From Burkholderiaceae bacterium (GTDB taxonomy: Bacteria; Pseudomonadota; Gammaproteobacteria; Burkholderiales; Burkholderiaceae_C): a stretch of DNA of 64,000 nucleotides. Below the pieces are notes generated by a model. The model made no database searches, was not told where the DNA came from, and worked only from the letters and a program-made list of their open reading frames with translations. Below, one piece after another: positions 1 through 64,000 of this stretch. The first letter of the stretch is position 1. Every line of letters begins with the position of its first letter. The position numbers and the translations under genes are program-made. The stretch lies in the NCBI GenBank assembly GCA_026125795.1, contig JAHCKM010000001.1:248001-312000 (forward strand). The letters run 5' to 3'.

Positions 1-154
1 CGAGCGTCTTCACCGCCGACGGATGCAGCTTCATCCCGCGTCCGGCCGGTCGATCGGGTTGTGTCAGCACCAGAGCGATGTCATGGCGCGCTGCCAGCAG
101 GGCGTGCAGCGCCGTGGCAGCGAAGGGCGGCGTGCCTGCGAAGGCAAGCCTCAT
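1..154 (-). CDS. fmt: Methionyl-tRNA formyltransferase, N-terminal part (cut by window edge)
   Basis: Only the first 51 codons lie in the window, read from an ATG at 154 leftwards off the edge. The translation starts MRLAFAGTP and contains [13 protein letters not shown], both hallmarks of the formyl-THF-binding hydrolase/transferase fold of Fmt. The enzyme formylates initiator Met-tRNA using 10-formyl-THF. Its ATG overlaps the TGA of def (ATGA at 151-154), so the two genes are translationally coupled. The pairing fits their biology: Fmt adds the formyl group and Def removes it. The identification is firm despite the truncation. Confidence 0.93.
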
Positions 155-675
155 ACCTTCTGTCGTTCCTGCTGCTCCTCGCGCGCCCGCTTGAGCATCT
201 TGGCGCGCACGCGGTCGCGCTTGAGCGGGCTCAGGTACTCGACGAACACCTTGCCGACGAGGTGATCCATCTCGTGCTGCACGCACACGGCGGTCAGACC
301 CTCAACCTCGCGTTCGAAGCGCTGGCCGGCGCGATCCAGCGCGGCCACCGTCACCGCGGCGTGGCGTTCGACCTTGTCGTAGATTTGAGGCACCGACAGG
401 CAGCCTTCTTCGCCCAGCACGCGCGCGTCGCTGCGCCACACCAGCTCGGGGTTGATCAACACCAGTGGTTGATCACGCTTCTCGGAGGTATCGATCACGA
501 TCACACGTTCGTGCACGTCGACCTGCGTCGCGGCCAGACCGATGCCTTCGGCGTCGTACATGGTCTCCAGCATGTCGCCGATGAGCTCGCGGATGCGCGC
601 GTCCACGGCGGCCACCGGCTTGGCGACCTTGTGCAGGCGAGGGTCTGGATAGCGCAGGATGTTCAGCAGGGCCAT
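151..675 (-). CDS. def: Peptide deformylase
   Basis: This is a 174-residue metalloenzyme that removes the N-formyl group from new proteins. All three family motifs are present: GIGLAATQ (about residues 45-51), EGCLSVP with metal ligand Cys92, and QHEMDH with ligands His134 and His138 and catalytic Glu135. The open frame extends 27 codons further upstream, but I chose the ATG at 675 because [14 protein letters not shown] is the normal family start. It is the first gene of a def-fmt operon and is divergent from the LysM gene across a 249-bp gap (676-924). In that gap I see only a weak promoter-like pair for the plus strand (TTGCGA at 782-787 and CAGAAT at 805-810, 17 bp apart). Confidence 0.97.
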
Positions 676-924
676 CGGAGTCGAGGTGTACAGGTCGATA
701 CAGGGATGCCGCTTGTGGAGGGTGCACAACGGGCAAAGCCGTGATGGGCTCCACACGCCGGCGCGCCAGCGCCGGGTTTCATTGCGACATCAAGGGTTTA
801 TAGGCAGAATCTCCCGCGACGCATGAGCATTGTCGCGACTTCGCTCGCAGCTTTGAACTCATGCCGGCCAAGGCCTGGGACGCAGCCCGGATTTTGGCAT
901 TGCCAACCGCGGGAGAGCGCCCAC

Positions 925-2109
925 ATGAACCGAAGCGAGCAAGTTCACCGTCATCCACTCCGGCGGTTGTCCCCGTGGATTGGCGCGGCGCTTGCCGTCA
1001 TGGCTTCTGCACCGGCATTGGCGGTGAACTATCCAGTCACCGACGAGATGCGCAACACCGCCAACCAGGTCGCCCAGGCTGGCGTGCCGCTGAGCGAGCT
1101 GGCGCCGAACGCACCCGACTCGCACACCGTCGTGCGTGGCGACACGCTGTGGGACATCTCCAAGCTCTTTCTGCGCTCACCGTGGCGCTGGCCCGAGCTC
1201 TGGGGCATGAACCTCGATCAGATCAGAAACCCGCATCTGATCTATCCAGGCCAGGTGTTGCACCTGGTGAAGGTGGGCGATCGCGCGACGCTGCGCGTCG
1301 GCCAGCCGGTGGGTACCACCGACAGCGGCAACGTCGTCAAGCTTTCGCCTCGCGTGCGCGCCGAGACGCTCGACAACGGCGCGATTCCTTCGATCCCGCT
1401 GCATCTGATCGGCCCCTTCCTCAACGAGGCGGTGGTGTTCAACACCAACGAGTTGGCTGCCGCACCGCGCATCGTGGCATCGCAAGAGGGCCGCGTGCTG
1501 CTGTCGCGCGGTGAGACCGCGTACGTGCGCGGCGACCTCAAGGGCAACCGCGACTTCCGAGTGTTCCGTGAAGCGGTTCCGCTCAGGGACCCGGACTCCG
1601 CGGAGGTCCTGGGTTATGAAGCGCGCTACGTCGGCACTGCCGAGTTCGTGCGCGACGGCGGGCTGCAGGCCTCGCTCGACGGCAAGAGCGCACAGATCGT
1701 CCCGGCCACATTCAAGATGACCAGCATCCGCCAGGAGGCCGGTGTCGGCGACCGCTTGGCGCCGGTGCCGCAGCGCGACTACGCCGCCTATGTGCCTCAC
1801 GCGCCCTCGCAGCCGATCAAGGGCCGCATCATCACCATCTACGGCGAGGCGATCTCGGCCGGGCAAAACCAGATCGTCACGATCAATCGCGGCACCAAGG
1901 ACGGCGTCGAGCGCGGTCATGTGATGGCACTGTGGCGCGACGGGGCGCGCGTGCCCGACATCACCGACGCGGCCAAACCGCTGATGAAGCTGCCCGACGA
2001 GCGCATCGGCACGCTGTTTGTGTTCCGCGTGTTTGATCGCGTGTCCTACGCGCTGATCATCCAGTCGGAAGACCCGGTTAAGCCGGGCGATCGTTTCAGC
2101 CAGCCCTGA
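925..2109 (+). CDS. Exported LysM-domain protein
   Basis: The product is a 394-residue secreted protein. A signal peptide runs to about residue 33 (basic n-region, then an Ala-rich core ending ALA). One LysM domain follows at about 67-114 (SHTVVRGDTLWDISK, then PELWGMN and HLIYPGQVLHL), and about 280 residues have no recognisable domain. LysM binds peptidoglycan glycan strands, so a periplasmic cell-wall role is likely; no catalytic domain is visible. I chose the ATG at 925 because it opens directly on the signal peptide; an in-frame ATG at 823 would add 34 residues that look non-coding. It sits 22 bp ahead of dprA, a neighbour pair common in Burkholderiales. Confidence 0.85.
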   Translation: MNRSEQVHRHPLRRLSPWIGAALAVMASAPALAVNYPVTDEMRNTANQVAQAGVPLSELAPNAPDSHTVVRGDTLWDISKLFLRSPWRWPELWGMNLDQIRNPHLIYPGQVLHLVKVGDRATLRVGQPVGTTDSGNVVKLSPRVRAETLDNGAIPSIPLHLIGPFLNEAVVFNTNELAAAPRIVASQEGRVLLSRGETAYVRGDLKGNRDFRVFREAVPLRDPDSAEVLGYEARYVGTAEFVRDGGLQASLDGKSAQIVPATFKMTSIRQEAGVGDRLAPVPQRDYAAYVPHAPSQPIKGRIITIYGEAISAGQNQIVTINRGTKDGVERGHVMALWRDGARVPDITDAAKPLMKLPDERIGTLFVFRVFDRVSYALIIQSEDPVKPGDRFSQP

Positions 2110-2131
2110 GTCTCGGAGCGCAGCCACGCGC

Positions 2132-3259
2132 ATGGCGGCGCGCGACGCCGGCGATCTCGCGGCGTGGCTGCGGCTCGTGCTGACGCCCGGCATCGGTCGT
2201 GTCGCCGGACGCGCATTGCTGACGGTTTTCGGTCCGCCGCAATCCGTCTTCGATGCGTCGCCGGCGCAACGAAGGGACTGCGTCGGCGCCGAACTGGCCG
2301 ATGCGCTGAGTGCAGAGCCGGCGGCACTGGCCCCAACGCTGGCCAAGCTGCGCAGCTGGCTCGACGCCGAGGCCGCACGCGATTGGCTGGCGCTGGACGA
2401 TCCGCGCTATCCGCAGGCGCTGTTGCAGATCCCGGACCCGCCGCTGCTGCTCTACACGATGGGTCGCACCGAGCTACTCAACACGCCGTGCATCGCCATC
2501 GTGGGAAGCCGCAACCCGACGCCGCAAGGCGCCGACAACGCCCGAGCTTTTGCCGAACACCTGGGGCGCGCAGGCCTGACGATCGTGTCGGGCATGGCGC
2601 TCGGCATCGACGGTGCCGCCCACAGCGGCGCACTGGCCGGCGGTGCCGGCACGATCGCCGTGGTCGGCACGGGCCTGGACCGCGTATACCCTCGCGCGCA
2701 CCGGGCATTGGCGCACCAGATTGCCGAACGCGGCCTGATCGTCAGCGAGTTCGACCTCGGCACCGAATCGTTGGCGGCCAACTTTCCGCAACGCAACCGC
2801 ATCATCGCCGGGCTCAGTCTGGGCACTCTGGTGGTGGAAGCCGCGTTGGAATCGGGCTCATTGATCACCGCCCGCTTCGCGGTCGATGCCGGACGCGACG
2901 TGTTCGCGATCCCCGGATCGATCCACTCGCCGCAGTCGCGCGGTTGTCATGCGTTGATCAAGCAGGGCGCCAAGCTGGTCGACGACGTGCGTGACGTGCT
3001 CGAAGAGCTGCGCTGGCCATCGCTGTTTCCCGGCGCAGCTTCGTCCGAGCCAACACCGAGCGCCGCTGAGGCCCAAAACGAGCCTACGCCCGATCCGTTG
3101 CTGACGGCGATGGGCTACGACCCGGTGGATCTCGATCAGTTGCAGGGACGCACCGGCTGGCCGGCTGCCCAACTCAGTGCGCGACTGCTCGAACTCGAAC
3201 TGCTGGGCCATGTGGCCCGGCTGGCCGGCGGACGCTACCAGCGCACGGGCCGGGGGTGA
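2132..3259 (+). CDS. dprA: DNA-processing protein A (natural transformation)
   Basis: This 375-residue protein binds incoming single-stranded DNA and loads RecA during natural transformation. It has an N-terminal helical region with a TPGIGRVAG helix-hairpin-helix-like segment. A Rossmann-type DprA/Smf core starts near residue 118 (IVGSRNPTPQG, then SGMALGIDGAAH, GTGLDRVYP, FPQRNRIIAGLS and GSLITARFA). A C-terminal winged-helix domain lies at about 322-370. All expected blocks are present, so the gene looks intact. It lies between the LysM gene and smg. In many relatives topA follows smg; here DUF1631 does instead. Confidence 0.96.
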   Translation: MAARDAGDLAAWLRLVLTPGIGRVAGRALLTVFGPPQSVFDASPAQRRDCVGAELADALSAEPAALAPTLAKLRSWLDAEAARDWLALDDPRYPQALLQIPDPPLLLYTMGRTELLNTPCIAIVGSRNPTPQGADNARAFAEHLGRAGLTIVSGMALGIDGAAHSGALAGGAGTIAVVGTGLDRVYPRAHRALAHQIAERGLIVSEFDLGTESLAANFPQRNRIIAGLSLGTLVVEAALESGSLITARFAVDAGRDVFAIPGSIHSPQSRGCHALIKQGAKLVDDVRDVLEELRWPSLFPGAASSEPTPSAAEAQNEPTPDPLLTAMGYDPVDLDQLQGRTGWPAAQLSARLLELELLGHVARLAGGRYQRTGRG

Positions 3260-3322
3260 GGCGACCGGCAAGACCCGCACGAGCGTGCGGTCAAACGCCC
3301 TTCGCGAATCGGCGGGCATGCA

Positions 3323-3352
3323 GTCCCGGCTGCCGGGACCCTCGGGTATAGT
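3323..3352 (+). promoter_or_regulatory. Candidate smg promoter with a palindrome over the -35 region
   Basis: A -10-like TATAGT lies at 3347-3352, only 7 nt before the smg ATG at 3360. Immediately upstream is a perfect inverted repeat, GTCCCGG-CTG-CCGGGAC (3323-3339), covering the place where a -35 box would sit. It could be an operator, or a stem ending dprA transcripts. No T-run follows the stem. No -35 consensus is visible. Confidence 0.35.
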
Positions 3353-3359
3353 CGTTCTC

Positions 3360-3812
3360 ATGTTCGACGTCCTGGTGTATCTGTACGAGAACTATTGGCG
3401 GCCTGATGCCTGTCCGGATCACGAACAGCTGACGCGCAAGTTGTCGGCGGTGGGCTTCGAAAGCGAAGAGATCGAAGATGCACTGACATGGCTCGACGGG
3501 CTTGCGCAAGGAGTCCGCTCCGAAGCCCAGGCGCAATCGGCTCATGGCATGCGCGTCTACACCGACGCCGAACGCGACATGCTTGGGGACGAATCGATCG
3601 CCTTCATCAGCTTTCTCGAATCGTCGGGTGTGCTCGCGCCCGCGATGCGCGAGATGGTGCTTGACCGTGCCAAGGCGGTCGGCAACACGCCGATCGATCT
3701 CGATGACCTGAAGGTGATCGTGCTGATGGTGTTCTGGAGCCTGGGCGAGGAGCCCGACGCGTTGATCCTCGACGAGCTTTCGCTCAGCCCCGAGCAGCGC
3801 TCGATCCACTAG
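3360..3812 (+). CDS. smg: Smg/DUF494 family protein
   Basis: The product is 150 residues and belongs to the Smg (DUF494) family found beside dprA and topA in proteobacteria. Its biochemical role is unknown. It starts MFDVLVYLYENYWRP, the typical family N-terminus. The family's helical, acid-rich organisation is clear (GFESEEIEDALTWL, FLESSGVLAPAMREMV and DDLKVIVLMVFWSLG). I chose the ATG at 3360 over upstream in-frame starts because the preceding 61 codons match nothing. No Shine-Dalgarno sequence is visible and a -10-like box lies 7 nt upstream, so the mRNA may be leaderless. Confidence 0.93.
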   Translation: MFDVLVYLYENYWRPDACPDHEQLTRKLSAVGFESEEIEDALTWLDGLAQGVRSEAQAQSAHGMRVYTDAERDMLGDESIAFISFLESSGVLAPAMREMVLDRAKAVGNTPIDLDDLKVIVLMVFWSLGEEPDALILDELSLSPEQRSIH

Positions 3813-3878
3813 CCCGCTTTGGGCGACCGGCGCTGCGCGACGTGAGCCTGCGCCGAAGCGACGACCTGGCGGCCGTTC

Positions 3879-6167
3879 TCAGTTCAGCAACCGCGACGGG
3901 TCGGCATCGAGCTTGGCCAATGCGGTACGCGTGGCGCGCACGGTGAGCGACTCTTCCTGCGCCGGCAACAGCAACCCGGCCTGCAGGAATGCGGCGAGCC
4001 GCTGCTGCTGGAACAAAACGCAGCGGCCCTGCGGCGTGACGAAAAGCGACAGCTGCTTGCGCAGTCCCTGCCATGCCAATTGCACCGCCTCGTTGCGGTT
4101 GCGGTAATCGAGCATGTACCAGCTGCCCACCTGCAGCTCGCGCGCCCATTGCACCATCGCCGGCGTCGGCATCGACCCGCCTTCGCCCACAACCTCGATC
4201 TCGGAGCTTTCGTGACCCGATAGATCGAGCACCATCGACTCGTCGATGTGCACGTTGTCGGCGTCGGGCAGGAGCTCCTCCAGCGACTCAAGCCGTTCGG
4301 TGAGGTCGTCGAGGCGATCGTTGGTGATGATCGCTGCCTTGGCGGTGAACGCCGCGGCCAGCGAGTTGTTGAGCGTCTGGATCTGTTCGTCCTGCTTCTC
4401 GGCGCTCATTCCCGCCGAAGCCATGCCGTCGCGCAGCGTCTTGAGCAGCGGCGGGAGACGGCGCAGCACCTCGGCACGCTCCTCACGCGTGACCTTGGCG
4501 CCGGCCGACCAGATGACCTCGGTGGCCGCCTTCTTCATGGCTTTGGTCTGCTCGGCCTGGGCGCCGTACCGCACCGCGGTGGTGGCCAGCACGTCGGCCC
4601 ACACCTGGAACAGGAACTGCCGCACCTCTTCCTGCACCGGCATCTCGTTGAGCATCTTGCGCAGCTCGATCGTGTACTGGATCGCCAGCGTCTCGCGCTG
4701 CTCGATCTGCTGCGCCAGCGACACGCCCTTGCGCGTGGCCTCGTTCTCGTTCTTGAAGAAGTGCTCGAGGAACTTCTCGAACTCCACCAGCACGGTCTGG
4801 AACACGCGGCGGCCGGTGTCGGGATAGGCCTCGACCACCTGCACCACGCGCTTGACCTCCTTGCTCAAGGCCTCGCCCGAGTTCTCGTTCTGCGACGTGT
4901 CGAAGCCCATCACGCAGGCGCCCATGCGGTCGATCAGGCGCCGCGCGGGGTGATCGATGGTGGCGAAGAAGTCGGGTTCGCTGACCGCGACGCGCAGCAC
5001 CGGCATCTGCAGTCGCGCGAACCACACGCGGATTGATGCCGGAATCCGATCCTCGGTCAGGATCGACTGGAACATCATCGCGACGATTTCGATCGTCGCG
5101 CGCTCCACTGGCGTGGTGGCCGCCTGCTTGAGCGCCTGCTTGCGCTGCTGCAGCTCGGCCAGCAGCTGCGGCGTGCTCACGGCGACGGCTTCGCCGCCGC
5201 TGCGTGGTGCCACGCGCTGCTGCACTCCGATCTGGGCGTTGTTGATCGCCTCGGCCAGCACCGGCGACACCGGCTTCATCTGGGCGGTGTCGCCGAAACC
5301 CGGCAGCTGCCGGCCCACCAGCTTGTTGAGCCGGCTGAGGATCTCGCCGGAGTTCTCGCGCCGCAACGGGCCGGCGCGCGTCATCAGGCGCGTTTCGTCG
5401 CCGACGCCGCCGCGTCCACCGCTGATATGGCCGCGCACCGAAGTGGTCAAGCCGTCGGTGGGGTTGGCTCCGAGCGCCCCGGAGAACATGCCGCCCACGC
5501 TGACGCCGCGCGAGCGCCGAATGAGAGGCCGCAGGTCGATCTCAGGCAGCACGCGGTGTTCGATCAGCCAGCGATTGGCCTCGTGGTAAGCCTCCTCGAC
5601 GATGTGGGCGAGCTCGTCGTGCAACACCGCCTGCAGCTCGCGCCAGCCGTCGAGGCTCATGCCCGACGTGCGCCAAGCATCGAGCACGACTCGCGCCAAT
5701 ACGTGTGCGCGCACCATGTCATGGGAGTCGAGTTCGGAGCGCCGTTCCAGCGACGACAGGCGCGATCGCAGGTCCGCGAACTCCCAAGACGCCTTGTCCA
5801 TCACTGCCAGCGCCAGGCGCGACGTGAGGATTTCACGCTCGATCGTGTCGTCGTCCACCAATGACAGGCCGCCCGATCCCGACCCCGGAGGCGGCAGATC
5901 CGACGCCCGGGCCGCCGACATCGACTGCCCGAGGGCCTGATAGACGCCATCGGCGATGCGATGCTGCCAGGCGCGGCAGCCGCTTTCCAGCGCCTTGAAC
6001 AGATCGCGCCGCATCAGCGCCACCGCCGGAACCGCCGGCTTGTCGAGCAGGCCACGCGCGGTGTCGAGCACCGCAGTGGACAACGCCGGCAGCGCCGCGA
6101 CCAGGTGATCGCCATACAGCCGTCGGGCCTGTTGGGCGAGATGGCTGGACGCAGCGCCGGCGAGCAT
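3879..6167 (-). CDS. DUF1631 family protein
   Basis: This is a 762-residue, soluble-looking, mostly helical protein of the DUF1631 family, which is widespread in beta- and gammaproteobacteria. Some database entries wrongly call it thymidine phosphorylase. I see no signal peptide or membrane segment. The C-terminal region (about 680-740, WYMLDYRNRNEAVQL, then LSLFVTPQGRCVLFQ) resembles the compact beta domain seen at the end of these proteins. The function is unknown; links to c-di-GMP signalling have been suggested for related families, but nothing here proves one. A TAGAGT -10-like hexamer at 6194-6199 (minus), overlapping the secF stop region, could give it its own promoter. It is convergent with smg. 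Confidence 0.85.
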   Translation of the reverse strand: MLAGAASSHLAQQARRLYGDHLVAALPALSTAVLDTARGLLDKPAVPAVALMRRDLFKALESGCRAWQHRIADGVYQALGQSMSAARASDLPPPGSGSGGLSLVDDDTIEREILTSRLALAVMDKASWEFADLRSRLSSLERRSELDSHDMVRAHVLARVVLDAWRTSGMSLDGWRELQAVLHDELAHIVEEAYHEANRWLIEHRVLPEIDLRPLIRRSRGVSVGGMFSGALGANPTDGLTTSVRGHISGGRGGVGDETRLMTRAGPLRRENSGEILSRLNKLVGRQLPGFGDTAQMKPVSPVLAEAINNAQIGVQQRVAPRSGGEAVAVSTPQLLAELQQRKQALKQAATTPVERATIEIVAMMFQSILTEDRIPASIRVWFARLQMPVLRVAVSEPDFFATIDHPARRLIDRMGACVMGFDTSQNENSGEALSKEVKRVVQVVEAYPDTGRRVFQTVLVEFEKFLEHFFKNENEATRKGVSLAQQIEQRETLAIQYTIELRKMLNEMPVQEEVRQFLFQVWADVLATTAVRYGAQAEQTKAMKKAATEVIWSAGAKVTREERAEVLRRLPPLLKTLRDGMASAGMSAEKQDEQIQTLNNSLAAAFTAKAAIITNDRLDDLTERLESLEELLPDADNVHIDESMVLDLSGHESSEIEVVGEGGSMPTPAMVQWARELQVGSWYMLDYRNRNEAVQLAWQGLRKQLSLFVTPQGRCVLFQQQRLAAFLQAGLLLPAQEESLTVRATRTALAKLDADPSRLLN

Positions 6168-6196
6168 GAGGTGATGCGAGTAGGGGCCGGACTACT

Positions 6197-7225
6197 CTAC
6201 ACCACGGCACCCGCGTTAGGGTCGTTGGGATCCCGGTCCTTGCTGCCGGCGCGGACCAAATCCTCGCGTTTGACTCCCAGCCACATGGCGATCGCCGCCG
6301 CCACGAAAACGGACGAATAGATCCCGAACAGGATGCCGATGGTCAGCGCGATTGCGAAATAGTGCAGCGTCGGACCACCGAACAGCAGCATGGACAGCAC
6401 CATCATTTGAGTCGATCCGTGCGTGATGATGGTGCGGCTCATCGTGCTGGTGATCGCGTGGTCGATCACCTCGCGCGTCGTCATCTTTCGATACCTGCGA
6501 AACGCCTCGCGAATGCGGTCGAAGATGACCACCGACTCGTTGACCGAGTAGCCCAGGACCGCCAGCACCGCCGCCAGCACGGCGAGCGAAAACTCCCACT
6601 GAAAGTACGCGAAGAAGCCAAGGATGATCACCACGTCGTGCAGGTTGGCGAGGATGGCGGCGACCGAGAACTTCCACTCGAAGCGGAAGGCCAGATAGGC
6701 CATGATGCCGAGCACGACGAAGGCGAGGGCCTTCAAGCCGTCCCAGTACAGCTCGGCGCCGACCGCCGGCCCGACAAACTCGGTGCGCGACAACCTCACC
6801 GGTTCACCGCCGCTGGCCACGCACGCCTGACGGCTCGCTTGATCGGCCTGTGCGGCGCTGCCGCGTTGTTCCAGCTTGCCGCCTTCGGCGCTGCACAGCG
6901 TTTCGAACACGCGCGCCGCGACGTCGCTCTGTTTCATGTCGCCGCGGATCGGCAGCCGGATCAGCACGTCGCGTGACGTGCCGAAGTTCTGCACCTGCAC
7001 CTCGCCGAATCCCATCGATTCGACCGCGCCGCGCACCTTGTTGATGTCCGCCGTCTGCTCGTAAGCCACTTCGAGCACCGTGCCGCCGGTGAACTCGATC
7101 GACAGGTGCAGACCGCGTGTGACCAGGAAGAACACCGCGGCGGCGAAGGTCAGGAACGAGATGACGTTGAACACCAACGCATGGCGCATGAACGGGATGT
7201 CACGCTGGATCCTGAAGAACTCCAT
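6197..7225 (-). CDS. secF: Protein translocase subunit SecF
   Basis: The 342-residue inner-membrane protein is half of the SecDF complex, which uses the proton gradient to complete translocation of exported proteins. It has an N-terminal membrane segment (about 15-35), the family block LSIEFTGGTVLEV, a periplasmic P4-type domain and then five membrane segments. These include the conserved GYSVNESVVIFDRIRE, whose Asp/Arg pair lies at the proton path. A GGGAG Shine-Dalgarno lies 6 nt before the ATG. The gene follows secD after 10 bp. E. coli SecF is about 323 residues, so the length fits. Confidence 0.97.
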   Translation of the reverse strand: MEFFRIQRDIPFMRHALVFNVISFLTFAAAVFFLVTRGLHLSIEFTGGTVLEVAYEQTADINKVRGAVESMGFGEVQVQNFGTSRDVLIRLPIRGDMKQSDVAARVFETLCSAEGGKLEQRGSAAQADQASRQACVASGGEPVRLSRTEFVGPAVGAELYWDGLKALAFVVLGIMAYLAFRFEWKFSVAAILANLHDVVIILGFFAYFQWEFSLAVLAAVLAVLGYSVNESVVIFDRIREAFRRYRKMTTREVIDHAITSTMSRTIITHGSTQMMVLSMLLFGGPTLHYFAIALTIGILFGIYSSVFVAAAIAMWLGVKREDLVRAGSKDRDPNDPNAGAVV

Positions 7226-7235
7226 GCGTGCTCCC

Positions 7236-9110
7236 TCAGCCTTGGGCCGGCGGCGTTGCAGCCTGCGGGCGCCACACCTGGCCGATCGACACGCTCTTCA
7301 ACCGCTTCTGGCGGCCATACCAGAGGTTGACCAGCCCGCGCGAGAACAGCACCGCCGAGAACATCGACGTCAGGATGCCGATGCAGTGCACCACCGCGAA
7401 GCCGCGCACCGGTCCGGAGCCGAAGGCCAGCAGCGCGATGCCGGCGATCAGCGTGGTGACGTTGGAGTCGAGGATCGTGGCCCAGGCTCGTTCATAACCG
7501 GCGTGGATCGCCGCCTGCGGCGCGGCGCCGCCGCGCAGTTCTTCGCGCACGCGCTCGTTGATCAGCACGTTGGCGTCGATCGCCATGCCGAGCGTCAGCG
7601 CGATGGCCGCGATGCCCGGCAACGTCAGCGTGGCCTGCAGCATCGACAGCACCGCGACCAGCAGAAACAGGTTGAACGCGAGCGCCAGCGTCGAGAACAC
7701 GCCGAACAGCAGGTAGTACGCGCACATGAACACGGCGATCGCCGCGAAGCCGTAGGTGACGCTGGCGAAACCCTTGTCGATGTTGTCCTTGCCCAGGCTG
7801 GGGCCGATCGTGCGCTCCTCGATGATCTCCATCGGCGCGGCGAGACCGCCGGCGCGCAACAGCAGCGCGAGGTCGTTGGCGGCCTCGGTCGTGCCCATGC
7901 CGGTGATCTGGAACTGGTTGCCGAATTCGCCCTGGATGCGGGCGACGGTCAACACCTCGCCCTTGTTCTTCTCGAACAGGATCGCGGCCATGAAGTTGCC
8001 GACGTTGTTGCGCGTCATCTCCAGCATGCGGCGGCCGCCCTTGCTGTCGAGCGTGACCGACACCGCCGGCTGGTTGTACTGGTCGGGCCGCGGCTGCGCA
8101 TCGGTCAGCATGTCGCCCGATGCCACCACCTCGCGGTGCACGATCACCGGGGCGCCGCGGCCGACGCCGAAACGCTCGCGGCCGAAGGGGACGGGTCCCG
8201 AGCCGTCGAGCGCGGCACGCGCCTCGGCCGACATGTCGGCCAGGCGAAACTCCAGGTTGGCGGTGCGGCCGATGATGTCCTTGGCTTTGGCGGTGTCCTG
8301 CACGCCGGGCAGTTGCACCACGACGCGATCGGCGCCCTGCTGCTGGATTACCGGCTCCGCGACGCCGAGTTCGTTGACCCGGTTGTGCAGCGTGGTGATG
8401 TTCTGCTGCAGCGCCTGCTCCTGCACGCGCCGCGCCGCCTCCGGCTTCAACGTGCCGGTCAGTTTGAACTCCGAGCCGTCGGCCCCTTCGGCCCACTGCA
8501 GGTCGGCCATCTGATCGGCCAGCAGCGTCTGCGCCTGCGCCAGCACCGCGCGGTCGCGAAAGCGGATCGTCAGCACCTCCCCGTCGCGCACGATGCCGGC
8601 ATGCCGGATGCCCTTGTCGCGCAGCAGGCTGCGCAGGTCGCCGGCATACGACTCGGCTTTCTTCGACAGCGCGGCGCGCATGTCGACCTGCATCAGAAAG
8701 TGCACGCCGCCGCGCAGGTCAAGCCCGAGGTACATCGGCAGCGCACGCAGCTTGGCAAGCCATGCCGGCGAGCGCGACAGCAGGTTCAGCGCGACGATGT
8801 AGCTAGGATCGTTCGGATCCGGGTTCAGTGCGCGCGAGATCGCGTCTTTCGCCCGGATCTGCGTGTCGGTGTCGATGAACCGCGCCTTCGCGGACGTGCC
8901 CTCGAACTGGACGAAGTCGGCCTTGATGTTTGCCGCACTAAGCGCACTCTCGATGCGCGGCACGATCGATGCATCGAGCTTCAGAGTCGCCTTGCCGCTC
9001 GACACCTGCACCGCGGGTGCCTCGCCATAGAAGTTGGGCAGCGTGTACAGCAATCCCACCACCAGCGCGAACGCCAGCAGCAGGTACTTCCACAGCGGGT
9101 AGCGGTTCAT
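7236..9110 (-). CDS. secD: Protein translocase subunit SecD
   Basis: The 624-residue partner of SecF begins MNRYPLWKYLLLAF with a first membrane segment at about 8-25. The large periplasmic P1 domain includes LGLDLRGGVHFLMQVD. The C-terminal six-helix RND-like bundle contains GMAIDANVLINERVREE, the D-A-N-V motif whose Asp is needed for proton-driven function. The order yajC-secD-secF with short spacers indicates one operon. In many betaproteobacteria tgt and queA precede yajC; here a thioredoxin gene is upstream instead. Confidence 0.98.
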   Translation of the reverse strand: MNRYPLWKYLLLAFALVVGLLYTLPNFYGEAPAVQVSSGKATLKLDASIVPRIESALSAANIKADFVQFEGTSAKARFIDTDTQIRAKDAISRALNPDPNDPSYIVALNLLSRSPAWLAKLRALPMYLGLDLRGGVHFLMQVDMRAALSKKAESYAGDLRSLLRDKGIRHAGIVRDGEVLTIRFRDRAVLAQAQTLLADQMADLQWAEGADGSEFKLTGTLKPEAARRVQEQALQQNITTLHNRVNELGVAEPVIQQQGADRVVVQLPGVQDTAKAKDIIGRTANLEFRLADMSAEARAALDGSGPVPFGRERFGVGRGAPVIVHREVVASGDMLTDAQPRPDQYNQPAVSVTLDSKGGRRMLEMTRNNVGNFMAAILFEKNKGEVLTVARIQGEFGNQFQITGMGTTEAANDLALLLRAGGLAAPMEIIEERTIGPSLGKDNIDKGFASVTYGFAAIAVFMCAYYLLFGVFSTLALAFNLFLLVAVLSMLQATLTLPGIAAIALTLGMAIDANVLINERVREELRGGAAPQAAIHAGYERAWATILDSNVTTLIAGIALLAFGSGPVRGFAVVHCIGILTSMFSAVLFSRGLVNLWYGRQKRLKSVSIGQVWRPQAATPPAQG

Positions 9111-9120
9111 TCGCCGGCTG

Positions 9121-9450
9121 TCACTTCAGCGTGCCCTTCGGCAGCACCTGGACGATTGACGTGCGCTGCACCTGCAACTCGACGCCGTTGGCCACCTCCA
9201 CGTGCAGATAGGTCTCGCCGAGCTTGGATACGCGCCCGAGCACGCCGCCGGCGGTGACGACCTCGTCGCCCTTGGCGAGCGCCTCGACCATGGCCTTGTG
9301 TTCTTTCTGACGCTTCATCTGCGGCCTGATCATGATGAAGTACAGCACCACGAACATCAGCACCAGCGGCAGCAGGCTGAGCAGGCTCGATTCGGTGCCG
9401 CCGCCGCTGGGGGCGGGCGCTGTCTGTGCGTAGGCTTGCGAGATGATCAC
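9121..9450 (-). CDS. yajC: Preprotein translocase accessory subunit YajC
   Basis: This is a 109-residue small membrane protein that associates with SecDF and SecYEG. It has one membrane segment (about 22-42, SLLSLLPLVLMFVVLYFIMI) followed by the family block RPQMKRQKEHKAMVEAL and a C-terminal beta region (KGDEVVTAGGVLGRV). It starts with GTG at 9450, supported by AAGGAA at 9458-9463, 7 nt upstream. It is the first gene of yajC-secD-secF. Confidence 0.96.
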   Translation of the reverse strand: MIISQAYAQTAPAPSGGGTESSLLSLLPLVLMFVVLYFIMIRPQMKRQKEHKAMVEALAKGDEVVTAGGVLGRVSKLGETYLHVEVANGVELQVQRTSIVQVLPKGTLK

Positions 9451-9476
9451 GGCGCTCTTCCTTTGTTGTCGTCAGC

Positions 9477-9510
9477 GGCCCGAGCGGGCCGGGCAAAACG
9501 CGAAATTCTA
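9477..9510 (-). promoter_or_regulatory. Candidate yajC-secDF promoter and leader hairpin
   Basis: On the minus strand TAGAAT (9510-9505) is a good -10 hexamer about 55 nt before the yajC start. Between it and the Shine-Dalgarno sequence lies a perfect stem, GGCCCG-(2 nt)-CGGGCC (9477-9490), so the leader RNA would carry a small hairpin. I could not assign a -35 box. Confidence 0.35.
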
Positions 9511-9552
9511 GGCCCTGGCCTCCGCGCCACGGCCGCGGCGCGAGCGCCGAGC

Positions 9553-10494
9553 TCAGAACAGCGCCATGCTCAGCTTGCGGCGGTACTGATCGACCACCGG
9601 GTCGCTCGCCACCGCGGTGGGCTTGCCGGCCACCTCGAGCGTTCCTTTGGCCTGCTCCGGTGCCGCTTTGGGCGCCGGTTTGCTCATCAGTTCCAGAATC
9701 GCGACGTAAGTCTTGCGCGCCAGCTGGTCGTTCCACTGCTTGTCGCGCATCACGATCTCCAGCAGCTCGTCCATCGCTTCGGTGAACCTGCCGCCGGCGA
9801 AATGGCGTTGCGCCAGCTCGTAGCGGGCGTCGAAGTCGCGCCGGTTGGCGGCGATGGCGGCTTGCAGCGCGGCGTCGCTGCGCGCGCCGGGCGCCTTCTC
9901 GCAGGCATCCAGCCAGAGCCCGAGCGCTGCGATGCGCGCATCGAGCGCGGCCTTGCCGGCCATCGGGTCGTAGGCCATGCGCGCCTGCGCGGTGCGGCCG
10001 AGCTCAAGCAGCAGCTTCACGTAGTCGCTGCGCGCCGCGTCGTTGCCCGGCGCCACCGCCACCGCCTGCTGCAGCTTGGCCAGCGCCGCATCGGTGTCGC
10101 CGACGGCCTCGAGGGCCTCGGCTTCTTCGGCCTGCGCTTCGGCCTCGGCGTCTTCGCTGCTCGGCACGTGGCGATCGAGGAACTGGCGGATTTGCGCCTC
10201 GGGCTGCGCGCCGACAAAACCGTCAACCGGCTGGCCCTGATCGAACAACACGCAGAACGGGATCGAGCGCACGCCGAAGGCCTGGCTCAGTTGCCCGGCG
10301 ATCTCGGGCTGTTCGTCGCTGTTGAGCTTGGCCAGCTTGAAGCGGCCGGCGTATTCGCGCTCGAGCTTCTCGAGCACCGGGCTCAAGGTCTTGCACGGTC
10401 CGCACCACGGCGCCCAGATGTCGAGCAAGACGGGCGCCTGGGTCGACGCCTGGATCAGTTCGGATTCAAAGTTCTGGATGGTGATGTCGATCAT
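9553..10494 (-). CDS. cnoX: CnoX-type thioredoxin with C-terminal helical repeats
   Basis: The 313-residue protein has an N-terminal thioredoxin domain (about 1-110) with an intact WCGPC redox motif, the cis-proline region SIPFCVLF, and a TPR-like helical C-terminus (about 130-285, including VGDTDAALAKLQQAVAVAPGN and ARYELAQRHFAGGRFTEAMDELLEI). This is the architecture of CnoX/YbbN, a holdase that protects unfolding proteins during oxidative stress and passes them to chaperones. E. coli CnoX has lost the CXXC cysteine pair; this protein keeps it, so real oxidoreductase activity is likely. I chose the ATG at 10494 because the family starts MIDITIQNFE; 43 further upstream in-frame codons look non-coding. 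Confidence 0.88.
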   Translation of the reverse strand: MIDITIQNFESELIQASTQAPVLLDIWAPWCGPCKTLSPVLEKLEREYAGRFKLAKLNSDEQPEIAGQLSQAFGVRSIPFCVLFDQGQPVDGFVGAQPEAQIRQFLDRHVPSSEDAEAEAQAEEAEALEAVGDTDAALAKLQQAVAVAPGNDAARSDYVKLLLELGRTAQARMAYDPMAGKAALDARIAALGLWLDACEKAPGARSDAALQAAIAANRRDFDARYELAQRHFAGGRFTEAMDELLEIVMRDKQWNDQLARKTYVAILELMSKPAPKAAPEQAKGTLEVAGKPTAVASDPVVDQYRRKLSMALF

Positions 10495-10541
10495 GGCGAA
10501 ACGGTGGGGCCACGCGGCCTTCGATGTGAGGGCCCCGCGCC

Positions 10542-10547
10542 TACAAT
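10542..10547 (+). promoter_or_regulatory. Candidate purE -10 box
   Basis: TACAAT lies 30 nt before the purE GTG, in the 83-bp divergent gap between cnoX and purE. TTCGAT at 10520-10525 is a weak -35 candidate with a 16-bp spacer. I saw no purine riboswitch or PurR-type palindrome. Confidence 0.35.
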
Positions 10548-10577
10548 GCAAGCCCTTTCGGATTTTCGCGAGAGACC

Positions 10578-11078
10578 GTGGCGTCCACCGATCCCCCTGT
10601 CGTCGGCGTGCTGATGGGCTCATCGAGCGACTGGGAGACCTTGCAGCACGCGGCGAGCATTCTCGCCGAGTTCGGGGTCGCCCACGAACGGCGGGTGGTT
10701 TCGGCGCACCGCATGCCGGACGACCTGTTCGCCTATGCCGAGAGTGCCGCCGGCCGGGGCCTGCGAGCCATCATTGCCGGCGCCGGCGGTGCGGCCCACC
10801 TGCCGGGCATGCTCGCCGCCAAGACGACCGTGCCGGTGCTCGGGGTGCCGGTGCCGAGCCGGCATCTGAACGGCGTCGATTCGTTGCATTCGATCGTGCA
10901 GATGCCCAAGGGCATTCCGGTGGCCACGTTCGCCATCGGCAGCGCCGGCGCAGCCAACGCGGCGCTGTTCGCGGTGGCGCTGCTGGCCCATGGCGACAGC
11001 ACCCTGCGCGGCAAGCTCGATCGTTTTCGCGCCGATCAGACCGCGGCGGCGCGCGCGATGACGCAGGAACTGAAGTGA
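10578..11078 (+). CDS. purE: N5-carboxyaminoimidazole ribonucleotide mutase
   Basis: The 166-residue class I PurE moves the carboxyl group of N5-CAIR to form CAIR in purine synthesis. The active-site blocks are present: GVLMGSSSDW (about 10-19), VVSAHRMPDDL with the catalytic-loop His, and IIAGAGGAAHLPGMLA. The start is GTG at 10578; the only nearby ATG would remove part of the substrate loop. It is followed by purK, which makes its substrate. The two are separated not by ordinary sequence but by a 77-bp repeat that is also found between two other genes in this window. Confidence 0.96.
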   Translation: MASTDPPVVGVLMGSSSDWETLQHAASILAEFGVAHERRVVSAHRMPDDLFAYAESAAGRGLRAIIAGAGGAAHLPGMLAAKTTVPVLGVPVPSRHLNGVDSLHSIVQMPKGIPVATFAIGSAGAANAALFAVALLAHGDSTLRGKLDRFRADQTAAARAMTQELK

Positions 11079-11152
11079 GCGGCGCACGGCCGCTCCGAAG
11101 CCGCCCGTTCCCCCTTGGGGGGACGGCGCGCAGCGCCCAGGGGGCCAAGTGA
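11076..11152 (+). repeat. 77-bp stop-to-start junction repeat, copy 1
   Basis: The element runs from the TGA of purE to the GTGA of purK. It aligns without gaps to 40340-40264 on the other strand, with about 65 of 77 positions identical by eye. It contains the block GCACGGCCGCTCCGAAG, a tight CCCCC-TT-GGGGG stem (about 11110-11121) and a GGCGC-GCA-GCGCC stem (about 11125-11137). It looks like a dispersed palindromic element that sits exactly between operon partners. It could act as a hairpin that stabilises or attenuates the mRNA. Confidence 0.75.
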
Positions 11153-12303
11153 CCCGCGCGCGCGTGCTCGCGCCGGGCGCCACGCTCGGCGTGCTGGGCG
11201 GTGGGCAGCTCGGCCGCATGTTCGTGCACGCGGCACAACGCCTGGGCTACCGATGCATGGTGGTCGATCCCGAAGCCGATTCGCCCGCCGGCAGCGTGGC
11301 CGAGCAGCACCTGCGCCTGCGGTACACCGATGCGCGTGCGCTCGATGCCTTGGCGGCCGGCGCGCACGCGGTGACCACCGAGTTCGAGAACGTACCGGCC
11401 GAGGTGCTGCGCCGCCTGGCCGAGCGCTTGCCGGTCGCGCCGGGCGCGGCCGCGGTGGCGGTTTGCCAGGACCGCGGGCTTGAGAAGGCCACCTTTGCAC
11501 GCTGCGGCGTGCCGTGCGCCCCGCACGCAGCGATCGAGAACGCGGCCGCGTTCGACGCGCTGTCCGAGGGCCTGCTGCCCGGCATCCTGAAGACCGCGCA
11601 GCTGGGCTACGACGGCAAAGGGCAGCGCCGTGTCGAACGGGTTGACGAGCTTGCCGCCGCATGGCGCGAACTGGGTGGCGTGCGCTGCGTGCTGGAGCGC
11701 CGGCTCGACCTGGCCTGTGAGATCAGCGTGGTGCTGGCGCGCGGCGCCGATGGCGAGCTGGTCAGCTTTGCGCCCTTTCGCAATCTGCACCGCGACGGCA
11801 TTCTCGCCGTCACGCAGTGGCCGGCGCCCGGCATCGACGCCGCCGCCGCTGCGCGCGCCGATGCCGCGGCGCGCGCGATCGCCACGGCGCTCGACTACGT
11901 CGGGGTGTTGTGCGTCGAGTTCTTCGTGTTGCGCGACGGCTCGTTGTGCGCCAACGAAATGGCGCCCCGGCCGCACAACTCCGCGCATTGCACGATCGAC
12001 GGCGCCGACGCCAGCCAGTTTGACTACCAGGTGCGTGCGCTGGCCGGCCTGCCGCTGCCGGCGCCGCGCATGCATTCGCCTGCGGTGATGCTCAACCTGC
12101 TTGGCGACCTGTGGCGTGGCGACCGCGCGCCGCGCTGGGAGCGCGTGCTGGAACTGCCCGGGGTGCACCTGCACCTGTACGGCAAGACACAGGCGCGGCC
12201 CGGTCGCAAGATGGGCCACCTGAGCGTCACCGCATCGACGCTCGATGCGGCCGACGCGGTGGCCCGACAGGCCGCCGCCGCGCTGGGCATCGCGCCGTGG
12301 TGA
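11149..12303 (+). CDS. purK: N5-carboxyaminoimidazole ribonucleotide synthase
   Basis: The 384-residue ATP-grasp enzyme makes N5-CAIR from AIR, bicarbonate and ATP, feeding PurE. It has the N-terminal dinucleotide-like fold (GATLGVLGGGQLGRM), the ATP-grasp core (KTAQLGYDGKGQ, then CVEFFVLRDGSLCANEMAPRP with metal-binding Glu/Asn, and HNSAHCTIDGADASQFD) and the PurK C-terminal domain (YGKTQARPGRKMGHLSV). It starts with GTG at 11149, which lies at the end of the junction repeat. No good Shine-Dalgarno is visible there apart from the G-rich repeat end (AGGGGG at 11140-11145). Confidence 0.96.
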   Translation: MTRARVLAPGATLGVLGGGQLGRMFVHAAQRLGYRCMVVDPEADSPAGSVAEQHLRLRYTDARALDALAAGAHAVTTEFENVPAEVLRRLAERLPVAPGAAAVAVCQDRGLEKATFARCGVPCAPHAAIENAAAFDALSEGLLPGILKTAQLGYDGKGQRRVERVDELAAAWRELGGVRCVLERRLDLACEISVVLARGADGELVSFAPFRNLHRDGILAVTQWPAPGIDAAAAARADAAARAIATALDYVGVLCVEFFVLRDGSLCANEMAPRPHNSAHCTIDGADASQFDYQVRALAGLPLPAPRMHSPAVMLNLLGDLWRGDRAPRWERVLELPGVHLHLYGKTQARPGRKMGHLSVTASTLDAADAVARQAAAALGIAPW

Positions 12304-12316
12304 CGGGTTGACTGGC

Positions 12317-13291
12317 GTGGCGATCGTCACAGGGTCCGATCCCAGCGCCATCGAACGTGCGGCGCAAGCGCTCGCCGCCGGCGACCTGGTCGGCGTGCCG
12401 ACCGAGACCGTGTACGGCCTAGCCGCGCGCGCCGACGACGATCGCGCCGTCGCGCGCATTTTCGAGGCCAAGGGACGGCCGAGCGACCACCCGTTGATCG
12501 TGCACGTGGCCAACCGTGATCAGGCGTTGCCGTTGTCGGCGCCCTGGAGCGAGGGCGCCGACAGGCTCGCCGCCGCGTTCTGGCCCGGACCGGTCACGGT
12601 GATCGTGCGGCGTGCCGAAGGTCGTGCCGCAACCGCGGCCGCCGGCTTACCCACGCTGGCGCTGCGTTGTCCGGCGCACCCGGTGGCGCAGGCGCTCCTC
12701 GCGCGCTGCGCCGAGCTCGGTGTGGCGGGGCTGGCCGCGCCGAGCGCCAATCGCTTCGGGCGCGTCAGCCCCACCACCGCGGCCCATGTGCGCGACGAGT
12801 TCGGCGACGATCTGCTGGTGCTCGACGGCGGTGCCTGCCGCCTGGGCATCGAGTCGGCCATCGTCGACGTGTCGGGCGCAGCGCCGGTGCTGTTGCGTCC
12901 GGGGGTGCTCGCACGCGACGAACTCGAGCGTGTGCTCGGCCAGCCGCTGCGCGACGCCGATGACGGCAGCGTGCGCGCGCCGGGCACGCTCGAGAGCCAC
13001 TATGCGCCGCGTGCCACGCTGCGTTTGATGAGCAGCGAAGACTTGCGCTCGGCGCTCGGCGTGCTGCCGGCGAACGTGAAGGGCGTGGCTGTATATTCAC
13101 GCACGGCACCGCGCCGGCACCCGCTGGTGCGGGTGATGCCAGACGACCCGCGGGCGGTGGCGCAGGAGCTGTTCGCCGTGCTGCGCGAGTTCGACGACCG
13201 TGGCGTGAAGCTGGTCTGGGTCGAACAACCGCCCGACACCGCGCCTTGGGAAGGCGTCAACGATCGTTTGTCACGCGCAGCGTCGCGCTGA
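12317..13291 (+). CDS. tsaC: Threonylcarbamoyl-AMP synthase (Sua5 type)
   Basis: The enzyme forms threonylcarbamoyl-AMP from threonine, bicarbonate and ATP, the first step of tRNA t6A37 synthesis. The YrdC domain occupies about residues 1-200, with GVPTETVYGLAA, the substrate motif KGRPSDHPLIVHV, and APSANRFGRVSPT. A C-terminal Sua5 domain (about 215-320) makes this the long Sua5 form of 324 residues rather than the short TsaC. I chose GTG at 12317 (MAIVTGSDPS); a TTG at 12308 is also possible. It starts 13 bp after purK. tsaB, another t6A gene, lies two genes downstream. Confidence 0.93.
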   Translation: MAIVTGSDPSAIERAAQALAAGDLVGVPTETVYGLAARADDDRAVARIFEAKGRPSDHPLIVHVANRDQALPLSAPWSEGADRLAAAFWPGPVTVIVRRAEGRAATAAAGLPTLALRCPAHPVAQALLARCAELGVAGLAAPSANRFGRVSPTTAAHVRDEFGDDLLVLDGGACRLGIESAIVDVSGAAPVLLRPGVLARDELERVLGQPLRDADDGSVRAPGTLESHYAPRATLRLMSSEDLRSALGVLPANVKGVAVYSRTAPRRHPLVRVMPDDPRAVAQELFAVLREFDDRGVKLVWVEQPPDTAPWEGVNDRLSRAASR

Positions 13292-13319
13292 AGCCGTGCG
13301 TTTGAATTGGAACTGGGGC

Positions 13320-14228
13320 ATGTGGATCGGTAGCAGTCGGTTGATTTCTCGCTTACGTGCGGCCTTGTGCTGCGGGCTGACCGGACTCGCGGCGTGCGGT
13401 GGCGGAACCGACGCGATCGAGCCGTTCGAGCCGAACCAGATCATCCTGTTGGGCGACGAGACCACGGTGCTGACGGCCGACGGCAAGAACTACAGCATCA
13501 ACGGGCTCGACGCGAACAACGCGATTGACTGCACGCTCGCGCCCATATGGAGTCAGCTGCTGGTGGGGAACTTCGGCATGACGCTCGACCGCTGCAACCC
13601 CAACAGCGTCACGCCGCGCGCCGTCACGCGCGGGGCGCCGGGGGCCAAGGCGGCCGACATCGAGGCTCAGATCACGGCGCAGCTCAACGCCAGCGCACCG
13701 TCGCCGAAGGACCTGTTCCTGCTGATGGTCGGGCTCAACGACATCATCGAGCGCTTCGAGGCCGGCGCCGATTGCGGCGATTACGAACTCGAGGCACGCG
13801 GCCGACAGGTGGCGCAGCAGGTGAATCGGCTGGCAGCGGCCAACGTGCGCACCATCCTCGTCACGGTGCACGACGTGGGTCTGACGCCCTACGCGCGCAC
13901 GCGCAATGAAAGTGCGCGCCTGACCTGCCTGACCGCAACCTTCAACGCGCGCGTGCGCGTCGACATCCTGCAAGATGGCCGGTTCATCGGCTTGGTGCTG
14001 GCCGACGACCTGACGCAGGCCATGACCAAGGTTCCGGCGGCTTACTCGCTGACCAATGTCAGCGATGCGGCCTGCACCGTCGCCTTGCCCGATTGCACCA
14101 GTGCCACGCTGGCCAGCGGCGCGGAGTCGACCACCCACCTGTGGGCGGACGACCGTCACTTCGGTCTGCGCGCCCACGCCAATATCGCCAGCTTCGCGAT
14201 CACGAGGGCGCGCAACAACCCGTTCTAG
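13320..14228 (+). CDS. SGNH/GDSL-like lipoprotein with altered nucleophile position
   Basis: The 302-residue predicted lipoprotein has a signal peptide ending in the lipobox LAAC (Cys about residue 26). The mature part has SGNH-hydrolase layout: block I NQIILLGDETTVL, block II Gly in VTRGAPGAKAADI, block III LMVGLNDI with Gly and Asn, and block V WADDRH supplying Asp and His. In active members block I reads G-D-S and the Ser is the nucleophile; here Glu occupies that place. It may therefore be inactive as an esterase, or use different chemistry. An in-frame GTG at 13296 would add 8 residues; I prefer the ATG because it sits just before the basic n-region. Confidence 0.75.
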   Translation: MWIGSSRLISRLRAALCCGLTGLAACGGGTDAIEPFEPNQIILLGDETTVLTADGKNYSINGLDANNAIDCTLAPIWSQLLVGNFGMTLDRCNPNSVTPRAVTRGAPGAKAADIEAQITAQLNASAPSPKDLFLLMVGLNDIIERFEAGADCGDYELEARGRQVAQQVNRLAAANVRTILVTVHDVGLTPYARTRNESARLTCLTATFNARVRVDILQDGRFIGLVLADDLTQAMTKVPAAYSLTNVSDAACTVALPDCTSATLASGAESTTHLWADDRHFGLRAHANIASFAITRARNNPF

Positions 14229-14264
14229 GCGGCGTCGCGCCGACTCCAAGCCTCGATCATCAAG

Positions 14265-14990
14265 ATGGCCCGCCTGCTCGCGCTCGACAGCTCGACCGAG
14301 CAGCTGGCGCTGGCGGTGGCAGCCGGCGACGCGCGTTGGACGCGTGTGGTCGAAGGCGGCGCTCAGGCCTCGGCGCGTATGCTGCCGCTGGCGCTCGAGG
14401 GTCTGACGGCGTGTGGCCTCGGTGTGCGCCAGCTCGATGCCGTGGCCTTCGGCTCCGGGCCCGGCGCGTTCACCGGCCTGCGCTGTGCGTGCGCCGTGGC
14501 GCAAGGGCTCGCGTTCGGCGCGCAGATCCCGGTGGTGGCGGTCGACAGCTTGATGCTGGTGGCCGAAGACGCGCGCCTGGCGCTGTCGCTGGCCGGTCAC
14601 ACGCCGCTGTGGGTGGCCATGGATGCGCGCATGGACGAGGCTTACGCCGCGTGTTACCTGCACGACGGCACGCGCTGGCAGGTGGTGGATGCGCCGGCGC
14701 TGTACACGCTCGACGCGCTGGCGGCGCGTTGGCGCGGGCAGGCGCCGCTGGCGGTGGCGGGCAGCGCCGTGCGGGCGTTTGCCGGCCGCCTGCCGTTCGG
14801 CGCTGCGATCACCCAGGCGGTGGTGCACGATCGTGCCGGCGCGCTGCTGCGCTTGGCGTTGCGGCGGCACGCCGACGGTGCGGCGGTGAATGCAACGCAT
14901 GCGAGGCCGATCTATCTGCGCGACAAGGTGGCACTGACCGTCGCCGAACGCGATGCCGCGCGCGCGGCGACGGACGGCGCAAATGGCTGA
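14265..14990 (+). CDS. tsaB: tRNA threonylcarbamoyladenosine biosynthesis protein TsaB
   Basis: The 241-residue ASKHA-fold protein has LLALDSSTEQLALAV at the N-terminus and the conserved FGSGPGAFTGLR block (about residues 62-73). TsaB is the non-catalytic partner of TsaD in transferring the threonylcarbamoyl group to A37 of tRNA. The proteobacterial order tsaB-rimI-udg is kept, and the TGA overlaps the rimI start by 8 bp. With tsaC upstream, two of the four t6A genes are in this segment. Confidence 0.95.
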   Translation: MARLLALDSSTEQLALAVAAGDARWTRVVEGGAQASARMLPLALEGLTACGLGVRQLDAVAFGSGPGAFTGLRCACAVAQGLAFGAQIPVVAVDSLMLVAEDARLALSLAGHTPLWVAMDARMDEAYAACYLHDGTRWQVVDAPALYTLDALAARWRGQAPLAVAGSAVRAFAGRLPFGAAITQAVVHDRAGALLRLALRRHADGAAVNATHARPIYLRDKVALTVAERDAARAATDGANG

Positions 14991-15483
14991 GGCGCAGGCG
15001 ATCCGGTTCGTCCCGGTCGGCCTGGCCGACCTCGACACGCTGGTGGCGATCGAGAGTGCGGCCTATCCGTTCCCGTGGAGCCGCGGCAACTTCATCGACT
15101 CGCTGAATGCCGGCTATCTGGCGCGCAAGCGGGTCGATGGCGGCGGGCAGTGGCTCGGCTATTTCATTGCGATGCCCGGCGTGCAGGAGGTGCACCTGCT
15201 CAACCTCACAGTGGCGCCGCCGCACCAGGGGCACGGCCATGCCCGCGCGATGCTCGACGAGCTGGTGCGCGAGTCGCGGGCGCTCGGGGCGCAGCGCCTG
15301 TGGCTCGAGGTGCGCACCAGCAACCAGCGCGCGCAGCAGCTGTACCGCCGCTATGGCTTTCGCGATGTCGGCCTGCGCCGCGGCTACTACCCGGCCGGCA
15401 CGCTCGCACGCGAGAATGCGATCGTGATGAGCCTGTTGTTGAGCGGCGACGCTGCCGCCCCCGCGCCCCATGCCGTGGACTGA
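14983..15483 (+). CDS. rimI: Ribosomal-protein-alanine N-acetyltransferase
   Basis: The 166-residue GNAT-family enzyme acetylates the N-terminal alanine of ribosomal protein S18 in E. coli. It has the family start region (DLDTLVAIESAAYPFPWSRG), the acetyl-CoA loop PHQGHGHARAML and the C-terminal block QLYRRYGFRDVGLRRGYY. The ATG at 14983 lies inside the end of tsaB; a start 30 bp further upstream would only add Arg-rich sequence. Its own end overlaps the next gene by 14 bp, so tsaB, rimI and the glycosylase form a tightly coupled operon. Confidence 0.93.
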   Translation: MAEAQAIRFVPVGLADLDTLVAIESAAYPFPWSRGNFIDSLNAGYLARKRVDGGGQWLGYFIAMPGVQEVHLLNLTVAPPHQGHGHARAMLDELVRESRALGAQRLWLEVRTSNQRAQQLYRRYGFRDVGLRRGYYPAGTLARENAIVMSLLLSGDAAAPAPHAVD

Positions 15484-16270
15484 GCGCCAGCGCGCGATGC
15501 TGGGCGAGATGGGCATCGTGGTGTGGGCTCCCACCCGCGTCGCCTCGGGCGTTGCGGCCGCGGCGACGGCGGTTGATTCCACAGCGGCGTCAAAGACCGC
15601 GGCACGCGTCGGGACGGAGACTGCGCGCAGCGCACCGGCAGCGGCCGACAGGCCCTTGGCGCGCCGTGACGACACGCGCTACGCACGTGAGGGCGAGGTC
15701 GCCGCGCTCGACTGGCAGGCGCTGCGCGAGCATGTGGCCGCGTGCCGCGCCTGCCGCTTGTGCGAGGGCCGCACGCAGACCGTGTTCGGGGTCGGCAACG
15801 AGCGCGCGCACTGCATGATCGTCGGTGAGGCGCCGGGCGAGAACGAAGACCGGCAAGGCGAACCGTTCGTCGGCGCGGCCGGCGAGCTGCTCGATCGCAT
15901 GCTGCAGTCGATCGGCCTGACGCGCACGGATGCGCCGCCAGCGCAACAGGTCTACATCGCCAACACGCTCAAGTGCCGCCCGCCGCGCAACCGCAATCCC
16001 GAGCCCGACGAGCTGGCGTTGTGCAGCGTCTACCTGCGCCGGCAGATCGAGCTGGTGCAGCCCCGGCTGCTGATCGCGATGGGACGCTTTGCGGTGCAGT
16101 CGCTGCTCGACAGCAGCGATCCGATCGGCCGACTGCGCGGCCGGGTGCACCGCTTCGCAGAGCGCCCCGTCGTGGTGACCTACCACCCGGCCTACCTGTT
16201 GCGCAATCCCGCCGACAAGGCGCGCGCGTGGGCCGACCTTTGCCTGGCGGCCGAGCAACTGCATCGTTGA
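15470..16270 (+). CDS. Family 4 uracil-DNA glycosylase (Fe-S)
   Basis: The 266-residue protein has a low-complexity Ala/Thr-rich N-terminus (about 22-66) and a family 4 UDG domain from about residue 85. The 4Fe-4S ligands can be placed at Cys95, Cys98 (CRLCEGR), Cys169 (TLKCRPP) and Cys185. The water-activating motif is [17 protein letters not shown] (about 119-135) and the DNA-contact block is [14 protein letters not shown]. The enzyme removes uracil from DNA at the start of base-excision repair. It begins inside the end of rimI. The variable N-terminal linker seems typical of this family in Burkholderiales. Confidence 0.93.
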
Positions 16271-16390
16271 ACCGATGCATCATCAGTTGGTAGGGCGTCG
16301 CTGACGCGATGGCGCTCCACCGGGGCCTGGCGCGCCGTATCATCGCGCCCGCCACCAGCGCGCCGCGCGGTGCGCATCACGAACACACGC

Positions 16391-18754
16391 ATGCAGGCAC
16401 CCCCATCGAGCGACGCAGCCTGGGAGGCCTTGCCGCTGCCCGCCGTCGAGATCAACTGGCACGGCACGCTGCAACGCGCCAACATGGCGTTTCACGCGCT
16501 TGGCCTGCGTTGCGATGATGGTCAACTCGGCCGTGGCGCGTTCGATGCCGACTCGCTCGAACGCCTGAGCCGCCGCCTGCAGGCTCGACGCGACTTCGCG
16601 CTCGAGCTGCACTGGCGCGGTCACGATGGGCAGCCGGCCTGGATCGAACTGGCTGCGCGCTGGCTGGAAGGGCGCCAGAGCTACACCTGCGTGCTGCGCG
16701 ATGCCACGGCCGAGCGGCTGGCCGAGCGCGACGCGCGCGCCGAGACGCAGCGCTTCTCGCTGCTGGCCGACAGCGTGCCGGCGCTGATCGCCTACTACGA
16801 GGCCAAACGGTTGAGCTGCGTGTACGCCAACCAGCAGTACGCCAGCACCTTCGGCCTCGACACGGTGTCGATCGTCGGACGCACCTTTGCCGAAGTGGTG
16901 GGGCCGCAGGCGGCGGCCGAGATCCAGCCCCATGTCGACCGGCTGCTGAGCCATGCCGAGCCGGCGTCTTACGAGCGCAAGATGGCCGGTCCGGACGGTA
17001 CACCCCGCTGGATCGAGGTGAGCCTGGTGCCGCACCTCGACAATGGCACGCTGGTCGGCGCGTTCGTGCTGATCAGCGACATCTCGCATCACCGGCTGAT
17101 CGAGGCGGCGCTGCGCGAGAGCGAAGACCGGCTGTCGAAGTTCATGGACGCCAGCGTCGAGGGCATCGTGTTCCATCGCGACGGCGTGATCACCGACGTC
17201 AACGTGGCGCTGGTCTCGCTGCTTGGCTTTCCGCGCGAGCGCATGGTCGGCCATCGCATCCTCGACTTCGTGGCACCCGAGCACCAGGGCCGGGTGCAGG
17301 CGGTGATGGACGCCGCCTCCGAGCAGCGTTACGAGCTGGTGGCCGTCCGCGCGGACGGCCAGCGCATCCCGGTGGAGTCGATCGGTCGCACCATGACGCG
17401 ACGCGGCGAGAAGATCCGCATGGCGATCGTGCGCGACATCCGCGACCGCTTGCAGGCGCAGCAACGCATCGAGTTCCTAGCGCACCACGATCCGCTCACC
17501 GGGTTGCCGAACCGCGCCAATTTCATGGAGCACCTGGCGGCTCGCCTGGCCAACGGCGGCGCGACGCATGCCGCGCTGCTGTTCATCGACCTCGACCACT
17601 TCAAGCGCATCAACGACTCGCTCGGCCACCTGGTGGGCGACACGGTGCTGCAGACGGTAGCGCACCGCATCGTGCAGTCGCTGCGTCCGGTCGACCTGGT
17701 GAGCCGCTTCGGCGGCGACGAGTTCGTCGTGCTGCTGGCCGACGTGGCCGACCGCCGCGTCGTCGAGGAGCTGGTGCAGCGCGTCCTGCTGGCGGTGGAG
17801 GCGCCGATTCCGGTGCAAGGACAGAGCATCGTCGTGTCGCCTTCGATCGGTGTGGCGATGGTGCCGCATGACGGCCGCCTGCCGGCCGAGCTGATCAAGA
17901 ACGCCGACACCGCGATGTATGCAGCCAAGGCCGACGGCCGCGGCGTGTGCCGCTTCTTCGAGACCGAGATGGCGGCCCAGGCCTACGCCGCGCTCGTGCT
18001 CGAGGGCCAGCTGGCCTACGCGTTGCAGCGCAGCGAGTTCGCGCTGATGCTGCAGCCGCGTGCCGCTCTCGATGGCTCGGGTCTGCAGGTGCAGGCGCTG
18101 ATCCGCTGGCAGCATCCCGATCGCGGCTGGCTGGCGCCGGAGAGTTTTCTCGACGTCGCCGAGGAGCGTCGCCTGATGCAGCCGATCGTGCGCTGGGCAC
18201 TGGCCGAGGCGATCGCCACGCAGCGCGCATGGTCGCTGCGCGACGGCCGCGTGCCCGCCGTCGCGCTCGACCTGGCCGGCCTGCCGCTGCCGCTGGAGCT
18301 GGTGGCCGAGCTGGCGGAGCACGTGTGCGCGAACACGCCGCCGCTCGGCGAGCTGTCGCTCGACATCGGCGAGGCGGTGCTGAGCGAGGATGCGCAGGTG
18401 CTGCGCGAGTCGGTGAGCCGGCTGCAGGCGCTGCACATCTCGGTGGCGATCGATGACTTCGGCGTCGGCACGATGGCGCTGTCGCGACTGCGCGCGTTGC
18501 CGGTGCGCGGGCTCATCCTCGGCCGCGCGTTCGTCGCATCGCTGCCGGACGATCGGGCCGCCGCGACCATCGCGACTGCCATCGTGCAGATGGCGCGCGG
18601 CTTGAAGCTGCATGTCACCGCCAAGGGCGTCGACACGGCGGCGCAGCGCGAATGGCTGGCGGCGATCGGTTGCGGGCATGCCCAGGGCCCGGCCATTGCG
18701 TTGCCGATGCAGGTCAACGCGTTTGCGGAATGGCTGCGCAACCAGCCGGCGTGA
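16391..18754 (+). CDS. PAS-PAS-GGDEF-EAL signalling protein with degenerate EAL
   Basis: The 787-residue cytoplasmic protein has an N-terminal PAS-like region, a second PAS domain (about 115-230) and a third (about 240-350, ISVEGIVFHRDG-type sequence). A GGDEF domain follows, with the active motif RFGGDEF at about 440-446 and the substrate loop DHFKRINDSLGH. The EAL domain runs from about 535 to the end. In it the signature EALxRW reads QALIRW, and the catalytic Lys motif (KID) reads LILGRAF. So diguanylate cyclase activity is plausible but phosphodiesterase activity is doubtful. I used the ATG at 16391; GTG at 16370 is also in frame. A TATCAT -10-like hexamer lies at 16338-16343. It is convergent with glmU. 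Confidence 0.9.
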   Translation: MQAPPSSDAAWEALPLPAVEINWHGTLQRANMAFHALGLRCDDGQLGRGAFDADSLERLSRRLQARRDFALELHWRGHDGQPAWIELAARWLEGRQSYTCVLRDATAERLAERDARAETQRFSLLADSVPALIAYYEAKRLSCVYANQQYASTFGLDTVSIVGRTFAEVVGPQAAAEIQPHVDRLLSHAEPASYERKMAGPDGTPRWIEVSLVPHLDNGTLVGAFVLISDISHHRLIEAALRESEDRLSKFMDASVEGIVFHRDGVITDVNVALVSLLGFPRERMVGHRILDFVAPEHQGRVQAVMDAASEQRYELVAVRADGQRIPVESIGRTMTRRGEKIRMAIVRDIRDRLQAQQRIEFLAHHDPLTGLPNRANFMEHLAARLANGGATHAALLFIDLDHFKRINDSLGHLVGDTVLQTVAHRIVQSLRPVDLVSRFGGDEFVVLLADVADRRVVEELVQRVLLAVEAPIPVQGQSIVVSPSIGVAMVPHDGRLPAELIKNADTAMYAAKADGRGVCRFFETEMAAQAYAALVLEGQLAYALQRSEFALMLQPRAALDGSGLQVQALIRWQHPDRGWLAPESFLDVAEERRLMQPIVRWALAEAIATQRAWSLRDGRVPAVALDLAGLPLPLELVAELAEHVCANTPPLGELSLDIGEAVLSEDAQVLRESVSRLQALHISVAIDDFGVGTMALSRLRALPVRGLILGRAFVASLPDDRAAATIATAIVQMARGLKLHVTAKGVDTAAQREWLAAIGCGHAQGPAIALPMQVNAFAEWLRNQPA

Positions 18755-18775
18755 AGCGCTCGGCGCTCGTTCGCC

Positions 18776-20170
18776 TCAGTCTTTCTTCTTCTGCTTGACC
18801 GGCCGCTGCCACCCTTCGAGGCTGGCTTGCCGTGCGCGCGCCACCGTGAGCTGGCCGGCCGGCGCGTCCTTGTTGATCACCGATCCGGCGCCGATCGTGG
18901 CGCCGTCGCCGATCACCACCGGCGCCACCAGCACGCAGTTGGAGCCCACGTGCACGTCGTTGCCGATCACCGTGCGGTGCTTGTTGGCGCCGTCGTAGTT
19001 GGCCGTGATGCTGCCGGCGCCGTAGTTGACGCGCTCGCCGACCGACGTGTCGCCCAGGTAGGCCAGGTGGTTGGCCTTGGCACCGCGCTCCAGCCGGGAG
19101 TTCTTCACCTCGACGAAGTTGCCGATGTGCACCTCGGGGCCCAGATCGGCACCCGGCCGCAGCCGCGCGAAAGGTCCGATCTGCACCCGCTCTCCGATGG
19201 TGGCCCGCGTGAAATCGCAATGCGGCAGCACCTCGGTGCCGGCGCCGATCGTGGTGTCGCGGATCACGCAGTGCGAGCCGACGCGCACGCCGTCGCCGAG
19301 CACGACACGGCCCTCGAAGATGCAGTCGATGTCGATTTCGACATCCTGTCCGCATTCGAGCACGCCGCGCACGTCGAAGCGCGCCGGATCGGCGAGCCGC
19401 ACGCCGGCATCCATCAAGGCGTTGGCGCGACGCCGCTGCAGGCGGCGCTCCAGGTCGGCCAGTTGCGCGGCGCTGTTGACGCCGAGCACCTCGGTCTCGT
19501 CGTGCGCTGCAGTCGTGACCACCGCCACGCCGTCGGCCACGGCCAACGCGACCACGTCGGTGAGGTAGTACTCGCGCTGGGCGTTGTGGTTGGTCAGGCG
19601 CGCCAGCCAGCGCTTCAACGCCGCCGTGGGCGCGGCCATGATGCCGGTGTAGACCTCGCGGATCCGGCGCTGCGCGTCGCTCGCGTCCTTGTGCTCGACA
19701 ATGCCGCGCACGCTACCGCCTTCGCGCACGATGCGGCCGTAACCCTCGGGAGCGTCGAGCATCAGGGTCAGGAGCGCCAATTGCCGACCGGCGCAGGCCT
19801 GCACGAGCGCACGCGCCGTGTCGGCCGCGACCAGAGGGACGTCGCCGTTGAGAATCAGCGTGGTGCCGTCGTCATCGAGCCAGGGCACGGCCTGCTGCAC
19901 CGCATGGCCGGTGCCGAGTTGCGGTTCCTGGCGCACGCAGCGCAGGTGGGCGCCGGCGCCGCCCGCTGTCGCGCGGCCGGCCAGCAAGCGCTCGACCGCA
20001 TCGGCGGCATAGCCCGTGACCACCACCGTGCGATCGGCCTGCAACGTTGCACAGGTGTCCAGCACATGCAGCAGCAACGGATGACCGGCCAGTCGATGCA
20101 ACACCTTGGGCAGGGCTGACTTCATGCGTGTACCCTTGCCCGCGGCCATGATCACGATGTCGAGTGCCAT
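18776..20170 (-). CDS. glmU: Bifunctional UDP-GlcNAc pyrophosphorylase / GlcN-1-P acetyltransferase
   Basis: The 464-residue enzyme makes UDP-GlcNAc for peptidoglycan and LPS. The N-terminal uridyltransferase (about 1-235) shows IVIMAAGKGTRMKSALPKVLH, QLGTGHAV and LILNGDVPL. The C-terminal left-handed beta-helix acetyltransferase (about 255-455) shows the hexapeptide repeats, the catalytic His block RPGADLGPEVHIGNFVEVK and YGAGSITANYDGANKHRT. The protein ends in a Lys-rich tail. Its ATG overlaps the ATG of the divergent lipoprotein gene on the other strand (CATG at 20168-20171). Confidence 0.98.
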   Translation of the reverse strand: MALDIVIMAAGKGTRMKSALPKVLHRLAGHPLLLHVLDTCATLQADRTVVVTGYAADAVERLLAGRATAGGAGAHLRCVRQEPQLGTGHAVQQAVPWLDDDGTTLILNGDVPLVAADTARALVQACAGRQLALLTLMLDAPEGYGRIVREGGSVRGIVEHKDASDAQRRIREVYTGIMAAPTAALKRWLARLTNHNAQREYYLTDVVALAVADGVAVVTTAAHDETEVLGVNSAAQLADLERRLQRRRANALMDAGVRLADPARFDVRGVLECGQDVEIDIDCIFEGRVVLGDGVRVGSHCVIRDTTIGAGTEVLPHCDFTRATIGERVQIGPFARLRPGADLGPEVHIGNFVEVKNSRLERGAKANHLAYLGDTSVGERVNYGAGSITANYDGANKHRTVIGNDVHVGSNCVLVAPVVIGDGATIGAGSVINKDAPAGQLTVARARQASLEGWQRPVKQKKKD

Positions 20171-21089
20171 GTCGGTCTTCTTGCCTCAGCGCCGTCGCCT
20201 GCGCCCGTGGATTATCGCGGCCGTTGCGCTGCTGCTGGCAGGCTGCAGCGCGCTGCGGCTGGTCTACAACCAGGGCCAGACTTTCGCGTACTGGTGGCTC
20301 GACGGCTACTTTGACTTCGATGTCGAACAGGGCAACCGTGCGCGCGACGCGCTGTCGGACTGGTTTCGCTGGCATCGTGCCACGCAACTACCGGACTACG
20401 CCGCACTGCTGGCGCAGGCCCAGCGGCAGATCCTGCAGGACATCACACCGGCCGAGGTGTGCCGCTGGAGCGACGAGCTGCGGCGGCGCCTGGAAGTGGC
20501 TTATGCACACGGCGTGCCGGCGCTGGCCGACTTGCTGCGCACGCTGCGGCCGGAGCAGGTGCGCCAGGTCGAAAGGCGCTACCGCAAGGCCGACGACGAT
20601 TTCCGCAACGACTACCTGCAGGCCACGCGGACCGAGCAGCTCGAAGCGGCCAACAAGCGCACCGTGTCGCGCGCCGAGATGGTCTACGGTCGCCTCGACG
20701 ACGCGCAGCGCAAGCTGATCGCCGACGGCATAGCGGCGTCGCCGTTCGATGCGCGGCGCTGGCTCGTCGAGCGCCAGGCGCGCCAGCGCGAGATCGTCGA
20801 CACGCTGCGCGCGCTGCAGGCGGCGCGCGCCGATGCCGCCCGGGCCGAGGCGGCGCTTCGTGTGTTTGCGGCCCATGCCGTGCTGTCGCCGCGGCCGGCC
20901 TATCGAGAGTACCAACAGCGGCTCTACGAGCACAACTGCGCGCTGGTGGCGCGGCTGCACAACAGCACCAGCGCCGAGCAGCGGCGCCATGGTGCGGAGC
21001 GTCTGAAGGGCTGGGAAGACGATCTGCGCGCGCTCGCGGCACAGCGCCATACGGAACCCGACCGCGGCGAGCGGCTGGATCGCCCCTAG
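20169..21089 (+). CDS. DUF6279 family lipoprotein
   Basis: The 306-residue predicted lipoprotein has a basic n-region, the hydrophobic core WIIAAVALLLAGC with lipobox LAGC (Cys about residue 26), then a charged, almost wholly helical body. The conserved segment SALRLVYNQGQTFAYWWLDGYFDF just after the lipid site is characteristic of the DUF6279 family, whose function is unknown. I placed the start at 20169; an in-frame ATG at 20157 would add four residues. There is no free upstream space, because glmU starts divergently from the same CATG. Its promoter must therefore lie inside glmU. Confidence 0.83.
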   Translation: MSVFLPQRRRLRPWIIAAVALLLAGCSALRLVYNQGQTFAYWWLDGYFDFDVEQGNRARDALSDWFRWHRATQLPDYAALLAQAQRQILQDITPAEVCRWSDELRRRLEVAYAHGVPALADLLRTLRPEQVRQVERRYRKADDDFRNDYLQATRTEQLEAANKRTVSRAEMVYGRLDDAQRKLIADGIAASPFDARRWLVERQARQREIVDTLRALQAARADAARAEAALRVFAAHAVLSPRPAYREYQQRLYEHNCALVARLHNSTSAEQRRHGAERLKGWEDDLRALAAQRHTEPDRGERLDRP

Positions 21090-21132
21090 GCTGCGTCGAA
21101 GACCGTTGCGTGGCCTCAGGAGCCCGCGAGCG

Positions 21133-21759
21133 CTATTGCAGCATCACCTTGACGGTGTGCGGCACCGAGCCGCTTTGCGGGAAGTCGGCCATCGCGGCCT
21201 TGAACATCGCGCTCATCAGCTCGTCGCCGCCGCTGGTCATGCCCTCGCTGCTGGCGCGTGCCTCGTACAGTGGTGTGCCATTGGCGCGATCGCGCAGCAG
21301 CAGCGCCACTTCGCGGTCGTAGCGGCTCGGCTCGGTCCGATATCCGTAGGGATACGGGCCGACCCATGGCGGATACGGTCCGCCCCACGGCCGATAGCGC
21401 CAGTAGCCAAAGCCGCCGCGCCACCACAACGGGTCGTCCCACGGAGAACGCTCGTAGCGCGTGATCCGCGCGCCCAGCTGCACCAGCACGTCGGGCGTGA
21501 CGCCCGGCCCCGCCTGGACGAACCCTGCGGCCGCGAGCGCCGGCTGAGCCGCATCCTCCAGGCGCTGCTGCGCGTCCGCGCGCGCCTGCTGCGACGGCAG
21601 GCGCTCGAACGCATAGGTACCGGGCCTGCGGTCGCTCGGCCAGCCGCCGTAACTCACCACCTCGGCGTTCAGGGTGTTCATCGACGCACACGCCGTGAGC
21701 AGGCCGGCGGCGAGGACGCCGATCCAGGCGGCCGTCAGGGTCGGGGTGCGGGCGTTCAT
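21133..21759 (-). CDS. DUF4136 family lipoprotein
   Basis: The 208-residue predicted lipoprotein has signal core AAWIGVLAAGLLTAC and lipobox LTAC. The DUF4136 domain follows (STNTLNAE-type start, GTYAFERLP, AAGFVQAGPGVTPDVLVQLGA). It contains an aromatic, Pro/Gly/Tyr-rich insert at about 125-165 (RGGFGYWRYRPWGGPYPPW). DUF4136 proteins are widespread envelope lipoproteins of unknown function. The ATG at 21759 is supported by GGAGG 5 nt upstream; the longer open frame upstream overlaps ttcA and is not used. Confidence 0.85.
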   Translation of the reverse strand: MNARTPTLTAAWIGVLAAGLLTACASMNTLNAEVVSYGGWPSDRRPGTYAFERLPSQQARADAQQRLEDAAQPALAAAGFVQAGPGVTPDVLVQLGARITRYERSPWDDPLWWRGGFGYWRYRPWGGPYPPWVGPYPYGYRTEPSRYDREVALLLRDRANGTPLYEARASSEGMTSGGDELMSAMFKAAMADFPQSGSVPHTVKVMLQ

Positions 21760-21778
21760 GCGGTCCTCCGTCGCTCGG

Positions 21779-22714
21779 TCAGGGGCTCTCTTGGGGATCG
21801 TGGCGCACCAGGCGCAGCGGCTGCTCCGCCGGGGGCGCGGCGCAGCCATCGTCTTCGTCGAAGGCCTTGTCGCCCTGCACGTCGGCCACGCCAGTGGCTT
21901 GGAGCGTGGCAAACGGGTACAGGTTCCGGTCCATCAGGTGCGACAGCGTGATGCGGCCCATTGCCGCGGCCATGTTGTCGGTGCGCCCCGGATGACGCCG
22001 CTCCCACTCGCGCAGCATCTGCTTGATCTGAGCTCGTTGCAGGTTGGGCTGGCTGCCGCACAAGCTGCACGGAATGATCGGAAAGCGCCGCTGCTCGGCC
22101 CAGCGTTCGAGGTCGGTCTCCGACACGTAGGCCAGCGGGCGTATCACCACATGACGCCCATCGTCGCTGACCAGCTTGGGCGGCATGCCTTTCAGGCGCG
22201 CGCCGAAGAACATGTTCATCAGCAGCGTCACCACCATGTCGTCGCGGTGGTGGCCGAGCGCGATCTTGGTCGCGCCCAGCTCGCTCGCCACGCGGTACAG
22301 GATGCCGCGGCGCAGCCGCGAGCACAATGCGCACAGCGTCTGGCCCTCGGGCACCAGGCGCTTGACGATCGAGTAGGTGTCCTGCTGTTCGATGTGAAAC
22401 GGCACGCCGCGCGAATGCAGGTACTGCGGCAGAACGTGCTCCGGAAAACCGGGCTGCTTCTGATCGAGGTTGACCGCCACCAGGTCGAAACTCACCGGCG
22501 CGCGCTCGCGCAGGCCGATCAGGATGTCGAGCAACGCGTAGCTGTCCTTGCCGCCGGACACGCACACCATCACCTTGTCGCCCGGCTCGATCATGTTGAA
22601 GTGGCGAATAGCCTCGCCCACCTGGCGGTGCAGGCGCTTGGACAGCTTGTTGGCCTCGAAGCGCCGGCGGCGCTCGTTGGCTGACGAATCGAGCAGTTCA
22701 GGGGTCGCGTTCAT
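21779..22714 (-). CDS. ttcA: tRNA 2-thiocytidine(32) synthetase TtcA
   Basis: The 311-residue enzyme thiolates C32 in tRNA. The ATP-binding PP-loop is [14 protein letters not shown]. The Cys pairs that bind the Fe-S cluster and sulfur are [12 protein letters not shown] and [11 protein letters not shown]. The family blocks [26 protein letters not shown] and [17 protein letters not shown] are also present. The ATG overlaps the folB stop (ATGA at 22711-22714 reading minus), so ttcA is the third gene of a pteridine reductase-folB-ttcA operon. Confidence 0.96.
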
Positions 22715-23082
22715 CACGCACCTCGGTCCTTGTGGGTCGCGTGCACCTCGACGCTGACGGTGTCGCAATCGGCAAACACCTGGGGTTTGGCCACGCGGAC
22801 GCGCGCCCCCGTGACGCCAGGCAACTGCAACGCGCGTTGCGCGATGCGGCCGGCCAGCGTCTCGAGCAGGTGCGTGTGCTCGCGCTCGGCCTCCGCCTTG
22901 GCCAGCTCGCGCAAGTGGCGGTAATCGAGCACCTGCGACATCTCGTCGCGCGCCGGGATCAACGGCGCATCGGGCATGTCGACCGCCAGGCTGATCAGCA
23001 CCGGCTGCGGGGCGCCGAACTCGTGGGCCAGCACGCCCACCTGGGCCAGCACGCGCAGGCCTTCGATCGTGATGGTTCTCAT
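22714..23082 (-). CDS. folB: Dihydroneopterin aldolase
   Basis: The 122-residue enzyme cleaves dihydroneopterin to the hydroxymethyl-dihydropterin used for folate synthesis. It begins [21 protein letters not shown] and keeps the FolB pattern: Glu after the first turn, [16 protein letters not shown], then [14 protein letters not shown] and the C-terminal Lys-Pro segment [17 protein letters not shown]. Its ATG overlaps the stop of the preceding reductase gene. A longer frame upstream belongs to that neighbour and is not coding here. Confidence 0.93.
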
Positions 23083-23855
23083 GGGTTTTCGACGAATGCG
23101 TAATCGCGCGAACGCGGCCTCAGGTGGCTGCCCGCGTCCACCAGCAGCGTGCTGCCGGTGATCGACGGATTCTCCAGCACGAAGCGCACCGCATGCGCCA
23201 CGTCGGCCGGCTCCACGCCGTGCGCGAGCGGACCCTGGGCCTTTAGCGCCGCCAGGCGTTGTGCATCGATCTGCGGGCTCTCGAGCGTGAGGCCGGGCGC
23301 GACGCCGCACACGCGCAGCAACGGCGCCAGCGCTTGCGCCAGCAGCGGCGTGGCGGCCTGCAGCGCCGCCTTCGACAACGTGTACGACAGGTGATCGGGG
23401 TTGGGGTTGTACAGCTTCTGGTCCAGCAGGTTGACCACGCACGCATCGCCCGTCGGCACGCCGGCGGCAGCGCGGTGCGCGTGCAGGGCGCGCGCCAGCA
23501 CGACGGGCGCCGCGGTGTTGGTGCGCCAGTGGCGCGACAGGCCGTCGTGGCGCAGCGAGTGCACGTCGTCGTGCTCGAACAGCGACGCGTTGTTCACCAC
23601 GGCGCGCAGCGGCCCCAAACGTTGCACCACCGCCGGCACCAGCGCCTCACAGGCGGTCTCGTCGGCCAGATCGGCCTGGAAGGCCTCGGCCTGCGCGCCG
23701 GCTTGCCGCAACGCGGCGAGCGTCTCACGCGCCTCGGCGTGCGAGCGGTGGAAATGCAGCGCCACGTTCCAGCCGTGCGCCGCCAGATCGAGCGCGATGG
23801 CACGGCCGAGACGCCGCGCCGCACCGGTGACCAACACGAGTTTGCGATGCGTCAT
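23079..23855 (-). CDS. folM: Pteridine reductase-like short-chain dehydrogenase
   Basis: The 258-residue SDR protein has the cofactor motif [13 protein letters not shown], where the Arg-Arg favours NADPH and marks the pteridine-reductase/FolM branch of the SDR family. The NNAS motif is present, and the catalytic Tyr-Lys are in [12 protein letters not shown]. FolM reduces dihydromonapterin or dihydrofolate in E. coli. Placement directly before folB supports a pterin substrate, but this is inference. The ATG at 23855 is divergent from the methyltransferase gene, with only 18 bp between them. Confidence 0.82.
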
Positions 23856-23861
23856 GGTTTC

Positions 23862-23867
23862 TACAAT
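23862..23867 (+). promoter_or_regulatory. Candidate -10 box for a leaderless transcript
   Basis: TACAAT ends 6 nt before the ATG of the MidA-like gene. A transcript started from it would begin at or next to the ATG. There is no Shine-Dalgarno sequence before that ATG. No convincing -35 is visible. Confidence 0.4.
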
Positions 23868-23873
23868 GCCGCG

Positions 23874-24986
23874 ATGTGCGCGACCGCTGAGCATCACAGT
23901 GTATCGAGCCGTCTGCGCTCGGCGATCGTGCAGGCCATCGAGAGCAACGGCGGATGGTTGCCGTTCGATCGTTACATGTCGCTGGCGCTGTACGCGCCGG
24001 GCCTGGGCTACTACATGCACGACGACCGGCAGATCGGCCGCTGGCCGGGCGGCAGCGATTTCATCACCGCGCCGGAACTGACGCCGTTGTTCGCGCAGGC
24101 GCTGGCGCCGTCGTTGCGCCAGGCGCTGCAGGCCAGCGAGACGCACACGCTGATCGAGTTCGGCGCCGGCAGCGGCGCGCTGGCCGAAGGGCTGCTCGAA
24201 GCGCTGGGTAACGAGGTGGGCCGGTACTGCATCGTGGAGCTGTCGGGCGCGCTGCGTGCGCGGCAGCAGCAGCGCCTGGCGCGCCACGGTGGCCGCGTGC
24301 AGTGGATCGAGCGCTGGAGCGTTCCGGCGGCACCGGCGACCGACGCGGTGGTGCTCGGCAACGAAGTGCTCGACGCGATGCCGGTGCAACTGCTGCACTT
24401 CGACGGCGCGTTGTGGCACGAACGCGGCGTGGCGCTGGACGCCGACGGCGCGTTCGCGTGGCGCGACCGGCCGACGGCGTTGCGCCCGCCGCACGATGGG
24501 CCGTGGACGCCGGGCACGGTGACCGAGATCCATGTGCAGGCCGAAGCGTTCATCAGCGGGCTGGCGCAGACCTTGCGGCGCGGCGTGGCCCTGTTCGTCG
24601 ACTACGGATTCCCGGCCGACGAGTACTACCATCCGCAGCGCACCGCCGGCACGCTGATGTGCCATCGCGCGCACCGTGCCGACAGCGACCCGTTGATCGA
24701 CGTGGGCGAGAAGGACATCACCGCGCACGTCAATTTCAGCGGCATCGCGCTCGCCGGACAGGCAGCCGGTTTCGACGTGCTCGGCTACACGTCGCAGGCG
24801 CGTTTTCTGCTGAACAACGGCATCGCCGACTCGATGGCGCGGGCCGATGCGCGCGAGCGCGCCGCAGCGCAGAAACTGGTGGCCGAACACGAAATGGGCG
24901 AGCTCTTCAAGGTGATCGGCTTCGCCAAGGGCTGTGTGTTCGATCCGATCGGTTTTGCTGCCGGCGATCGCTCGCACCGCTTGTGA
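23874..24986 (+). CDS. MidA/NDUFAF7-type SAM-dependent methyltransferase
   Basis: The 370-residue protein belongs to the DUF185/MidA family. The diagnostic N-terminal block is MSLALYAPGLGYY (about residues 35-47), then FITAPELTPLFAQALA and the SAM-binding loop LIEFGAGSGALAEGLLEAL. The block VVLGNEVLDAMPVQLL is the family post-I motif. In mitochondria the homologue methylates an arginine of complex I; the bacterial substrate is not established. The start at 23874 is the first ATG after the reductase gene, and an upstream open frame runs antisense through that gene. Confidence 0.9.
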   Translation: MCATAEHHSVSSRLRSAIVQAIESNGGWLPFDRYMSLALYAPGLGYYMHDDRQIGRWPGGSDFITAPELTPLFAQALAPSLRQALQASETHTLIEFGAGSGALAEGLLEALGNEVGRYCIVELSGALRARQQQRLARHGGRVQWIERWSVPAAPATDAVVLGNEVLDAMPVQLLHFDGALWHERGVALDADGAFAWRDRPTALRPPHDGPWTPGTVTEIHVQAEAFISGLAQTLRRGVALFVDYGFPADEYYHPQRTAGTLMCHRAHRADSDPLIDVGEKDITAHVNFSGIALAGQAAGFDVLGYTSQARFLLNNGIADSMARADARERAAAQKLVAEHEMGELFKVIGFAKGCVFDPIGFAAGDRSHRL

Positions 24987-24999
24987 GAAGGATGCTGCG

Positions 25000-25191
25000 G
25001 TGCGCTGGCTGATCGTCTTCATGCTCGCGTTCCTGTTGTTCAACGGACTGCGCAGCTGGCTCGAGCGCATCGGGCTGGGCCGCCTGCCGGGCGACTTCAC
25101 GGTGCGCATTGCGGGACGCGAGATCTACTTGCCGCTGGCCAGCAGCGTCCTGCTCAGCGCCATCGCGGCGGGCGTGAGCTGGTTGTTGTGA
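25000..25191 (+). CDS. DUF2905 small membrane protein
   Basis: The 63-residue protein has two predicted membrane segments (about residues 2-15 and 43-62) around a short loop holding the family signature LGRLPGDFTVRIAGREIYLPL. The DUF2905 family has no known function. I chose GTG at 25000 because AAGGA lies 7 nt upstream and the next codons start the hydrophobic segment; the open frame continues further up inside the methyltransferase gene. It is 13 bp after that gene and ends 10 bp from the convergent cca. Confidence 0.85.
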   Translation: MRWLIVFMLAFLLFNGLRSWLERIGLGRLPGDFTVRIAGREIYLPLASSVLLSAIAAGVSWLL

Positions 25192-25201
25192 GCGGGACAG
25201 C

Positions 25202-26350
25202 TCAGTCGCGGTCGTACGTCTGTGCGATCGCCTGCAGCCGTGCCTGGCGCAGGGCCCGCCCGAGCGCCGGTCCGTCCGCTGCCGCCGCACGCACGTCCGG
25301 CGGCAGCGTCGCCACGCTGACGCGCTGAGCCGCCGACAAGGCCTGGCGGATGCGATCGGCGTGGCGCTGCAGACGTGCCGCGTCGCGCTCGTCGAGCATG
25401 GCCTCCAGGGCCTGCCACGTGGTCAGCGCCAGGCGCATGCGCTCGGGGCGTCGCCAGGCATCACAACGCTCCAGCAGGGCCAGCACATCGTCCGGCGCGA
25501 GTGCACTCGAGGTGCTCAACGACGGCCACTCGCGCGCCACCAGCAGCGCGAGCTCGCGGCTCTCGCCATCCACGCGCCAGCGTTCGCACAGGGCCTGGAT
25601 GCGTGCCGGTTCCAGAGCATGGCAAAGGCATGCGAAACGAAGCGGCGCGGGCATGGCCGGAGCCGCATCGAGCGTGCGCATCAGCGCGCTGCAGCGTGTC
25701 GCGTCAGCCCTGCACCACGCGTCGAGCTCGGGCGCCAGCCGCCCCCATGCGCCGCACTGGCGCAGCACATCGACCATGCGGCTGGGTGCTGCTTCGGTCA
25801 AGCCGCGCGACAACTCCTGCCATGAGCGCTCTGCCACCAAGGCATCGACCTCGCCGGCGTCCACCAGGCGCCGCATCAGCGCCTTTGTGTCGTCGGCCAC
25901 GTGGAATCGCGGCCAACGTGCCGCGAACCGCGCCACGCGCAACAGGCGCACCGGATCCTCCGCGAACGCATCGGACACGTGGCGCAGCCGGCCGGCGCGC
26001 ACGTCGTCGGCGCCCTGGAACGGGTCGATCAGCGTGCCGGTATCGGGGTCGAGTGCCATCGCGTTGATCGTCAGGTCGCGGCGCGCGAGGTCTTGCTCCA
26101 GCGTGACGTCGGGTGCGGCGTGGAACACGAAGCCGTGGTAGCCGGCGCCCGACTTGCGCTCGGTGCGGGCGAGCGCGTATTCCTCCTGGGTCTGTGGATG
26201 CAGGAACACCGGAAAGTCGCGCCCAACCGGCGTGAAGCCAGCGGCGATCATCTGCTCGGGCGTGGCGCCCACCACCACCCAGTCGCGATCGTTGGCCGGC
26301 GCGCCCATCAACTGGTCGCGCACGGCGCCGCCGACGACATAGGCCTTCAT
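25202..26350 (-). CDS. cca: CCA-adding tRNA nucleotidyltransferase
   Basis: The 382-residue enzyme adds or repairs the 3' CCA of tRNA. The class II head shows YVVGGAVRDQLMG, the metal-binding NDRDWVVVG and RRDLTINAMALD. The neck region has DPVRLLRVARFAARW. It has no obvious C-terminal HD phosphohydrolase motif of the kind seen in the longer E. coli enzyme, so repair phosphatase activity is not expected. The ATG at 26350 gives the normal N-terminus MKAYVVGGAVRD. Confidence 0.95.
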   Translation of the reverse strand: MKAYVVGGAVRDQLMGAPANDRDWVVVGATPEQMIAAGFTPVGRDFPVFLHPQTQEEYALARTERKSGAGYHGFVFHAAPDVTLEQDLARRDLTINAMALDPDTGTLIDPFQGADDVRAGRLRHVSDAFAEDPVRLLRVARFAARWPRFHVADDTKALMRRLVDAGEVDALVAERSWQELSRGLTEAAPSRMVDVLRQCGAWGRLAPELDAWCRADATRCSALMRTLDAAPAMPAPLRFACLCHALEPARIQALCERWRVDGESRELALLVAREWPSLSTSSALAPDDVLALLERCDAWRRPERMRLALTTWQALEAMLDERDAARLQRHADRIRQALSAAQRVSVATLPPDVRAAAADGPALGRALRQARLQAIAQTYDRD

Positions 26351-26393
26351 CGTGCCCGGACTGTAGCGGCGGCGCGCGCGGCGCGACACTCGC

Positions 26394-28409
26394 TCAAGGC
26401 AGATCGATGTTGACCTCGGGTGCGCTCGCTTCGCGCGGGCCGATCGCCTGCCCGCCGAGCCACGTCTTGAGCGACACGGTGCGGCCGTGGATCAGCGACG
26501 CGTACACCGCGGCGTTGGACAAGACCTTCTTGACGTAATCGCGGGTCTCATTGAAGGGAATGTTCTCCGCCCAAACGGCGGGCTCGATCGTGGCGCCTTC
26601 GCGCCAGCGCCGCGGCCGGCTCGGGCCGGCGTTGTACGCCGCCGCGGCCATCGCCTGCGAACCGCCGAAGTCTTCGAGCACCATCTTCAAGTAGCCGGTG
26701 CCGAGCCTCACGTTGACCGTGGGGTCGACGATCTGCTCGGGCTTGTAGTCCAGCGACAGCTTGCGCGCCACCCAGCGCGCGGTGTTGGGCATCAGCTGCA
26801 TCAGCCCGGACGCACCGACGCTGGAGCGCGCGTCGGAGATGAAGCGCGATTCCTGGCGTATCAACCCATACACATAGGCCGGATCGAGTCCGATCTCCTG
26901 GCTGCGCGCCAGCACGATGTCGCGAAACGGCGTGGGGTAGCGCTGCGCGAGGTCGATGTCCTGGCGCGTGCGGTCGCTGGTATTGATGCAGCGGTCCCAC
27001 ACCTCGCGCTCGCAGGCCCATTCGGCAGCGGCGAACAGCTCGCGTTCGCTCATGCCGCGCAGCGTGAAGTTCCACTCGCGCACGCCTTCGTTGCGCAGGC
27101 CGAGCGCAATCAGCTGCAGCGCGCGGCTCAGGCCCGGATTGGCGCGCGCCTGCGCACGATCGGCCTCGCTCGGCGTGGGCGCGAGCCACGGCAGCTCGGG
27201 CACGAAGCCGATCTCTTCGGCCGCCAGGTTGCCGTAGAACGTGAGCGGCCCGGCGATCGACGCGAACAGCTCGCGTGCCTGCTCGCGCTGCGCGTCCCCG
27301 GCCTCGCCGCTGGCCGCCGTTGCGTTCAGCGCGCGCGCACGCCAGTAGACCCAGGTGGGATCCGACTGCTCGGACGGGCTCATCGCATGGATCGCGCGCA
27401 GCGCCAGCGCCCAGCGGTCGCCGTTGCGGCCGGCGCGCAGTGCGCTGCGCGCCGCCCAGGCCAGCATCTCGTCGCTCCATTGCGCGGTGCGTGGCGTGCC
27501 GCGCAACAGCGTGAAGGCACGTTTGTAGTGTTGTGGTGCGTCACCCGAAAGCCGCAGCGCCGCCTGCTTGCCGATCACCGCCCAGGCCCAGGCGGCCCGC
27601 TCCGGCCCGAGCGCGGCTTGCCAGCGCTCGTCCATCAGGCCGGCCGCGGCATCGGGATCGTTGCTGGCCGCGCGCACGATCGCCAGCAAGGCCAGCTCGG
27701 CCTGCGTGCGCGACGGCGTGCCTTGCACGCGGCGCAGGTAGCGCACCGGGTGCTCGAGCAGCTCGCCCACGTCCTGGCTGATGTGCTTGTCCATCCACGA
27801 GGCCACGGTGCGCGCCACGCGCGCGCGGTTGGCATCGAGGCTCAGGCGCAACTTCATCCACAGGTCGTCGGCGCCGAACACCTTGGCGTCGTACAGGGTG
27901 CTCGCCATCAGCGTGCACCCGTCATCGCTGTCGCGCTGGGCGAACCACAGCGCCCGCGCCTCGTCGGCCACCGGCTTGCCGGCGAAGTGTTCGGTCAGCG
28001 TGAAATAACAGGTGACCTCGCGGTCGTCGTTCATGCGAAAGCGTGGATGGTCGCGCACGAACGCGGGCCAGTCGCGCCGCCGTCCCAGCTCGAGCAGCCA
28101 ATCGTTGCGCATGCGGTCTTCGACATAGCTGCCGCTCCAGCGTTGGTAGAACGCCTCTATCTCGTCGGTGTTCGTCTCGCTGATGCGGTTGCCGATCTCC
28201 CAGTACTCGACCCAGGGCGCGAGCGGGTGGCGCTCGGCAAGCGTGCTGCTGCGCAGGCCGGCCAGACGCTTGTTGTCGCGCTTGCGCAGCGCGTCGCGCG
28301 CCTCGTTGATTGGATCGGTGGCCGCCTGCGGCGCAGACTGCACCGCGCCTGTGTGCGCGATGCACAGCGCACAACCCACCTGCAAAGCCCATCCGATCCA
28401 CTGACGCAT
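26394..28409 (-). CDS. slt: Soluble lytic murein transglycosylase
   Basis: The 671-residue periplasmic enzyme has an N-terminal signal sequence (about 1-26), a long superhelical alpha domain made of short helical repeats (to about residue 480) and a C-terminal goose-lysozyme-like SLT domain. The catalytic Glu is in YGLIRQESRFISDARS, followed by VGASGLMQLMPNTARW and AAAAYNAGPSRPRRW. It cleaves peptidoglycan to 1,6-anhydro-muropeptides. E. coli Slt70 is about 645 residues, so the length fits. I chose the ATG at 28409 because it precedes the signal sequence. Confidence 0.95.
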   Translation of the reverse strand: MRQWIGWALQVGCALCIAHTGAVQSAPQAATDPINEARDALRKRDNKRLAGLRSSTLAERHPLAPWVEYWEIGNRISETNTDEIEAFYQRWSGSYVEDRMRNDWLLELGRRRDWPAFVRDHPRFRMNDDREVTCYFTLTEHFAGKPVADEARALWFAQRDSDDGCTLMASTLYDAKVFGADDLWMKLRLSLDANRARVARTVASWMDKHISQDVGELLEHPVRYLRRVQGTPSRTQAELALLAIVRAASNDPDAAAGLMDERWQAALGPERAAWAWAVIGKQAALRLSGDAPQHYKRAFTLLRGTPRTAQWSDEMLAWAARSALRAGRNGDRWALALRAIHAMSPSEQSDPTWVYWRARALNATAASGEAGDAQREQARELFASIAGPLTFYGNLAAEEIGFVPELPWLAPTPSEADRAQARANPGLSRALQLIALGLRNEGVREWNFTLRGMSERELFAAAEWACEREVWDRCINTSDRTRQDIDLAQRYPTPFRDIVLARSQEIGLDPAYVYGLIRQESRFISDARSSVGASGLMQLMPNTARWVARKLSLDYKPEQIVDPTVNVRLGTGYLKMVLEDFGGSQAMAAAAYNAGPSRPRRWREGATIEPAVWAENIPFNETRDYVKKVLSNAAVYASLIHGRTVSLKTWLGGQAIGPREASAPEVNIDLP

Positions 28410-28589
28410 CGACAACACCGAACCACAATGAAGCGCTGCACCGTGGCGCGACACGCACTGCGCACGGGCAGCACTGCGGCCGCGCGTTGGCGTGAGGCGG
28501 CGCGCACTCGTGCCGGAGCCGCACTGTATCGCAGCCCTGTCGCAAGACAGCGCCTTATCCCGCGATCGTGTCCCGGTTGAGCGGCGTGC

Positions 28590-28651
28590 ATTGCGCCGCC
28601 AACGGCGGCGTCAGTCCCCCATCGCGCCGCCAACGGCGGCGTCAGTCCCTT
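28590..28651 (-). repeat. Tandem 31-bp stop-hairpin-ATG duplication
   Basis: Two adjacent 31-bp units (28590-28620 and 28621-28651) match at 28 of 31 positions. On the minus strand each unit holds GGGACTGA, a CGCCGCC-GTT-GGCGGCG stem-loop and an ATG. The first GGGACTGA is the real end of the GST gene (Asp-stop), so the second unit repeats that stop context. The rest of the slt-GST gap (28410-28589) shows no feature I can name. Confidence 0.8.
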
Positions 28652-29328
28652 GACCTGCGGTACGGTTCTTCGAACTGCAGGAAATCGCGCTCGACCAGCG
28701 CCTCGCGCACCCAGGCCGCGACGCCGGGGCTGGCGAACACGCGATCGATATAGGCCCGCGCGGTGTCGCTCACCGGCAGACCGTAAGTGCGGATGCGTCC
28801 GGCCACCGGCGCGAAGAACGCATCGGCGGTGCCGAAGGCGCCGAACAGAAACGGCCCTCCGCTGGCTTGCAGTGCGTCGGTCCAGAGTGCCTGCACGCGC
28901 GCGAGGTCGTTGCGGACGCCGCTTTGCTCCTTCAGCACGCGCTCGCCCACCGCCGGCAGCGTGGCCTCGAGGTTCTGCGGGCAATGGCTGCGCAGCGCCG
29001 AGAAGCCGCTGTGCATCTCGGCACAGACGCTGCGCGCACGCGCCCGCTGCCGCGCATCACGCGGCCACAGCGCATGTTGTGGAAAGCGCTCGGCGAGGTA
29101 TTCGTCGATCGCCAGCGTGTCCCACACCGCGAAGCCGTCGTCCACCAGCACCGGCACGCGGCCGGTGGGCGTCACCTCGGCGATGCGACGCTTGAACGCC
29201 GATGCCCCGGCTTCGAAGTCGTCGAAACGCACCATCACTTCGTCGAACGGGATCTCGAACTGGCGCATCAGCACCCATGGCCGCATCGACCACGACGAGT
29301 AGTTCTTGTTGCCGATGTACAGCTGCAT
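28642..29328 (-). CDS. Glutathione S-transferase family protein
   Basis: The 228-residue protein starts MQLYIGNKNYSSWSMRPWV, a thioredoxin-fold N-domain with the Ser/Trp pattern of a bacterial GST subgroup. It has VPVLVDDG (cis-Pro) and the Glu/Ser-like glutathione-contact position in VWDTLAIDEYLAERFP. The C-terminal helical domain follows. AGGAGG lies 4 nt before the ATG at 29328, so the start is well supported. The last codons lie inside the 31-bp duplicated unit. The substrate is unknown. Confidence 0.88.
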   Translation of the reverse strand: MQLYIGNKNYSSWSMRPWVLMRQFEIPFDEVMVRFDDFEAGASAFKRRIAEVTPTGRVPVLVDDGFAVWDTLAIDEYLAERFPQHALWPRDARQRARARSVCAEMHSGFSALRSHCPQNLEATLPAVGERVLKEQSGVRNDLARVQALWTDALQASGGPFLFGAFGTADAFFAPVAGRIRTYGLPVSDTARAYIDRVFASPGVAAWVREALVERDFLQFEEPYRRSRD

Positions 29329-29436
29329 GCGTCCTCCTGGTAAAGCGGCGCATCGTAGCGGCAGCCGCAGGCGGATCTGATGAAGGATCGTCATGCCAGC
29401 GATGCGGCGTGCGCATCGCTGACCGTGCAGGAGGCC

Positions 29437-30399
29437 TCAGGCCGGCTCGCCGAGCGCGCGACGGGTGCGCGCCGCCTCGGCGCGCACCCATTCGACGAAG
29501 CCGGTCAGCTCCGGGCGTGGCGGCACCAGCGGCAGCTGGATCAGGTAGTAAGTGGCGCTGGCCGCCAGCCGGAAGCGCCCGTCGAACAGCTCCACCAGTT
29601 CGCCGCGCTCCAGCAGATCGTGCACCAGCGCGATCCGGGCCAGCGCAATGCCCTGGCCGGCCAGCGCACCTTGCACCTGCTGGTGCGTGAAATTGAGGTA
29701 CAGCCAGCGCTGCGGCTGCAGCCCGGCCTGGCCGTGCTCGGCCAGCCAGCGGCGCCAGCTCAGCGGGTAGGAGTTGATCGGCCGCGGGTCGTCCTCTTCC
29801 ATCAACGCGTGGCGCGCCAGGTCGGCTGGTTGCTGCAGGGGCGGTGCGATGCCGGCGCGCGATTGTTCGAGCAGACGGGCGCTGGCCACCGGCGTGAGCA
29901 GCTCGCCGAACAGGCGCTCGGCCATTGGCGGCGCCGATTCGGGCTCGCAGTAGCGCAGCACCGCATCCAGCTCGGGCTCGTCGAGCGCGCTGATGCGATC
30001 GACGGCCGACAGCCGGATGTCGAAGTCGGGGTTGTCCTTCTGCAAGGCGGCCAGCCGCGGCATCAGCCACAGCGTGGCGAACGATGCAAAGGTCGACACG
30101 CTGACGCGCGGCCGGCCGCCGCGGCCCCGGATGTCGCGCACCGCGCGATCGAGCTGGTCGATCAGTTGGGTCACCGTGTGGCGCAGGGCCGACCCGGCTG
30201 CAGTCAGCTCCACGTGGCGCGTACCGCGGTTGAACACCGCCGCACCCAGGTCCTCCTCGAGCGACTTGATCTGGCGGCTGATCGCGCTCTGGGTCAGATG
30301 CAGCTCTTCAGCCGCCGCACTGAACGACAGGCGCCGCGCCACCACCTCGAAGGTGCGCAGATGGTCCAGGCGCAGCGGCCGTTGCGGAGCCCTTTTCAT
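29437..30399 (-). CDS. LysR-type regulator, GcvA-like
   Basis: The 320-residue transcription factor has an N-terminal winged helix-turn-helix (about 10-68, LRTFEVVARRLSFSAAAEEL, then LTQSAISRQIKSLEEDLGA) and a two-lobe effector domain. The sequence after the linker (ASFATLWLMPRLAALQKDNPDFDIRLSA) is typical of the GcvA/AmpR-like subgroup. It is divergent from the DUF2917 gene with 124 bp between them. LysR proteins often control the divergent neighbour, but no clear T-N11-A box stands out. The inducer is unknown. Confidence 0.9.
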   Translation of the reverse strand: MKRAPQRPLRLDHLRTFEVVARRLSFSAAAEELHLTQSAISRQIKSLEEDLGAAVFNRGTRHVELTAAGSALRHTVTQLIDQLDRAVRDIRGRGGRPRVSVSTFASFATLWLMPRLAALQKDNPDFDIRLSAVDRISALDEPELDAVLRYCEPESAPPMAERLFGELLTPVASARLLEQSRAGIAPPLQQPADLARHALMEEDDPRPINSYPLSWRRWLAEHGQAGLQPQRWLYLNFTHQQVQGALAGQGIALARIALVHDLLERGELVELFDGRFRLAASATYYLIQLPLVPPRPELTGFVEWVRAEAARTRRALGEPA

Positions 30400-30523
30400 G
30401 ACACGGACGCATCAATCTTGAACCCACAAGTCATTGGACGATCTCCGCCTGCTTGGCCACCATTCACCTCAGAGTGCTGTGTTGGGATCGGGTCCGAACC
30501 CGCGGCGCTGACGGGAGCGATCC

Positions 30524-30973
30524 ATGACAATTCTGCAACATTCGGTCTTCTACCCGTTGCGCGGGGAGGGTGCGCTCGAGACCAGCAGCGTGCGGCTGTT
30601 GCGCACGCGCGGCGCCGGCCGTCTGACGGTCAGGTCGGGTCGCGCGTGGATCACGCGCCGCGGGGACCCCGACGACCACGTGCTGTCGGCCGGGCAGGCG
30701 GTCGAGTTGCGCGCCGACGAGCAGGTGGTGGTCGAGCCCTGGGAAGGTGGCACGCCGGTGCGGCTGACATGGTGCGGCGCTCAGCGGCGCACCGCGCTCT
30801 TGCGCGGCGCCGATGTCTTGCGCGACGGCGCCCTGCGTTGGGTGGCGGGCTGGTCGGCCGCGGCCGGCGAGCGGCTGCTGGCCTTGGCCCGGAGCGCCGC
30901 CGCCAGCGCGAGGCGGGCCCAGGGGCCCATCGCCTGCGGTGAGTCGAGCGCCTCGTCCGGCGCGCTCCAATAG
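30524..30973 (+). CDS. DUF2917 family protein
   Basis: The 149-residue protein has a small cupin-like DUF2917 core (about 20-88): VRLLRTRGAGRLTVRSGRAWITRRGDPDD, then VLSAGQAVELRADEQVVVEPW. Members of this family are common in Burkholderiales beside LysR genes; their function is not known. Residues from about 90 on are Arg/Ala-rich. The last 193 bp lie antisense to the TfoX-like gene, so the true C-terminal end of one or both proteins is uncertain. GGGAG lies upstream of the ATG. Confidence 0.75.
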   Translation: MTILQHSVFYPLRGEGALETSSVRLLRTRGAGRLTVRSGRAWITRRGDPDDHVLSAGQAVELRADEQVVVEPWEGGTPVRLTWCGAQRRTALLRGADVLRDGALRWVAGWSAAAGERLLALARSAAASARRAQGPIACGESSASSGALQ

Positions 30974-31212
30974 CCGAGCGCAACCGCCGCCGGGTCGCGG
31001 CGCGAATAGGCGAAAGGCGTGCTGCCGGCGCGTTCGAAAGCCGGCCGCGATGCGGCGTCGGCCTTCAGATAGAGCCGGTCGTGGGCGATCAGCGCGATGA
31101 ACAGCGCGTCGACGTACAGGCCGTGGCCACCGAACATGCGCCGTGCCCGCACGGCGCCGAGCGGCGCCAGCAGCTCGAGCACGTGGGTGACGAAGGGTGG
31201 CGGCGCCGGCAT
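30781..31212 (-). CDS. TfoX N-terminal domain protein
   Basis: The 143-residue protein holds a single TfoX_N domain (about 5-105: VLELLAPLGAVRARRMFGGHGLYVD, then FIALIAHDRLYLKAD and FAYSRRDPAAVALGYWSAP). It lacks the TfoX C-terminal domain of the competence regulator, so a role in competence cannot be assumed. The final 35 residues are Arg/Ser/Lys-rich and read antisense to the end of the DUF2917 gene. It is divergent from the cyclo-ligase gene with 36 bp between them. Confidence 0.78.
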   Translation of the reverse strand: MPAPPPFVTHVLELLAPLGAVRARRMFGGHGLYVDALFIALIAHDRLYLKADAASRPAFERAGSTPFAYSRRDPAAVALGYWSAPDEALDSPQAMGPWARLALAAALRAKASSRSPAAADQPATQRRAPSRKTSAPRKSAVRR

Positions 31213-31235
31213 CGCGGCAGTGTAGGCAGCAGCGG

Positions 31236-31241
31236 CACAAT
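31236..31241 (+). promoter_or_regulatory. Candidate -10 box for a leaderless transcript
   Basis: CACAAT ends 7 nt before the ATG at 31249 of the cyclo-ligase gene. It overlaps an alternative ATG at 31240. If it is the -10 box, transcription would start at about 31248-31249, which favours the downstream ATG. Confidence 0.35.
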
Positions 31242-31248
31242 GCCGCCC

Positions 31249-31845
31249 ATGACGCTGCCGTTTTCCCTGCCGCTGGAGCCCTCGCGCGACAAGGCCACGC
31301 TGCGCCGGCAACTGCAAGCCGAGCGCTTGGCGATGGTCGACCGCCACCGGCGCGCGATGCACCTGCAGGAGGTGCTGCGTGTGTGGCTGGTGCAACGGCG
31401 CGATGCCAGCATCGGCGCCTACTGGCCGATCAAGGGCGAGTTCGACGCGCTGCCCGCGCTGTTTCGCTGGAGCGAGGCCGATGCTGAGCGGCGTATCGGC
31501 CTGCCGGTGATGGACCGTGAGACCAGACAGCTGCGTTTTCACGTGTGGTTTCCCGGTTGCCCGATGGAAGAGGATGCCTACGGCATTCCCAAGCCCAAGG
31601 GCACCGAGGAGTTCCAGCCCACGCTGCTGCTCGTGCCGTGTGTCGGCTTTGGCCCCAATGGCACCCGTCTGGGCTATGGCGGCGGCTTCTACGACCGCAC
31701 GCTGGCCTCGCTGCAGCCGAGGCCCTTCACGGTCGGCGTCGGCTACAGCCATGGCTTTGTGCCTTGGCTGGTACCCGAGCCGCACGACGTGCCGCTCGAT
31801 GCGATGCTGACCGACGAAGGCGCCGTGTACGAGCGCGATCGCTGA
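31249..31845 (+). CDS. 5-formyltetrahydrofolate cyclo-ligase
   Basis: The 198-residue enzyme converts 5-formyl-THF to methenyl-THF with ATP. It has the N-terminal Lys/Arg block (SRDKATLRRQLQAERLAM), the central substrate block ASIGAYWPIKGEFD, and the C-terminal signature PCVGFGPNGTRLGYGGGFYDRTL, which contains the glycine-rich ATP site. I chose the ATG at 31249; the ATG at 31240 would add three residues. It ends 7 bp from the convergent PfkB kinase. Confidence 0.93.
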   Translation: MTLPFSLPLEPSRDKATLRRQLQAERLAMVDRHRRAMHLQEVLRVWLVQRRDASIGAYWPIKGEFDALPALFRWSEADAERRIGLPVMDRETRQLRFHVWFPGCPMEEDAYGIPKPKGTEEFQPTLLLVPCVGFGPNGTRLGYGGGFYDRTLASLQPRPFTVGVGYSHGFVPWLVPEPHDVPLDAMLTDEGAVYERDR

Positions 31846-31852
31846 AGAACCT

Positions 31853-32761
31853 TTATACGCCGGCCAGCAGCTCCGGCCCGATCGGGTGGTTCTGGCCGCC
31901 GCGGTGGGCGATCTTCAGCGCACCGAGCCGGTTGCCCAGCAGCGCGCAGCGCTCGAGCGGCCAGCCCCGCTGCAGGCCGTACAACAATGCGCCGCGCACC
32001 GCGTCGCCGCAGCCGGTGGGGTCGACGATCGCACTCGCCTTGATCCCCGGCACGTGGGTCTTGCGGCCCTGCTGCCACACGTCGCAGCCCTGCGCGCCCA
32101 GCGTCACCACGATGCCGCGCAGCTGCGAGGTCGACAGCGCCTCCAGCGTCGTGCCCATGCGCTCGCACAACATCGCCGCTTCATAGTCGTTGAGCGCGAT
32201 CCAGCTCGCCTGGGTGGCGAACACGCGCAGCGCGTCGCCGTCGAACATCGGCAGCTGCTGGCCGGGGTCGAACATGAAAGGGATGTTCAGCGCGTGCAGC
32301 TGGCGCGCGTTCTGCAGCATCGCGTCGCGGCCGTCGGGCGCGATGATCGCCAGCTCGATGCCCTTGTCGCTGCTGATCGACGTGGCGTGCGCCAGCTGCA
32401 TCGCGCCCGGATGGAACGCGGTGATCTGGTTGTTGTCCTGGTCGGTGATGATGATCGCCTGCGCGGTGTAGCTGTCGTTGGCCACGTGCACCAGCGACGT
32501 GTCGAGTCCCCAGGCCTGCATGCGCGACAGGTAGTCCTGGCCGTCGTTGCCGAGCGCGGCTTTCACCAACGGCCGGCCGCCGAGGTGGTGCAGCGTGTAG
32601 GCGATGTTGCCGGCGCAGCCCCCGAACTCGCGGCGCAGCGTGGGCACCAGGAACGACACGCTCAGGTTGTGCACCTGGTCGGGCAGGATCTGCTGCGCGA
32701 AGCGGCCGTGGAAATTGGTGATGGTGTCGAAGGCCAGCGAGCCGCAGATCAGGACCGACAT
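31853..32761 (-). CDS. PfkB-family carbohydrate (adenosine/ribokinase-like) kinase
   Basis: The 302-residue sugar or nucleoside kinase has an N-terminal GSLAFDTITNF block, FGGCAGNIAYTLHHLGG (PfkB signature 1, with the substrate-binding Gly-Gly and Asn), and the anion-hole/catalytic block IVDPTGCGDAVRGALLYG. The usual GAGD reads GCGD here, but the catalytic Asp is kept. The fold and motifs resemble adenosine kinase-like PfkB enzymes; the exact substrate cannot be told from sequence. Confidence 0.85.
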   Translation of the reverse strand: MSVLICGSLAFDTITNFHGRFAQQILPDQVHNLSVSFLVPTLRREFGGCAGNIAYTLHHLGGRPLVKAALGNDGQDYLSRMQAWGLDTSLVHVANDSYTAQAIIITDQDNNQITAFHPGAMQLAHATSISSDKGIELAIIAPDGRDAMLQNARQLHALNIPFMFDPGQQLPMFDGDALRVFATQASWIALNDYEAAMLCERMGTTLEALSTSQLRGIVVTLGAQGCDVWQQGRKTHVPGIKASAIVDPTGCGDAVRGALLYGLQRGWPLERCALLGNRLGALKIAHRGGQNHPIGPELLAGV

Positions 32762-32786
32762 GTCGTCTTTCGTGGTTGGCAGGAAG

Positions 32787-34067
32787 TCAGGGATAGAAGA
32801 TCTCGATCGTGTAGCCGGTGAGCGGCCGCTCGGCCGACATCAGCAGCGCCTGCAGCGGCAGCTCCTGCTGCGGCGCGATGGTGGTGCGCGAGGCGCCCAG
32901 TTCGCCGGCGTTGAGCATGCGGCGCGACACGAGCGCGCCTGAGGCGTCGGTCAACGACAGGTCGATCGCAGGCGTCAGCAGCGGCGTGTCGCTGCGGTTG
33001 CGCAGCACCAGGGCCAGTCGGTACACCGGCCCGTCGTCGATGCGCGTCAGCCCGCTGGAGTCGACGCTGATCTGATCGATGCGGCGCAGCGGCTCGATGC
33101 GGCAATCGAACGGCGAACACAACGCCTGCACCAGCGAGCGCCATTGCGGCCAGTGCGCCACCACGGCGTCGCGCCGCGCCACCACGATCTGCGCCGCCAG
33201 CAGGAGTGCGAGTCCGAGCGCCGACACGGCCATCGCCGCGCGCACCCAGGGACGGCGCCAGCGCTCGGCCTTGTCGGCCTGCTGAACGAAAGTGAGCAGG
33301 CGCGAGTCGACCGCGTCGTCCAGAGCGGCCGGCTCGACCTCATCGATCGTGATGTCCACGCCGTCGGCGGCGGTGGCGGGCTCGGCCAGCTCACCGTCGC
33401 TGCGAAACAGCGCTTCGAACGAGTTCTCGTCCGCGCCGGCGGACTCGGCGGCGGCATCGGCCAGCGGCGCGGGCTCGTCGCGGATCTCGACGTCGCGCGC
33501 CGGCGCCGGTTGCGGCTCGGGCGCGGCCACGGGCGGGGTTCCGCGTGGCGCCGACCGGGGCGCGACCGTCGCGTCGTCGGGGGCCGCGGCCGCCGTGCCC
33601 TGGGGCGCGGGCGCGGAGGGCTTGAACGCTGGAGGGGCGGACGGCTGAAACGGTGCCGGCGCCGAAGGCTTGAACGCTGCCGGCGCCGAAGGTTTGAACG
33701 GCGCGGGCGCCGAGTGCTTGAACGGCGCTGGTGCGGCCGTCGCCCGTGCGGTCGGCGACGCCGCGGACGGCGTGGTGTCGCGCACCGCGGCGCGGGTGTC
33801 GAACTCCTGTTCCCACTGCGCGCCGTGCTGCGGCCGCGGGTTGCGGCGCGCCAGATCCTCGAGCACGCGCTGCGACGGCGAGGTCGTCGAATCGCCGGTT
33901 GCCGAGCGCAGCGCCGGAAATTCGCGCTCGAGATCGAACAATCCTTCGAAGGCGTTGAACACCTTGGCGCACCGGCCGCAGCGCACCCAGCCCTCGGACA
34001 CTTTCAGCTGGTCCTGCACGACACGGAACACTGTTTGGCAGACCGGGCAACGCGTGGCCAGGCTCAT
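32787..34067 (-). CDS. DUF3426 zinc-ribbon membrane protein
   Basis: The 426-residue protein has an N-terminal zinc ribbon of the MJ0042 type, with Cys7-X2-Cys10 and Cys30-X2-Cys33 (CPVCQTVFR, then GWVRCGRC). A long Pro/Ala-rich linker (about 80-200) holds five 8-residue repeats of the APAPFKPS type. One membrane helix follows (about 268-288, MAVSALGLALLLAAQIVV), then a C-terminal DUF3426 domain ending in GYTIEIFYP. It is found downstream of prmA in Burkholderiales. The function is unknown; a cytoplasmic zinc-ribbon sensor tied to a periplasmic domain is a reasonable guess. Confidence 0.88.
   Translation of the reverse strand: MSLATRCPVCQTVFRVVQDQLKVSEGWVRCGRCAKVFNAFEGLFDLEREFPALRSATGDSTTSPSQRVLEDLARRNPRPQHGAQWEQEFDTRAAVRDTTPSAASPTARATAAPAPFKHSAPAPFKPSAPAAFKPSAPAPFQPSAPPAFKPSAPAPQGTAAAAPDDATVAPRSAPRGTPPVAAPEPQPAPARDVEIRDEPAPLADAAAESAGADENSFEALFRSDGELAEPATAADGVDITIDEVEPAALDDAVDSRLLTFVQQADKAERWRRPWVRAAMAVSALGLALLLAAQIVVARRDAVVAHWPQWRSLVQALCSPFDCRIEPLRRIDQISVDSSGLTRIDDGPVYRLALVLRNRSDTPLLTPAIDLSLTDASGALVSRRMLNAGELGASRTTIAPQQELPLQALLMSAERPLTGYTIEIFYP
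33610..33729 (-). repeat. In-frame 24-bp tandem repeat (5 units) inside the DUF3426 gene
   Basis: Five 24-bp units with period exactly 24 encode the octapeptide series APFKPSAP and variants. Unit borders are 33610, 33634, 33658, 33682 and 33706. The repeat lies in the linker between the zinc ribbon and the membrane helix, so copy number can vary without breaking the frame. Confidence 0.85.
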
Positions 34068-34152
34068 CGCGGAACCTCGATGCTTCGCACTGCAGTGCGA
34101 GCCCCTGCGGGCGGCCGGGCGGGACTCATGCGGAAATCATGCCACGCGGGTG

Positions 34153-35055
34153 TCAGGCGCCGCGCCGCGCCGTCATGAGGATCCAGCCGTCTTCGGTGTC
34201 ATCCACCGACAGCTCGAGCCATGGTGCGTAGGCCTGCTGCAGGTCGGCGGCCTGCCGTTCCAGGATGCCGGCCAGCACGAGGCGGCCGCCCGCTGCAACG
34301 CGTGCGCTCAACAGCGGCGCCAGCACGCGCAGCGGTGTGGCCAGGATGTTGGCCAACACCAGTGCATAGGCGCCTTCGGCCAACTCGGGCGGGCAACAAC
34401 GCAGCGCGACGCGGTTGGCGTCTGCATTGGCGCGGGCCGCTTGGAGCGCCGCCGGGTCGATGTCGACCGCGTCGACGCCCTGGGCACCGTGCAGCGCCGC
34501 GGCGATTGCCAGCACGCCGGAGCCGCAGCCGTAGTCGAGCACGCGTGTCCATTGCGGTGCCAGCGCCGTCGCCTGTCGTGCAATCCAGCGCAGGCACATG
34601 CGCGTGGTCGGGTGCGTGCCGGTGCCGAACGCCAATCCGGGATCGAGGCGGATGACGCGCACCGCTTCGGCCGGCACGGCATGCCAGCTGGGCACGATCC
34701 AGAACGACTCGGTGACCGCCACCGGCTGGAACTGCGACTGCGTCAGCCGCACCCAGTCCTGTTCGGCCACCGGGCGCAGCGCCTCGAGTTGCAGCCCGTG
34801 GGTGCCGTGTTGTGCGACCAGCAGCGCCGCGGCGGTTTGTGCGTCGGCCTCCTGCGCGAACAGCGCGACGATGCGCGAGTGGTGCCAGGCATGGCGCGCC
34901 ACCGGCACGCCGGGCTCGCCGAACAGCGCTTGCTCCCGCGGGCCGGCGGCATCGGCGTCCTCGACCGACGCCGACAGCGCGTTCAATGCGTTGATCAATG
35001 TCTCGGTGAGCGGCTCGACGAGGGCCTCGTCGGCCCGCAGCACCAGCTCGAACAT
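34153..35055 (-). CDS. prmA: Ribosomal protein L11 methyltransferase
   Basis: The 300-residue enzyme trimethylates ribosomal protein L11. The N-terminal L11-binding domain (about 1-100) is followed by the SAM domain with LDPGLAFGTGTHPTTRMCLRWI (about 137-158), VLDYGCGSGVLAIAA (about 172-186) and VLANILATPLRVLAP. The ATG at 35055 gives the usual start MFELVL. It lies 17 bp after accC in accB-accC-prmA-DUF3426, a conserved order. E. coli PrmA is 293 residues. Confidence 0.96.
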   Translation of the reverse strand: MFELVLRADEALVEPLTETLINALNALSASVEDADAAGPREQALFGEPGVPVARHAWHHSRIVALFAQEADAQTAAALLVAQHGTHGLQLEALRPVAEQDWVRLTQSQFQPVAVTESFWIVPSWHAVPAEAVRVIRLDPGLAFGTGTHPTTRMCLRWIARQATALAPQWTRVLDYGCGSGVLAIAAALHGAQGVDAVDIDPAALQAARANADANRVALRCCPPELAEGAYALVLANILATPLRVLAPLLSARVAAGGRLVLAGILERQAADLQQAYAPWLELSVDDTEDGWILMTARRGA

Positions 35056-35072
35056 GCTTGCCGCCGCCTGCT

Positions 35073-36422
<1,350 letters not shown>

Positions 36423-36431
36423 GTGCTCGGC

Positions 36432-36530
36432 TCAATTGCGTTGGCGTGCTGCGCACGCAGTGCAACTTGGCTTCGCCGCAGCGCCTGCGGCGCTGTCGCC
36501 CCGATTGGCAATCAGGATCTTCTTGAACAT
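36432..36530 (-). repeat. Duplicated accC start, copy B: 32-codon mini-ORF
   Basis: On the minus strand an ATG at 36530 opens [12 protein letters not shown], then 20 unrelated Ala-rich residues, and stops at TGA 36434-36432, 9 nt before the accC ATG. The first 34 nt match the accC start except at five positions, each synonymous. The 11-nt leader block ATTGAGCCGAG just before this ATG is also repeated before the accC ATG. It could be a truncated duplicate (decaying) or a translated leader peptide. I cannot tell which from sequence alone. Confidence 0.8.
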
Positions 36531-36541
36531 GGCGCCTCGGC

Positions 36542-36727
36542 TCAATCGCCCCGCGCGCTGCGCGTGCAGGGCAATTCGGCCGCGGCCGACGGCGCAGGCG
36601 CGACGGCGCTTTTCGCCGCGGCGCCTGCGGCGCCATGGTGAACACTGCACCTGCGCGAGCGCAGGTGAGCGTTCCGCCGCGCACCGGCGTGGACGCCTCG
36701 ATGGGCGATCAAGATCTTCTTGAGCAT
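36542..36727 (-). repeat. Duplicated accC start, copy C: 61-codon mini-ORF
   Basis: On the minus strand an ATG at 36727 opens MLKKILIAHRG, then a 50-residue Ala/Arg-rich tail ending at TGA 36544-36542, 11 nt before copy B. It starts 19 nt after the accB stop, with GCGGAA as a possible Shine-Dalgarno. Internal parts match copy B: GCGCCGCAGGCGC and GCGGCGAA near the middle, and an ATTGAGCCGAG end block. It also holds a perfect stem, CACCTGCGC-GA-GCGCAGGTG, at 36648-36667. The accB-accC gap therefore consists almost wholly of these two units. Confidence 0.78.
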
Positions 36728-36746
36728 GGAGTTCCGCTGGCGAGGC

Positions 36747-37232
36747 CTATTCGATGACCAGCAGCGGTTGGTCGAACTCCACCGCTTGGCCGTTCTCGAC
36801 CAGGATCTTCGTGACCGTGCCGTCCTTGTCGGCGTCGATCTCGTTCATGATCTTCATCGCCTCGATGATGCAGATCGGGTCGCCTTCCTTGACCGCGTGG
36901 CCCACCTCCACCAGCGGCTTGGCACCCGGCGCCGACGAGCGATAGAAGGTGCCCACCATCGGCGAGCGCACCACGTGGCCCGTCTCGGACACGGCGGCGG
37001 GAGCGGCAGCCTGGGTGGTGGGCGCGGCCATCGGCAGCGGCATCGGTGCCAATGCGGGCGCAGCCATCGGTGCGGCAGCGCCTTGCGCGGGCACCCATTG
37101 TCCCGGCGGCCGCGCAGCGCCCGGATCGGCCTTGACGATGCGCACCTTGCCGTCGGCTTCGGTGATTTCGAGTTCGGAGATGTTCGACTCGGAGACCAGG
37201 TCGACCAGCGTCTTCAGCTTTCTCAGGTCCAC
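36747..37232 (-). CDS. accB: Acetyl-CoA carboxylase, biotin carboxyl carrier protein
   Basis: The 161-residue carrier has the N-terminal segment [23 protein letters not shown], an Ala/Pro linker (about 48-80) and a biotinyl domain (about 85-161) with the biotinylated Lys127 in [10 protein letters not shown] chose GTG at 37232 because AGGAGG lies 7 nt upstream and it is the normal family start position. aroQ, which often lies just upstream of accB in relatives, is absent: the next gene is a thioredoxin-like gene across a 269-bp gap. Confidence 0.96.
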
Positions 37233-37408
37233 GGAAAAGCCTCCTGGCTGCGGCAAAGCGGCCGTCGCGCGGCGGCGCCATCGTCGTTCAACTGGCGTCG
37301 TACTTCCATCAAAACCCAACCTCGTCTGAATCGGGCGCGGGCCCGACGCACTCGCTGATGTCGCTCTTGTTGTCGTTCGGGCGGAGGTGGCAGAGCCTGA
37401 CCCCACCG

Positions 37409-37427
37409 GAGTGCGGGGCGCACTCTA
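37409..37427 (-). promoter_or_regulatory. Candidate accB promoter with overlapping inverted repeat
   Basis: On the minus strand TAGAGT (37427-37422) is a -10-like hexamer. It overlaps a perfect inverted repeat, GAGTGCG-(3 nt)-CGCACTC (37409-37425). An operator for fatty-acid control or a leader hairpin are both possible. No -35 box could be fixed. The remainder of the 37233-37501 gap shows only AT-poor sequence and the accB Shine-Dalgarno. Confidence 0.35.
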
Positions 37428-37501
37428 GCGGATTTCAGCGCATTTGGACGCCGTTGACGCAAAAATGCAGCGCCGAGCGCGCGAGAACCGGCAACTGCGA
37501 T

Positions 37502-38041
37502 TCAGCTTGCGTTTGCCGGCGTGACCTCGGCGGCCCACCGGGCGAGATCCTCGACGGTGGTCTCGCCGAGCTTGCGCTGCCGCGGGCGGCCCAGCGCATC
37601 GAGCACCAGGGTGAACGGCAGGCCGCCTTTGTCGTTGCCCATCGCGCGCTGCCACTCCAGGCCATCGACGCCAGCCATTGCGACGGTCAACTCGAGCTTG
37701 AAGCGCGTGATGAACTCCAGGACCGGCACCGGCTGATCGACCGCCAGTGCCAGCACCTGCCAGCCACGCGCCGCATGCTCGCGCTGAAAGCGCTGCAGCG
37801 CTGGCAACTCGCGGATGCATGGCACGCACCACGTGGCCCAGAAGTTGATCAATAAAGGCTTGCCACGAAAGTCAGCCATCACCAGCTTGCCACCTTCGGG
37901 GCGCTCGAACTGCATGCTCCACAACGCCGACGCGACATCGTCCGCGGGCCTCTTCCAGCGGTGCCAGGCCACTGCGGCGCCTCCCATGGCGGCGCCGGCA
38001 CCGACCGCCGCGGCGAGCAGCCGACGCCGGACCGGCGTCAT
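37502..38041 (-). CDS. TlpA-like thiol:disulfide oxidoreductase
   Basis: The 179-residue exported or membrane-anchored thioredoxin-fold protein has an N-terminal signal or anchor (about 8-26, Ala/Gly-rich) and a redox site WCVPC (about 71-75) in FWATWCVPCIRELPAL. The cis-Pro block is GLPFTLVLDALG. TlpA/ResA-type proteins reduce disulfides in the periplasm, often for cytochrome c or copper-site maturation; the partner here is unknown. The ATG overlaps the stop of the upstream hypothetical gene (ATGA). Confidence 0.88.
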   Translation of the reverse strand: MTPVRRRLLAAAVGAGAAMGGAAVAWHRWKRPADDVASALWSMQFERPEGGKLVMADFRGKPLLINFWATWCVPCIRELPALQRFQREHAARGWQVLALAVDQPVPVLEFITRFKLELTVAMAGVDGLEWQRAMGNDKGGLPFTLVLDALGRPRQRKLGETTVEDLARWAAEVTPANAS

Positions 38042-38622
38042 GATCCCACCTGGAGCAGCCGCTGCAGCGCCGGCACATCGCCGCGCCACGTGCGGCCACG
38101 CGCATCGGGTTTGAGGCCGCCGCGCAGGTCGTCGCGGTCGAGCACGTGCAGGAAGATCGCGACGCTTTCGCCGAGTGCCGCGCAATGCGCGTCGACGCGC
38201 AGCAGATCGGGCCCATCGGGCTGGCCCACGGGGTCGTAGTCGATGCGCCGGTCGAGAAGTTCGATTTCGGCCGCTTTGGGGTCGTCGCAGTACAGCTCGA
38301 TCTGCACCGCCGAGCGTCGCGTGGCCGTGCCGCGCCAGACGGCGCCGGTCAAGTGCGGTCGAAAAGCCTGCAGCCGTTCCATCCACTGCAGCGCGAGCTC
38401 GCGCAGCGCGAGCAACTCGCCGGGCTGGGTGTCGGCCTGGAACAGCGACAGGTAATCGCGCACCTCGTCTTCGATCGCCTCGTTGCTCGGCAATTCGGTG
38501 CGGCGGCCCTGGCGCCGCGACAGCTCGCGTGCCGCCTTGCGCTTGGCGGCGCCGTACTCGAGCCCGTCGTCGACCACCAGCCGGGCCGCCGCCTGCGCGA
38601 TGTCGTCGGTTGCGCTGCCCAT
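38038..38622 (-). CDS. Conserved hypothetical protein
   Basis: The 194-residue cytoplasmic-looking protein has a helical N-terminal half (KRKAARELSRRQGRRTELPSNEAIEDEVRDYL). The C-terminal half holds GAVWRGTATRRSAVQIELYCDDPKAAEIELLDRRIDYD and LKPDARGRTWRGDVPAL, which loosely resemble a small nucleotidyltransferase-type fold. I do not recognise a characterised family and do not assign a function. It is coupled to the TlpA-like gene by a 4-bp overlap. A -10-like TAGAAT ends 7 nt before its ATG. Confidence 0.7.
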   Translation of the reverse strand: MGSATDDIAQAAARLVVDDGLEYGAAKRKAARELSRRQGRRTELPSNEAIEDEVRDYLSLFQADTQPGELLALRELALQWMERLQAFRPHLTGAVWRGTATRRSAVQIELYCDDPKAAEIELLDRRIDYDPVGQPDGPDLLRVDAHCAALGESVAIFLHVLDRDDLRGGLKPDARGRTWRGDVPALQRLLQVGS

Positions 38623-38629
38623 GGCAGTG

Positions 38630-38635
38630 ATTCTA
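38630..38635 (-). promoter_or_regulatory. Candidate -10 box for a leaderless transcript
   Basis: On the minus strand TAGAAT is followed by 7 nt and then the ATG of the hypothetical gene at 38622. No Shine-Dalgarno sequence fits in that space. The only TTGGAC upstream is 24 bp away, too far for a standard -35. Confidence 0.4.
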
Positions 38636-38672
38636 GGCAGCCGCCGCAGCGATCCACCCGTCCAACCGGCAA

Positions 38673-39404
38673 TCAGGGCAATTCGACGTCACCCATGCGG
38701 GCGACGATCGTCGCCGTGCGCCCGCTGACATAGGCCGAGCCGGGGTTGCGCTCGAAGCGCTTGGGCGCCGGCAGCATCACGGCAAGGCGTGCCGCCGCCC
38801 ACGGCCCGAGGCGCGCCGCATCGACGCGGTGGTAGTGCCGCGCCGCGGCCTGTGCGCCGAATACGCCTTCGCCCCATTCCACGTTGTTCAGATAGATCTC
38901 CAGGATGCGCCGCTTGTCGAGCAGAGTCTCCAGCGCCCAGGTGATGACGAACTCCTGTGCCTTGCGCGGCAGGGTGCGCTCGCCGCTGAGGAACAGGTTC
39001 TTCGCGAGTTGCTGCGTGATGGTCGAGCCCCCGACGACCTTGGGCGGTCCCTTCCGGCGCGGGTCTCTGGCGGTGCGGCGCTCGTGCAGCGTCTGCGCGC
39101 GCTGGTTGCGGTCCCAGGCGCGCTCGATCGCCTCCCATTCGACACCCGAGTGGTCGACGAAGCCGGCGTCCTCGCTGGCGACCACGGCGCGTTTGAGGTC
39201 GTCGGCGATCCGGTTGGCGTCAACCCATTGTTGGCTCCATGCGATGCGCCCGCGCTCGTGCCACAGGCGCCAGATCTCGCTGCGCTGGAACGTGGTCGAC
39301 TGGGGATCTATCCAGCGCATCAGCGCGACGCGTGCCACGAAGTAGGCCTGCAGGCTGAGCAACGCCACCGCCACCAGCACCAACAAACGCAGCAGGTGGC
39401 GCAT
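38673..39404 (-). CDS. mtgA: Monofunctional peptidoglycan glycosyltransferase
   Basis: The 243-residue GT51 enzyme polymerises lipid II. It has an N-terminal membrane anchor (about 3-24), the catalytic block VVASEDAGFVDHSGVEWEAI (catalytic Glu), GGSTITQQLAKNLFLSGERT and the block LETLLDKRRILEIYLNNVEWGEGVFG. Start ATG at 39404 shares one base with the aroE stop (TGATG), so it is translated in coupling with aroE. An Arg/Lys-rich insert (about 105-120) sits between motifs 1 and 2. Confidence 0.95.
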   Translation of the reverse strand: MRHLLRLLVLVAVALLSLQAYFVARVALMRWIDPQSTTFQRSEIWRLWHERGRIAWSQQWVDANRIADDLKRAVVASEDAGFVDHSGVEWEAIERAWDRNQRAQTLHERRTARDPRRKGPPKVVGGSTITQQLAKNLFLSGERTLPRKAQEFVITWALETLLDKRRILEIYLNNVEWGEGVFGAQAAARHYHRVDAARLGPWAAARLAVMLPAPKRFERNPGSAYVSGRTATIVARMGDVELP

Positions 39405-40267
39405 CAAACGTCGCCTCGCGCCATGTGTTCGCGCAGGGCGTGCAGCACCGGCGCGGTCAGCGGGCGCACGCCGCGCCAGACGAGAAACGCCTCGGCGGCC
39501 TGTTCGACCAGCATGCCGAGGCCGTCGCGGCCACGGGCGCCGTGGGTTTGCGCCCAGGCGATGAACGGTTGAGCCGCTGGCCCGTACATCAGGTCGACGG
39601 CCAAGCTGCCCGGGCGCAGAACCGCGGGTGCCACCGGCGCCTCGATGCCGCTGACGCTGCTCGCGCTGCTGTTGACCACCAAGTCGAAGCGTTCGCCGCA
39701 GTCCGCCAACCCGGCGGCAGCCAACCTGGCCTGCGGCAGCGCGTCACGATGTCGCTCGACCAGCGCGACCGCGCGTGCCAGCGTGCGGTTGGCCACCACG
39801 ATCTCCTGCGCGCCGGCTTCGACCAACGGACCCAGCACGCCCGCGGCGGCGCCGCCCGCACCGATCAGCAGCACGCGCGCGCCCACGAGGTCGAAATCAG
39901 CGTTGTGTTGCAAATCGCGCACCAGACCGATACCGTCGGTGTTGTCCGCGCTCCAACCGTCGGCATCGAAGCACAACACGTTGGCGGCCTGGGCCAAGGC
40001 CGCACGGTCGCTGATGCGCATCGCCAGGCGCGGCGCCTCGAACTTGAACGGAATGGTCACGTTGCAGCCGCGTGCCGGGCCGCAGCCGTCTTCTTGTGAT
40101 GCCGCGAACGTGCGCACGGCGGCCTCGAAGGCGTCCATCGGGCACGAAACCCGCCCGTAGCGGATGTCCTGCCCGGTCTGGCGCGCGAACTCGGCATGGA
40201 TGAACGGAGAGCGGCTGTGCGCCACCGGGTTGCCGAGCACTGCGTAGCGGTCCGGCCCTGCGCTCAT
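39404..40267 (-). CDS. aroE: Shikimate dehydrogenase
   Basis: The 287-residue enzyme reduces 3-dehydroshikimate with NADPH in aromatic amino-acid synthesis. It has the substrate block YAVLGNPVAHSRSPFIH, catalytic Lys in NVTIPFKF, DNTDGIGLVRDL with the catalytic Asp, the NADP loop LLIGAGGAAAGVL and the basic NRT segment. I chose the ATG at 40267 because the family starts at YAVLGNP; the upstream in-frame stretch is the 77-bp junction repeat. The gene is coupled to mtgA. Confidence 0.96.
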   Translation of the reverse strand: MSAGPDRYAVLGNPVAHSRSPFIHAEFARQTGQDIRYGRVSCPMDAFEAAVRTFAASQEDGCGPARGCNVTIPFKFEAPRLAMRISDRAALAQAANVLCFDADGWSADNTDGIGLVRDLQHNADFDLVGARVLLIGAGGAAAGVLGPLVEAGAQEIVVANRTLARAVALVERHRDALPQARLAAAGLADCGERFDLVVNSSASSVSGIEAPVAPAVLRPGSLAVDLMYGPAAQPFIAWAQTHGARGRDGLGMLVEQAAEAFLVWRGVRPLTAPVLHALREHMARGDV

Positions 40268-40340
40268 CCAACCCCCTCGGCACTGCGGGCCATTCCCCCG
40301 AGGGGGAGCGAGCGCCTTCGGAGCGGCCGTGCGACGCTCA
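40264..40340 (-). repeat. 77-bp stop-to-start junction repeat, copy 2
   Basis: On the minus strand the element runs from the TGA of the TonB-like gene to the ATGA of aroE and aligns without gaps with copy 1 at 11076-11152. It has the same GCACGGCCGCTCCGAAG block, CCCCC-TC-GGGGG stem and distal AGGGGG. Being the same length, and bounded by stop and start in both places, it behaves as a unit that fits between two genes of an operon. Confidence 0.75.
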
Positions 40341-41195
40341 TTGCGGCACTGCGCTGAGTGGAGTGGTCGCCAGCCCCTCTTCACGCGTGAAGCGAAAGCG
40401 CGACGTGACGACGATCTGGTCGGCCTGCGCCTTCATCGCCGACGTGAACGGACCGAACGGTGAGGCCGCGTGCACGATCGCGATCGCGCGTCGATCGAGG
40501 AAGCGCGACTTCGACGGGTAGACGATGTCGGCTTCGACGACGCGGCCGGCAGCGTCAACGGTGACGTTCATGGTGAGCTCGCCGTAGAGCTTCTTGCCCT
40601 GGTACTCAGGGAAGTCGCGCGTGCCGCGCTCCTCGATCTTGCGGCGCAGCGCGTCGTAATAGACCGCGTACACCTCCTCACGCGTGGCCGGGCTGATGTA
40701 GCGCTTTTTCGGTCGCGCATTCTCGTCGTTGATGCGTTTCTCGATCTCCGCCAGCAGCTTCAGCAACTGGCGGCGGCGCTCTTCCTGCTCGCGCTCCTGC
40801 GGCGTGCCCGATTCGCGCCGGGGGTCCGGCGGCGGCAACATCGCAACTTGGCGCCGCACCTGGGCCAGCAGCTGGTGCTGCTGCTCCATCATCTGTTCGA
40901 CCTTGCGTCGCGCCTCCTGCGGCGAGTCGCCCAGCTCGACCGTGGCCGCCGCCGGCAGCGGCGTCGTGGCGCGACCCTTGTCGGCTTCTCCGCCGCCGGC
41001 CAAGTTGGCCTGAGCGATCGCCTGCGCCTTGGTCGGTCGCTCGTTGGAACGCGCGTTGACCAGGATCACCTCGAGCGGCGTGTCCTTGAACGTGCGTTCG
41101 AAGCGCTGTGGGTCGGCGATGCGAAACGCCAGCAGCCCGCCGTGCGCGCCCAGCGACACGATCAGGGCCCATTGCAGCGTGCTCAGCTTGGCCAT
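40338..41195 (-). CDS. TonB-like energy transducer protein
   Basis: The 285-residue inner-membrane protein has one N-terminal membrane segment (about 7-24, LQWALIVSLGAHGGLLAF), a long charged coiled-coil-prone middle (about 95-165, many Glu/Gln/Arg) and a C-terminal TonB-type domain (about 200-265: LYGELTMNVTVDAAGRVVEADIVYPS, then AIAIVHAASPFGPF). TonB links the inner-membrane proton gradient to outer-membrane transporters; ExbB/ExbD are not nearby. The ATG lies 1 bp after the RNB gene stop. Confidence 0.83.
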   Translation of the reverse strand: MAKLSTLQWALIVSLGAHGGLLAFRIADPQRFERTFKDTPLEVILVNARSNERPTKAQAIAQANLAGGGEADKGRATTPLPAAATVELGDSPQEARRKVEQMMEQQHQLLAQVRRQVAMLPPPDPRRESGTPQEREQEERRRQLLKLLAEIEKRINDENARPKKRYISPATREEVYAVYYDALRRKIEERGTRDFPEYQGKKLYGELTMNVTVDAAGRVVEADIVYPSKSRFLDRRAIAIVHAASPFGPFTSAMKAQADQIVVTSRFRFTREEGLATTPLSAVPQ

Positions 41196-41196
41196 G

Positions 41197-43248
41197 TCAG
41201 GGTTCGGCTGCAGGTGCGCCGGTCGGCGCCGGCTCGGCGGCCGCATCGGACTCCGACACGTCGATCGCCAGCTGCAGCGAGATCGGCGCAGCAGCCTCGT
41301 CGTCTTCGGGCTCGGGCGGCGCAGCTTCGGTGGCTCCTTCGCCCAGGCGCGCCAGCAGCGCGGCATGGACCTCGAGCGTGAGCGTGTCGAGCGACTTGAG
41401 CGCCACGCGCACGCGGGTGCCGCGCGGCAGGCTCTCGCAACCGATGGCCCTGAACACCAACGGAAGCGTGTCGGCGCGCACCAGGCCGTTGTTCATCGTG
41501 GTGGCGTCCAGTTCGCGTACCTGCTGCTGCTCGATCCAGCGCAGCGTCCAGTAGCGCTCGAGCGTCTGCTGAAAGTCGTTGTACGCGGCATAGGCGGCAT
41601 CGAACGACGAGATGATGGAGAACAGCGTGGCATCGCGCGGCTTGAAAGGGGCGGCGAGGGCGGCGGTGCGTCCATGGCGCACCGTGGCCACGATCTGCCA
41701 TTGGTTCACCAGGTCGACATAACGCCGCAGCGGCGAAGTGGCCCAACTGTACTGGCTGACCCCCATGCCGGCGTGCGGCGCCGGCTTGGTGCCCATGCGA
41801 ACTTTCACGCCGGGCGCCAGGCTGGCCTGGCTGCGGTAGATGGCCGGCACGTTGTGCTCGGCCAGCCAGCCGCCCCAGTGGCTGTTGGCGAGGATCATCG
41901 TTTCGGCCACGATCAGATCGAGCGGCGCGCCGCGCAGGCGGGGTGTGATCTGCACCGGCTCGTCGCCCTGCGGCTCGGCGCCATCGGGCCGCTGGATGCG
42001 GAAGTTGAAGTCGGGCCGGTTGAACGTCTCGGGCTTGCCGCGCACCAGCTCGCGCCGGCTCTTCAGCTCGCGCGCCAGCTTGAACAGGAACGCCAGCTCG
42101 ACGGCGTGCGGGTAGTCCGCCGGTGCCGCGCCGGTGAGCGACGGCTCGGTGATCGTGGCGTCGAGCTTGTCGTGGCGCAGGTTGTCGACCACGCGGATGC
42201 GCTCGATGCGCGTCTCGAACCGTTGCGGCTGCAGATCGGCTTCGCCGATGTGGACATACAGGCTCAGGGCAGGCGACTCGCGATCCTCGGTCAACGTAAA
42301 GCGCTGCACCGTCGCGTCGGGCAACATGGTGATCTTGTGGCCCGGCATGTAGACCGTGGACAGCCGCTCGCGCGCCACGCGATCAAGCAGCGAGTCTGGC
42401 GCGATGGCCAGTGCCGGCGCCGCGATGTGGATGCCGAGCACGACCGTGCCCGTGCCCAGGCCGCGCAGCGACAGCGCGTCGTCGATCTCGGTGGTGGAGC
42501 TGTCGTCAATCGAGAACGCCTGCAGATCGGCCAGCGGCAGCGGCTCCTTGATGTCGGGCATCGGCGCATCGGCAAAGCCGGTGCCGCGCGGAAACTGCTC
42601 GTACAGAAAACGCCGCAGATGGAACTGGTAGGGCGACTCGATCGCGCCGGCGGCGCGCAGCAGGTCAAGCGGTGCGCGCTGCGCGCGGCGCGACGCCTCG
42701 ACCACCGCCTTGTATTCGGTGGCGTTCTTGTCCGGCTTGAACAGGATGCGATAGAGCTGCTCGCGGATCGGCACGGCGCACCGGCCGTCGATCAGCTCGT
42801 CGGCCCATGCGCTGACCTGCGCGGCCTGCGCGCGTTTGCGCTCGATCGCAGCCAGCGCCGCCTGCACGGTGTCGCGGCCCGCCTTGCGGAACACCCCTTT
42901 GCCGACGCGCCGGAAGTAGTGCGGCGCCTCGAACAGGCCGAACAGCACCGCCGCCTGGTGCACCGCGTCGGCGCCGGCGTCAAAGTACTCGCGTGCCAGC
43001 TCGGAGAAGCTGAAGTCGGTGTCGGGTGCGAATTCCCACGCCAACTCCAGGTCGATGTCGGCGGACAGGGCGCGCGCCCGTTCCACCAAAGCAGCGGGCT
43101 CCGGCGCATCGAAGCGCAGCAGCACGTGGGCGCTCTTGACCTTGACGCGGCGCCCGGAGTCGAGCTCGATCTGCATCGATGCGTCGGTGTGCGACATCAC
43201 GCGGCCGGCCAGGAACTTGCCGGCGTCGTCGAACAAGGCATAACTCAC
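41197..43248 (-). CDS. RNB-domain ribonuclease (RNase II/R family)
   Basis: The 683-residue 3'-5' exoribonuclease homologue has an N-terminal region with S1/CSD-like sequence (about 1-60), a helical part and a catalytic RNB domain (about 245-560). The metal-binding acidic cluster is DDSSTTEIDDALSL. Family blocks LSTVYMPGHKITMLP, RHDKLDATI and YSWATSPLRRYVDLVNQWQ are present. The Asp/Glu/Ala-rich tail (last 45 residues) is low complexity. Substrate preference cannot be told. I chose GTG at 43248, the start of the block SYALFDDAGKFLAGRV. Confidence 0.9.
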   Translation of the reverse strand: MSYALFDDAGKFLAGRVMSHTDASMQIELDSGRRVKVKSAHVLLRFDAPEPAALVERARALSADIDLELAWEFAPDTDFSFSELAREYFDAGADAVHQAAVLFGLFEAPHYFRRVGKGVFRKAGRDTVQAALAAIERKRAQAAQVSAWADELIDGRCAVPIREQLYRILFKPDKNATEYKAVVEASRRAQRAPLDLLRAAGAIESPYQFHLRRFLYEQFPRGTGFADAPMPDIKEPLPLADLQAFSIDDSSTTEIDDALSLRGLGTGTVVLGIHIAAPALAIAPDSLLDRVARERLSTVYMPGHKITMLPDATVQRFTLTEDRESPALSLYVHIGEADLQPQRFETRIERIRVVDNLRHDKLDATITEPSLTGAAPADYPHAVELAFLFKLARELKSRRELVRGKPETFNRPDFNFRIQRPDGAEPQGDEPVQITPRLRGAPLDLIVAETMILANSHWGGWLAEHNVPAIYRSQASLAPGVKVRMGTKPAPHAGMGVSQYSWATSPLRRYVDLVNQWQIVATVRHGRTAALAAPFKPRDATLFSIISSFDAAYAAYNDFQQTLERYWTLRWIEQQQVRELDATTMNNGLVRADTLPLVFRAIGCESLPRGTRVRVALKSLDTLTLEVHAALLARLGEGATEAAPPEPEDDEAAAPISLQLAIDVSESDAAAEPAPTGAPAAEP

Positions 43249-43297
43249 CCGCGCGATTGTCCCATCGCGCGCGGCGGCCGGCCGCCGGTGTGCTGCG

Positions 43298-43909
43298 TCA
43301 AACAGTGTGCGGTCGCAACCGCAGGAAGTCCAGCACGAAGCCAAGGTGCTGCGCGAAGTCCGACAGCGCATGGTCGCTGCCTTCCAGCAGCAGCATGCGC
43401 GAGCCGGCGTAGCGCCGGCTCATTTCGCGCCAGTCGAGCAGCTCGTCGCCCTTGGCGATGACCGCTGCATAACGCGATGGATCGCTGATGCGCGCAGGCG
43501 TCAGCGCGCGCAGCTCGTCGACGTATTCGGGCTCGAACCTGAAGTGCAATGCCGGGTCGTGGTAGGCGGTCTGGTCGCCGATGTAATGGGCCAGGTCACG
43601 CGCGGGGTCGACGGCGGGGTTGAGCACGACCGCCGGGCAACCGTATGCCTCGGCCACCACGGTGGCATAGAAGCCGCCGAGCGAGCTGCCGAGCACCGCC
43701 ATCGAGTGCGCTGGCCAGCCGCTCGTGCCGTCACGGATCAATTGCCAGGCCGCGCGGGGCGACGGCGGCAGCTGCGGGCACCACCAGGTGAGCGACGGCG
43801 CATGTTGCTGCAGCCAGGCGTGCAGCAAACGCGCCTTGAACGATTGCGGCGACGAGCGGAAGCCGTGCAGGTACAGCAGGTGGGTCGGGGGGTGCGCCGG
43901 CGCGGGCAT
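43298..43909 (-). CDS. YqiA/YcfP-type alpha/beta-hydrolase
   Basis: The 203-residue small esterase-like protein has LLYLHGFRSSPQSFKARLL with the oxyanion HGF, nucleophile Ser in LGSSLGGFYAT, acid in AKGDELLDW and His in GSDHALSDF. This catalytic set is typical of the UPF0227/YqiA family; E. coli YqiA hydrolyses palmitoyl-CoA. GTG at 43915 is the longest start; I prefer the ATG at 43909 because GGTGG lies just upstream. It follows mpl after 16 bp. Confidence 0.83.
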   Translation of the reverse strand: MPAPAHPPTHLLYLHGFRSSPQSFKARLLHAWLQQHAPSLTWWCPQLPPSPRAAWQLIRDGTSGWPAHSMAVLGSSLGGFYATVVAEAYGCPAVVLNPAVDPARDLAHYIGDQTAYHDPALHFRFEPEYVDELRALTPARISDPSRYAAVIAKGDELLDWREMSRRYAGSRMLLLEGSDHALSDFAQHLGFVLDFLRLRPHTV

Positions 43910-43925
43910 CGCCACCGCCGATCGT

Positions 43926-45311
43926 CTAGCCGCGCGCCTGCAACGCGTCGAGCAGCTTGCCGTGGATGCCGCCGAACCCGCCGTTGCTCATGACGAGCAC
44001 GTGGTCGCCGCGCCGCGCTGCGCGCACGATGTGCTCCACCAGCTTGGGCACGCTGTGGGCGACGATCGCCTGCTCGCCCATCGGCGCCAGCGCCGCGGCA
44101 GCGTCCCAGCCGTAGTCGCCCTGCAGGCAGAACGACAGATCGGCTTCTTCCAGCGCCCATGGCAGGTGCGCGTTCATCGTGCCGAGCTTCATGGTGTTGG
44201 AGCGCGGCTCGAACACCGCCAGGATGCGCTGCGGCGGCGCGCCCGGCGACGTGACCTCATGGTCGATCTTGCGGCGCAGCCCGGCGATGGTGGTGTGCAT
44301 CGCGGTCGGGTGGTGCGCGAAGTCGTCGTAGACCTTGATGCCTGCGGCTTCGCCGCGCAACTCCAGGCGCCGTCGCACGTTTTCAAAGCGCGCCAGCGCT
44401 GTGGCGGTCACTTCGGGATCGACGCCCACGTGTTCAGCCGCCGCCAGCGCGGCCAACGCGTTCAGTTGGTTGTGCTCGCCGAGCAGCCCCCACTCGATGC
44501 GCGCGACCTTCAGGCTGCCGCGCAGCACGTCGAACGCATTGGGCTCGCCGCGCGCCCGCAACGTGCCGGGCTCCTCCTTGCGCGCGCCGAATCGCTGCAC
44601 CTCGCTCCAGCAGCCGCGCTCGAGCACGCGCGCCAGCGACTGCTCGCGCGCATTGACGATCAACCGGCCCTTCGACGGCACCGTGCGCACGAGGTGGTGA
44701 AACTGCGTCTCGATCGCCGCAACGTCCGGGAAGATGTCGGCATGGTCCATCTCCAGGTTGTTCAGGATCGCCGTGCGCGGTCGGTAGTGCACGAACTTGC
44801 TGCGCTTGTCGAAGAACGCGGTGTCGTATTCATCGGCCTCGATCACGAAGCAGTGGCCAGCGCCCGCGCGTGCCGAGATGCCAAAGTTCTGCGGCACGCC
44901 GCCGACCAGGAAGCCCGGCTTCAGGCCCGCACATTCGAGGATCCACGCCAGCATCGACGTGGTGGTGGTCTTGCCGTGCGTGCCGGCTACCGCCAGCACG
45001 TGGCGCCCTTGCAGCACGTGCTCGGCCAGCCACTCGGGGCCGCTCGCGTACGGCGCACCGGCATCGAGAACGGCCTCGATCAGCGGGTTTCCGCGTGTCA
45101 CCACATTGCCGACCACGAACAGGTCCGGCTTGATCGCCAGCTGATCGGCGCTGTAGCCTTCGACCAGTTCGATGCCCAGCGCGCGCAACTGGTCGCTCAT
45201 CGGCGGGTAGACGTTGGCATCGCAGCCGGTGACCCTGTGTCCCGCTTCGCGCGCGATCGCGGCCAGCCCGCCCATGAAGGTGCCGCAGATGCCGAGGATG
45301 TGGATGTGCAT
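43926..45311 (-). CDS. mpl: UDP-N-acetylmuramate:L-Ala-gamma-D-Glu-meso-DAP ligase
   Basis: The 461-residue Mur-ligase family enzyme recycles the murein tripeptide onto UDP-MurNAc. It has the N-terminal nucleotide block HILGICGTFMGGLAAIA, the P-loop VAGTHGKTTTTSMLAWILE, the central EADEYDTAFFDKRSKFVHY and LNNLEMDHADIF, and the C-terminal YDDFAHHPTAMHTTI. This is the Mpl pattern rather than MurC. A -10-like TAAAAT ends 8 nt before the ATG. Confidence 0.95.
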   Translation of the reverse strand: MHIHILGICGTFMGGLAAIAREAGHRVTGCDANVYPPMSDQLRALGIELVEGYSADQLAIKPDLFVVGNVVTRGNPLIEAVLDAGAPYASGPEWLAEHVLQGRHVLAVAGTHGKTTTTSMLAWILECAGLKPGFLVGGVPQNFGISARAGAGHCFVIEADEYDTAFFDKRSKFVHYRPRTAILNNLEMDHADIFPDVAAIETQFHHLVRTVPSKGRLIVNAREQSLARVLERGCWSEVQRFGARKEEPGTLRARGEPNAFDVLRGSLKVARIEWGLLGEHNQLNALAALAAAEHVGVDPEVTATALARFENVRRRLELRGEAAGIKVYDDFAHHPTAMHTTIAGLRRKIDHEVTSPGAPPQRILAVFEPRSNTMKLGTMNAHLPWALEEADLSFCLQGDYGWDAAAALAPMGEQAIVAHSVPKLVEHIVRAARRGDHVLVMSNGGFGGIHGKLLDALQARG

Positions 45312-45319
45312 CGGCCGGC

Positions 45320-45325
45320 ATTTTA
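45320..45325 (-). promoter_or_regulatory. Candidate -10 box for a leaderless transcript
   Basis: On the minus strand TAAAAT is followed by 8 nt (GCCGGCCG) and the mpl ATG at 45311. There is no Shine-Dalgarno sequence in the gap. The rest of the 76-bp divergent gap shows no strong -35. Confidence 0.4.
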
Positions 45326-45387
45326 GGAAGGCGGTTGGTCAGCCATGCCTGGACTGCGCCGCGTTTGTCTTCGGTTAACGTGCGGTC

Positions 45388-45831
45388 GTGGCGCTTTCGC
45401 TCGATCGCTCGCCCTTTGCCTTCATCGCCGACCATCCGTGGGCCTATCCGGCGCTGGAAGCGCTGCACGTGCTCGGCATCGCGCTGCTGGTGGGCAACCT
45501 GGTGGCGCTCGAGCTGCGCGTGTGGGGCCGCGCGCCGGAGCTGCCGGTGGTGGCGCTGGCGCGGCTGTCGCTGTCGATTGCGGTGGTCGGCTTCTCGTTG
45601 GCGGCGGCGTCCGGTCTGTTGATGTTTGCCAGCCAGCCGGGCGACTTGCTGGCCAATCGCGCGTTCACGATCAAGATGGGGCTGGTCGCGTGCGCCGGCA
45701 TCAACGCCGCGCTGTTCCATGCGCGCGACGGCTTGCGCAAGCTCGACCGATGGGCGCGCGCCCAAACCGCGCTCTCATTGGGGCTTTGGATCGCCGTCAT
45801 GATCTGCGGCCGGTGGATCGCCTACCGCTGA
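45388..45831 (+). CDS. Four-helix membrane protein (DUF6644-like)
   Basis: The 147-residue integral membrane protein has about four predicted helices (about 16-40, 54-78, 88-112 and 125-143). The N-terminal block WAYPALEALHVLGIALLVG resembles the DUF6644/DUF2214 type of small membrane proteins. It starts with GTG at 45388. It is directly followed (18 bp) by a small exported DUF6152 protein, and the two are probably co-transcribed. The function is unknown. Confidence 0.75.
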   Translation: MALSLDRSPFAFIADHPWAYPALEALHVLGIALLVGNLVALELRVWGRAPELPVVALARLSLSIAVVGFSLAAASGLLMFASQPGDLLANRAFTIKMGLVACAGINAALFHARDGLRKLDRWARAQTALSLGLWIAVMICGRWIAYR

Positions 45832-45849
45832 CCCTCCTGGAGCACCGTC

Positions 45850-46317
45850 ATGCAACGCCGCCAGTTCACGTTTTCGACGACCGCTTTGTTGATGGTTCCG
45901 GCCTGGGCGCACCACGGTTGGAGCAGCTTCGACCAGACGCGGCCGATTTATCTCGAAGGCAAGGCGCGAAAGGTGTCGTGGCGCAACCCGCACGTCGAAC
46001 TCGAGCTTGAGCTGCCCGCGGACTTGAAACTGCCTGGCGACCTGGCGCGCCGCCCGGTACCCGCCCAGAGCGCGCCGGTGGATGGCGCCAAGTTGCTGGC
46101 CTCCGCACAACTGCCCACGCGCAAGGACAAGGTGTGGGAGATCGAGCTGGCGCCGCTGACGCGCTTGGAGGCATGGCGGGTGGCCGAGATCAAGCCGGGC
46201 GCCGAGCTGTCGGTTCTGGGTTTCACGTTCGGCGACGAAAAAGGCGGGCCGGTGCTGCGCGCCGAGTACCTCTGGGTCAGCGGCAAGGCGTACGGCATGC
46301 GCTCGTCGCCGGCTTGA
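45850..46317 (+). CDS. DUF6152 family exported protein
   Basis: The 155-residue protein begins with a twin-arginine-like n-region (QRRQF) and a short hydrophobic core. The predicted cut is before HHGWSSFD (about residue 21), giving a mature N-terminus with two His that could bind a metal. The DUF6152 body is beta-rich (VSWRNPHVELELELP). Whether export is by Tat or Sec is uncertain. A GGAG-type Shine-Dalgarno lies upstream of the ATG. It is convergent with hemL. Confidence 0.8.
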   Translation: MQRRQFTFSTTALLMVPAWAHHGWSSFDQTRPIYLEGKARKVSWRNPHVELELELPADLKLPGDLARRPVPAQSAPVDGAKLLASAQLPTRKDKVWEIELAPLTRLEAWRVAEIKPGAELSVLGFTFGDEKGGPVLRAEYLWVSGKAYGMRSSPA

Positions 46318-46325
46318 AGCCGGCG
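46307..46325. terminator. Candidate bidirectional stem-loop between convergent genes
   Basis: A perfect stem CGCCGGC-(TTGAA)-GCCGGCG straddles the TGA of the DUF6152 gene (in the loop) and lies 12 bp from the end of hemL. It has no T-run on either strand, so it would be a weak or factor-dependent terminator. Confidence 0.4.
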
Positions 46326-46336
46326 GCGATCTTCGG

Positions 46337-47635
46337 TCAGAGCTTGAACGCCTCGCGCGCCGCCGCGGCGGTGGCGGCGATGTCGGCCTCGCTGTGCGAC
46401 GCGCTGACGAAGCCGGCTTCGTACAGGGCCGGCGCCAGGTAGACCCTGCGCGACAGCATGCCGTGGAAGAAGCGGTTGAAGCGATCCTTGTCGGTGGCCA
46501 TCACGGCACCGTAGTGCTGCGGCAATTCGGCCTGGAAGAAGAAGCCGAACATGCCGCCTTCGCAATCGGCGCTGAACGCCACGCCGCAGTCGCGTGCTGC
46601 GGCGGCGAGCGCATCGACCAAAGATCGAGTCCTGGTGCCGAGCGCGTCGAAGAAGCCCGGCTTGGCGATCTCTCGCAGCGTGGCCAGCCCGCAGGCCGTG
46701 GCCACCGGGTTGCCGCTCAACGTGCCGGCCTGGTACACCGGCCCGAGCGGAGCCAACTGCCGCATGATGTCGCGCGTGGTGCCGAATGCGGCCAGCGGCA
46801 TGCCGCCGCCGATCACCTTGCCGAACACGCTGATGTCCGGCTTGAAGCCGGGGATCGCCGCGGCGTAGAGACTTTGCGCGCCACCCAGCGCGACACGAAA
46901 ACCCGTCATCACCTCGTCAAACACCAGCAGCGCGCCGTGCCGCGTGCACAGCTCGCGGAGCCGCTTCATGTACGGCAACTGCGCGCGCACGAAGTTCATG
47001 TTGCCCGCGATCGGCTCGATCATCACGCACGCCAGCTCCCGGCCGTGCTCGGCGAACGCCGCCTCGAGCGCATCGAGGTTGTTGTACTCGAGCACGATCG
47101 TGTGCTGCACCACCTCGGGCGGCACGCCGGCGCTGGTCGGGTGGCCAAACGTGGCGAGCCCCGAGCCGGCCTTGACCAGCAGCGCATCGGCATGGCCGTG
47201 GTAGCAGCCTTCGAACTTGATCAGCTTGGATCGGCCGGTGGCGCCGCGCGCCAGGCGGATCGCGCTCATCGCCGCTTCGGTGCCGGAAGAAACCAGGCGC
47301 ACCTGCTCGACACTGGGTACGTGCGTGATGATGGCTTCGGCGAGCTCGATCTCAGCCTCGGTCGGGGCGCCGAAGCTCAGGCCACGCGAAGCGGCACGCT
47401 GCACCGCCTCGAGCACCGCCGGATGGCCGTGCCCGAGGATCATCGGGCCCCAGGAGCCTATGTAGTCGATGTAGCGCTGGCCCTCGGCGTCCCACAGGTA
47501 AGCACCTTGCGCCCGGGCGATGAAGCGCGGGGTGCCGCCGACGGCGCGGAACGCGCGCACCGGCGAATTCACCCCGCCGGGTATCACCCGTTGCGCGCGC
47601 TCGAACAGCGATTGGTTGGTGCTCACGGCGCTCAC
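46337..47635 (-). CDS. hemL: Glutamate-1-semialdehyde 2,1-aminomutase
   Basis: The 432-residue PLP enzyme makes 5-aminolevulinate in the C5 haem pathway. It has [23 protein letters not shown]-contact [42 protein letters not shown], and the PLP lysine in [16 protein letters not shown]. The start is GTG at 47635; another in-frame GTG lies 9 nt downstream. It follows the thiD-like gene after 9 bp, so the two are probably one operon. Confidence 0.96.
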
Positions 47636-47644
47636 TGCTCGATC

Positions 47645-48628
47645 TCAGTGGATCCGGCGCTGCGCTGGCTTGCCCTTGCCTTCGGGGGCTTCTGGTGCGG
47701 GCTCGTCGTCGGCTGGCGCTTCCGCGCCCGCGGGCGCCTCGCCTTCTTGTGCCGGCGGCAGGGCCCAGAAGAAGCGGTCGGGCAGCACACTCCCCATGCC
47801 GGGCCGGAAGCCTGCGTCGAGGCTTTGGTCCATGAATGCCAAAGCTTCACCGACCGCGGCGTGCAACTCGCTGCCCGCCGCCAGCAAGGCCGCCAACGCG
47901 GCCGACAGCGTGTCGCCGGCGCCGACGAAGGCGGTATCGAACATCTCGAACTTCTCGCCGGTCAGTGCGCCTTGCGAAGACGCCAGGACGTTGTCAATGA
48001 ACTGCTCGCTGCCCTTTGCCGGGAGCATGATGCCGGTGACGAGCACAAAGCGCGTGCCGTGCTCGGCGGCGGCCACCGCCAGCTCGCGCGCCGACGCCGG
48101 ACGGTCCGAATCCCACTCGGGCAGCAGGAAATCGGTGAGTGTCTTGTGGTTGCCCACCAGCACCTCGGTGGCGGGCAGGATCAGCTCACGGAACGACTCA
48201 AGGTATTGCGCGGCGCTGTCATCGTCGAGCCAGCCCAGGTTGGGGAGGTAAGAGACCAGGGGGATGTCCGGGTAGTCCGAGAGGATCTCGGCGACGGCGC
48301 TCACGCCCTCTGCGCTACCCAGGAAGCCGACCTTCCAGCCGGCCACGGTGATGTCCTCCAGCACGGTGCGCGCCTGCTCGGCAATCGCGTCGGCCTCGAT
48401 CGCATGCTGGTCGAACACCTCGGCGCTGTCGCGCATCAGCAGCGCGGTGGTCACTGGCAGCGCGTGTGCGCCCATCGCCGACAGCGTAGCCACATCGCCC
48501 GCAATGCCGCCGGCGCCGCTCGGATCGCCGGCATTGAAGCTCATCACGCAGCTCGGCGCACCGCCCTCTTGCGGGCTTTCGGTGGCGGCGTCGGATGGGG
48601 TGCTGCCGGGAGGCAGATCGGAACTCAT
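47645..48628 (-). CDS. thiD: ThiD-like hydroxymethylpyrimidine (phosphate) kinase
   Basis: The 327-residue ribokinase-fold protein has the ThiD start block MSFNAGDPSGAGGIAGDVATLSAMG, substrate-side TALLMRDSAEV, and the C-terminal catalytic block FVGAGDTLSAALAALL with Asp. Canonical ThiD has DPSGGAGI; here the order is GAGG. The helices after residue 150 are divergent, and an Ala/Pro/Glu-rich tail of about 40 residues is added. It is therefore probably ThiD, or a pyridoxal-kinase-like relative. thiE is not adjacent. No TPP riboswitch is seen in the 146-bp leader. Confidence 0.75.
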   Translation of the reverse strand: MSSDLPPGSTPSDAATESPQEGGAPSCVMSFNAGDPSGAGGIAGDVATLSAMGAHALPVTTALLMRDSAEVFDQHAIEADAIAEQARTVLEDITVAGWKVGFLGSAEGVSAVAEILSDYPDIPLVSYLPNLGWLDDDSAAQYLESFRELILPATEVLVGNHKTLTDFLLPEWDSDRPASARELAVAAAEHGTRFVLVTGIMLPAKGSEQFIDNVLASSQGALTGEKFEMFDTAFVGAGDTLSAALAALLAAGSELHAAVGEALAFMDQSLDAGFRPGMGSVLPDRFFWALPPAQEGEAPAGAEAPADDEPAPEAPEGKGKPAQRRIH

Positions 48629-48658
48629 GAAGCGATGATGTGACCTCTTGCAGCGGCC

Positions 48659-48718
48659 CGGTCGACGCTGCGACCGACCTCTAGAGGATTGTGAAGAATG
48701 TTGCGTAGGTGCCTACGC
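48659..48718 (-). promoter_or_regulatory. Three successive palindromes in the thiD leader
   Basis: In the gap upstream of thiD there are three perfect inverted repeats in a row: CGGTCG-(6 nt)-CGACCG (48659-48676), CCTCTAGAGG (48678-48687) and GCGTAGG-TG-CCTACGC (48703-48718). A transcript from the minus-strand box at 48762-48767 would carry all of them, giving a folded 5' leader of about 125 nt. This could be regulatory RNA structure or operator DNA. Confidence 0.4.
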
Positions 48719-48747
48719 GGCTTCGGCTTTTGCCCAAAACGCGTGGA

Positions 48748-48767
48748 TACAATGGTTCCTCATTGTA
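48748..48767. promoter_or_regulatory. Shared palindrome giving two divergent -10 boxes
   Basis: TACAATG-(6 nt)-CATTGTA is a perfect inverted repeat. Read on plus, TACAAT (48748-48753) lies 21 nt before the rubredoxin ATG. Read on minus, TACAAT (48767-48762) points to thiD. The two promoters would use overlapping DNA and compete for RNA polymerase. Confidence 0.45.
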
Positions 48768-48774
48768 GTGACCG

Positions 48775-48960
48775 ATGCCCTCGCACGTGAGTGAACCGCG
48801 CACCTGGATGTGCCTGATATGCGGCTGGATCTATGACGAGGCCGCGGGCGATCCGGAGCACGGCCTGCCACCGGGGACCGCATGGAGCGATGTGCCCATG
48901 AACTGGACATGCCCCGAATGCGGCGCCCGCAAAGAAGATTTCGAGATGGTGCAGGTCTGA
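48775..48960 (+). CDS. Rubredoxin
   Basis: The 61-residue redox protein has two CXXCG-type knuckles for an Fe(Cys)4 centre: MCLICGWIYDEAAG and TCPECGARKEDFEMV. The pattern, with the acidic GLPPGTAWSDVPMNW segment between, is typical. It transfers single electrons; the partner is not shown. It lies 64 bp before pilG, an arrangement frequent in Burkholderiales. It may share a transcript with the pil genes, but a role in pili is unproven. Confidence 0.95.
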   Translation: MPSHVSEPRTWMCLICGWIYDEAAGDPEHGLPPGTAWSDVPMNWTCPECGARKEDFEMVQV

Positions 48961-49024
48961 GCGGCCGGCGAGCAGGCGCCGGCTGCCGGTGAGCACCTTA
49001 TGCCACCCAAGAGGAGTGCCATTC

Positions 49025-49447
49025 GTGGATAACGTTGTGTCCGAGGGGGCGCCCTCTGCAGCCAAGGTGCTGGTCATCGATGACAGCAACACCATTCGCC
49101 GCAGCGCGGAGATTTTTCTGCGGCAGGGTGGCTACGAGGTGGTCCTGGCTGAAGACGGCTTCGACGCCTTGGCCAAGGTCAACGACCACGACCCCCAGCT
49201 GATCTTTTGCGACATTTTGATGCCGCGCTTGGATGGCTACCAGACCTGCGCCATCATCAAGCGCAACCCGCGCTTCGCACACGTGCCCGTGATCATGTTG
49301 TCGTCCAAGGATGGGCTGTTCGACAAGGCTCGGGGGCGGATGGTCGGTTCCGAGGAATACCTGACAAAACCTTTCACGAAGGAGCAGCTTCTTCGCGCCG
49401 TGGAGCAATTCAGCCGTTACGCTGAAAAAGGTGTGCAGCAAGCGTGA
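49025..49447 (+). CDS. pilG: Twitching-motility response regulator PilG
   Basis: The 140-residue single-domain CheY-like receiver (about 14-135) has the acidic pocket VLVIDDSNTIRR, phospho-acceptor Asp in FCDILMPRLDGYQT, Thr/Ser in IMLSSKDGLFDKA and Lys in YLTKPFTKEQLL. PilG promotes pilus extension in Pseudomonas. I chose GTG at 49025 because GAGGAG (49011-49016) lies 8 nt upstream. The longer start at 48989 lies before that site. Confidence 0.93.
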   Translation: MDNVVSEGAPSAAKVLVIDDSNTIRRSAEIFLRQGGYEVVLAEDGFDALAKVNDHDPQLIFCDILMPRLDGYQTCAIIKRNPRFAHVPVIMLSSKDGLFDKARGRMVGSEEYLTKPFTKEQLLRAVEQFSRYAEKGVQQA

Positions 49448-49486
49448 AGTGCCGGCCGCGTGTGTGGTCTGCAGGAGGTCTCTGAA

Positions 49487-49852
49487 ATGACGATCAAGAA
49501 GGTTCTGCTGGTGGACGACTCCAAGACGGAGTTGCACCACCTGTCCGACATGTTGTCCAAGCGCGGCTACGCCGTGCGCACGGCCGAGAACGGCGAAGAA
49601 GCGATGCGCCGCTTGGCTGAGGACAAGCCCGACCTGATTCTGATGGACGTGGTGATGCCGGGCCAGAACGGCTTCCAGCTGACGCGCGCGATCACGCGCG
49701 ATCCACAGTTCGCCGATGTGCCGGTGATCATGTGCACCAGCAAGAATCAGGAGACCGACCGCGTGTGGGGCATGCGCCAGGGCGCGCGCGACTACGTGGT
49801 CAAGCCGGTCGTGGCCGACGAACTGATCGCCAAGATCAAAGCCTTCGACTGA
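49487..49852 (+). CDS. pilH: Twitching-motility response regulator PilH
   Basis: The 121-residue CheY-like receiver has [15 protein letters not shown], phospho-acceptor Asp in [31 protein letters not shown] and Lys in [13 protein letters not shown]. PilH counteracts PilG in pilus control in Pseudomonas. AGGAGG at 49473-49478 lies 8 nt before the ATG at 49487. It is 39 bp downstream of pilG. Confidence 0.93.
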
Positions 49853-49881
49853 CAGCCCGGCACTGAAAGCGGCGCTCTTCC

Positions 49882-50409
49882 ATGGCCAACAAAGAAGCCC
49901 TGCGCGAGCTGCAAACGCGCCTCGCCGCGCGCATGCAGGTGGCGCGCAACGAGCCGGCGGCGCATGCCTGGCTCGCGGTCGAGTGCGCGGGCCATGGCCT
50001 GTTGCTGCCGCTGGAGCAGGCTGGCGAGATCTTCAATGCCGGGCGCATTCTGCCGGTGCCGCATACGCGATCGTGGTTCGCCGGTGTGGCCAACCTGCGC
50101 GGCGGGTTGCACGGCGTGGTCGACCTGGCGGTCTTCCTCGGGTTGCGTGCCCGCGGAGCCCATGAGCACGGCGCCGAGGGCGCGCGCCTAGTGGCGCTGA
50201 ATCCGTCGCTCGGTGTCAACAGTGCGTTGCTGGTGGATCGGCTGGCCGGTCTGCGGCACCAGAACGATCTGGCCGAGCGCGCTGACGAGACGTCGCAACG
50301 CCCCGGATTCGCAGGCGTCCGCTGGCTCGACAAAGCAGGACGCCCCTGGCAGGAAATCAAGCTGGCCGCGCTGGCGGCCGACATGCAGTTCCTCGCGATC
50401 GCCGCCTAG
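49882..50409 (+). CDS. pilI: CheW-like adaptor PilI
   Basis: The 175-residue protein has a CheW fold (about 28-170): [48 protein letters not shown] (the conserved NLRG core) and [16 protein letters not shown]. It bridges the receptor PilJ and the kinase ChpA. It lies 29 bp after pilH. The sequence is shorter than CheW fusion proteins, and no other domain is seen. Confidence 0.93.
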
Positions 50410-50476
50410 ACCGCGGCACGTGAGACCCGAAGAACAGCGACCGACATCTAGGCGCAGGACCGACAAGAGGACTCGT

Positions 50477-52789
50477 ATGGGCTTCATGGAACGATTCAAG
50501 GCGAAGAGCCGCAACGGCGGCGGCGCCACAGCCGAGTTGTCCCCGTTCGACGAGATGGTGGTGCCGCAGGGCGCTGAGCGCAACCACGCGGGCGCGAGCA
50601 CGGTGACGCTCGACATGCACGCCTCGCCGACGAAACAGATCAGCACGTCCATCATCTCCGAGGCCGCGCCGTCGGAGCTGGCCGCGGACTTCAACGAGTC
50701 TCGGCCGCAGAGCGTCGCGTCGCCCTTGGTTGCGGCGGCGTTGCCGATCATCGGCACCAAGACCGTGCCGGAACAGCAGCGCATCCTCGGCGGCGTGGTG
50801 TTGATGGGCTTGCTCGGCCTGGTGCTCGGCACGGTGCTGGCGCTGAGCGCGGCCAGCCGCGGCGCGAGCCAGGTGGCGGCCGTTGGCCAGGCGCTGATGC
50901 AGTCGCAGCGCCTCGCCAAGTCGGTAACGCAGGCCTTCGTCGGTAGCGCGCAGGCGTTCCCGGAAGTGCGCGACGCGTCCACCGTGTTGGCCGCCAACGT
51001 GCGCGGCCTGCGCAATGGCGAAGGAGAACTTGCTGCTGCCCCTGCCAACGTACAAGACACGATCGAGCCGCTGCTGCCGCTGGTCGATCGCGCCGAGCGC
51101 AACGCCAATCACGTGTTGAGCCAGCAGAAGACTCTGACCCAGGTGGGTCAGGCGCTGCGCACGATCAACCGCCAATCGGCCGATCTGCTGGAAACGGCGG
51201 AGACGGTGTCGTCGCTCAAGCTGCAGCAGGAAGCCACGCCGGCCGAGCTCGCCGCCGTCGGCCAGCTCGTGATGCTGACGCAGCGCATCGGCAAGTCCGC
51301 CAACGAGTTCCTGACCGTCGAGGGTGTCAGCCCCGAGGCCGTGTTCCTGCTCGGCAAGGACTTGAACTCTTTTCGCGAGATCGCCGAAGGCCTGAACAAC
51401 GGCAATCCCGAGCTGCGCCTGCCCGGTACGAAGGATGCACAGACGAAGGAACGGCTGCGCCAGTTGATCAAGCAATACGACGAGACGCGCTCGCAGGCAA
51501 GCTCGATCCTGGGCAATCTGCAGGGCCTTGTCACCGCGCGTGAGGCGCAAGCCGGCGTGCTGAACGACTCCGAGCCGCTGCGCAAGGGCCTGGAGACACT
51601 GCAGGAACAGCTGGGCAAAGAAACCGGCATCCGCATCAGCCACTTGACGGTGATGCTGCTGTCGGTGCTAGCCATGGTGGTGGGCGGTATCGGTTTCCTG
51701 CGCCTGTTCGTGCATGACCAAGCGCAACGTGCCCAGACCGCCGAGGCGCAGCGCCAGGAAGCCGAGCGTCAGGAGCAGGAAGCCAAGCGCGTCAACGACG
51801 CCAACCAGGCGGCAATTTTGCGATTGATGAACGAGCTGCAGTCGGTCGCTGAAGGTGACCTGACGCAGCAAGCCACGGTGACGGAGGACATCACCGGTGC
51901 CATCGCCGACTCAGTGAACTACACCGTGGAAGAGCTGCGATCGCTGGTGGCGCAGGTGCAAGGCACGGCAGCGCGCGTGACCGAGACGACGCAGCAGGTG
52001 GAAGCCACGTCGACCGAACTGCTGGCCGCTTCGACCGAGCAGCTGCGCGAGATTCGCGACACCGGTGAATCGGTGCTGCAGATGGCGAACCGAATCAACC
52101 AGGTGTCGACGCAGGCCCAGGAAACCGCACAGGTGGCGCGCAAGTCGCTTCAAGCCGCCGAATCGGGCCTGTCGGCGGTGCAGAACACGATCGGCGGCAT
52201 GAACTCCATCCGAGACCAGATTCAGGAAACTTCCAAGCGGATCAAGCGGCTCGGCGAGTCATCGCAGGAGATCGGTGAAATCACGGAGCTGATCTCGGAC
52301 ATTACCGAGCAGACCAACGTGCTCGCGCTGAACGCCGCCATCCAGGCGGCGTCGGCCGGCGAAGCGGGTCGCGGCTTCTCGGTGGTTGCCGAAGAAGTGC
52401 AGCGACTCGCCGAACGCTCCGGCGACGCCACGCGCCAGATCGCGGCGCTGGTCAAGACGATTCAGACCGACACCCAGGATGCGGTGGCGGCCATGGAACG
52501 GTCGACGCAGGGTGTGGTCGACGGCGCGCGACTGTCCGACGCAGCCGGTAGCGCGCTGGCGGACATCGACCGAGTCACGCGCCAACTGGCCGAGCTGATC
52601 CAGAACATCTCGACGCAGGCGTCGAGCGAAGCGCAGTCCGCCAATGTGGTGGCGTCGAACATCCAGCACATCTTCGCGGTGACCGAGCAGACCGGAGAAG
52701 GCACGCGCTCGACGGCGCAAATGGTGCGCGAGCTGTCGCGCAGCGCCGAAGAGCTCAAGCAATCAGTGGCGCGATTCAAGGTCAGCTGA
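50477..52789 (+). CDS. pilJ: Type IV pilus methyl-accepting chemotaxis protein PilJ
   Basis: The 770-residue receptor has a long cytoplasmic N-terminal extension of about 100 residues. Membrane segment 1 (about 103-125, [16 protein letters not shown]) is followed by a PilJ-type periplasmic ligand domain (about 130-390) and membrane segment 2 (about 392-412). A coiled signalling domain ends at the MCP hairpin [40 protein letters not shown]. It senses pilus or surface contact and drives ChpA. P. aeruginosa PilJ has about 680 residues and starts near its membrane segment, so the extension is notable. The ATG at 50477 follows AAGAGGA. Confidence 0.93.
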
Positions 52790-52824
52790 CCGAACGCATC
52801 GAATCAACTCCGGGTGGATCGCAC

Positions 52825-55800
52825 ATGTCCGTTGCACGCGACAACGAGGTGACCCACGACCTGAGCGCCCTGGCCTGGGTGCACGACGAGCTGCGTCGTA
52901 CGCTGGAGGCCGCGCACAAGTCGCTGCGTCGCTACCTGAAGGAGGCCGACGCCCTGGGCGGCTCCGATGTCGACACGGTCGACCCGGCGATCCTGCGCCA
53001 TGCCCGTTCGCAGATGCACCAGGGCGCCGGCGCGCTCGAGCTGGTGGGAATGCCCACCGCGGCGCTGATGCTGCGTGCCTCCGAAGCGGCTGTCGCCAAG
53101 CTCGCGGCCAAGCCGCGCGGCATGACGGCGCAGGCGGCGGACACCATTGAGCGCGGCTCGTTCGCGCTGCTCGACTACCTGGCCCGGCTGCTGGCCGGCA
53201 AGCTCATCTCGCCGGCGGCGATGTTCCCGCAATACAAGGCGCTGCAGGAGCTCGCCGGTGCCGGCCGCGTGCACCCGGCTGACCTGTGGAATCGCGATTG
53301 GCAGTGGCGGCCAATCAAGGCACCCGATGCGCCGACCCCCCGGCGTGCCGACGCCGACACCCAGTCGCAGCTCGAATCGGAAACTCTGGCTTTGATGCGT
53401 GGCCGCGATGCCGGCGCCGCACAGCGCATGAGTGATCTGCTGGCCGCGCTCGCGGCCGGTAGCAAGGACCGCCTGGCCACGCTGTGGCAGTTGGCGTCCG
53501 CGGTGTACGAGGCGCAAGCCAGTGGCCTGTTGAAGCTGGATGTCTACGGCAAGCGCCTCGCGTCGCGGCTGCTCGCGCAATTGCGCGCCGGTGAAAGTGC
53601 CGATGCGTCGGATCGTCTGGCGCAGGACCTGCTTTTCTTCTGTTCTCAGGCGGTGCCGGGTGAGCGCGAGAGCGCGGGCCCGCGGCTGGCCGCGGTGCGC
53701 AAGGCGTTCGACCTGCGCAACGCGTCGGCGATCGACTATGACAGCGCTCGCCTCGGTCGCTTCGATCCGGCGACGCTGGCCCAGGCGCGCAAGCGTGTGG
53801 CCGCAGCCAAGGATGTCTGGTCGGCGGTGGCTGGCGGTGACTTGCAGCGCCTGCCGGGGCTGGCCGAGCAGTTCGCGCTGGTTGGCGAGTCGCTGCAAAA
53901 GCTCTATCCCGAAGGCGAGTCGCTCGCCAAGTCACTGCTGCAGTCGGCCGCGCATACCGTGCACCACGGCGGCACGGTCTCGCCCGAGCATGCGATGGAG
54001 GTGGCCACCAGCCTCTTGTATGTCGATGCGTCGCTGGAGGACCAGGACCTCGACCATCCCGAGCTGTCGGGCCGCGTGTTGCGCTTGGCGCAGCGCGTCG
54101 ATGGCGTGCGCCAGGGCCACTCGCCGGGTGCCCTCGAAGTCTGGATGGAGGACCTCTACCGCCGGGTGTCCGATCGCCAGACGATGGGCAGCGTGGTGCA
54201 GGAACTGCGCGCCTCGTTGTCCGAGATCGAAAAGCACATCGATCAGTTCTTCCGCAACCCGGCCCAGCGCGAGGTGCTGATCCCCGTGCCCGCGCAACTG
54301 TCGTCGATGCGCGGCGTGCTGTCGGTGCTGGGCCAGGACCACGCATCGCATGCTGTGGTACGCATGCGCGATGACGTCGACACGCTGATCGCCGCCGACG
54401 CCGCCAATCCACAGTCGAGCGCATTCGACCGCCTGGCGGACAACCTCGGCGCACTGAGCTTCTTGATCGACATGCTCAGCGTGCAGCCGCAGATGGCCAA
54501 ATCGCTGTTCCGCTTCGACGCGGCCAGCGGCCAGCTGGTTTCGGTGATGGATCGCGCGCATCGTCCTTCGGTGTTCGGCGCCTTGGATGGCGTGCCGGCG
54601 TTCGAGCGCGAGCTGGTCGAAAAGGCTGGCGAGATCGCCAAGTCGGCGGCGGCCTCAGAAGCCGACGCGGGCGACGTCGCACGCGACCTCGAGAAGCTTG
54701 CACGCCAGGCTGAGGCCGCCGACCAGCGCAGCATCGCCACCGCGGCAGACAAGGCGCAGCGTGCGCTGAGCAGCGCGGAGTCTGGCGCCGAGCGCAAGGA
54801 AGCACTGGCCCAGGCGGCCAAGGTGATGACCGAGCTGGTCAAGCCGCACGTCGATGCGCAGGCCAGCAAGCCGGCGCCGCTGAAGCCGCTGACGCCCCCG
54901 GCAGTGGCCGCGCCGCCGGTGCCGCCCGGTCAGACCGGCCTCGAAGATGACACCGAGATGCGCGAAATCTTCCTGGAGGAAGCGCGCGAGGTGATGCAGA
55001 CGGCCCGCCAGGCCCTGGGTCAGCTGGCCAAGACACCGAACGATCTGGGCGAGATGACGTCGGTGCGCCGAGCTTTCCACACGCTGAAGGGCAGCTCGCG
55101 CATGGTCGGGTTGAAGGACTTCGGCGAAGCTGCCTGGGGTTGCGAGCAGTTGTACAACGCGCGCTTGGCCGATGGCGGCGCCGCCGATACCGACCTGCTC
55201 GAATTCAGTGGCGAGGCGCTCGACTACCTCGGTCGCTGGATTGAGGGCGTGGCGAGCGGCCAGACCGATGGATTCAACCACCGCGTGGTCGGTCGTGCCG
55301 CCGATGCGATGCGCAACGAGCGCCGCCGCATCCCGCTCACCGATGACGCCGCGAGCGGGTCGGGCACGTTGCCCGCAGCGGCACCGGTGCCCGCACCGGC
55401 GGCGCCGACGGTGCAGGCAGTGCCGGCAGTGCCGAGCGCGCCCGACACGCCGCCGGTCGAGGTGGTGCCGGTGTTGGCCGTGCCCGATGTGACAATCGAT
55501 CTGGACTTCGGAGCCGAGCCGCCCGCTATCGAGTTGCCGGTCGTCACCGATACGCCCACTGAGGTGCTGTCGCTTTCGGAGCTGCCGACTCAGACCTTTG
55601 CGCCTGCGCCGCCGGTGGCCGTGCCGCCCCCGAACGAGCCGATCGACCTGATCGAGCTCGAGTTGCCTGAAGTGGAAGCCGAGCCGCTGCTGCCGCGCGA
55701 TGTGTCGGTGGCGCCCGAAACGCGGCCCGACGGTCTGGAGACGATGCCAGCCGCACTCGGGCCGTTCATCGATTCGGAGACCGGACGACTCGAGGACGTG

Positions 55801-58800
55801 CCGCCGATCGTCTCGACCGGCGTGTCGCTCGACCTGTCCGACACCGATGCGACGCCCTCGATGCAGGCTGGCGTGTCGGCCACCACCGATACCGAACAAG
55901 TCAAGGTCATCGGGCCGCTGCGCATCCAGATCCCGCTGTTCAACATCTTCCTGAACGAAGCCGACGAACAGTCTCGCCGCCTCGCAACCGAGCTTGCGGA
56001 GTGGTCGCATGAACTGCATCGGCCGGTCGCCGAGAGCACGATCGCACATGCGCATTCACTGGCCGGCAACTGCGCGACCGTGGGCTACACCGATCTGTCG
56101 AACCTCGCGCGTGCGCTCGAGCGCGCGTTGCTGCGCACGCAGGCGCGCGGACACGGCGTGGCCGAGGAAGCGCAGCTCTTCGCCGCGGCTGCCGAGGAGA
56201 TCCGGCGCCTCCTGCACCAATTCGCCGCCGGTTTCCTCAAGAGTCCCGATCCGGATCTGTTGCGCTTCCTGTTCGAGCACGAGCACATGGTTTCGGCAGC
56301 GCCGAGCGCGGTGCCCGAACCGGCACCGCAGCACGTGCAAGCGCCGGTGCACAAGCCGGCTTCGGACTTCGTGCCGATCGCGGCCAAGCCGCACTTCACG
56401 GAGTTCGGTCACACCGAGCTGCGTTCCCTGGCTGACGCGGGCGAGGTCCCGGCGGCACGCCTGGCCGCCGAGTTGCCGGTCTCTGCACGCCCCGATGCGC
56501 TCGACGACGAGGATGACATCGATGCGGTCGATGCGGTCGACGCCGAACTGTTCCCGATCTTCGAGGAAGAAGGCCAGGAGCTGATTCCCGAGCTGCAAGC
56601 GCGCATGCGCGAATGGATGCGCCGGCCCACCGAGGCGACGGCTGCGTCGGCATGCATGCGCACGCTGCACACGCTCAAAGGCGGCGCCCGCCTTGCCGGC
56701 GCGATGCGTCTGGGCGAGATGGCGCACCGCCTCGAGACCGCGATCGAGCACCTCATCGGCCGCGGCCATGCCAATGCCGATGATGTCGAGCGCCTGGTCG
56801 GTCGTGTCGATGCAATCGAGACGCGCTTCGAGATGCTGCGGCGTGGGGAAGTCGATCACTCTGAGCGGATGCCGTTGGCCCCCGAGGTGGTTGTGCCGAC
56901 GCCTGTGGCAGCGGCGCCGGCCGAACCGCTGGCGCCTTTCGTCGCGGTGCCGCTGGTGTCGAGGGTCGAGCCGGCGGCCGAGCCGATCGTGCCGACGCCG
57001 CTTGCCGAACGGCCTGTGCCGGAGGCGCTGCCGGTTGCACAACCGGAGCCTGTTGCGCAGGCGGTCGCCGCCGCGGCGTCGGCCATCGATTGGTCTCGCT
57101 TCAGCGCGTCCGGCGAAGCGGCATCGTCCACCTCGGCCGAGCCGGCAGGTGCGGCGGGTTCCAGCCAATCGGCCGTGCGCGTGCGCTCGCAACTGCTCGA
57201 CCGATTGGTCAGCCATGCGGGCGAGGTGTCGATCACACGCTCGCGCATCGAGGCCGATGTGGCCCAGCTCAAGACCTCGCTCGGCGACCTGACCGAAAAC
57301 CTTGAGCGCCTGCGTCGGCAACTGCGCGACATCGAACTGCAGGCCGAGACGCAGATCACCTCGCGCATGGAGGCCGCCAAGGCCACCTCGCAGTCGTTCG
57401 ACCCGCTGGAGATGGACCGCTTCACGCGGTTCCAGGAACTCACCCGCATGATGGCCGAGTCGGTCAACGACGTGGCCACGGTGCAGCGCGCGCTGCAGCG
57501 AACGCTGCAGTCGACCGAAGACGAACTCGCCGCACAGGCCCGCCTGACGCGCGACCTGCAGGACGACCTGCTGCGCACGCGGATGGTGGAGTTCGAAGGC
57601 ATGTCGGAGCGCCTGTACCGCCTGGTGCGGCAGGCCGCGAAAGAAACCGCAAAGCAGGTGCGCCTGGACATCGTCGGTGGCGCGATCGAAATCGACCGCG
57701 GCGTGCTCGACCGGATGACCGGTGCCTTCGAGCACCTGCTGCGCAACAGCGTCACGCACGGCATCGAGTCGCCCGCTGCGCGGGCGGCCGCGAGCAAAGA
57801 CCCGACCGGGTCGATCGTCATCACGGTGACCCAGGAAGGCAATGAAGTCTCGGTGGAGTTCCGTGACGACGGCGCCGGACTGAACCTGCCGCGCATTCGC
57901 GACAAGGGCCGGGCCATGGGGCTGATCGCGGCCGACGCAAGCCCGAGCGACGCCGACCTCGCCAACTTGATCTTCACGCCGGGCTTCTCGACGGCCGATG
58001 CGGTGACTGGCCTCGCAGGCCGCGGTGTCGGCATGGACGTGGTGCGCGCCGACGTCAACGCGATGGGCGGCCGCATCGAGACCGCCACGGCTGCCGGTCG
58101 CGGCACCAGCTTCCGCTTGGTGCTGCCGCTGACCACGGCGGTCACGCAGGTCGTGATGCTGCGCTGCGGCGAGCTGAAGGTGGCGGTGCCGTCGACGCTG
58201 GTGGAGATTGTCAAGCGCTCGCCGCAGACCGAACTCGAAACCGCATATGCGACCAGCGCGTTCCGCATCGATGACCGCAGTCTGCCGTTCTTCTGGCTCG
58301 GTGCACTGCTGCAGGCCAGCCCGCGCGGCGCGCCCGCGACGCGCGCGCAGCCGGTGGTGATCATCCGCTCGGCTGCCCAGCGCATCGCGCTGCACGTGGA
58401 CGAAGTGTTGGGCAACCAGGAAGTGGTGGTCAAGAACCTCGGACCGCAGCTGGTGCGCCTGCCCGGCCTGGCTGGCATGACGCTGCTGCCGTCCGGCGAG
58501 CCCGCGCTGATCTACAACCCGGTGGCGCTGGCCACCCTGTACGGCGAGTCGGCGTGGGCGATGACGCGCGCCGCGATGGTCACGCCGGACCTGGCGGTGG
58601 TCGAGAGGACCGAGCCGGTCGAGGCGCTGCCGCCGCTGGTGTTGGTGGTCGACGATTCGCTGACGGTGCGGCGCGTGACGCAACGCCTGTTGCAGCGCGA
58701 GGGTTACCGCGTGATGCTGGCCAAGGATGGCCTCGAGGGGCTGGAGAAGCTCGGCGAGGAGCGACCGGCTGTGCTGCTTTCGGACATCGAGATGCCCCGC

Positions 58801-59010
58801 ATGGATGGCTTCGACCTGGTGCGCAACCTGCGCGCTGACCCGAAGCTCGCCGATCTGCCGGTGATCATGATCACGTCGCGAATCGCGCAGAAGCACAAAG
58901 ACTACGCGGCCGAGCTCGGCGTCGATCACTACCTCGGCAAGCCGTACGCGGAAGAGGACCTGCTGTCTCTGGTGGCCCGCTATGCGAAGGCCACGGCGCT
59001 CAACGACTGA
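52825..59010 (+). CDS. chpA: Hybrid chemotaxis histidine kinase ChpA/PilL
   Basis: The 2061-residue CheA-like kinase controls type IV pili. Its N-terminal 700 residues are Hpt-like helical units without clear phospho-His. Three better Hpt domains follow: His752 in HTLKGSSRMVG, His1077 in HSLAGN and His1282 in HTLKGGARLAG. They are separated by Pro/Val-rich linkers. After a dimerisation segment (about 1450-1620) comes an HATPase with N-box HLLRNSVTHGIES, DDGAGLNLPRI and GRGVGMDVV. A CheW-like domain (about 1770-1905) precedes a C-terminal receiver (about 1940-2055) with Asp1987 in LSDIEMPRMDG. P. aeruginosa ChpA is longer (about 2470) with more phosphotransfer units. Confidence 0.93.
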   Translation: MSVARDNEVTHDLSALAWVHDELRRTLEAAHKSLRRYLKEADALGGSDVDTVDPAILRHARSQMHQGAGALELVGMPTAALMLRASEAAVAKLAAKPRGMTAQAADTIERGSFALLDYLARLLAGKLISPAAMFPQYKALQELAGAGRVHPADLWNRDWQWRPIKAPDAPTPRRADADTQSQLESETLALMRGRDAGAAQRMSDLLAALAAGSKDRLATLWQLASAVYEAQASGLLKLDVYGKRLASRLLAQLRAGESADASDRLAQDLLFFCSQAVPGERESAGPRLAAVRKAFDLRNASAIDYDSARLGRFDPATLAQARKRVAAAKDVWSAVAGGDLQRLPGLAEQFALVGESLQKLYPEGESLAKSLLQSAAHTVHHGGTVSPEHAMEVATSLLYVDASLEDQDLDHPELSGRVLRLAQRVDGVRQGHSPGALEVWMEDLYRRVSDRQTMGSVVQELRASLSEIEKHIDQFFRNPAQREVLIPVPAQLSSMRGVLSVLGQDHASHAVVRMRDDVDTLIAADAANPQSSAFDRLADNLGALSFLIDMLSVQPQMAKSLFRFDAASGQLVSVMDRAHRPSVFGALDGVPAFERELVEKAGEIAKSAAASEADAGDVARDLEKLARQAEAADQRSIATAADKAQRALSSAESGAERKEALAQAAKVMTELVKPHVDAQASKPAPLKPLTPPAVAAPPVPPGQTGLEDDTEMREIFLEEAREVMQTARQALGQLAKTPNDLGEMTSVRRAFHTLKGSSRMVGLKDFGEAAWGCEQLYNARLADGGAADTDLLEFSGEALDYLGRWIEGVASGQTDGFNHRVVGRAADAMRNERRRIPLTDDAASGSGTLPAAAPVPAPAAPTVQAVPAVPSAPDTPPVEVVPVLAVPDVTIDLDFGAEPPAIELPVVTDTPTEVLSLSELPTQTFAPAPPVAVPPPNEPIDLIELELPEVEAEPLLPRDVSVAPETRPDGLETMPAALGPFIDSETGRLEDVPPIVSTGVSLDLSDTDATPSMQAGVSATTDTEQVKVIGPLRIQIPLFNIFLNEADEQSRRLATELAEWSHELHRPVAESTIAHAHSLAGNCATVGYTDLSNLARALERALLRTQARGHGVAEEAQLFAAAAEEIRRLLHQFAAGFLKSPDPDLLRFLFEHEHMVSAAPSAVPEPAPQHVQAPVHKPASDFVPIAAKPHFTEFGHTELRSLADAGEVPAARLAAELPVSARPDALDDEDDIDAVDAVDAELFPIFEEEGQELIPELQARMREWMRRPTEATAASACMRTLHTLKGGARLAGAMRLGEMAHRLETAIEHLIGRGHANADDVERLVGRVDAIETRFEMLRRGEVDHSERMPLAPEVVVPTPVAAAPAEPLAPFVAVPLVSRVEPAAEPIVPTPLAERPVPEALPVAQPEPVAQAVAAAASAIDWSRFSASGEAASSTSAEPAGAAGSSQSAVRVRSQLLDRLVSHAGEVSITRSRIEADVAQLKTSLGDLTENLERLRRQLRDIELQAETQITSRMEAAKATSQSFDPLEMDRFTRFQELTRMMAESVNDVATVQRALQRTLQSTEDELAAQARLTRDLQDDLLRTRMVEFEGMSERLYRLVRQAAKETAKQVRLDIVGGAIEIDRGVLDRMTGAFEHLLRNSVTHGIESPAARAAASKDPTGSIVITVTQEGNEVSVEFRDDGAGLNLPRIRDKGRAMGLIAADASPSDADLANLIFTPGFSTADAVTGLAGRGVGMDVVRADVNAMGGRIETATAAGRGTSFRLVLPLTTAVTQVVMLRCGELKVAVPSTLVEIVKRSPQTELETAYATSAFRIDDRSLPFFWLGALLQASPRGAPATRAQPVVIIRSAAQRIALHVDEVLGNQEVVVKNLGPQLVRLPGLAGMTLLPSGEPALIYNPVALATLYGESAWAMTRAAMVTPDLAVVERTEPVEALPPLVLVVDDSLTVRRVTQRLLQREGYRVMLAKDGLEGLEKLGEERPAVLLSDIEMPRMDGFDLVRNLRADPKLADLPVIMITSRIAQKHKDYAAELGVDHYLGKPYAEEDLLSLVARYAKATALND

Positions 59011-59042
59011 GCCCGGCGCGGACTGCGCGGCTGGGCGCAGGC

Positions 59043-59048
59043 GACAAT
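59043..59048 (+). promoter_or_regulatory. Candidate -10 box for a leaderless transcript
   Basis: GACAAT ends 7 nt before the ATG of the diguanylate cyclase gene. No Shine-Dalgarno sequence precedes the ATG. It would let the cyclase be transcribed independently of chpA. Confidence 0.3.
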
Positions 59049-59055
59049 AGCCGGC

Positions 59056-60081
59056 ATGCCGCACGTCGTCGACCACCTTGCCGAGCTGACCGGTTTTCGC
59101 GACCGCGATGTGCTCGACACCACGCTGGTGGCGGTGCTGCGCGACCTGCTGCAGCCGCTTTCTGTGACGGTGTGCCATACCGTCGGCGAGGAGCCGCAGC
59201 AACGTTGGCTGATGCGCGCGCGTCTGGCGGCGGGCGACGTGGCCGCCAGCTCCGACTCGTTGTGGGCCGAGATTGACGTGCTGCCCAGGCTCACGGCCCA
59301 TCCTGCACGCGCGGAGTGCCTGCGCACACAGGAGCCGGTGGAGGTGGCCGGTGCCACGCACGTCACCTGCTTTCCCCTGCTGACCGACCGCGACGCAGTT
59401 GGAGTGCTCGAAGTCGAAAGCCGCATCCCGCTGGACGCAGAGCAACTGCGCACCGTGAGCAGCATGCTGCGCGTGTACCGCAACGTGCAGGGCCTGCTCG
59501 ATTACAGCGAGCGCGACATGCTCACGGGCTTGCTCAACCGCAAGACCTTCGACGATGCCTTCTACAAGGCCTGCGCGGTGCACAGCCCGAGCCAGTCGCC
59601 GGCACAAGCGCGGCGCGAGCCGCGCTTCGATCTCAAGCCCTATCTGGGTGTGATCGACATCGACCATTTCAAGCAGGTCAACGACCGCCATGGCCACCTG
59701 ATCGGCGACGAGGTGCTGCTGCTGTTATCGCGCTTGATGCGCGCAAGCTTTCGTTTCCACGATCGGCTGTACCGCTTCGGCGGTGAGGAGTTCGTCGTGT
59801 TGCTGCGCTGCGGCAGCGACGCGCATGCGATGCAGGCGTTCGAGCGATTGCGCGCGGCAACCGCCGCCTATCCGTTTCCCCAGGTGGGCCGCATCACGGT
59901 GTCGATCGGATTCACCGACGTGCGCCCCGACGACAACCCGAACACCGCCTTCGAGCGTGCCGACAAGGCGGTGTACTGGGCCAAGTCGCACGGCCGCAAC
60001 CAGGTGGCCGAACACGCCGACCTGGTGGCGCGCGGCGAGCTGACCGATCTGCAAAAAGCGGGCGACATCGAGCTGTTCTGA
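59056..60081 (+). CDS. GAF-like/GGDEF diguanylate cyclase
   Basis: The 341-residue soluble protein has an N-terminal GAF-like sensory region (about 1-150, ending VLEVESRIPLDAEQLRTVSSML) and a GGDEF domain (about 155-320). Active motif RFGGEEFVVLL (about 242-252) and DHFKQVNDRHGHLIGDEVL are intact, so c-di-GMP synthesis is expected. It lies 45 bp after chpA, which suggests pilus-linked c-di-GMP control, although a separate promoter is possible. Confidence 0.9.
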   Translation: MPHVVDHLAELTGFRDRDVLDTTLVAVLRDLLQPLSVTVCHTVGEEPQQRWLMRARLAAGDVAASSDSLWAEIDVLPRLTAHPARAECLRTQEPVEVAGATHVTCFPLLTDRDAVGVLEVESRIPLDAEQLRTVSSMLRVYRNVQGLLDYSERDMLTGLLNRKTFDDAFYKACAVHSPSQSPAQARREPRFDLKPYLGVIDIDHFKQVNDRHGHLIGDEVLLLLSRLMRASFRFHDRLYRFGGEEFVVLLRCGSDAHAMQAFERLRAATAAYPFPQVGRITVSIGFTDVRPDDNPNTAFERADKAVYWAKSHGRNQVAEHADLVARGELTDLQKAGDIELF

Positions 60082-60197
60082 CGCCGTCGATCGTTTCTTG
60101 CGCGGGCCGGACCAGTCGCTACCATTGCGCCCGCGGCGCGCTGTGCGCCCGACGCTGCCGTTGTCTGAAAGCGTCCGCGTCACATTCACACCAGCCG

Positions 60198-61331
60198 ATG
60201 ACCCGTTCAATCCGTCCTTGGGGCCGGCACCGCCGTGCCGCCACCATCATCAGCCTGTGCGTGGTCCTGCTGCAGGCCCACGGACAGCCGGCCAGTGCGC
60301 CGGCCGCCAAGCCTGCGCTCACCGTGAGCCTGGTGGCGCCACAGAGCGGCGAATGGCCGCAACGCCTGGTGGCCAACGGCAACATCGCCGCCTGGCAAGA
60401 GGCGGTGGTTGGCGCCGAGGCGGTGGGGCTGCGCTTGACCGAGGTCTTGGTCAACGTTGGCGACAACGTCCGCAAGGGCCAGCTGCTGGCGCGGCTGAAC
60501 ACCGAAACCCTCGCTGCCGAACTGGCGCAGGCGCAGGCCTCTCTGGCAGAGGCGCGGGCCGCGGCGGAGGAGGCAAAGGCCAACGGCGACCGGGCGCGCG
60601 AACTCGGGCCGACCGGCGTGATCAGCGCGCAGCAGATCCAGCAGTGGCTCACCGCCGAAAAGACAGCGCTCGCCCGGGTCGAGGCGCTCAAGGCACGGCT
60701 GGCGGCCGACCAGCTGAGGCTGTCGCAAACCCGCGTGCTGGCGCCCGACCACGGCGTGATCTCGGCGCGCCTGGCCACGGTCGGTGCGGTGGTGCAGCCG
60801 GGCCAGGAGCTCTTTCGGCTGATCCGCGGCGGTCGGCTCGAGTGGCGCGCCGAGGTGCAGGCAGCCGACCTGGCGCGCATCAAGCCGGGCGCAGTGGCTC
60901 ATGTCACGGCGGCTGGCGGGCGCACGATCCAGGGTAGGGTGCGCGTGATCGCACCGGCGGTCGACGCCGCCACGCGCAATGGTGTGGTGTACGTCGACCT
61001 GCCGGCGCCGGGCGATGCGCGTGCCGGCATGTTCGCGCGCGGCGAGTTCGATCTCGGCCCTGCAAAGGCGCTCACGCTGCCGCAAAGCGCTGTGGTGTTG
61101 CGCGATGGATTCAGCTACGTGCTGCGCGTCGATGCCCAGTCGAAAGTCGTGATGACCAAGGTCGCGGTCGGCCGGCGCATCGGCGATCGCGTCGAGGTCG
61201 TGTCGGGGCTGGACCCGCAGTCGCGCGTGGTGGCGGCGGGCGGCGGGTTCTTGAGCGATGGCGACACCGTGCGCGTGGTCGAGTCGGGCTCCGCGGCGGC
61301 GGTCACGCCCACCGCCGCAGCGAAACGCTGA
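60198..61331 (+). CDS. RND efflux periplasmic adaptor (membrane fusion protein)
   Basis: The 377-residue exported protein has a signal sequence (about 14-30). A barrel-sandwich (lipoyl-like) half is VVGAEAVGLRLTEVLVNVGDNVRKGQLLARLN, an alpha-hairpin (about 95-165) is rich in Ala/Glu, the second half is VLAPDHGVISARLATVGAVVQPGQELF, and beta-barrel and membrane-proximal domains follow. It would link the next gene's RND pump to an outer-membrane channel that is not in the window. GTP-like or ATP motifs are absent, as expected. The substrate is unknown. Confidence 0.9.
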   Translation: MTRSIRPWGRHRRAATIISLCVVLLQAHGQPASAPAAKPALTVSLVAPQSGEWPQRLVANGNIAAWQEAVVGAEAVGLRLTEVLVNVGDNVRKGQLLARLNTETLAAELAQAQASLAEARAAAEEAKANGDRARELGPTGVISAQQIQQWLTAEKTALARVEALKARLAADQLRLSQTRVLAPDHGVISARLATVGAVVQPGQELFRLIRGGRLEWRAEVQAADLARIKPGAVAHVTAAGGRTIQGRVRVIAPAVDAATRNGVVYVDLPAPGDARAGMFARGEFDLGPAKALTLPQSAVVLRDGFSYVLRVDAQSKVVMTKVAVGRRIGDRVEVVSGLDPQSRVVAAGGGFLSDGDTVRVVESGSAAAVTPTAAAKR

Positions 61332-61332
61332 C

Positions 61333-61410
61333 ATGCGTCGACACCCGCACCCGCTTCGCCTGCTGCCCTTCGACCGGGGTACCCGGCTCCTGGCGGCCGG
61401 ACACCACTGA
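61333..61410 (+). other. 25-codon mini-ORF between MFP and RND genes, bounded by 9-bp repeats
   Basis: ATG at 61333 starts one base after the MFP stop (TGACATG), runs 25 codons and ends at TGA 61408-61410, one base before the permease ATG (again TGACATG). The 9-mer CTGACATGC occurs at 61328-61336 and 61407-61415. The peptide is basic (MRRHPHPLRLL start) and matches no family I know. It could be a translational-coupling leader or an insertion at the original TGACATG junction. Confidence 0.45.
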
Positions 61411-61411
61411 C

Positions 61412-64000
61412 ATGCAGTTCAACGTCTCCGCCGCGTCGATCCGCAACCCGATCCCGGCGGTGTTGCTGTTCATCATGCTCACCGCGGTTGGACTGATGAG
61501 CTTTCGCGCGATGAAGATCCAGCAGTTTCCCGACGTGGAGCTGCCCAATGTGATTGTCAGCGCGTCGCTGCCGGGTGCCGCGCCGGCACAGATGGAAACC
61601 GAAGTCGCGCGCCGCATCGAGAACTCGATCGCGTCGATCCAGGGCCTGAAGCACCAGTACACCAAGGTGCAGGACGGCTCGGCGACCATCACCGCCGAGT
61701 TCCGGCTCGAAAAGCCGATCCAGGAGGCGCTCGACGAGGTGCGCGACGCGGTGCAGCGCGTGCGCTCGGATCTGCCGGCCGACCTGCGCGACCCCGTCAT
61801 CACCAAGCTGGACCTGGCGGCGATGCCGATCCTGGCCTACACCGTGGCCTCGTCGCGCATGGACGACGAGGCCCTGTCGTGGTTCATCGACAACCAGGTC
61901 ACCAAGGCGGTGCTCGCGGTGCGCGGGGTCGGCGGCGTCACCCGCGTGGGCGGCGTGACGCGCGAGATCCGCGTCGAGCTCGATCCGGCCAGGCTGCAGG
62001 CGCTCGGTGCCACCGCCGCCGACATCTCGCGCCAGCTGCGCCAGGTGCAGCAGGAGGCTTCGGGCGGCCGTACCGACGTGGGCGGCGCCGAGCAGTCGGT
62101 GCGCACGATCGCCACGGTGCGCTCCGCGCAGGAACTCGCCGCCATGGAGATCGCATGGGCGTCGCCGGCGGGCGAGCGGCGCGTGCGCCTGGACCAACTG
62201 GCGCGGGTGATGGATACGGTCGCTGAGCAGCGCGCCGCCGCGCTGCTCGACGGCAAGGCGGTGGTGGCATTCGAGGTCGCACGCTCGCGCGGCGCCGGCG
62301 AGGTGGAGGTGCAGGACGGCGTGCGCGCCGCGATCGCCAAGCTGCGCACCGAACACCCCGACGTGGTGGTGACCGAGGCCTTCAACTTCGTCGACCCGGT
62401 GGTCGAGAACTACGAAGGCTCGATGGCGCTGCTGGTCGAAGGCGCGATTCTCGCGGTGATCGTGGTGTGGGCATTCCTGCGCAACTGGCGCGCCACGCTG
62501 ATCTCGGCAGTGGCGCTGCCGCTGTCGATCATCCCCACGTTCTTCGCGATGCACCTGTTCGGCTTCACGATCAACGTGGTGACGCTGCTGTCGCTGTCGC
62601 TGGTGGTGGGCATCCTGGTCGACGACGCGATCGTCGAGATCGAGAACATCATGCGCCACCTGTCGGCCGGCAAGACGCCGTACCAGGCGGCGATGGAGGC
62701 GGCCGACGAGATCGGCCTGGCGGTGATCGCCACCACGTTCACGCTAATCGCGGTGTTCCTGCCGACCGCGTTCATGAGCGGTGTGCCTGGGCGCTTCTTC
62801 GTGCAGTTTGGCTGGACCGCGGCAATCGCGGTGTGGTTCTCGCTGGTGGTCGCGCGCATGCTGACGCCGATGATGGCGGCCTATCTGCTCAAGCCGCTGG
62901 CCCGGCCGCTGAAGGAGCCCGGCTGGATGCGGTGGTACCTCAAGGTCGCGGCCTGGTGCCTGAGGCACCGGCTGAAGACGCTGGCGTTGACCGCGCTGTT
63001 CTCTATCGGGTCGTGCACGCCGCTGTTCACCGGGAAGATCGCCGGCGGCTTCATCCCGCCCGACGACCTGTCGCAGACGCAGGTGATCATCAATCTGCCG
63101 CCGGGAAGCACGTTCGCGCAGACCCTCGAGATCGCCGAGCGGGTGCGCACGATCGTGCAGGGCCATCCGCACGTGACGCGTGTCTACACCGCGGTGGGGG
63201 CGGGGCGCGCCGGGGCCGATCCGTTCACGTCGCAGATGTCGGCCGCCGATCCGCGCAAGGCCACGTTGACCATCAACCTGACGCCGCGCAGCGATCGCAG
63301 CGGCATCAGCAAGCAGGCGATCGAGGGAGAACTGCGGCGCTTGCTTGAGGTGGTGCCGGGCGCGCGCATCAACGTCGGCTTTGGCGGCTCATCGGAAAAG
63401 TACATCCTGGTGCTGGCCGGCGAAGACGGCGACCTGCTGTCCGCGCACGCGCGGCGGGTCGAGCAGGAGTTGCGCACGCTGCCCGGCATCGGCGCCGTCA
63501 CGTCGACCTCGAGCCTGCAGCGGCCCGAGCTGGTGGTGCGTCCCGACGCCGCGCGCGCCGCTGACCTGGGCGTGACCGCTGCGGCGATCGCCGACACCTT
63601 GCGCATCGCCACCGCCGGCGACTACGACCAGGCGCTGGCCAAGCTCAATCTCGCGCAGCGCCAAGTGCCGGTGGTGGTGCGCCTGCCCGATGCCGCGCGC
63701 GAGGATCTGGCATTGATCGAGCGACTCGGCGTGCCGGGTATGCGCGGCACGGTGCCGCTGGGCAACGTGGCGACGCTGTCGATCGACAGCGGCCCGGCGC
63801 AGATCGACCGCTACGACCGTCTGCGCAACATCAACTTCGAGATCGAGCTCAATGGCGTGCCGCTCGGCAAGGTGCAGGAGATGTCCGATGCGCTGCCGAG
63901 CCTGGCCGATCTGCCGGCCGGCGTGATCAAGACCACTGTCGGCGATGCCGAGGCGATGGTGGAATTGGCGCAGAGTTTCGTGCTCGCCATGCTGACCGGG
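61412..64000 (+). CDS. RND efflux permease (HAE-1 type), C-terminus cut by window edge
   Basis: The first 863 residues of an inner-membrane proton-driven pump lie in the window; full RND pumps have about 1030-1060 residues. It has a first membrane helix (about 10-30) and a periplasmic porter domain (DVELPNVIVSASLPGAAPAQMETEV, then SIQGLKHQYTKVQDGSATITAEF). The membrane block includes the proton-relay pair Asp-Asp in VVGILVDDAIVEIENIM. A second periplasmic loop starts near ITGKIAGGFIPPDD. It follows its adaptor, with a 25-codon mini-ORF between. The substrate is unknown. Confidence 0.93.
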   Translation, partial: MQFNVSAASIRNPIPAVLLFIMLTAVGLMSFRAMKIQQFPDVELPNVIVSASLPGAAPAQMETEVARRIENSIASIQGLKHQYTKVQDGSATITAEFRLEKPIQEALDEVRDAVQRVRSDLPADLRDPVITKLDLAAMPILAYTVASSRMDDEALSWFIDNQVTKAVLAVRGVGGVTRVGGVTREIRVELDPARLQALGATAADISRQLRQVQQEASGGRTDVGGAEQSVRTIATVRSAQELAAMEIAWASPAGERRVRLDQLARVMDTVAEQRAAALLDGKAVVAFEVARSRGAGEVEVQDGVRAAIAKLRTEHPDVVVTEAFNFVDPVVENYEGSMALLVEGAILAVIVVWAFLRNWRATLISAVALPLSIIPTFFAMHLFGFTINVVTLLSLSLVVGILVDDAIVEIENIMRHLSAGKTPYQAAMEAADEIGLAVIATTFTLIAVFLPTAFMSGVPGRFFVQFGWTAAIAVWFSLVVARMLTPMMAAYLLKPLARPLKEPGWMRWYLKVAAWCLRHRLKTLALTALFSIGSCTPLFTGKIAGGFIPPDDLSQTQVIINLPPGSTFAQTLEIAERVRTIVQGHPHVTRVYTAVGAGRAGADPFTSQMSAADPRKATLTINLTPRSDRSGISKQAIEGELRRLLEVVPGARINVGFGGSSEKYILVLAGEDGDLLSAHARRVEQELRTLPGIGAVTSTSSLQRPELVVRPDAARAADLGVTAAAIADTLRIATAGDYDQALAKLNLAQRQVPVVVRLPDAAREDLALIERLGVPGMRGTVPLGNVATLSIDSGPAQIDRYDRLRNINFEIELNGVPLGKVQEMSDALPSLADLPAGVIKTTVGDAEAMVELAQSFVLAMLTG

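Follow-up and report, generated by a model that had tools for sequence, protein, structure and literature searches.

A start-copy unit in front of biotin carboxylase genes of Burkholderiales as a putative translated hairpin leader

Biotin carboxylase genes of a number of bacteria are preceded by a unit that consists of a copy of about 34 nt of the gene start and a hairpin insert of mostly 73-90 nt, and that extends to the true start codon of the gene or to a point directly upstream of it. The relatives carrying this unit fall in Burkholderiales. In our view, its best explanation, to which we assign a probability of roughly 55%, is a translated hairpin leader that couples translation of the carboxylase to translation of the leader and has been spread by recombination. 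Judged from the sequences, the geometry of such a coupled leader looks selected.

The stretch of DNA analysed here (64,000 nucleotides from a Burkholderiaceae bacterium, hereafter the window) harbors two such units one after the other between accB and accC (Table 1). A sequence-only reading of this stretch had described three accC-like starts in tandem, two mini-ORFs ending shortly before the next ATG, and a repeated junction block with shared inner parts, and all of this was confirmed at the positions and lengths given in Table 1. With the middle copy as reference, identity over the 45-nt start region is 76% and 82% for the two flanking copies; it amounts to 95% for the inner 22-nt hairpin repeat and to 93% for the 14-nt CTCGGCTCAATTGC block (plus strand comparison). 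The ATTGAGCCGAG junctions, the three start regions and the inner hairpin repeat are true repeats in the window. When both strands of the 64-kb window were scanned for ATG-led 34-mers with a copy of at most 8 mismatches located 80-260 nt upstream, these two pairs alone were found, with 5 mismatches each, and three windows shuffled in 500-base blocks yielded no pair. The 381-nt RNA of the array is predicted to fold 5.3 standard deviations below dinucleotide shuffles. By eye, the GTG start of accB is preceded by AGGAGG, and an ORF at 36747-37406 encloses accB in frame. Insert 1 also contains an extra hairpin module, GGAACGCTCACCTGCGC...GTGTTCACC, that is similar by eye to one in a unit from another genus (L163).

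Table 1. Features of the accB-accC region, in positions of the window
Feature	Position	Strand	Remarks
accB (biotin carboxyl carrier protein), upstream gene	36747..37232	-	GTG start 37232; EAMKIMN biotin motif
Start copy 1, MLKKILIAHRG, ATG 36727, opening of leader ORF 1	36694..36727	-	
Leader ORF 1, 61 codons	36542..36727	-	TGA ends 11 nt before next ATG
Insert 1, longer version that has additional hairpin modules	36531..36693	-	R1 and R2 model matches
Start copy 2, ATG 36530, opening of leader ORF 2	36497..36530	-	
Leader ORF 2, 32 codons	36432..36530	-	TGA ends 9 nt before accC ATG
Insert 2, standard form with hairpins	36423..36496	-	R1 match 36420-36503
Inverted arm CAACGCAAT, complementary to accC codons 13-15	36435..36443	-	
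Arm partner inside accC, ATTGCGTTG, gene positions 37-45	36378..36386	-	
accC, biotin carboxylase, 449 aa, full gene, ATG 36422	35073..36422	-	ORF and homologs

The accB-accC gap could be extracted from 103 of 110 loci, and 12 of these gaps, the window included, hold at least one further start copy (counted at up to 7 substitutions). Examples are L006 from the genus of the window, Paracidovorax konjaci (L042), Methyloversatilis (L067) and a Rhodocyclales metagenome-assembled genome (L086); L031 and L032 possess two further copies each. The spacing between start copies is mostly 108-121 nt. A plain gap of at most 24 nt, which the sequence-only reading had associated with a neutral local duplication, occurs in 54 of the 103 gaps, yet at least one further start copy is present in 11 of the 102 loci other than the window. 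Three gaps from Paraburkholderia (L057, L059, L062) are 121-129 nt long without containing start copies and have in common a different conserved stretch, ATTGATGAGTCGAA..CCGCT, just before accC.

The unit is not confined to accC. A covariance model of five inserts (R1) produced 95 matches in 69 of 399 family genomes at E 0.01. We inspected 93 of them (G231:C202 and G090:C119 were left out), and 86 either adjoin a biotin carboxylase-type start or belong to an array next to one, including three in L157 and L163 at contig ends, where the start copy alone is visible. The remaining 7 are weak non-carboxylase matches (E 4e-4 to 0.01) that look like chance; after removal of the 7 genomes with no other match, 62 of the 399 possess the unit. 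The genes concerned encode AccC (EIALR), the EIACR carboxylases and the MKK-type carboxylases. A second model (R2) was built from 57 inserts, among them those of the window and L152, and does not contain hairpin A, which is unalignable across groups. It matched in 25 of 399 genomes of the order, in 31 of 31 cases at carboxylase starts, a specificity that may be biased by the carboxylase-like insert ends included in both models. Within 274 genomes of the class, the window's own genome alone gave an R2 match. One further R1 match (L118, G000:C6:37022-37093; E 0.11) precedes a gene whose product resembles a dehydrogenase E1 component by eye and is probably due to chance.

In the genome of the window, where the homolog search gave nine carboxylase matches, units stand at three carboxylase genes, namely accC (two units), C1:867565 and C2:1170949. 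R1 recovers the accC array and the unit directly before the carboxylase start at C1:867565. Insert 1 is matched by R1 at 36528-36605 (38.5 bits) and by R2 at 36528-36620 (40.3 bits), and the 104 bits of insert 2 are reached by construction, as it is one of the five training sequences of R1. Since the same unit also precedes other carboxylase genes, the proposed role in setting the level of AccC relative to AccB is unsupported.

Most genomes of the family and of the order show no unit, even if the strict filters lose some, and the unit is therefore dispensable. In the loci seen, its copy number ranges from none to five. The longest array, with five units, is found before a carboxylase start in L150 (L150:1530-2173, corresponding to G005:C12:836529-837172), and indels in two of these units alter the leader frame.

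Patchy presence and tandem arrays of up to five units would also be expected of a miniature hairpin element that behaves selfishly and specifically targets biotin carboxylase starts. Such an element would keep its target translated by a replacement ribosome-binding site and start, and the open frame and the stop would be conditions for tolerance instead of regulation. We consider this unlikely to be the whole explanation, but it keeps real weight, as dispensability, arrays and empty sites fit it well. Against it stands that no copy off carboxylase starts occurs among the stronger inspected matches. Integron attC cassettes and MITEs are likewise small folded repeats that occur in tandem. The unit differs from them, as inspection by eye gave no attC core motif and the inspected matches show no spread to other sites: of copies at unrelated sites, which are typical of MITEs, the 93 R1 matches contain no more than the 7 weak, chance-like ones, and the 31 matches of the order scan contain none. 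Moreover, matches were obtained in 130 plasmid records, each of them to less than 80% of the query; the best 20 of these 130, as well as the one phage match of 41 nt, comprise the gene start only. The latter (MT835740.1:14143-14183, 'Bacteriophage sp.' from faeces) matches the accC start region at 93% and is possibly a bacterial fragment.

The movement of the unit can be followed in one genus (g165), which provides the empty and filled sites known from MITEs and expected of a selfish element. Three orthologs (L217-L219) are empty and start with MNFSK or MTFSK, and eight (L209-L216) are filled, L210 and L214 with two units each. Six of the eight have a leader start MSFSK or MSFFK beside a new gene start MFNK or MFKK, whose codons differ up to the GEIA stretch. 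Because the gene starts of empty and filled orthologs differ, the cassette seems to have brought its own start, and the suggestion of a hairpin element that re-creates the start gains support here. Within the filled group, the divergence of the inserts (1-10 of 86 nt) rises with that of the flanks (10-49 of 300 nt). This pattern fits inheritance after a single arrival and speaks against a selfish element.

The insert tree is poorly resolved and bears on both readings. It requires at least 10 changes of gene type, as a mobile selfish element would predict, compared with 35 in shuffled trees, so that inserts do cluster by gene type, which that element would not predict; the well-supported branches force 2-3 changes. 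Cassettes thus appear to be mostly tied to one locus, with some probable moves between carboxylase genes. An example is the accC insert of L006, which groups in this tree with those of other carboxylases of L138 and L150 from the same genus. An extra hairpin module of approximately 31 nt, GGTGACTTCGCGC.., is common to the units of L006, L138 and L150 at accC and other carboxylases of this one genus and suggests transfer between paralogs.

Both start copies often have the same rare variants (MFT, MFD, MFR, MIK), and for this reason we also considered a target-site duplication by an integrase with a fixed footprint of 35 bp. This candidate was rejected, because the new start in g165 differs from the target, so that the copies seem to have been exchanged afterwards.

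The insert carries a conserved RNA structure. In the alignment of 57 inserts, 91.7% of the cells of a 14-pair structure are paired (84.0% in shuffles), two-sided changes occupy 72 cells (17.2 in shuffles, none of 500 reaching 72) and the covariation score is 0.312 (0.159 in shuffles), all for a structure that was chosen on and fitted to the same sequences. RNAalifold had proposed 13 pairs for the first 12 inserts and 9 for all 57 (7 with two-sided changes), and one stem was then added by hand. Sliding the partner by 1-3 columns abolishes the signal of the stems. With 7 pairs that show a two-sided change, however, the alignment does not exceed the shuffles (5.3; 89 of 500). One pair of the inner hairpin is GC in 26 sequences and AU in 26. 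The aligned mini hairpins have GGC/GCC, GAC/GTC or AGC/GCT; in loci of the order scan, TGC/GCA and AAC/GTT were additionally seen by eye. In both hairpins together, our own tally gave 11 G-U against 2 A-C cells. Folded singly, 5 of 6 units are no more stable than shuffles, whereas the whole array of the window is. Loops of the GNA type are very stable in single-stranded DNA. By eye, many hairpin loops of the inserts are of this type (GCA, GAA or GTA), which could hint at a role at the DNA level and would be in line with a selfish element.

Just before the gene start, the insert closes with a copy of codons 9-15 of this gene in inverted orientation. The complementarity of this arm to the gene extends to 19 of 19 bases in L141, L142 and L166, and it tracks the synonymous codons specific to each locus: in the window, ATTGCGTTG in accC faces CAACGCAAT in the insert, and in L008 the corresponding sequences are ATTGCATTG and CAATGCAAT. 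In 53 loci (one of 54 was dropped since upstream sequence was missing), the mean score of the arm against its own gene is 12.3, compared with 9.5 for permuted partners (sd 0.26; largest of 5000: 10.4). Most EIACR genes show the arm clearly. In accC it is often weak, several accC loci being no better than shuffles; that of the window, with 9 perfect pairs in a row, is weak. In alignment rows scoring at least 8, arm and gene form 913 Watson-Crick, 29 G-U, 12 A-C and 108 other cells. In predicted folds of the region from -48 to +60, with at least 8 pairs required (median about 19), the arm pairs with the gene in 98 of 101 units and does not in three; such a fold is also predicted for 15 of the 54 accC starts that follow a short gap and served as controls. 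The gene start of these 98 units is thus enclosed by a predicted structure which translation of the leader would open.

Such an arrangement might also be a replication scar without function, in which template switching at gene-start palindromes (GGCGA..TCGCC) made direct, inverted and direct copies that were kept or repaired in the same way. The order of start copy, inverted piece and start again resembles the direct-inverted-direct order of small inverted triplications, which are reported there with averages of 148/160/148 bp from cancer genomes and a yeast mutant (PMC13334657), and template switching is described as able to make and to repair hairpins (PMC8794818). It would account for the arm following the gene's own codons and for the codons that left and right copies have in common in L212, L213, L241 and L243. 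The unit differs from the triplications in being shorter, in its limitation to one gene family and in a core common to several genera. The arm is gene-derived, but a large part of the insert, its core, is similar across genera and has no obvious source in the gene. Furthermore, the excess of G-U over A-C in the inner and mini hairpins as well as in the helix of arm and gene is unlike pure copying, and the leader frame, the stop placement and the codon 2 bias described below are unexpected for a scar. We regard this origin as improbable, and clearly more so than a selfish element.

The reading frame opened by the start copy lends further support to a coupling leader. We considered 101 units beside a carboxylase ORF (105 were found, and 4 spurious rows without an upstream start codon were dropped). 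In 91 of them, the stop of the leader falls within -15 to +8 of the gene ATG (+1 to +8 in 65, -15 to 0 in 26), and in 10 it lies elsewhere or the frame runs on. Shuffled inserts reach 41.6 of 101 and inserts shortened by 1 or 2 nt 14 of 202. In the commonest frame (frame 1), the stop is supplied by the gene's own ATGTT(TAA/TGA/TAG). Accordingly biased is codon 2 of the gene, which is TTT in 59 of 66 frame-1 units and in 10 of 30 units with other frames (Fisher p 4.7e-8). A similar but weaker preference holds for codon 2 of the leader itself (27 of 58 versus 5 of 29; p 0.009), and part of the effect is therefore lineage; both p-values are optimistic, as lineages are not independent. Seven frame-1 genes have TTC instead, four as TTC-ACT (three from one genus) and three as TTC-AAG; in the TTC-ACT genes, ACTAAG provides a leader TAA at +11.

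Left and right start copies differ by 271 synonymous and 47 non-synonymous nucleotide changes (again without the 4 spurious of 105 rows), a ratio that fits selection on the leader as well as a cassette-borne start and is favored by a search motif selecting intact copies. Leader starts were also compared within genera, with small counts. Pairs from g165 show 2-7 synonymous and 0 non-synonymous changes (1 or 2 non-synonymous in pairs with L212), those from g216 (L237, L244, L246, L247) 2-8 and 0-4, and those from g168 (L238, L241-L243) 0-3 and 0. In these three genera, most changes in the leader-start codons are hence synonymous, in contrast to those in the insert when it is read in the same frame. 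It looks as if the first codons of the leader were maintained as protein and the remainder as structure. By eye, 79 leader peptides contain no run of a single residue beyond short alanine stretches; with no regulatory codon run, a leader for amino-acid attenuation is unlikely.

Protein-like leader starts might also be explained by ribosomes that bypass the insert from the first to the second copy, as they reportedly do in gene 60 of phage T4, and thereby make a protein with the upstream N-terminus. Direct repeats do flank the hairpin. However, the gene copy possesses a start codon of its own, the leader stop is placed there in 91 of 101 units, and simpler re-initiation suffices, which leaves bypass as a very remote alternative.

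A purely selfish element and a replication scar would each account for some of the observations, but not for gene specificity and stop placement together. A decayed duplication, also offered by the sequence-only reading, fits poorly, given that many genera have retained the leader frame with its stop close to the following start, as well as the stems and the inverted arm. Individual start copies do decay (L008, L041, L127), but we rejected neutral decay as the principal explanation in view of the conserved frame, stop and stems. The third proposal, a chain of leader peptides acting by re-initiation, draws its support from the geometry that looks selected, so that this earlier interpretation is partly supported.

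We therefore prefer a coupling leader, which might operate as follows. Ribosomes would initiate at the start copy that lies upstream of the biotin carboxylase gene, translate some 30-60 leader codons across the conserved hairpins and terminate at the true start codon of the gene or shortly before it. Without translation of the leader, the real start (by eye a purine-rich stretch and the ATG) would sit in the loop of a long hairpin that arises from the insert end, being the inverted copy of gene codons 9-15, and the gene. A ribosome finishing the leader would open this hairpin and then re-initiate at the gene. Translation of the carboxylase, and possibly the protein level, would thereby be tied to translation of the leader and to any signal that acts on it. 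The tandem units of the window would represent two such coupling steps in a chain. The cassette itself would bring its own new start, be inherited within genera, expand in tandem, swap sequence between its start copies and occasionally be moved between carboxylase genes, presumably by recombination.

Coupling leaders and upstream ORFs, to which the ermC and trp-type leaders also belong, resemble the unit in several aspects: a short leader ORF, structured RNA, a start enclosed by structure and, in coupled pairs, a stop at or over the next start. The unit differs from them in that it opens with the gene's own start codons and its structure holds an inverted copy of the gene, and also in its occurrence at several paralogs of one enzyme family, in tandem arrays and as a cassette with empty sites. 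Upstream ORF motifs with structure, which exemplify this class, are treated in PMC11109978 and PMC8632094; the words 'carboxylase', 'accC' and 'accB' are absent from the main text of both. A survey from 2013 lists a GeneTack cluster named 'Biotin carboxylase' (697472870) with 128 predicted frame transitions in 44 genera, 75% of them with a second start at most 10 nt from the first stop, and speaks of translational coupling (PMC3711429). In its entry on this cluster, the gene pair, which may be accB-accC or another, is unstated, and start copies or hairpins are not described (PMC3711429). In the literature matches listed, titles and abstract openings contain no description of the start-copy element or of its class. 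No Rfam family reaches its gathering score in the window, the best weak matches being P18 (26.3 bits; cut-off 60) and dauA (19.9 bits; cut-off 45), and four related loci gave no match up to E 0.1. The identity with dauA was rejected, since the match is weak (E 0.6-0.8) and the dauA family gives no match up to E 1 in the genome of the window.

It is conceivable, albeit still doubtful, that the unit represents a class of cis-elements of its own. Such a candidate class would comprise gene-start cassettes which are confined to the conserved first codons of biotin carboxylases, provide a replacement start, contain direct and inverted pieces of the host gene that fold over this start, multiply in tandem and pass between paralogs, and which make translation of the enzyme obligatorily dependent on a leader that imitates its N-terminus. 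Biotin carboxylases control the entry into fatty-acid synthesis and into several acyl-CoA pathways. If true, the unit would be an unrecognised layer of control tied to one type of enzyme across many genera and built from the gene's own start, and also a natural case of an essential gene that survives the duplication, folding and transfer of its start region. For annotation, it serves as a warning that biotin carboxylase genes can show several plausible starts. In L138 and L157, the leader runs in frame into the next start, and an N-terminally extended product is possible there.
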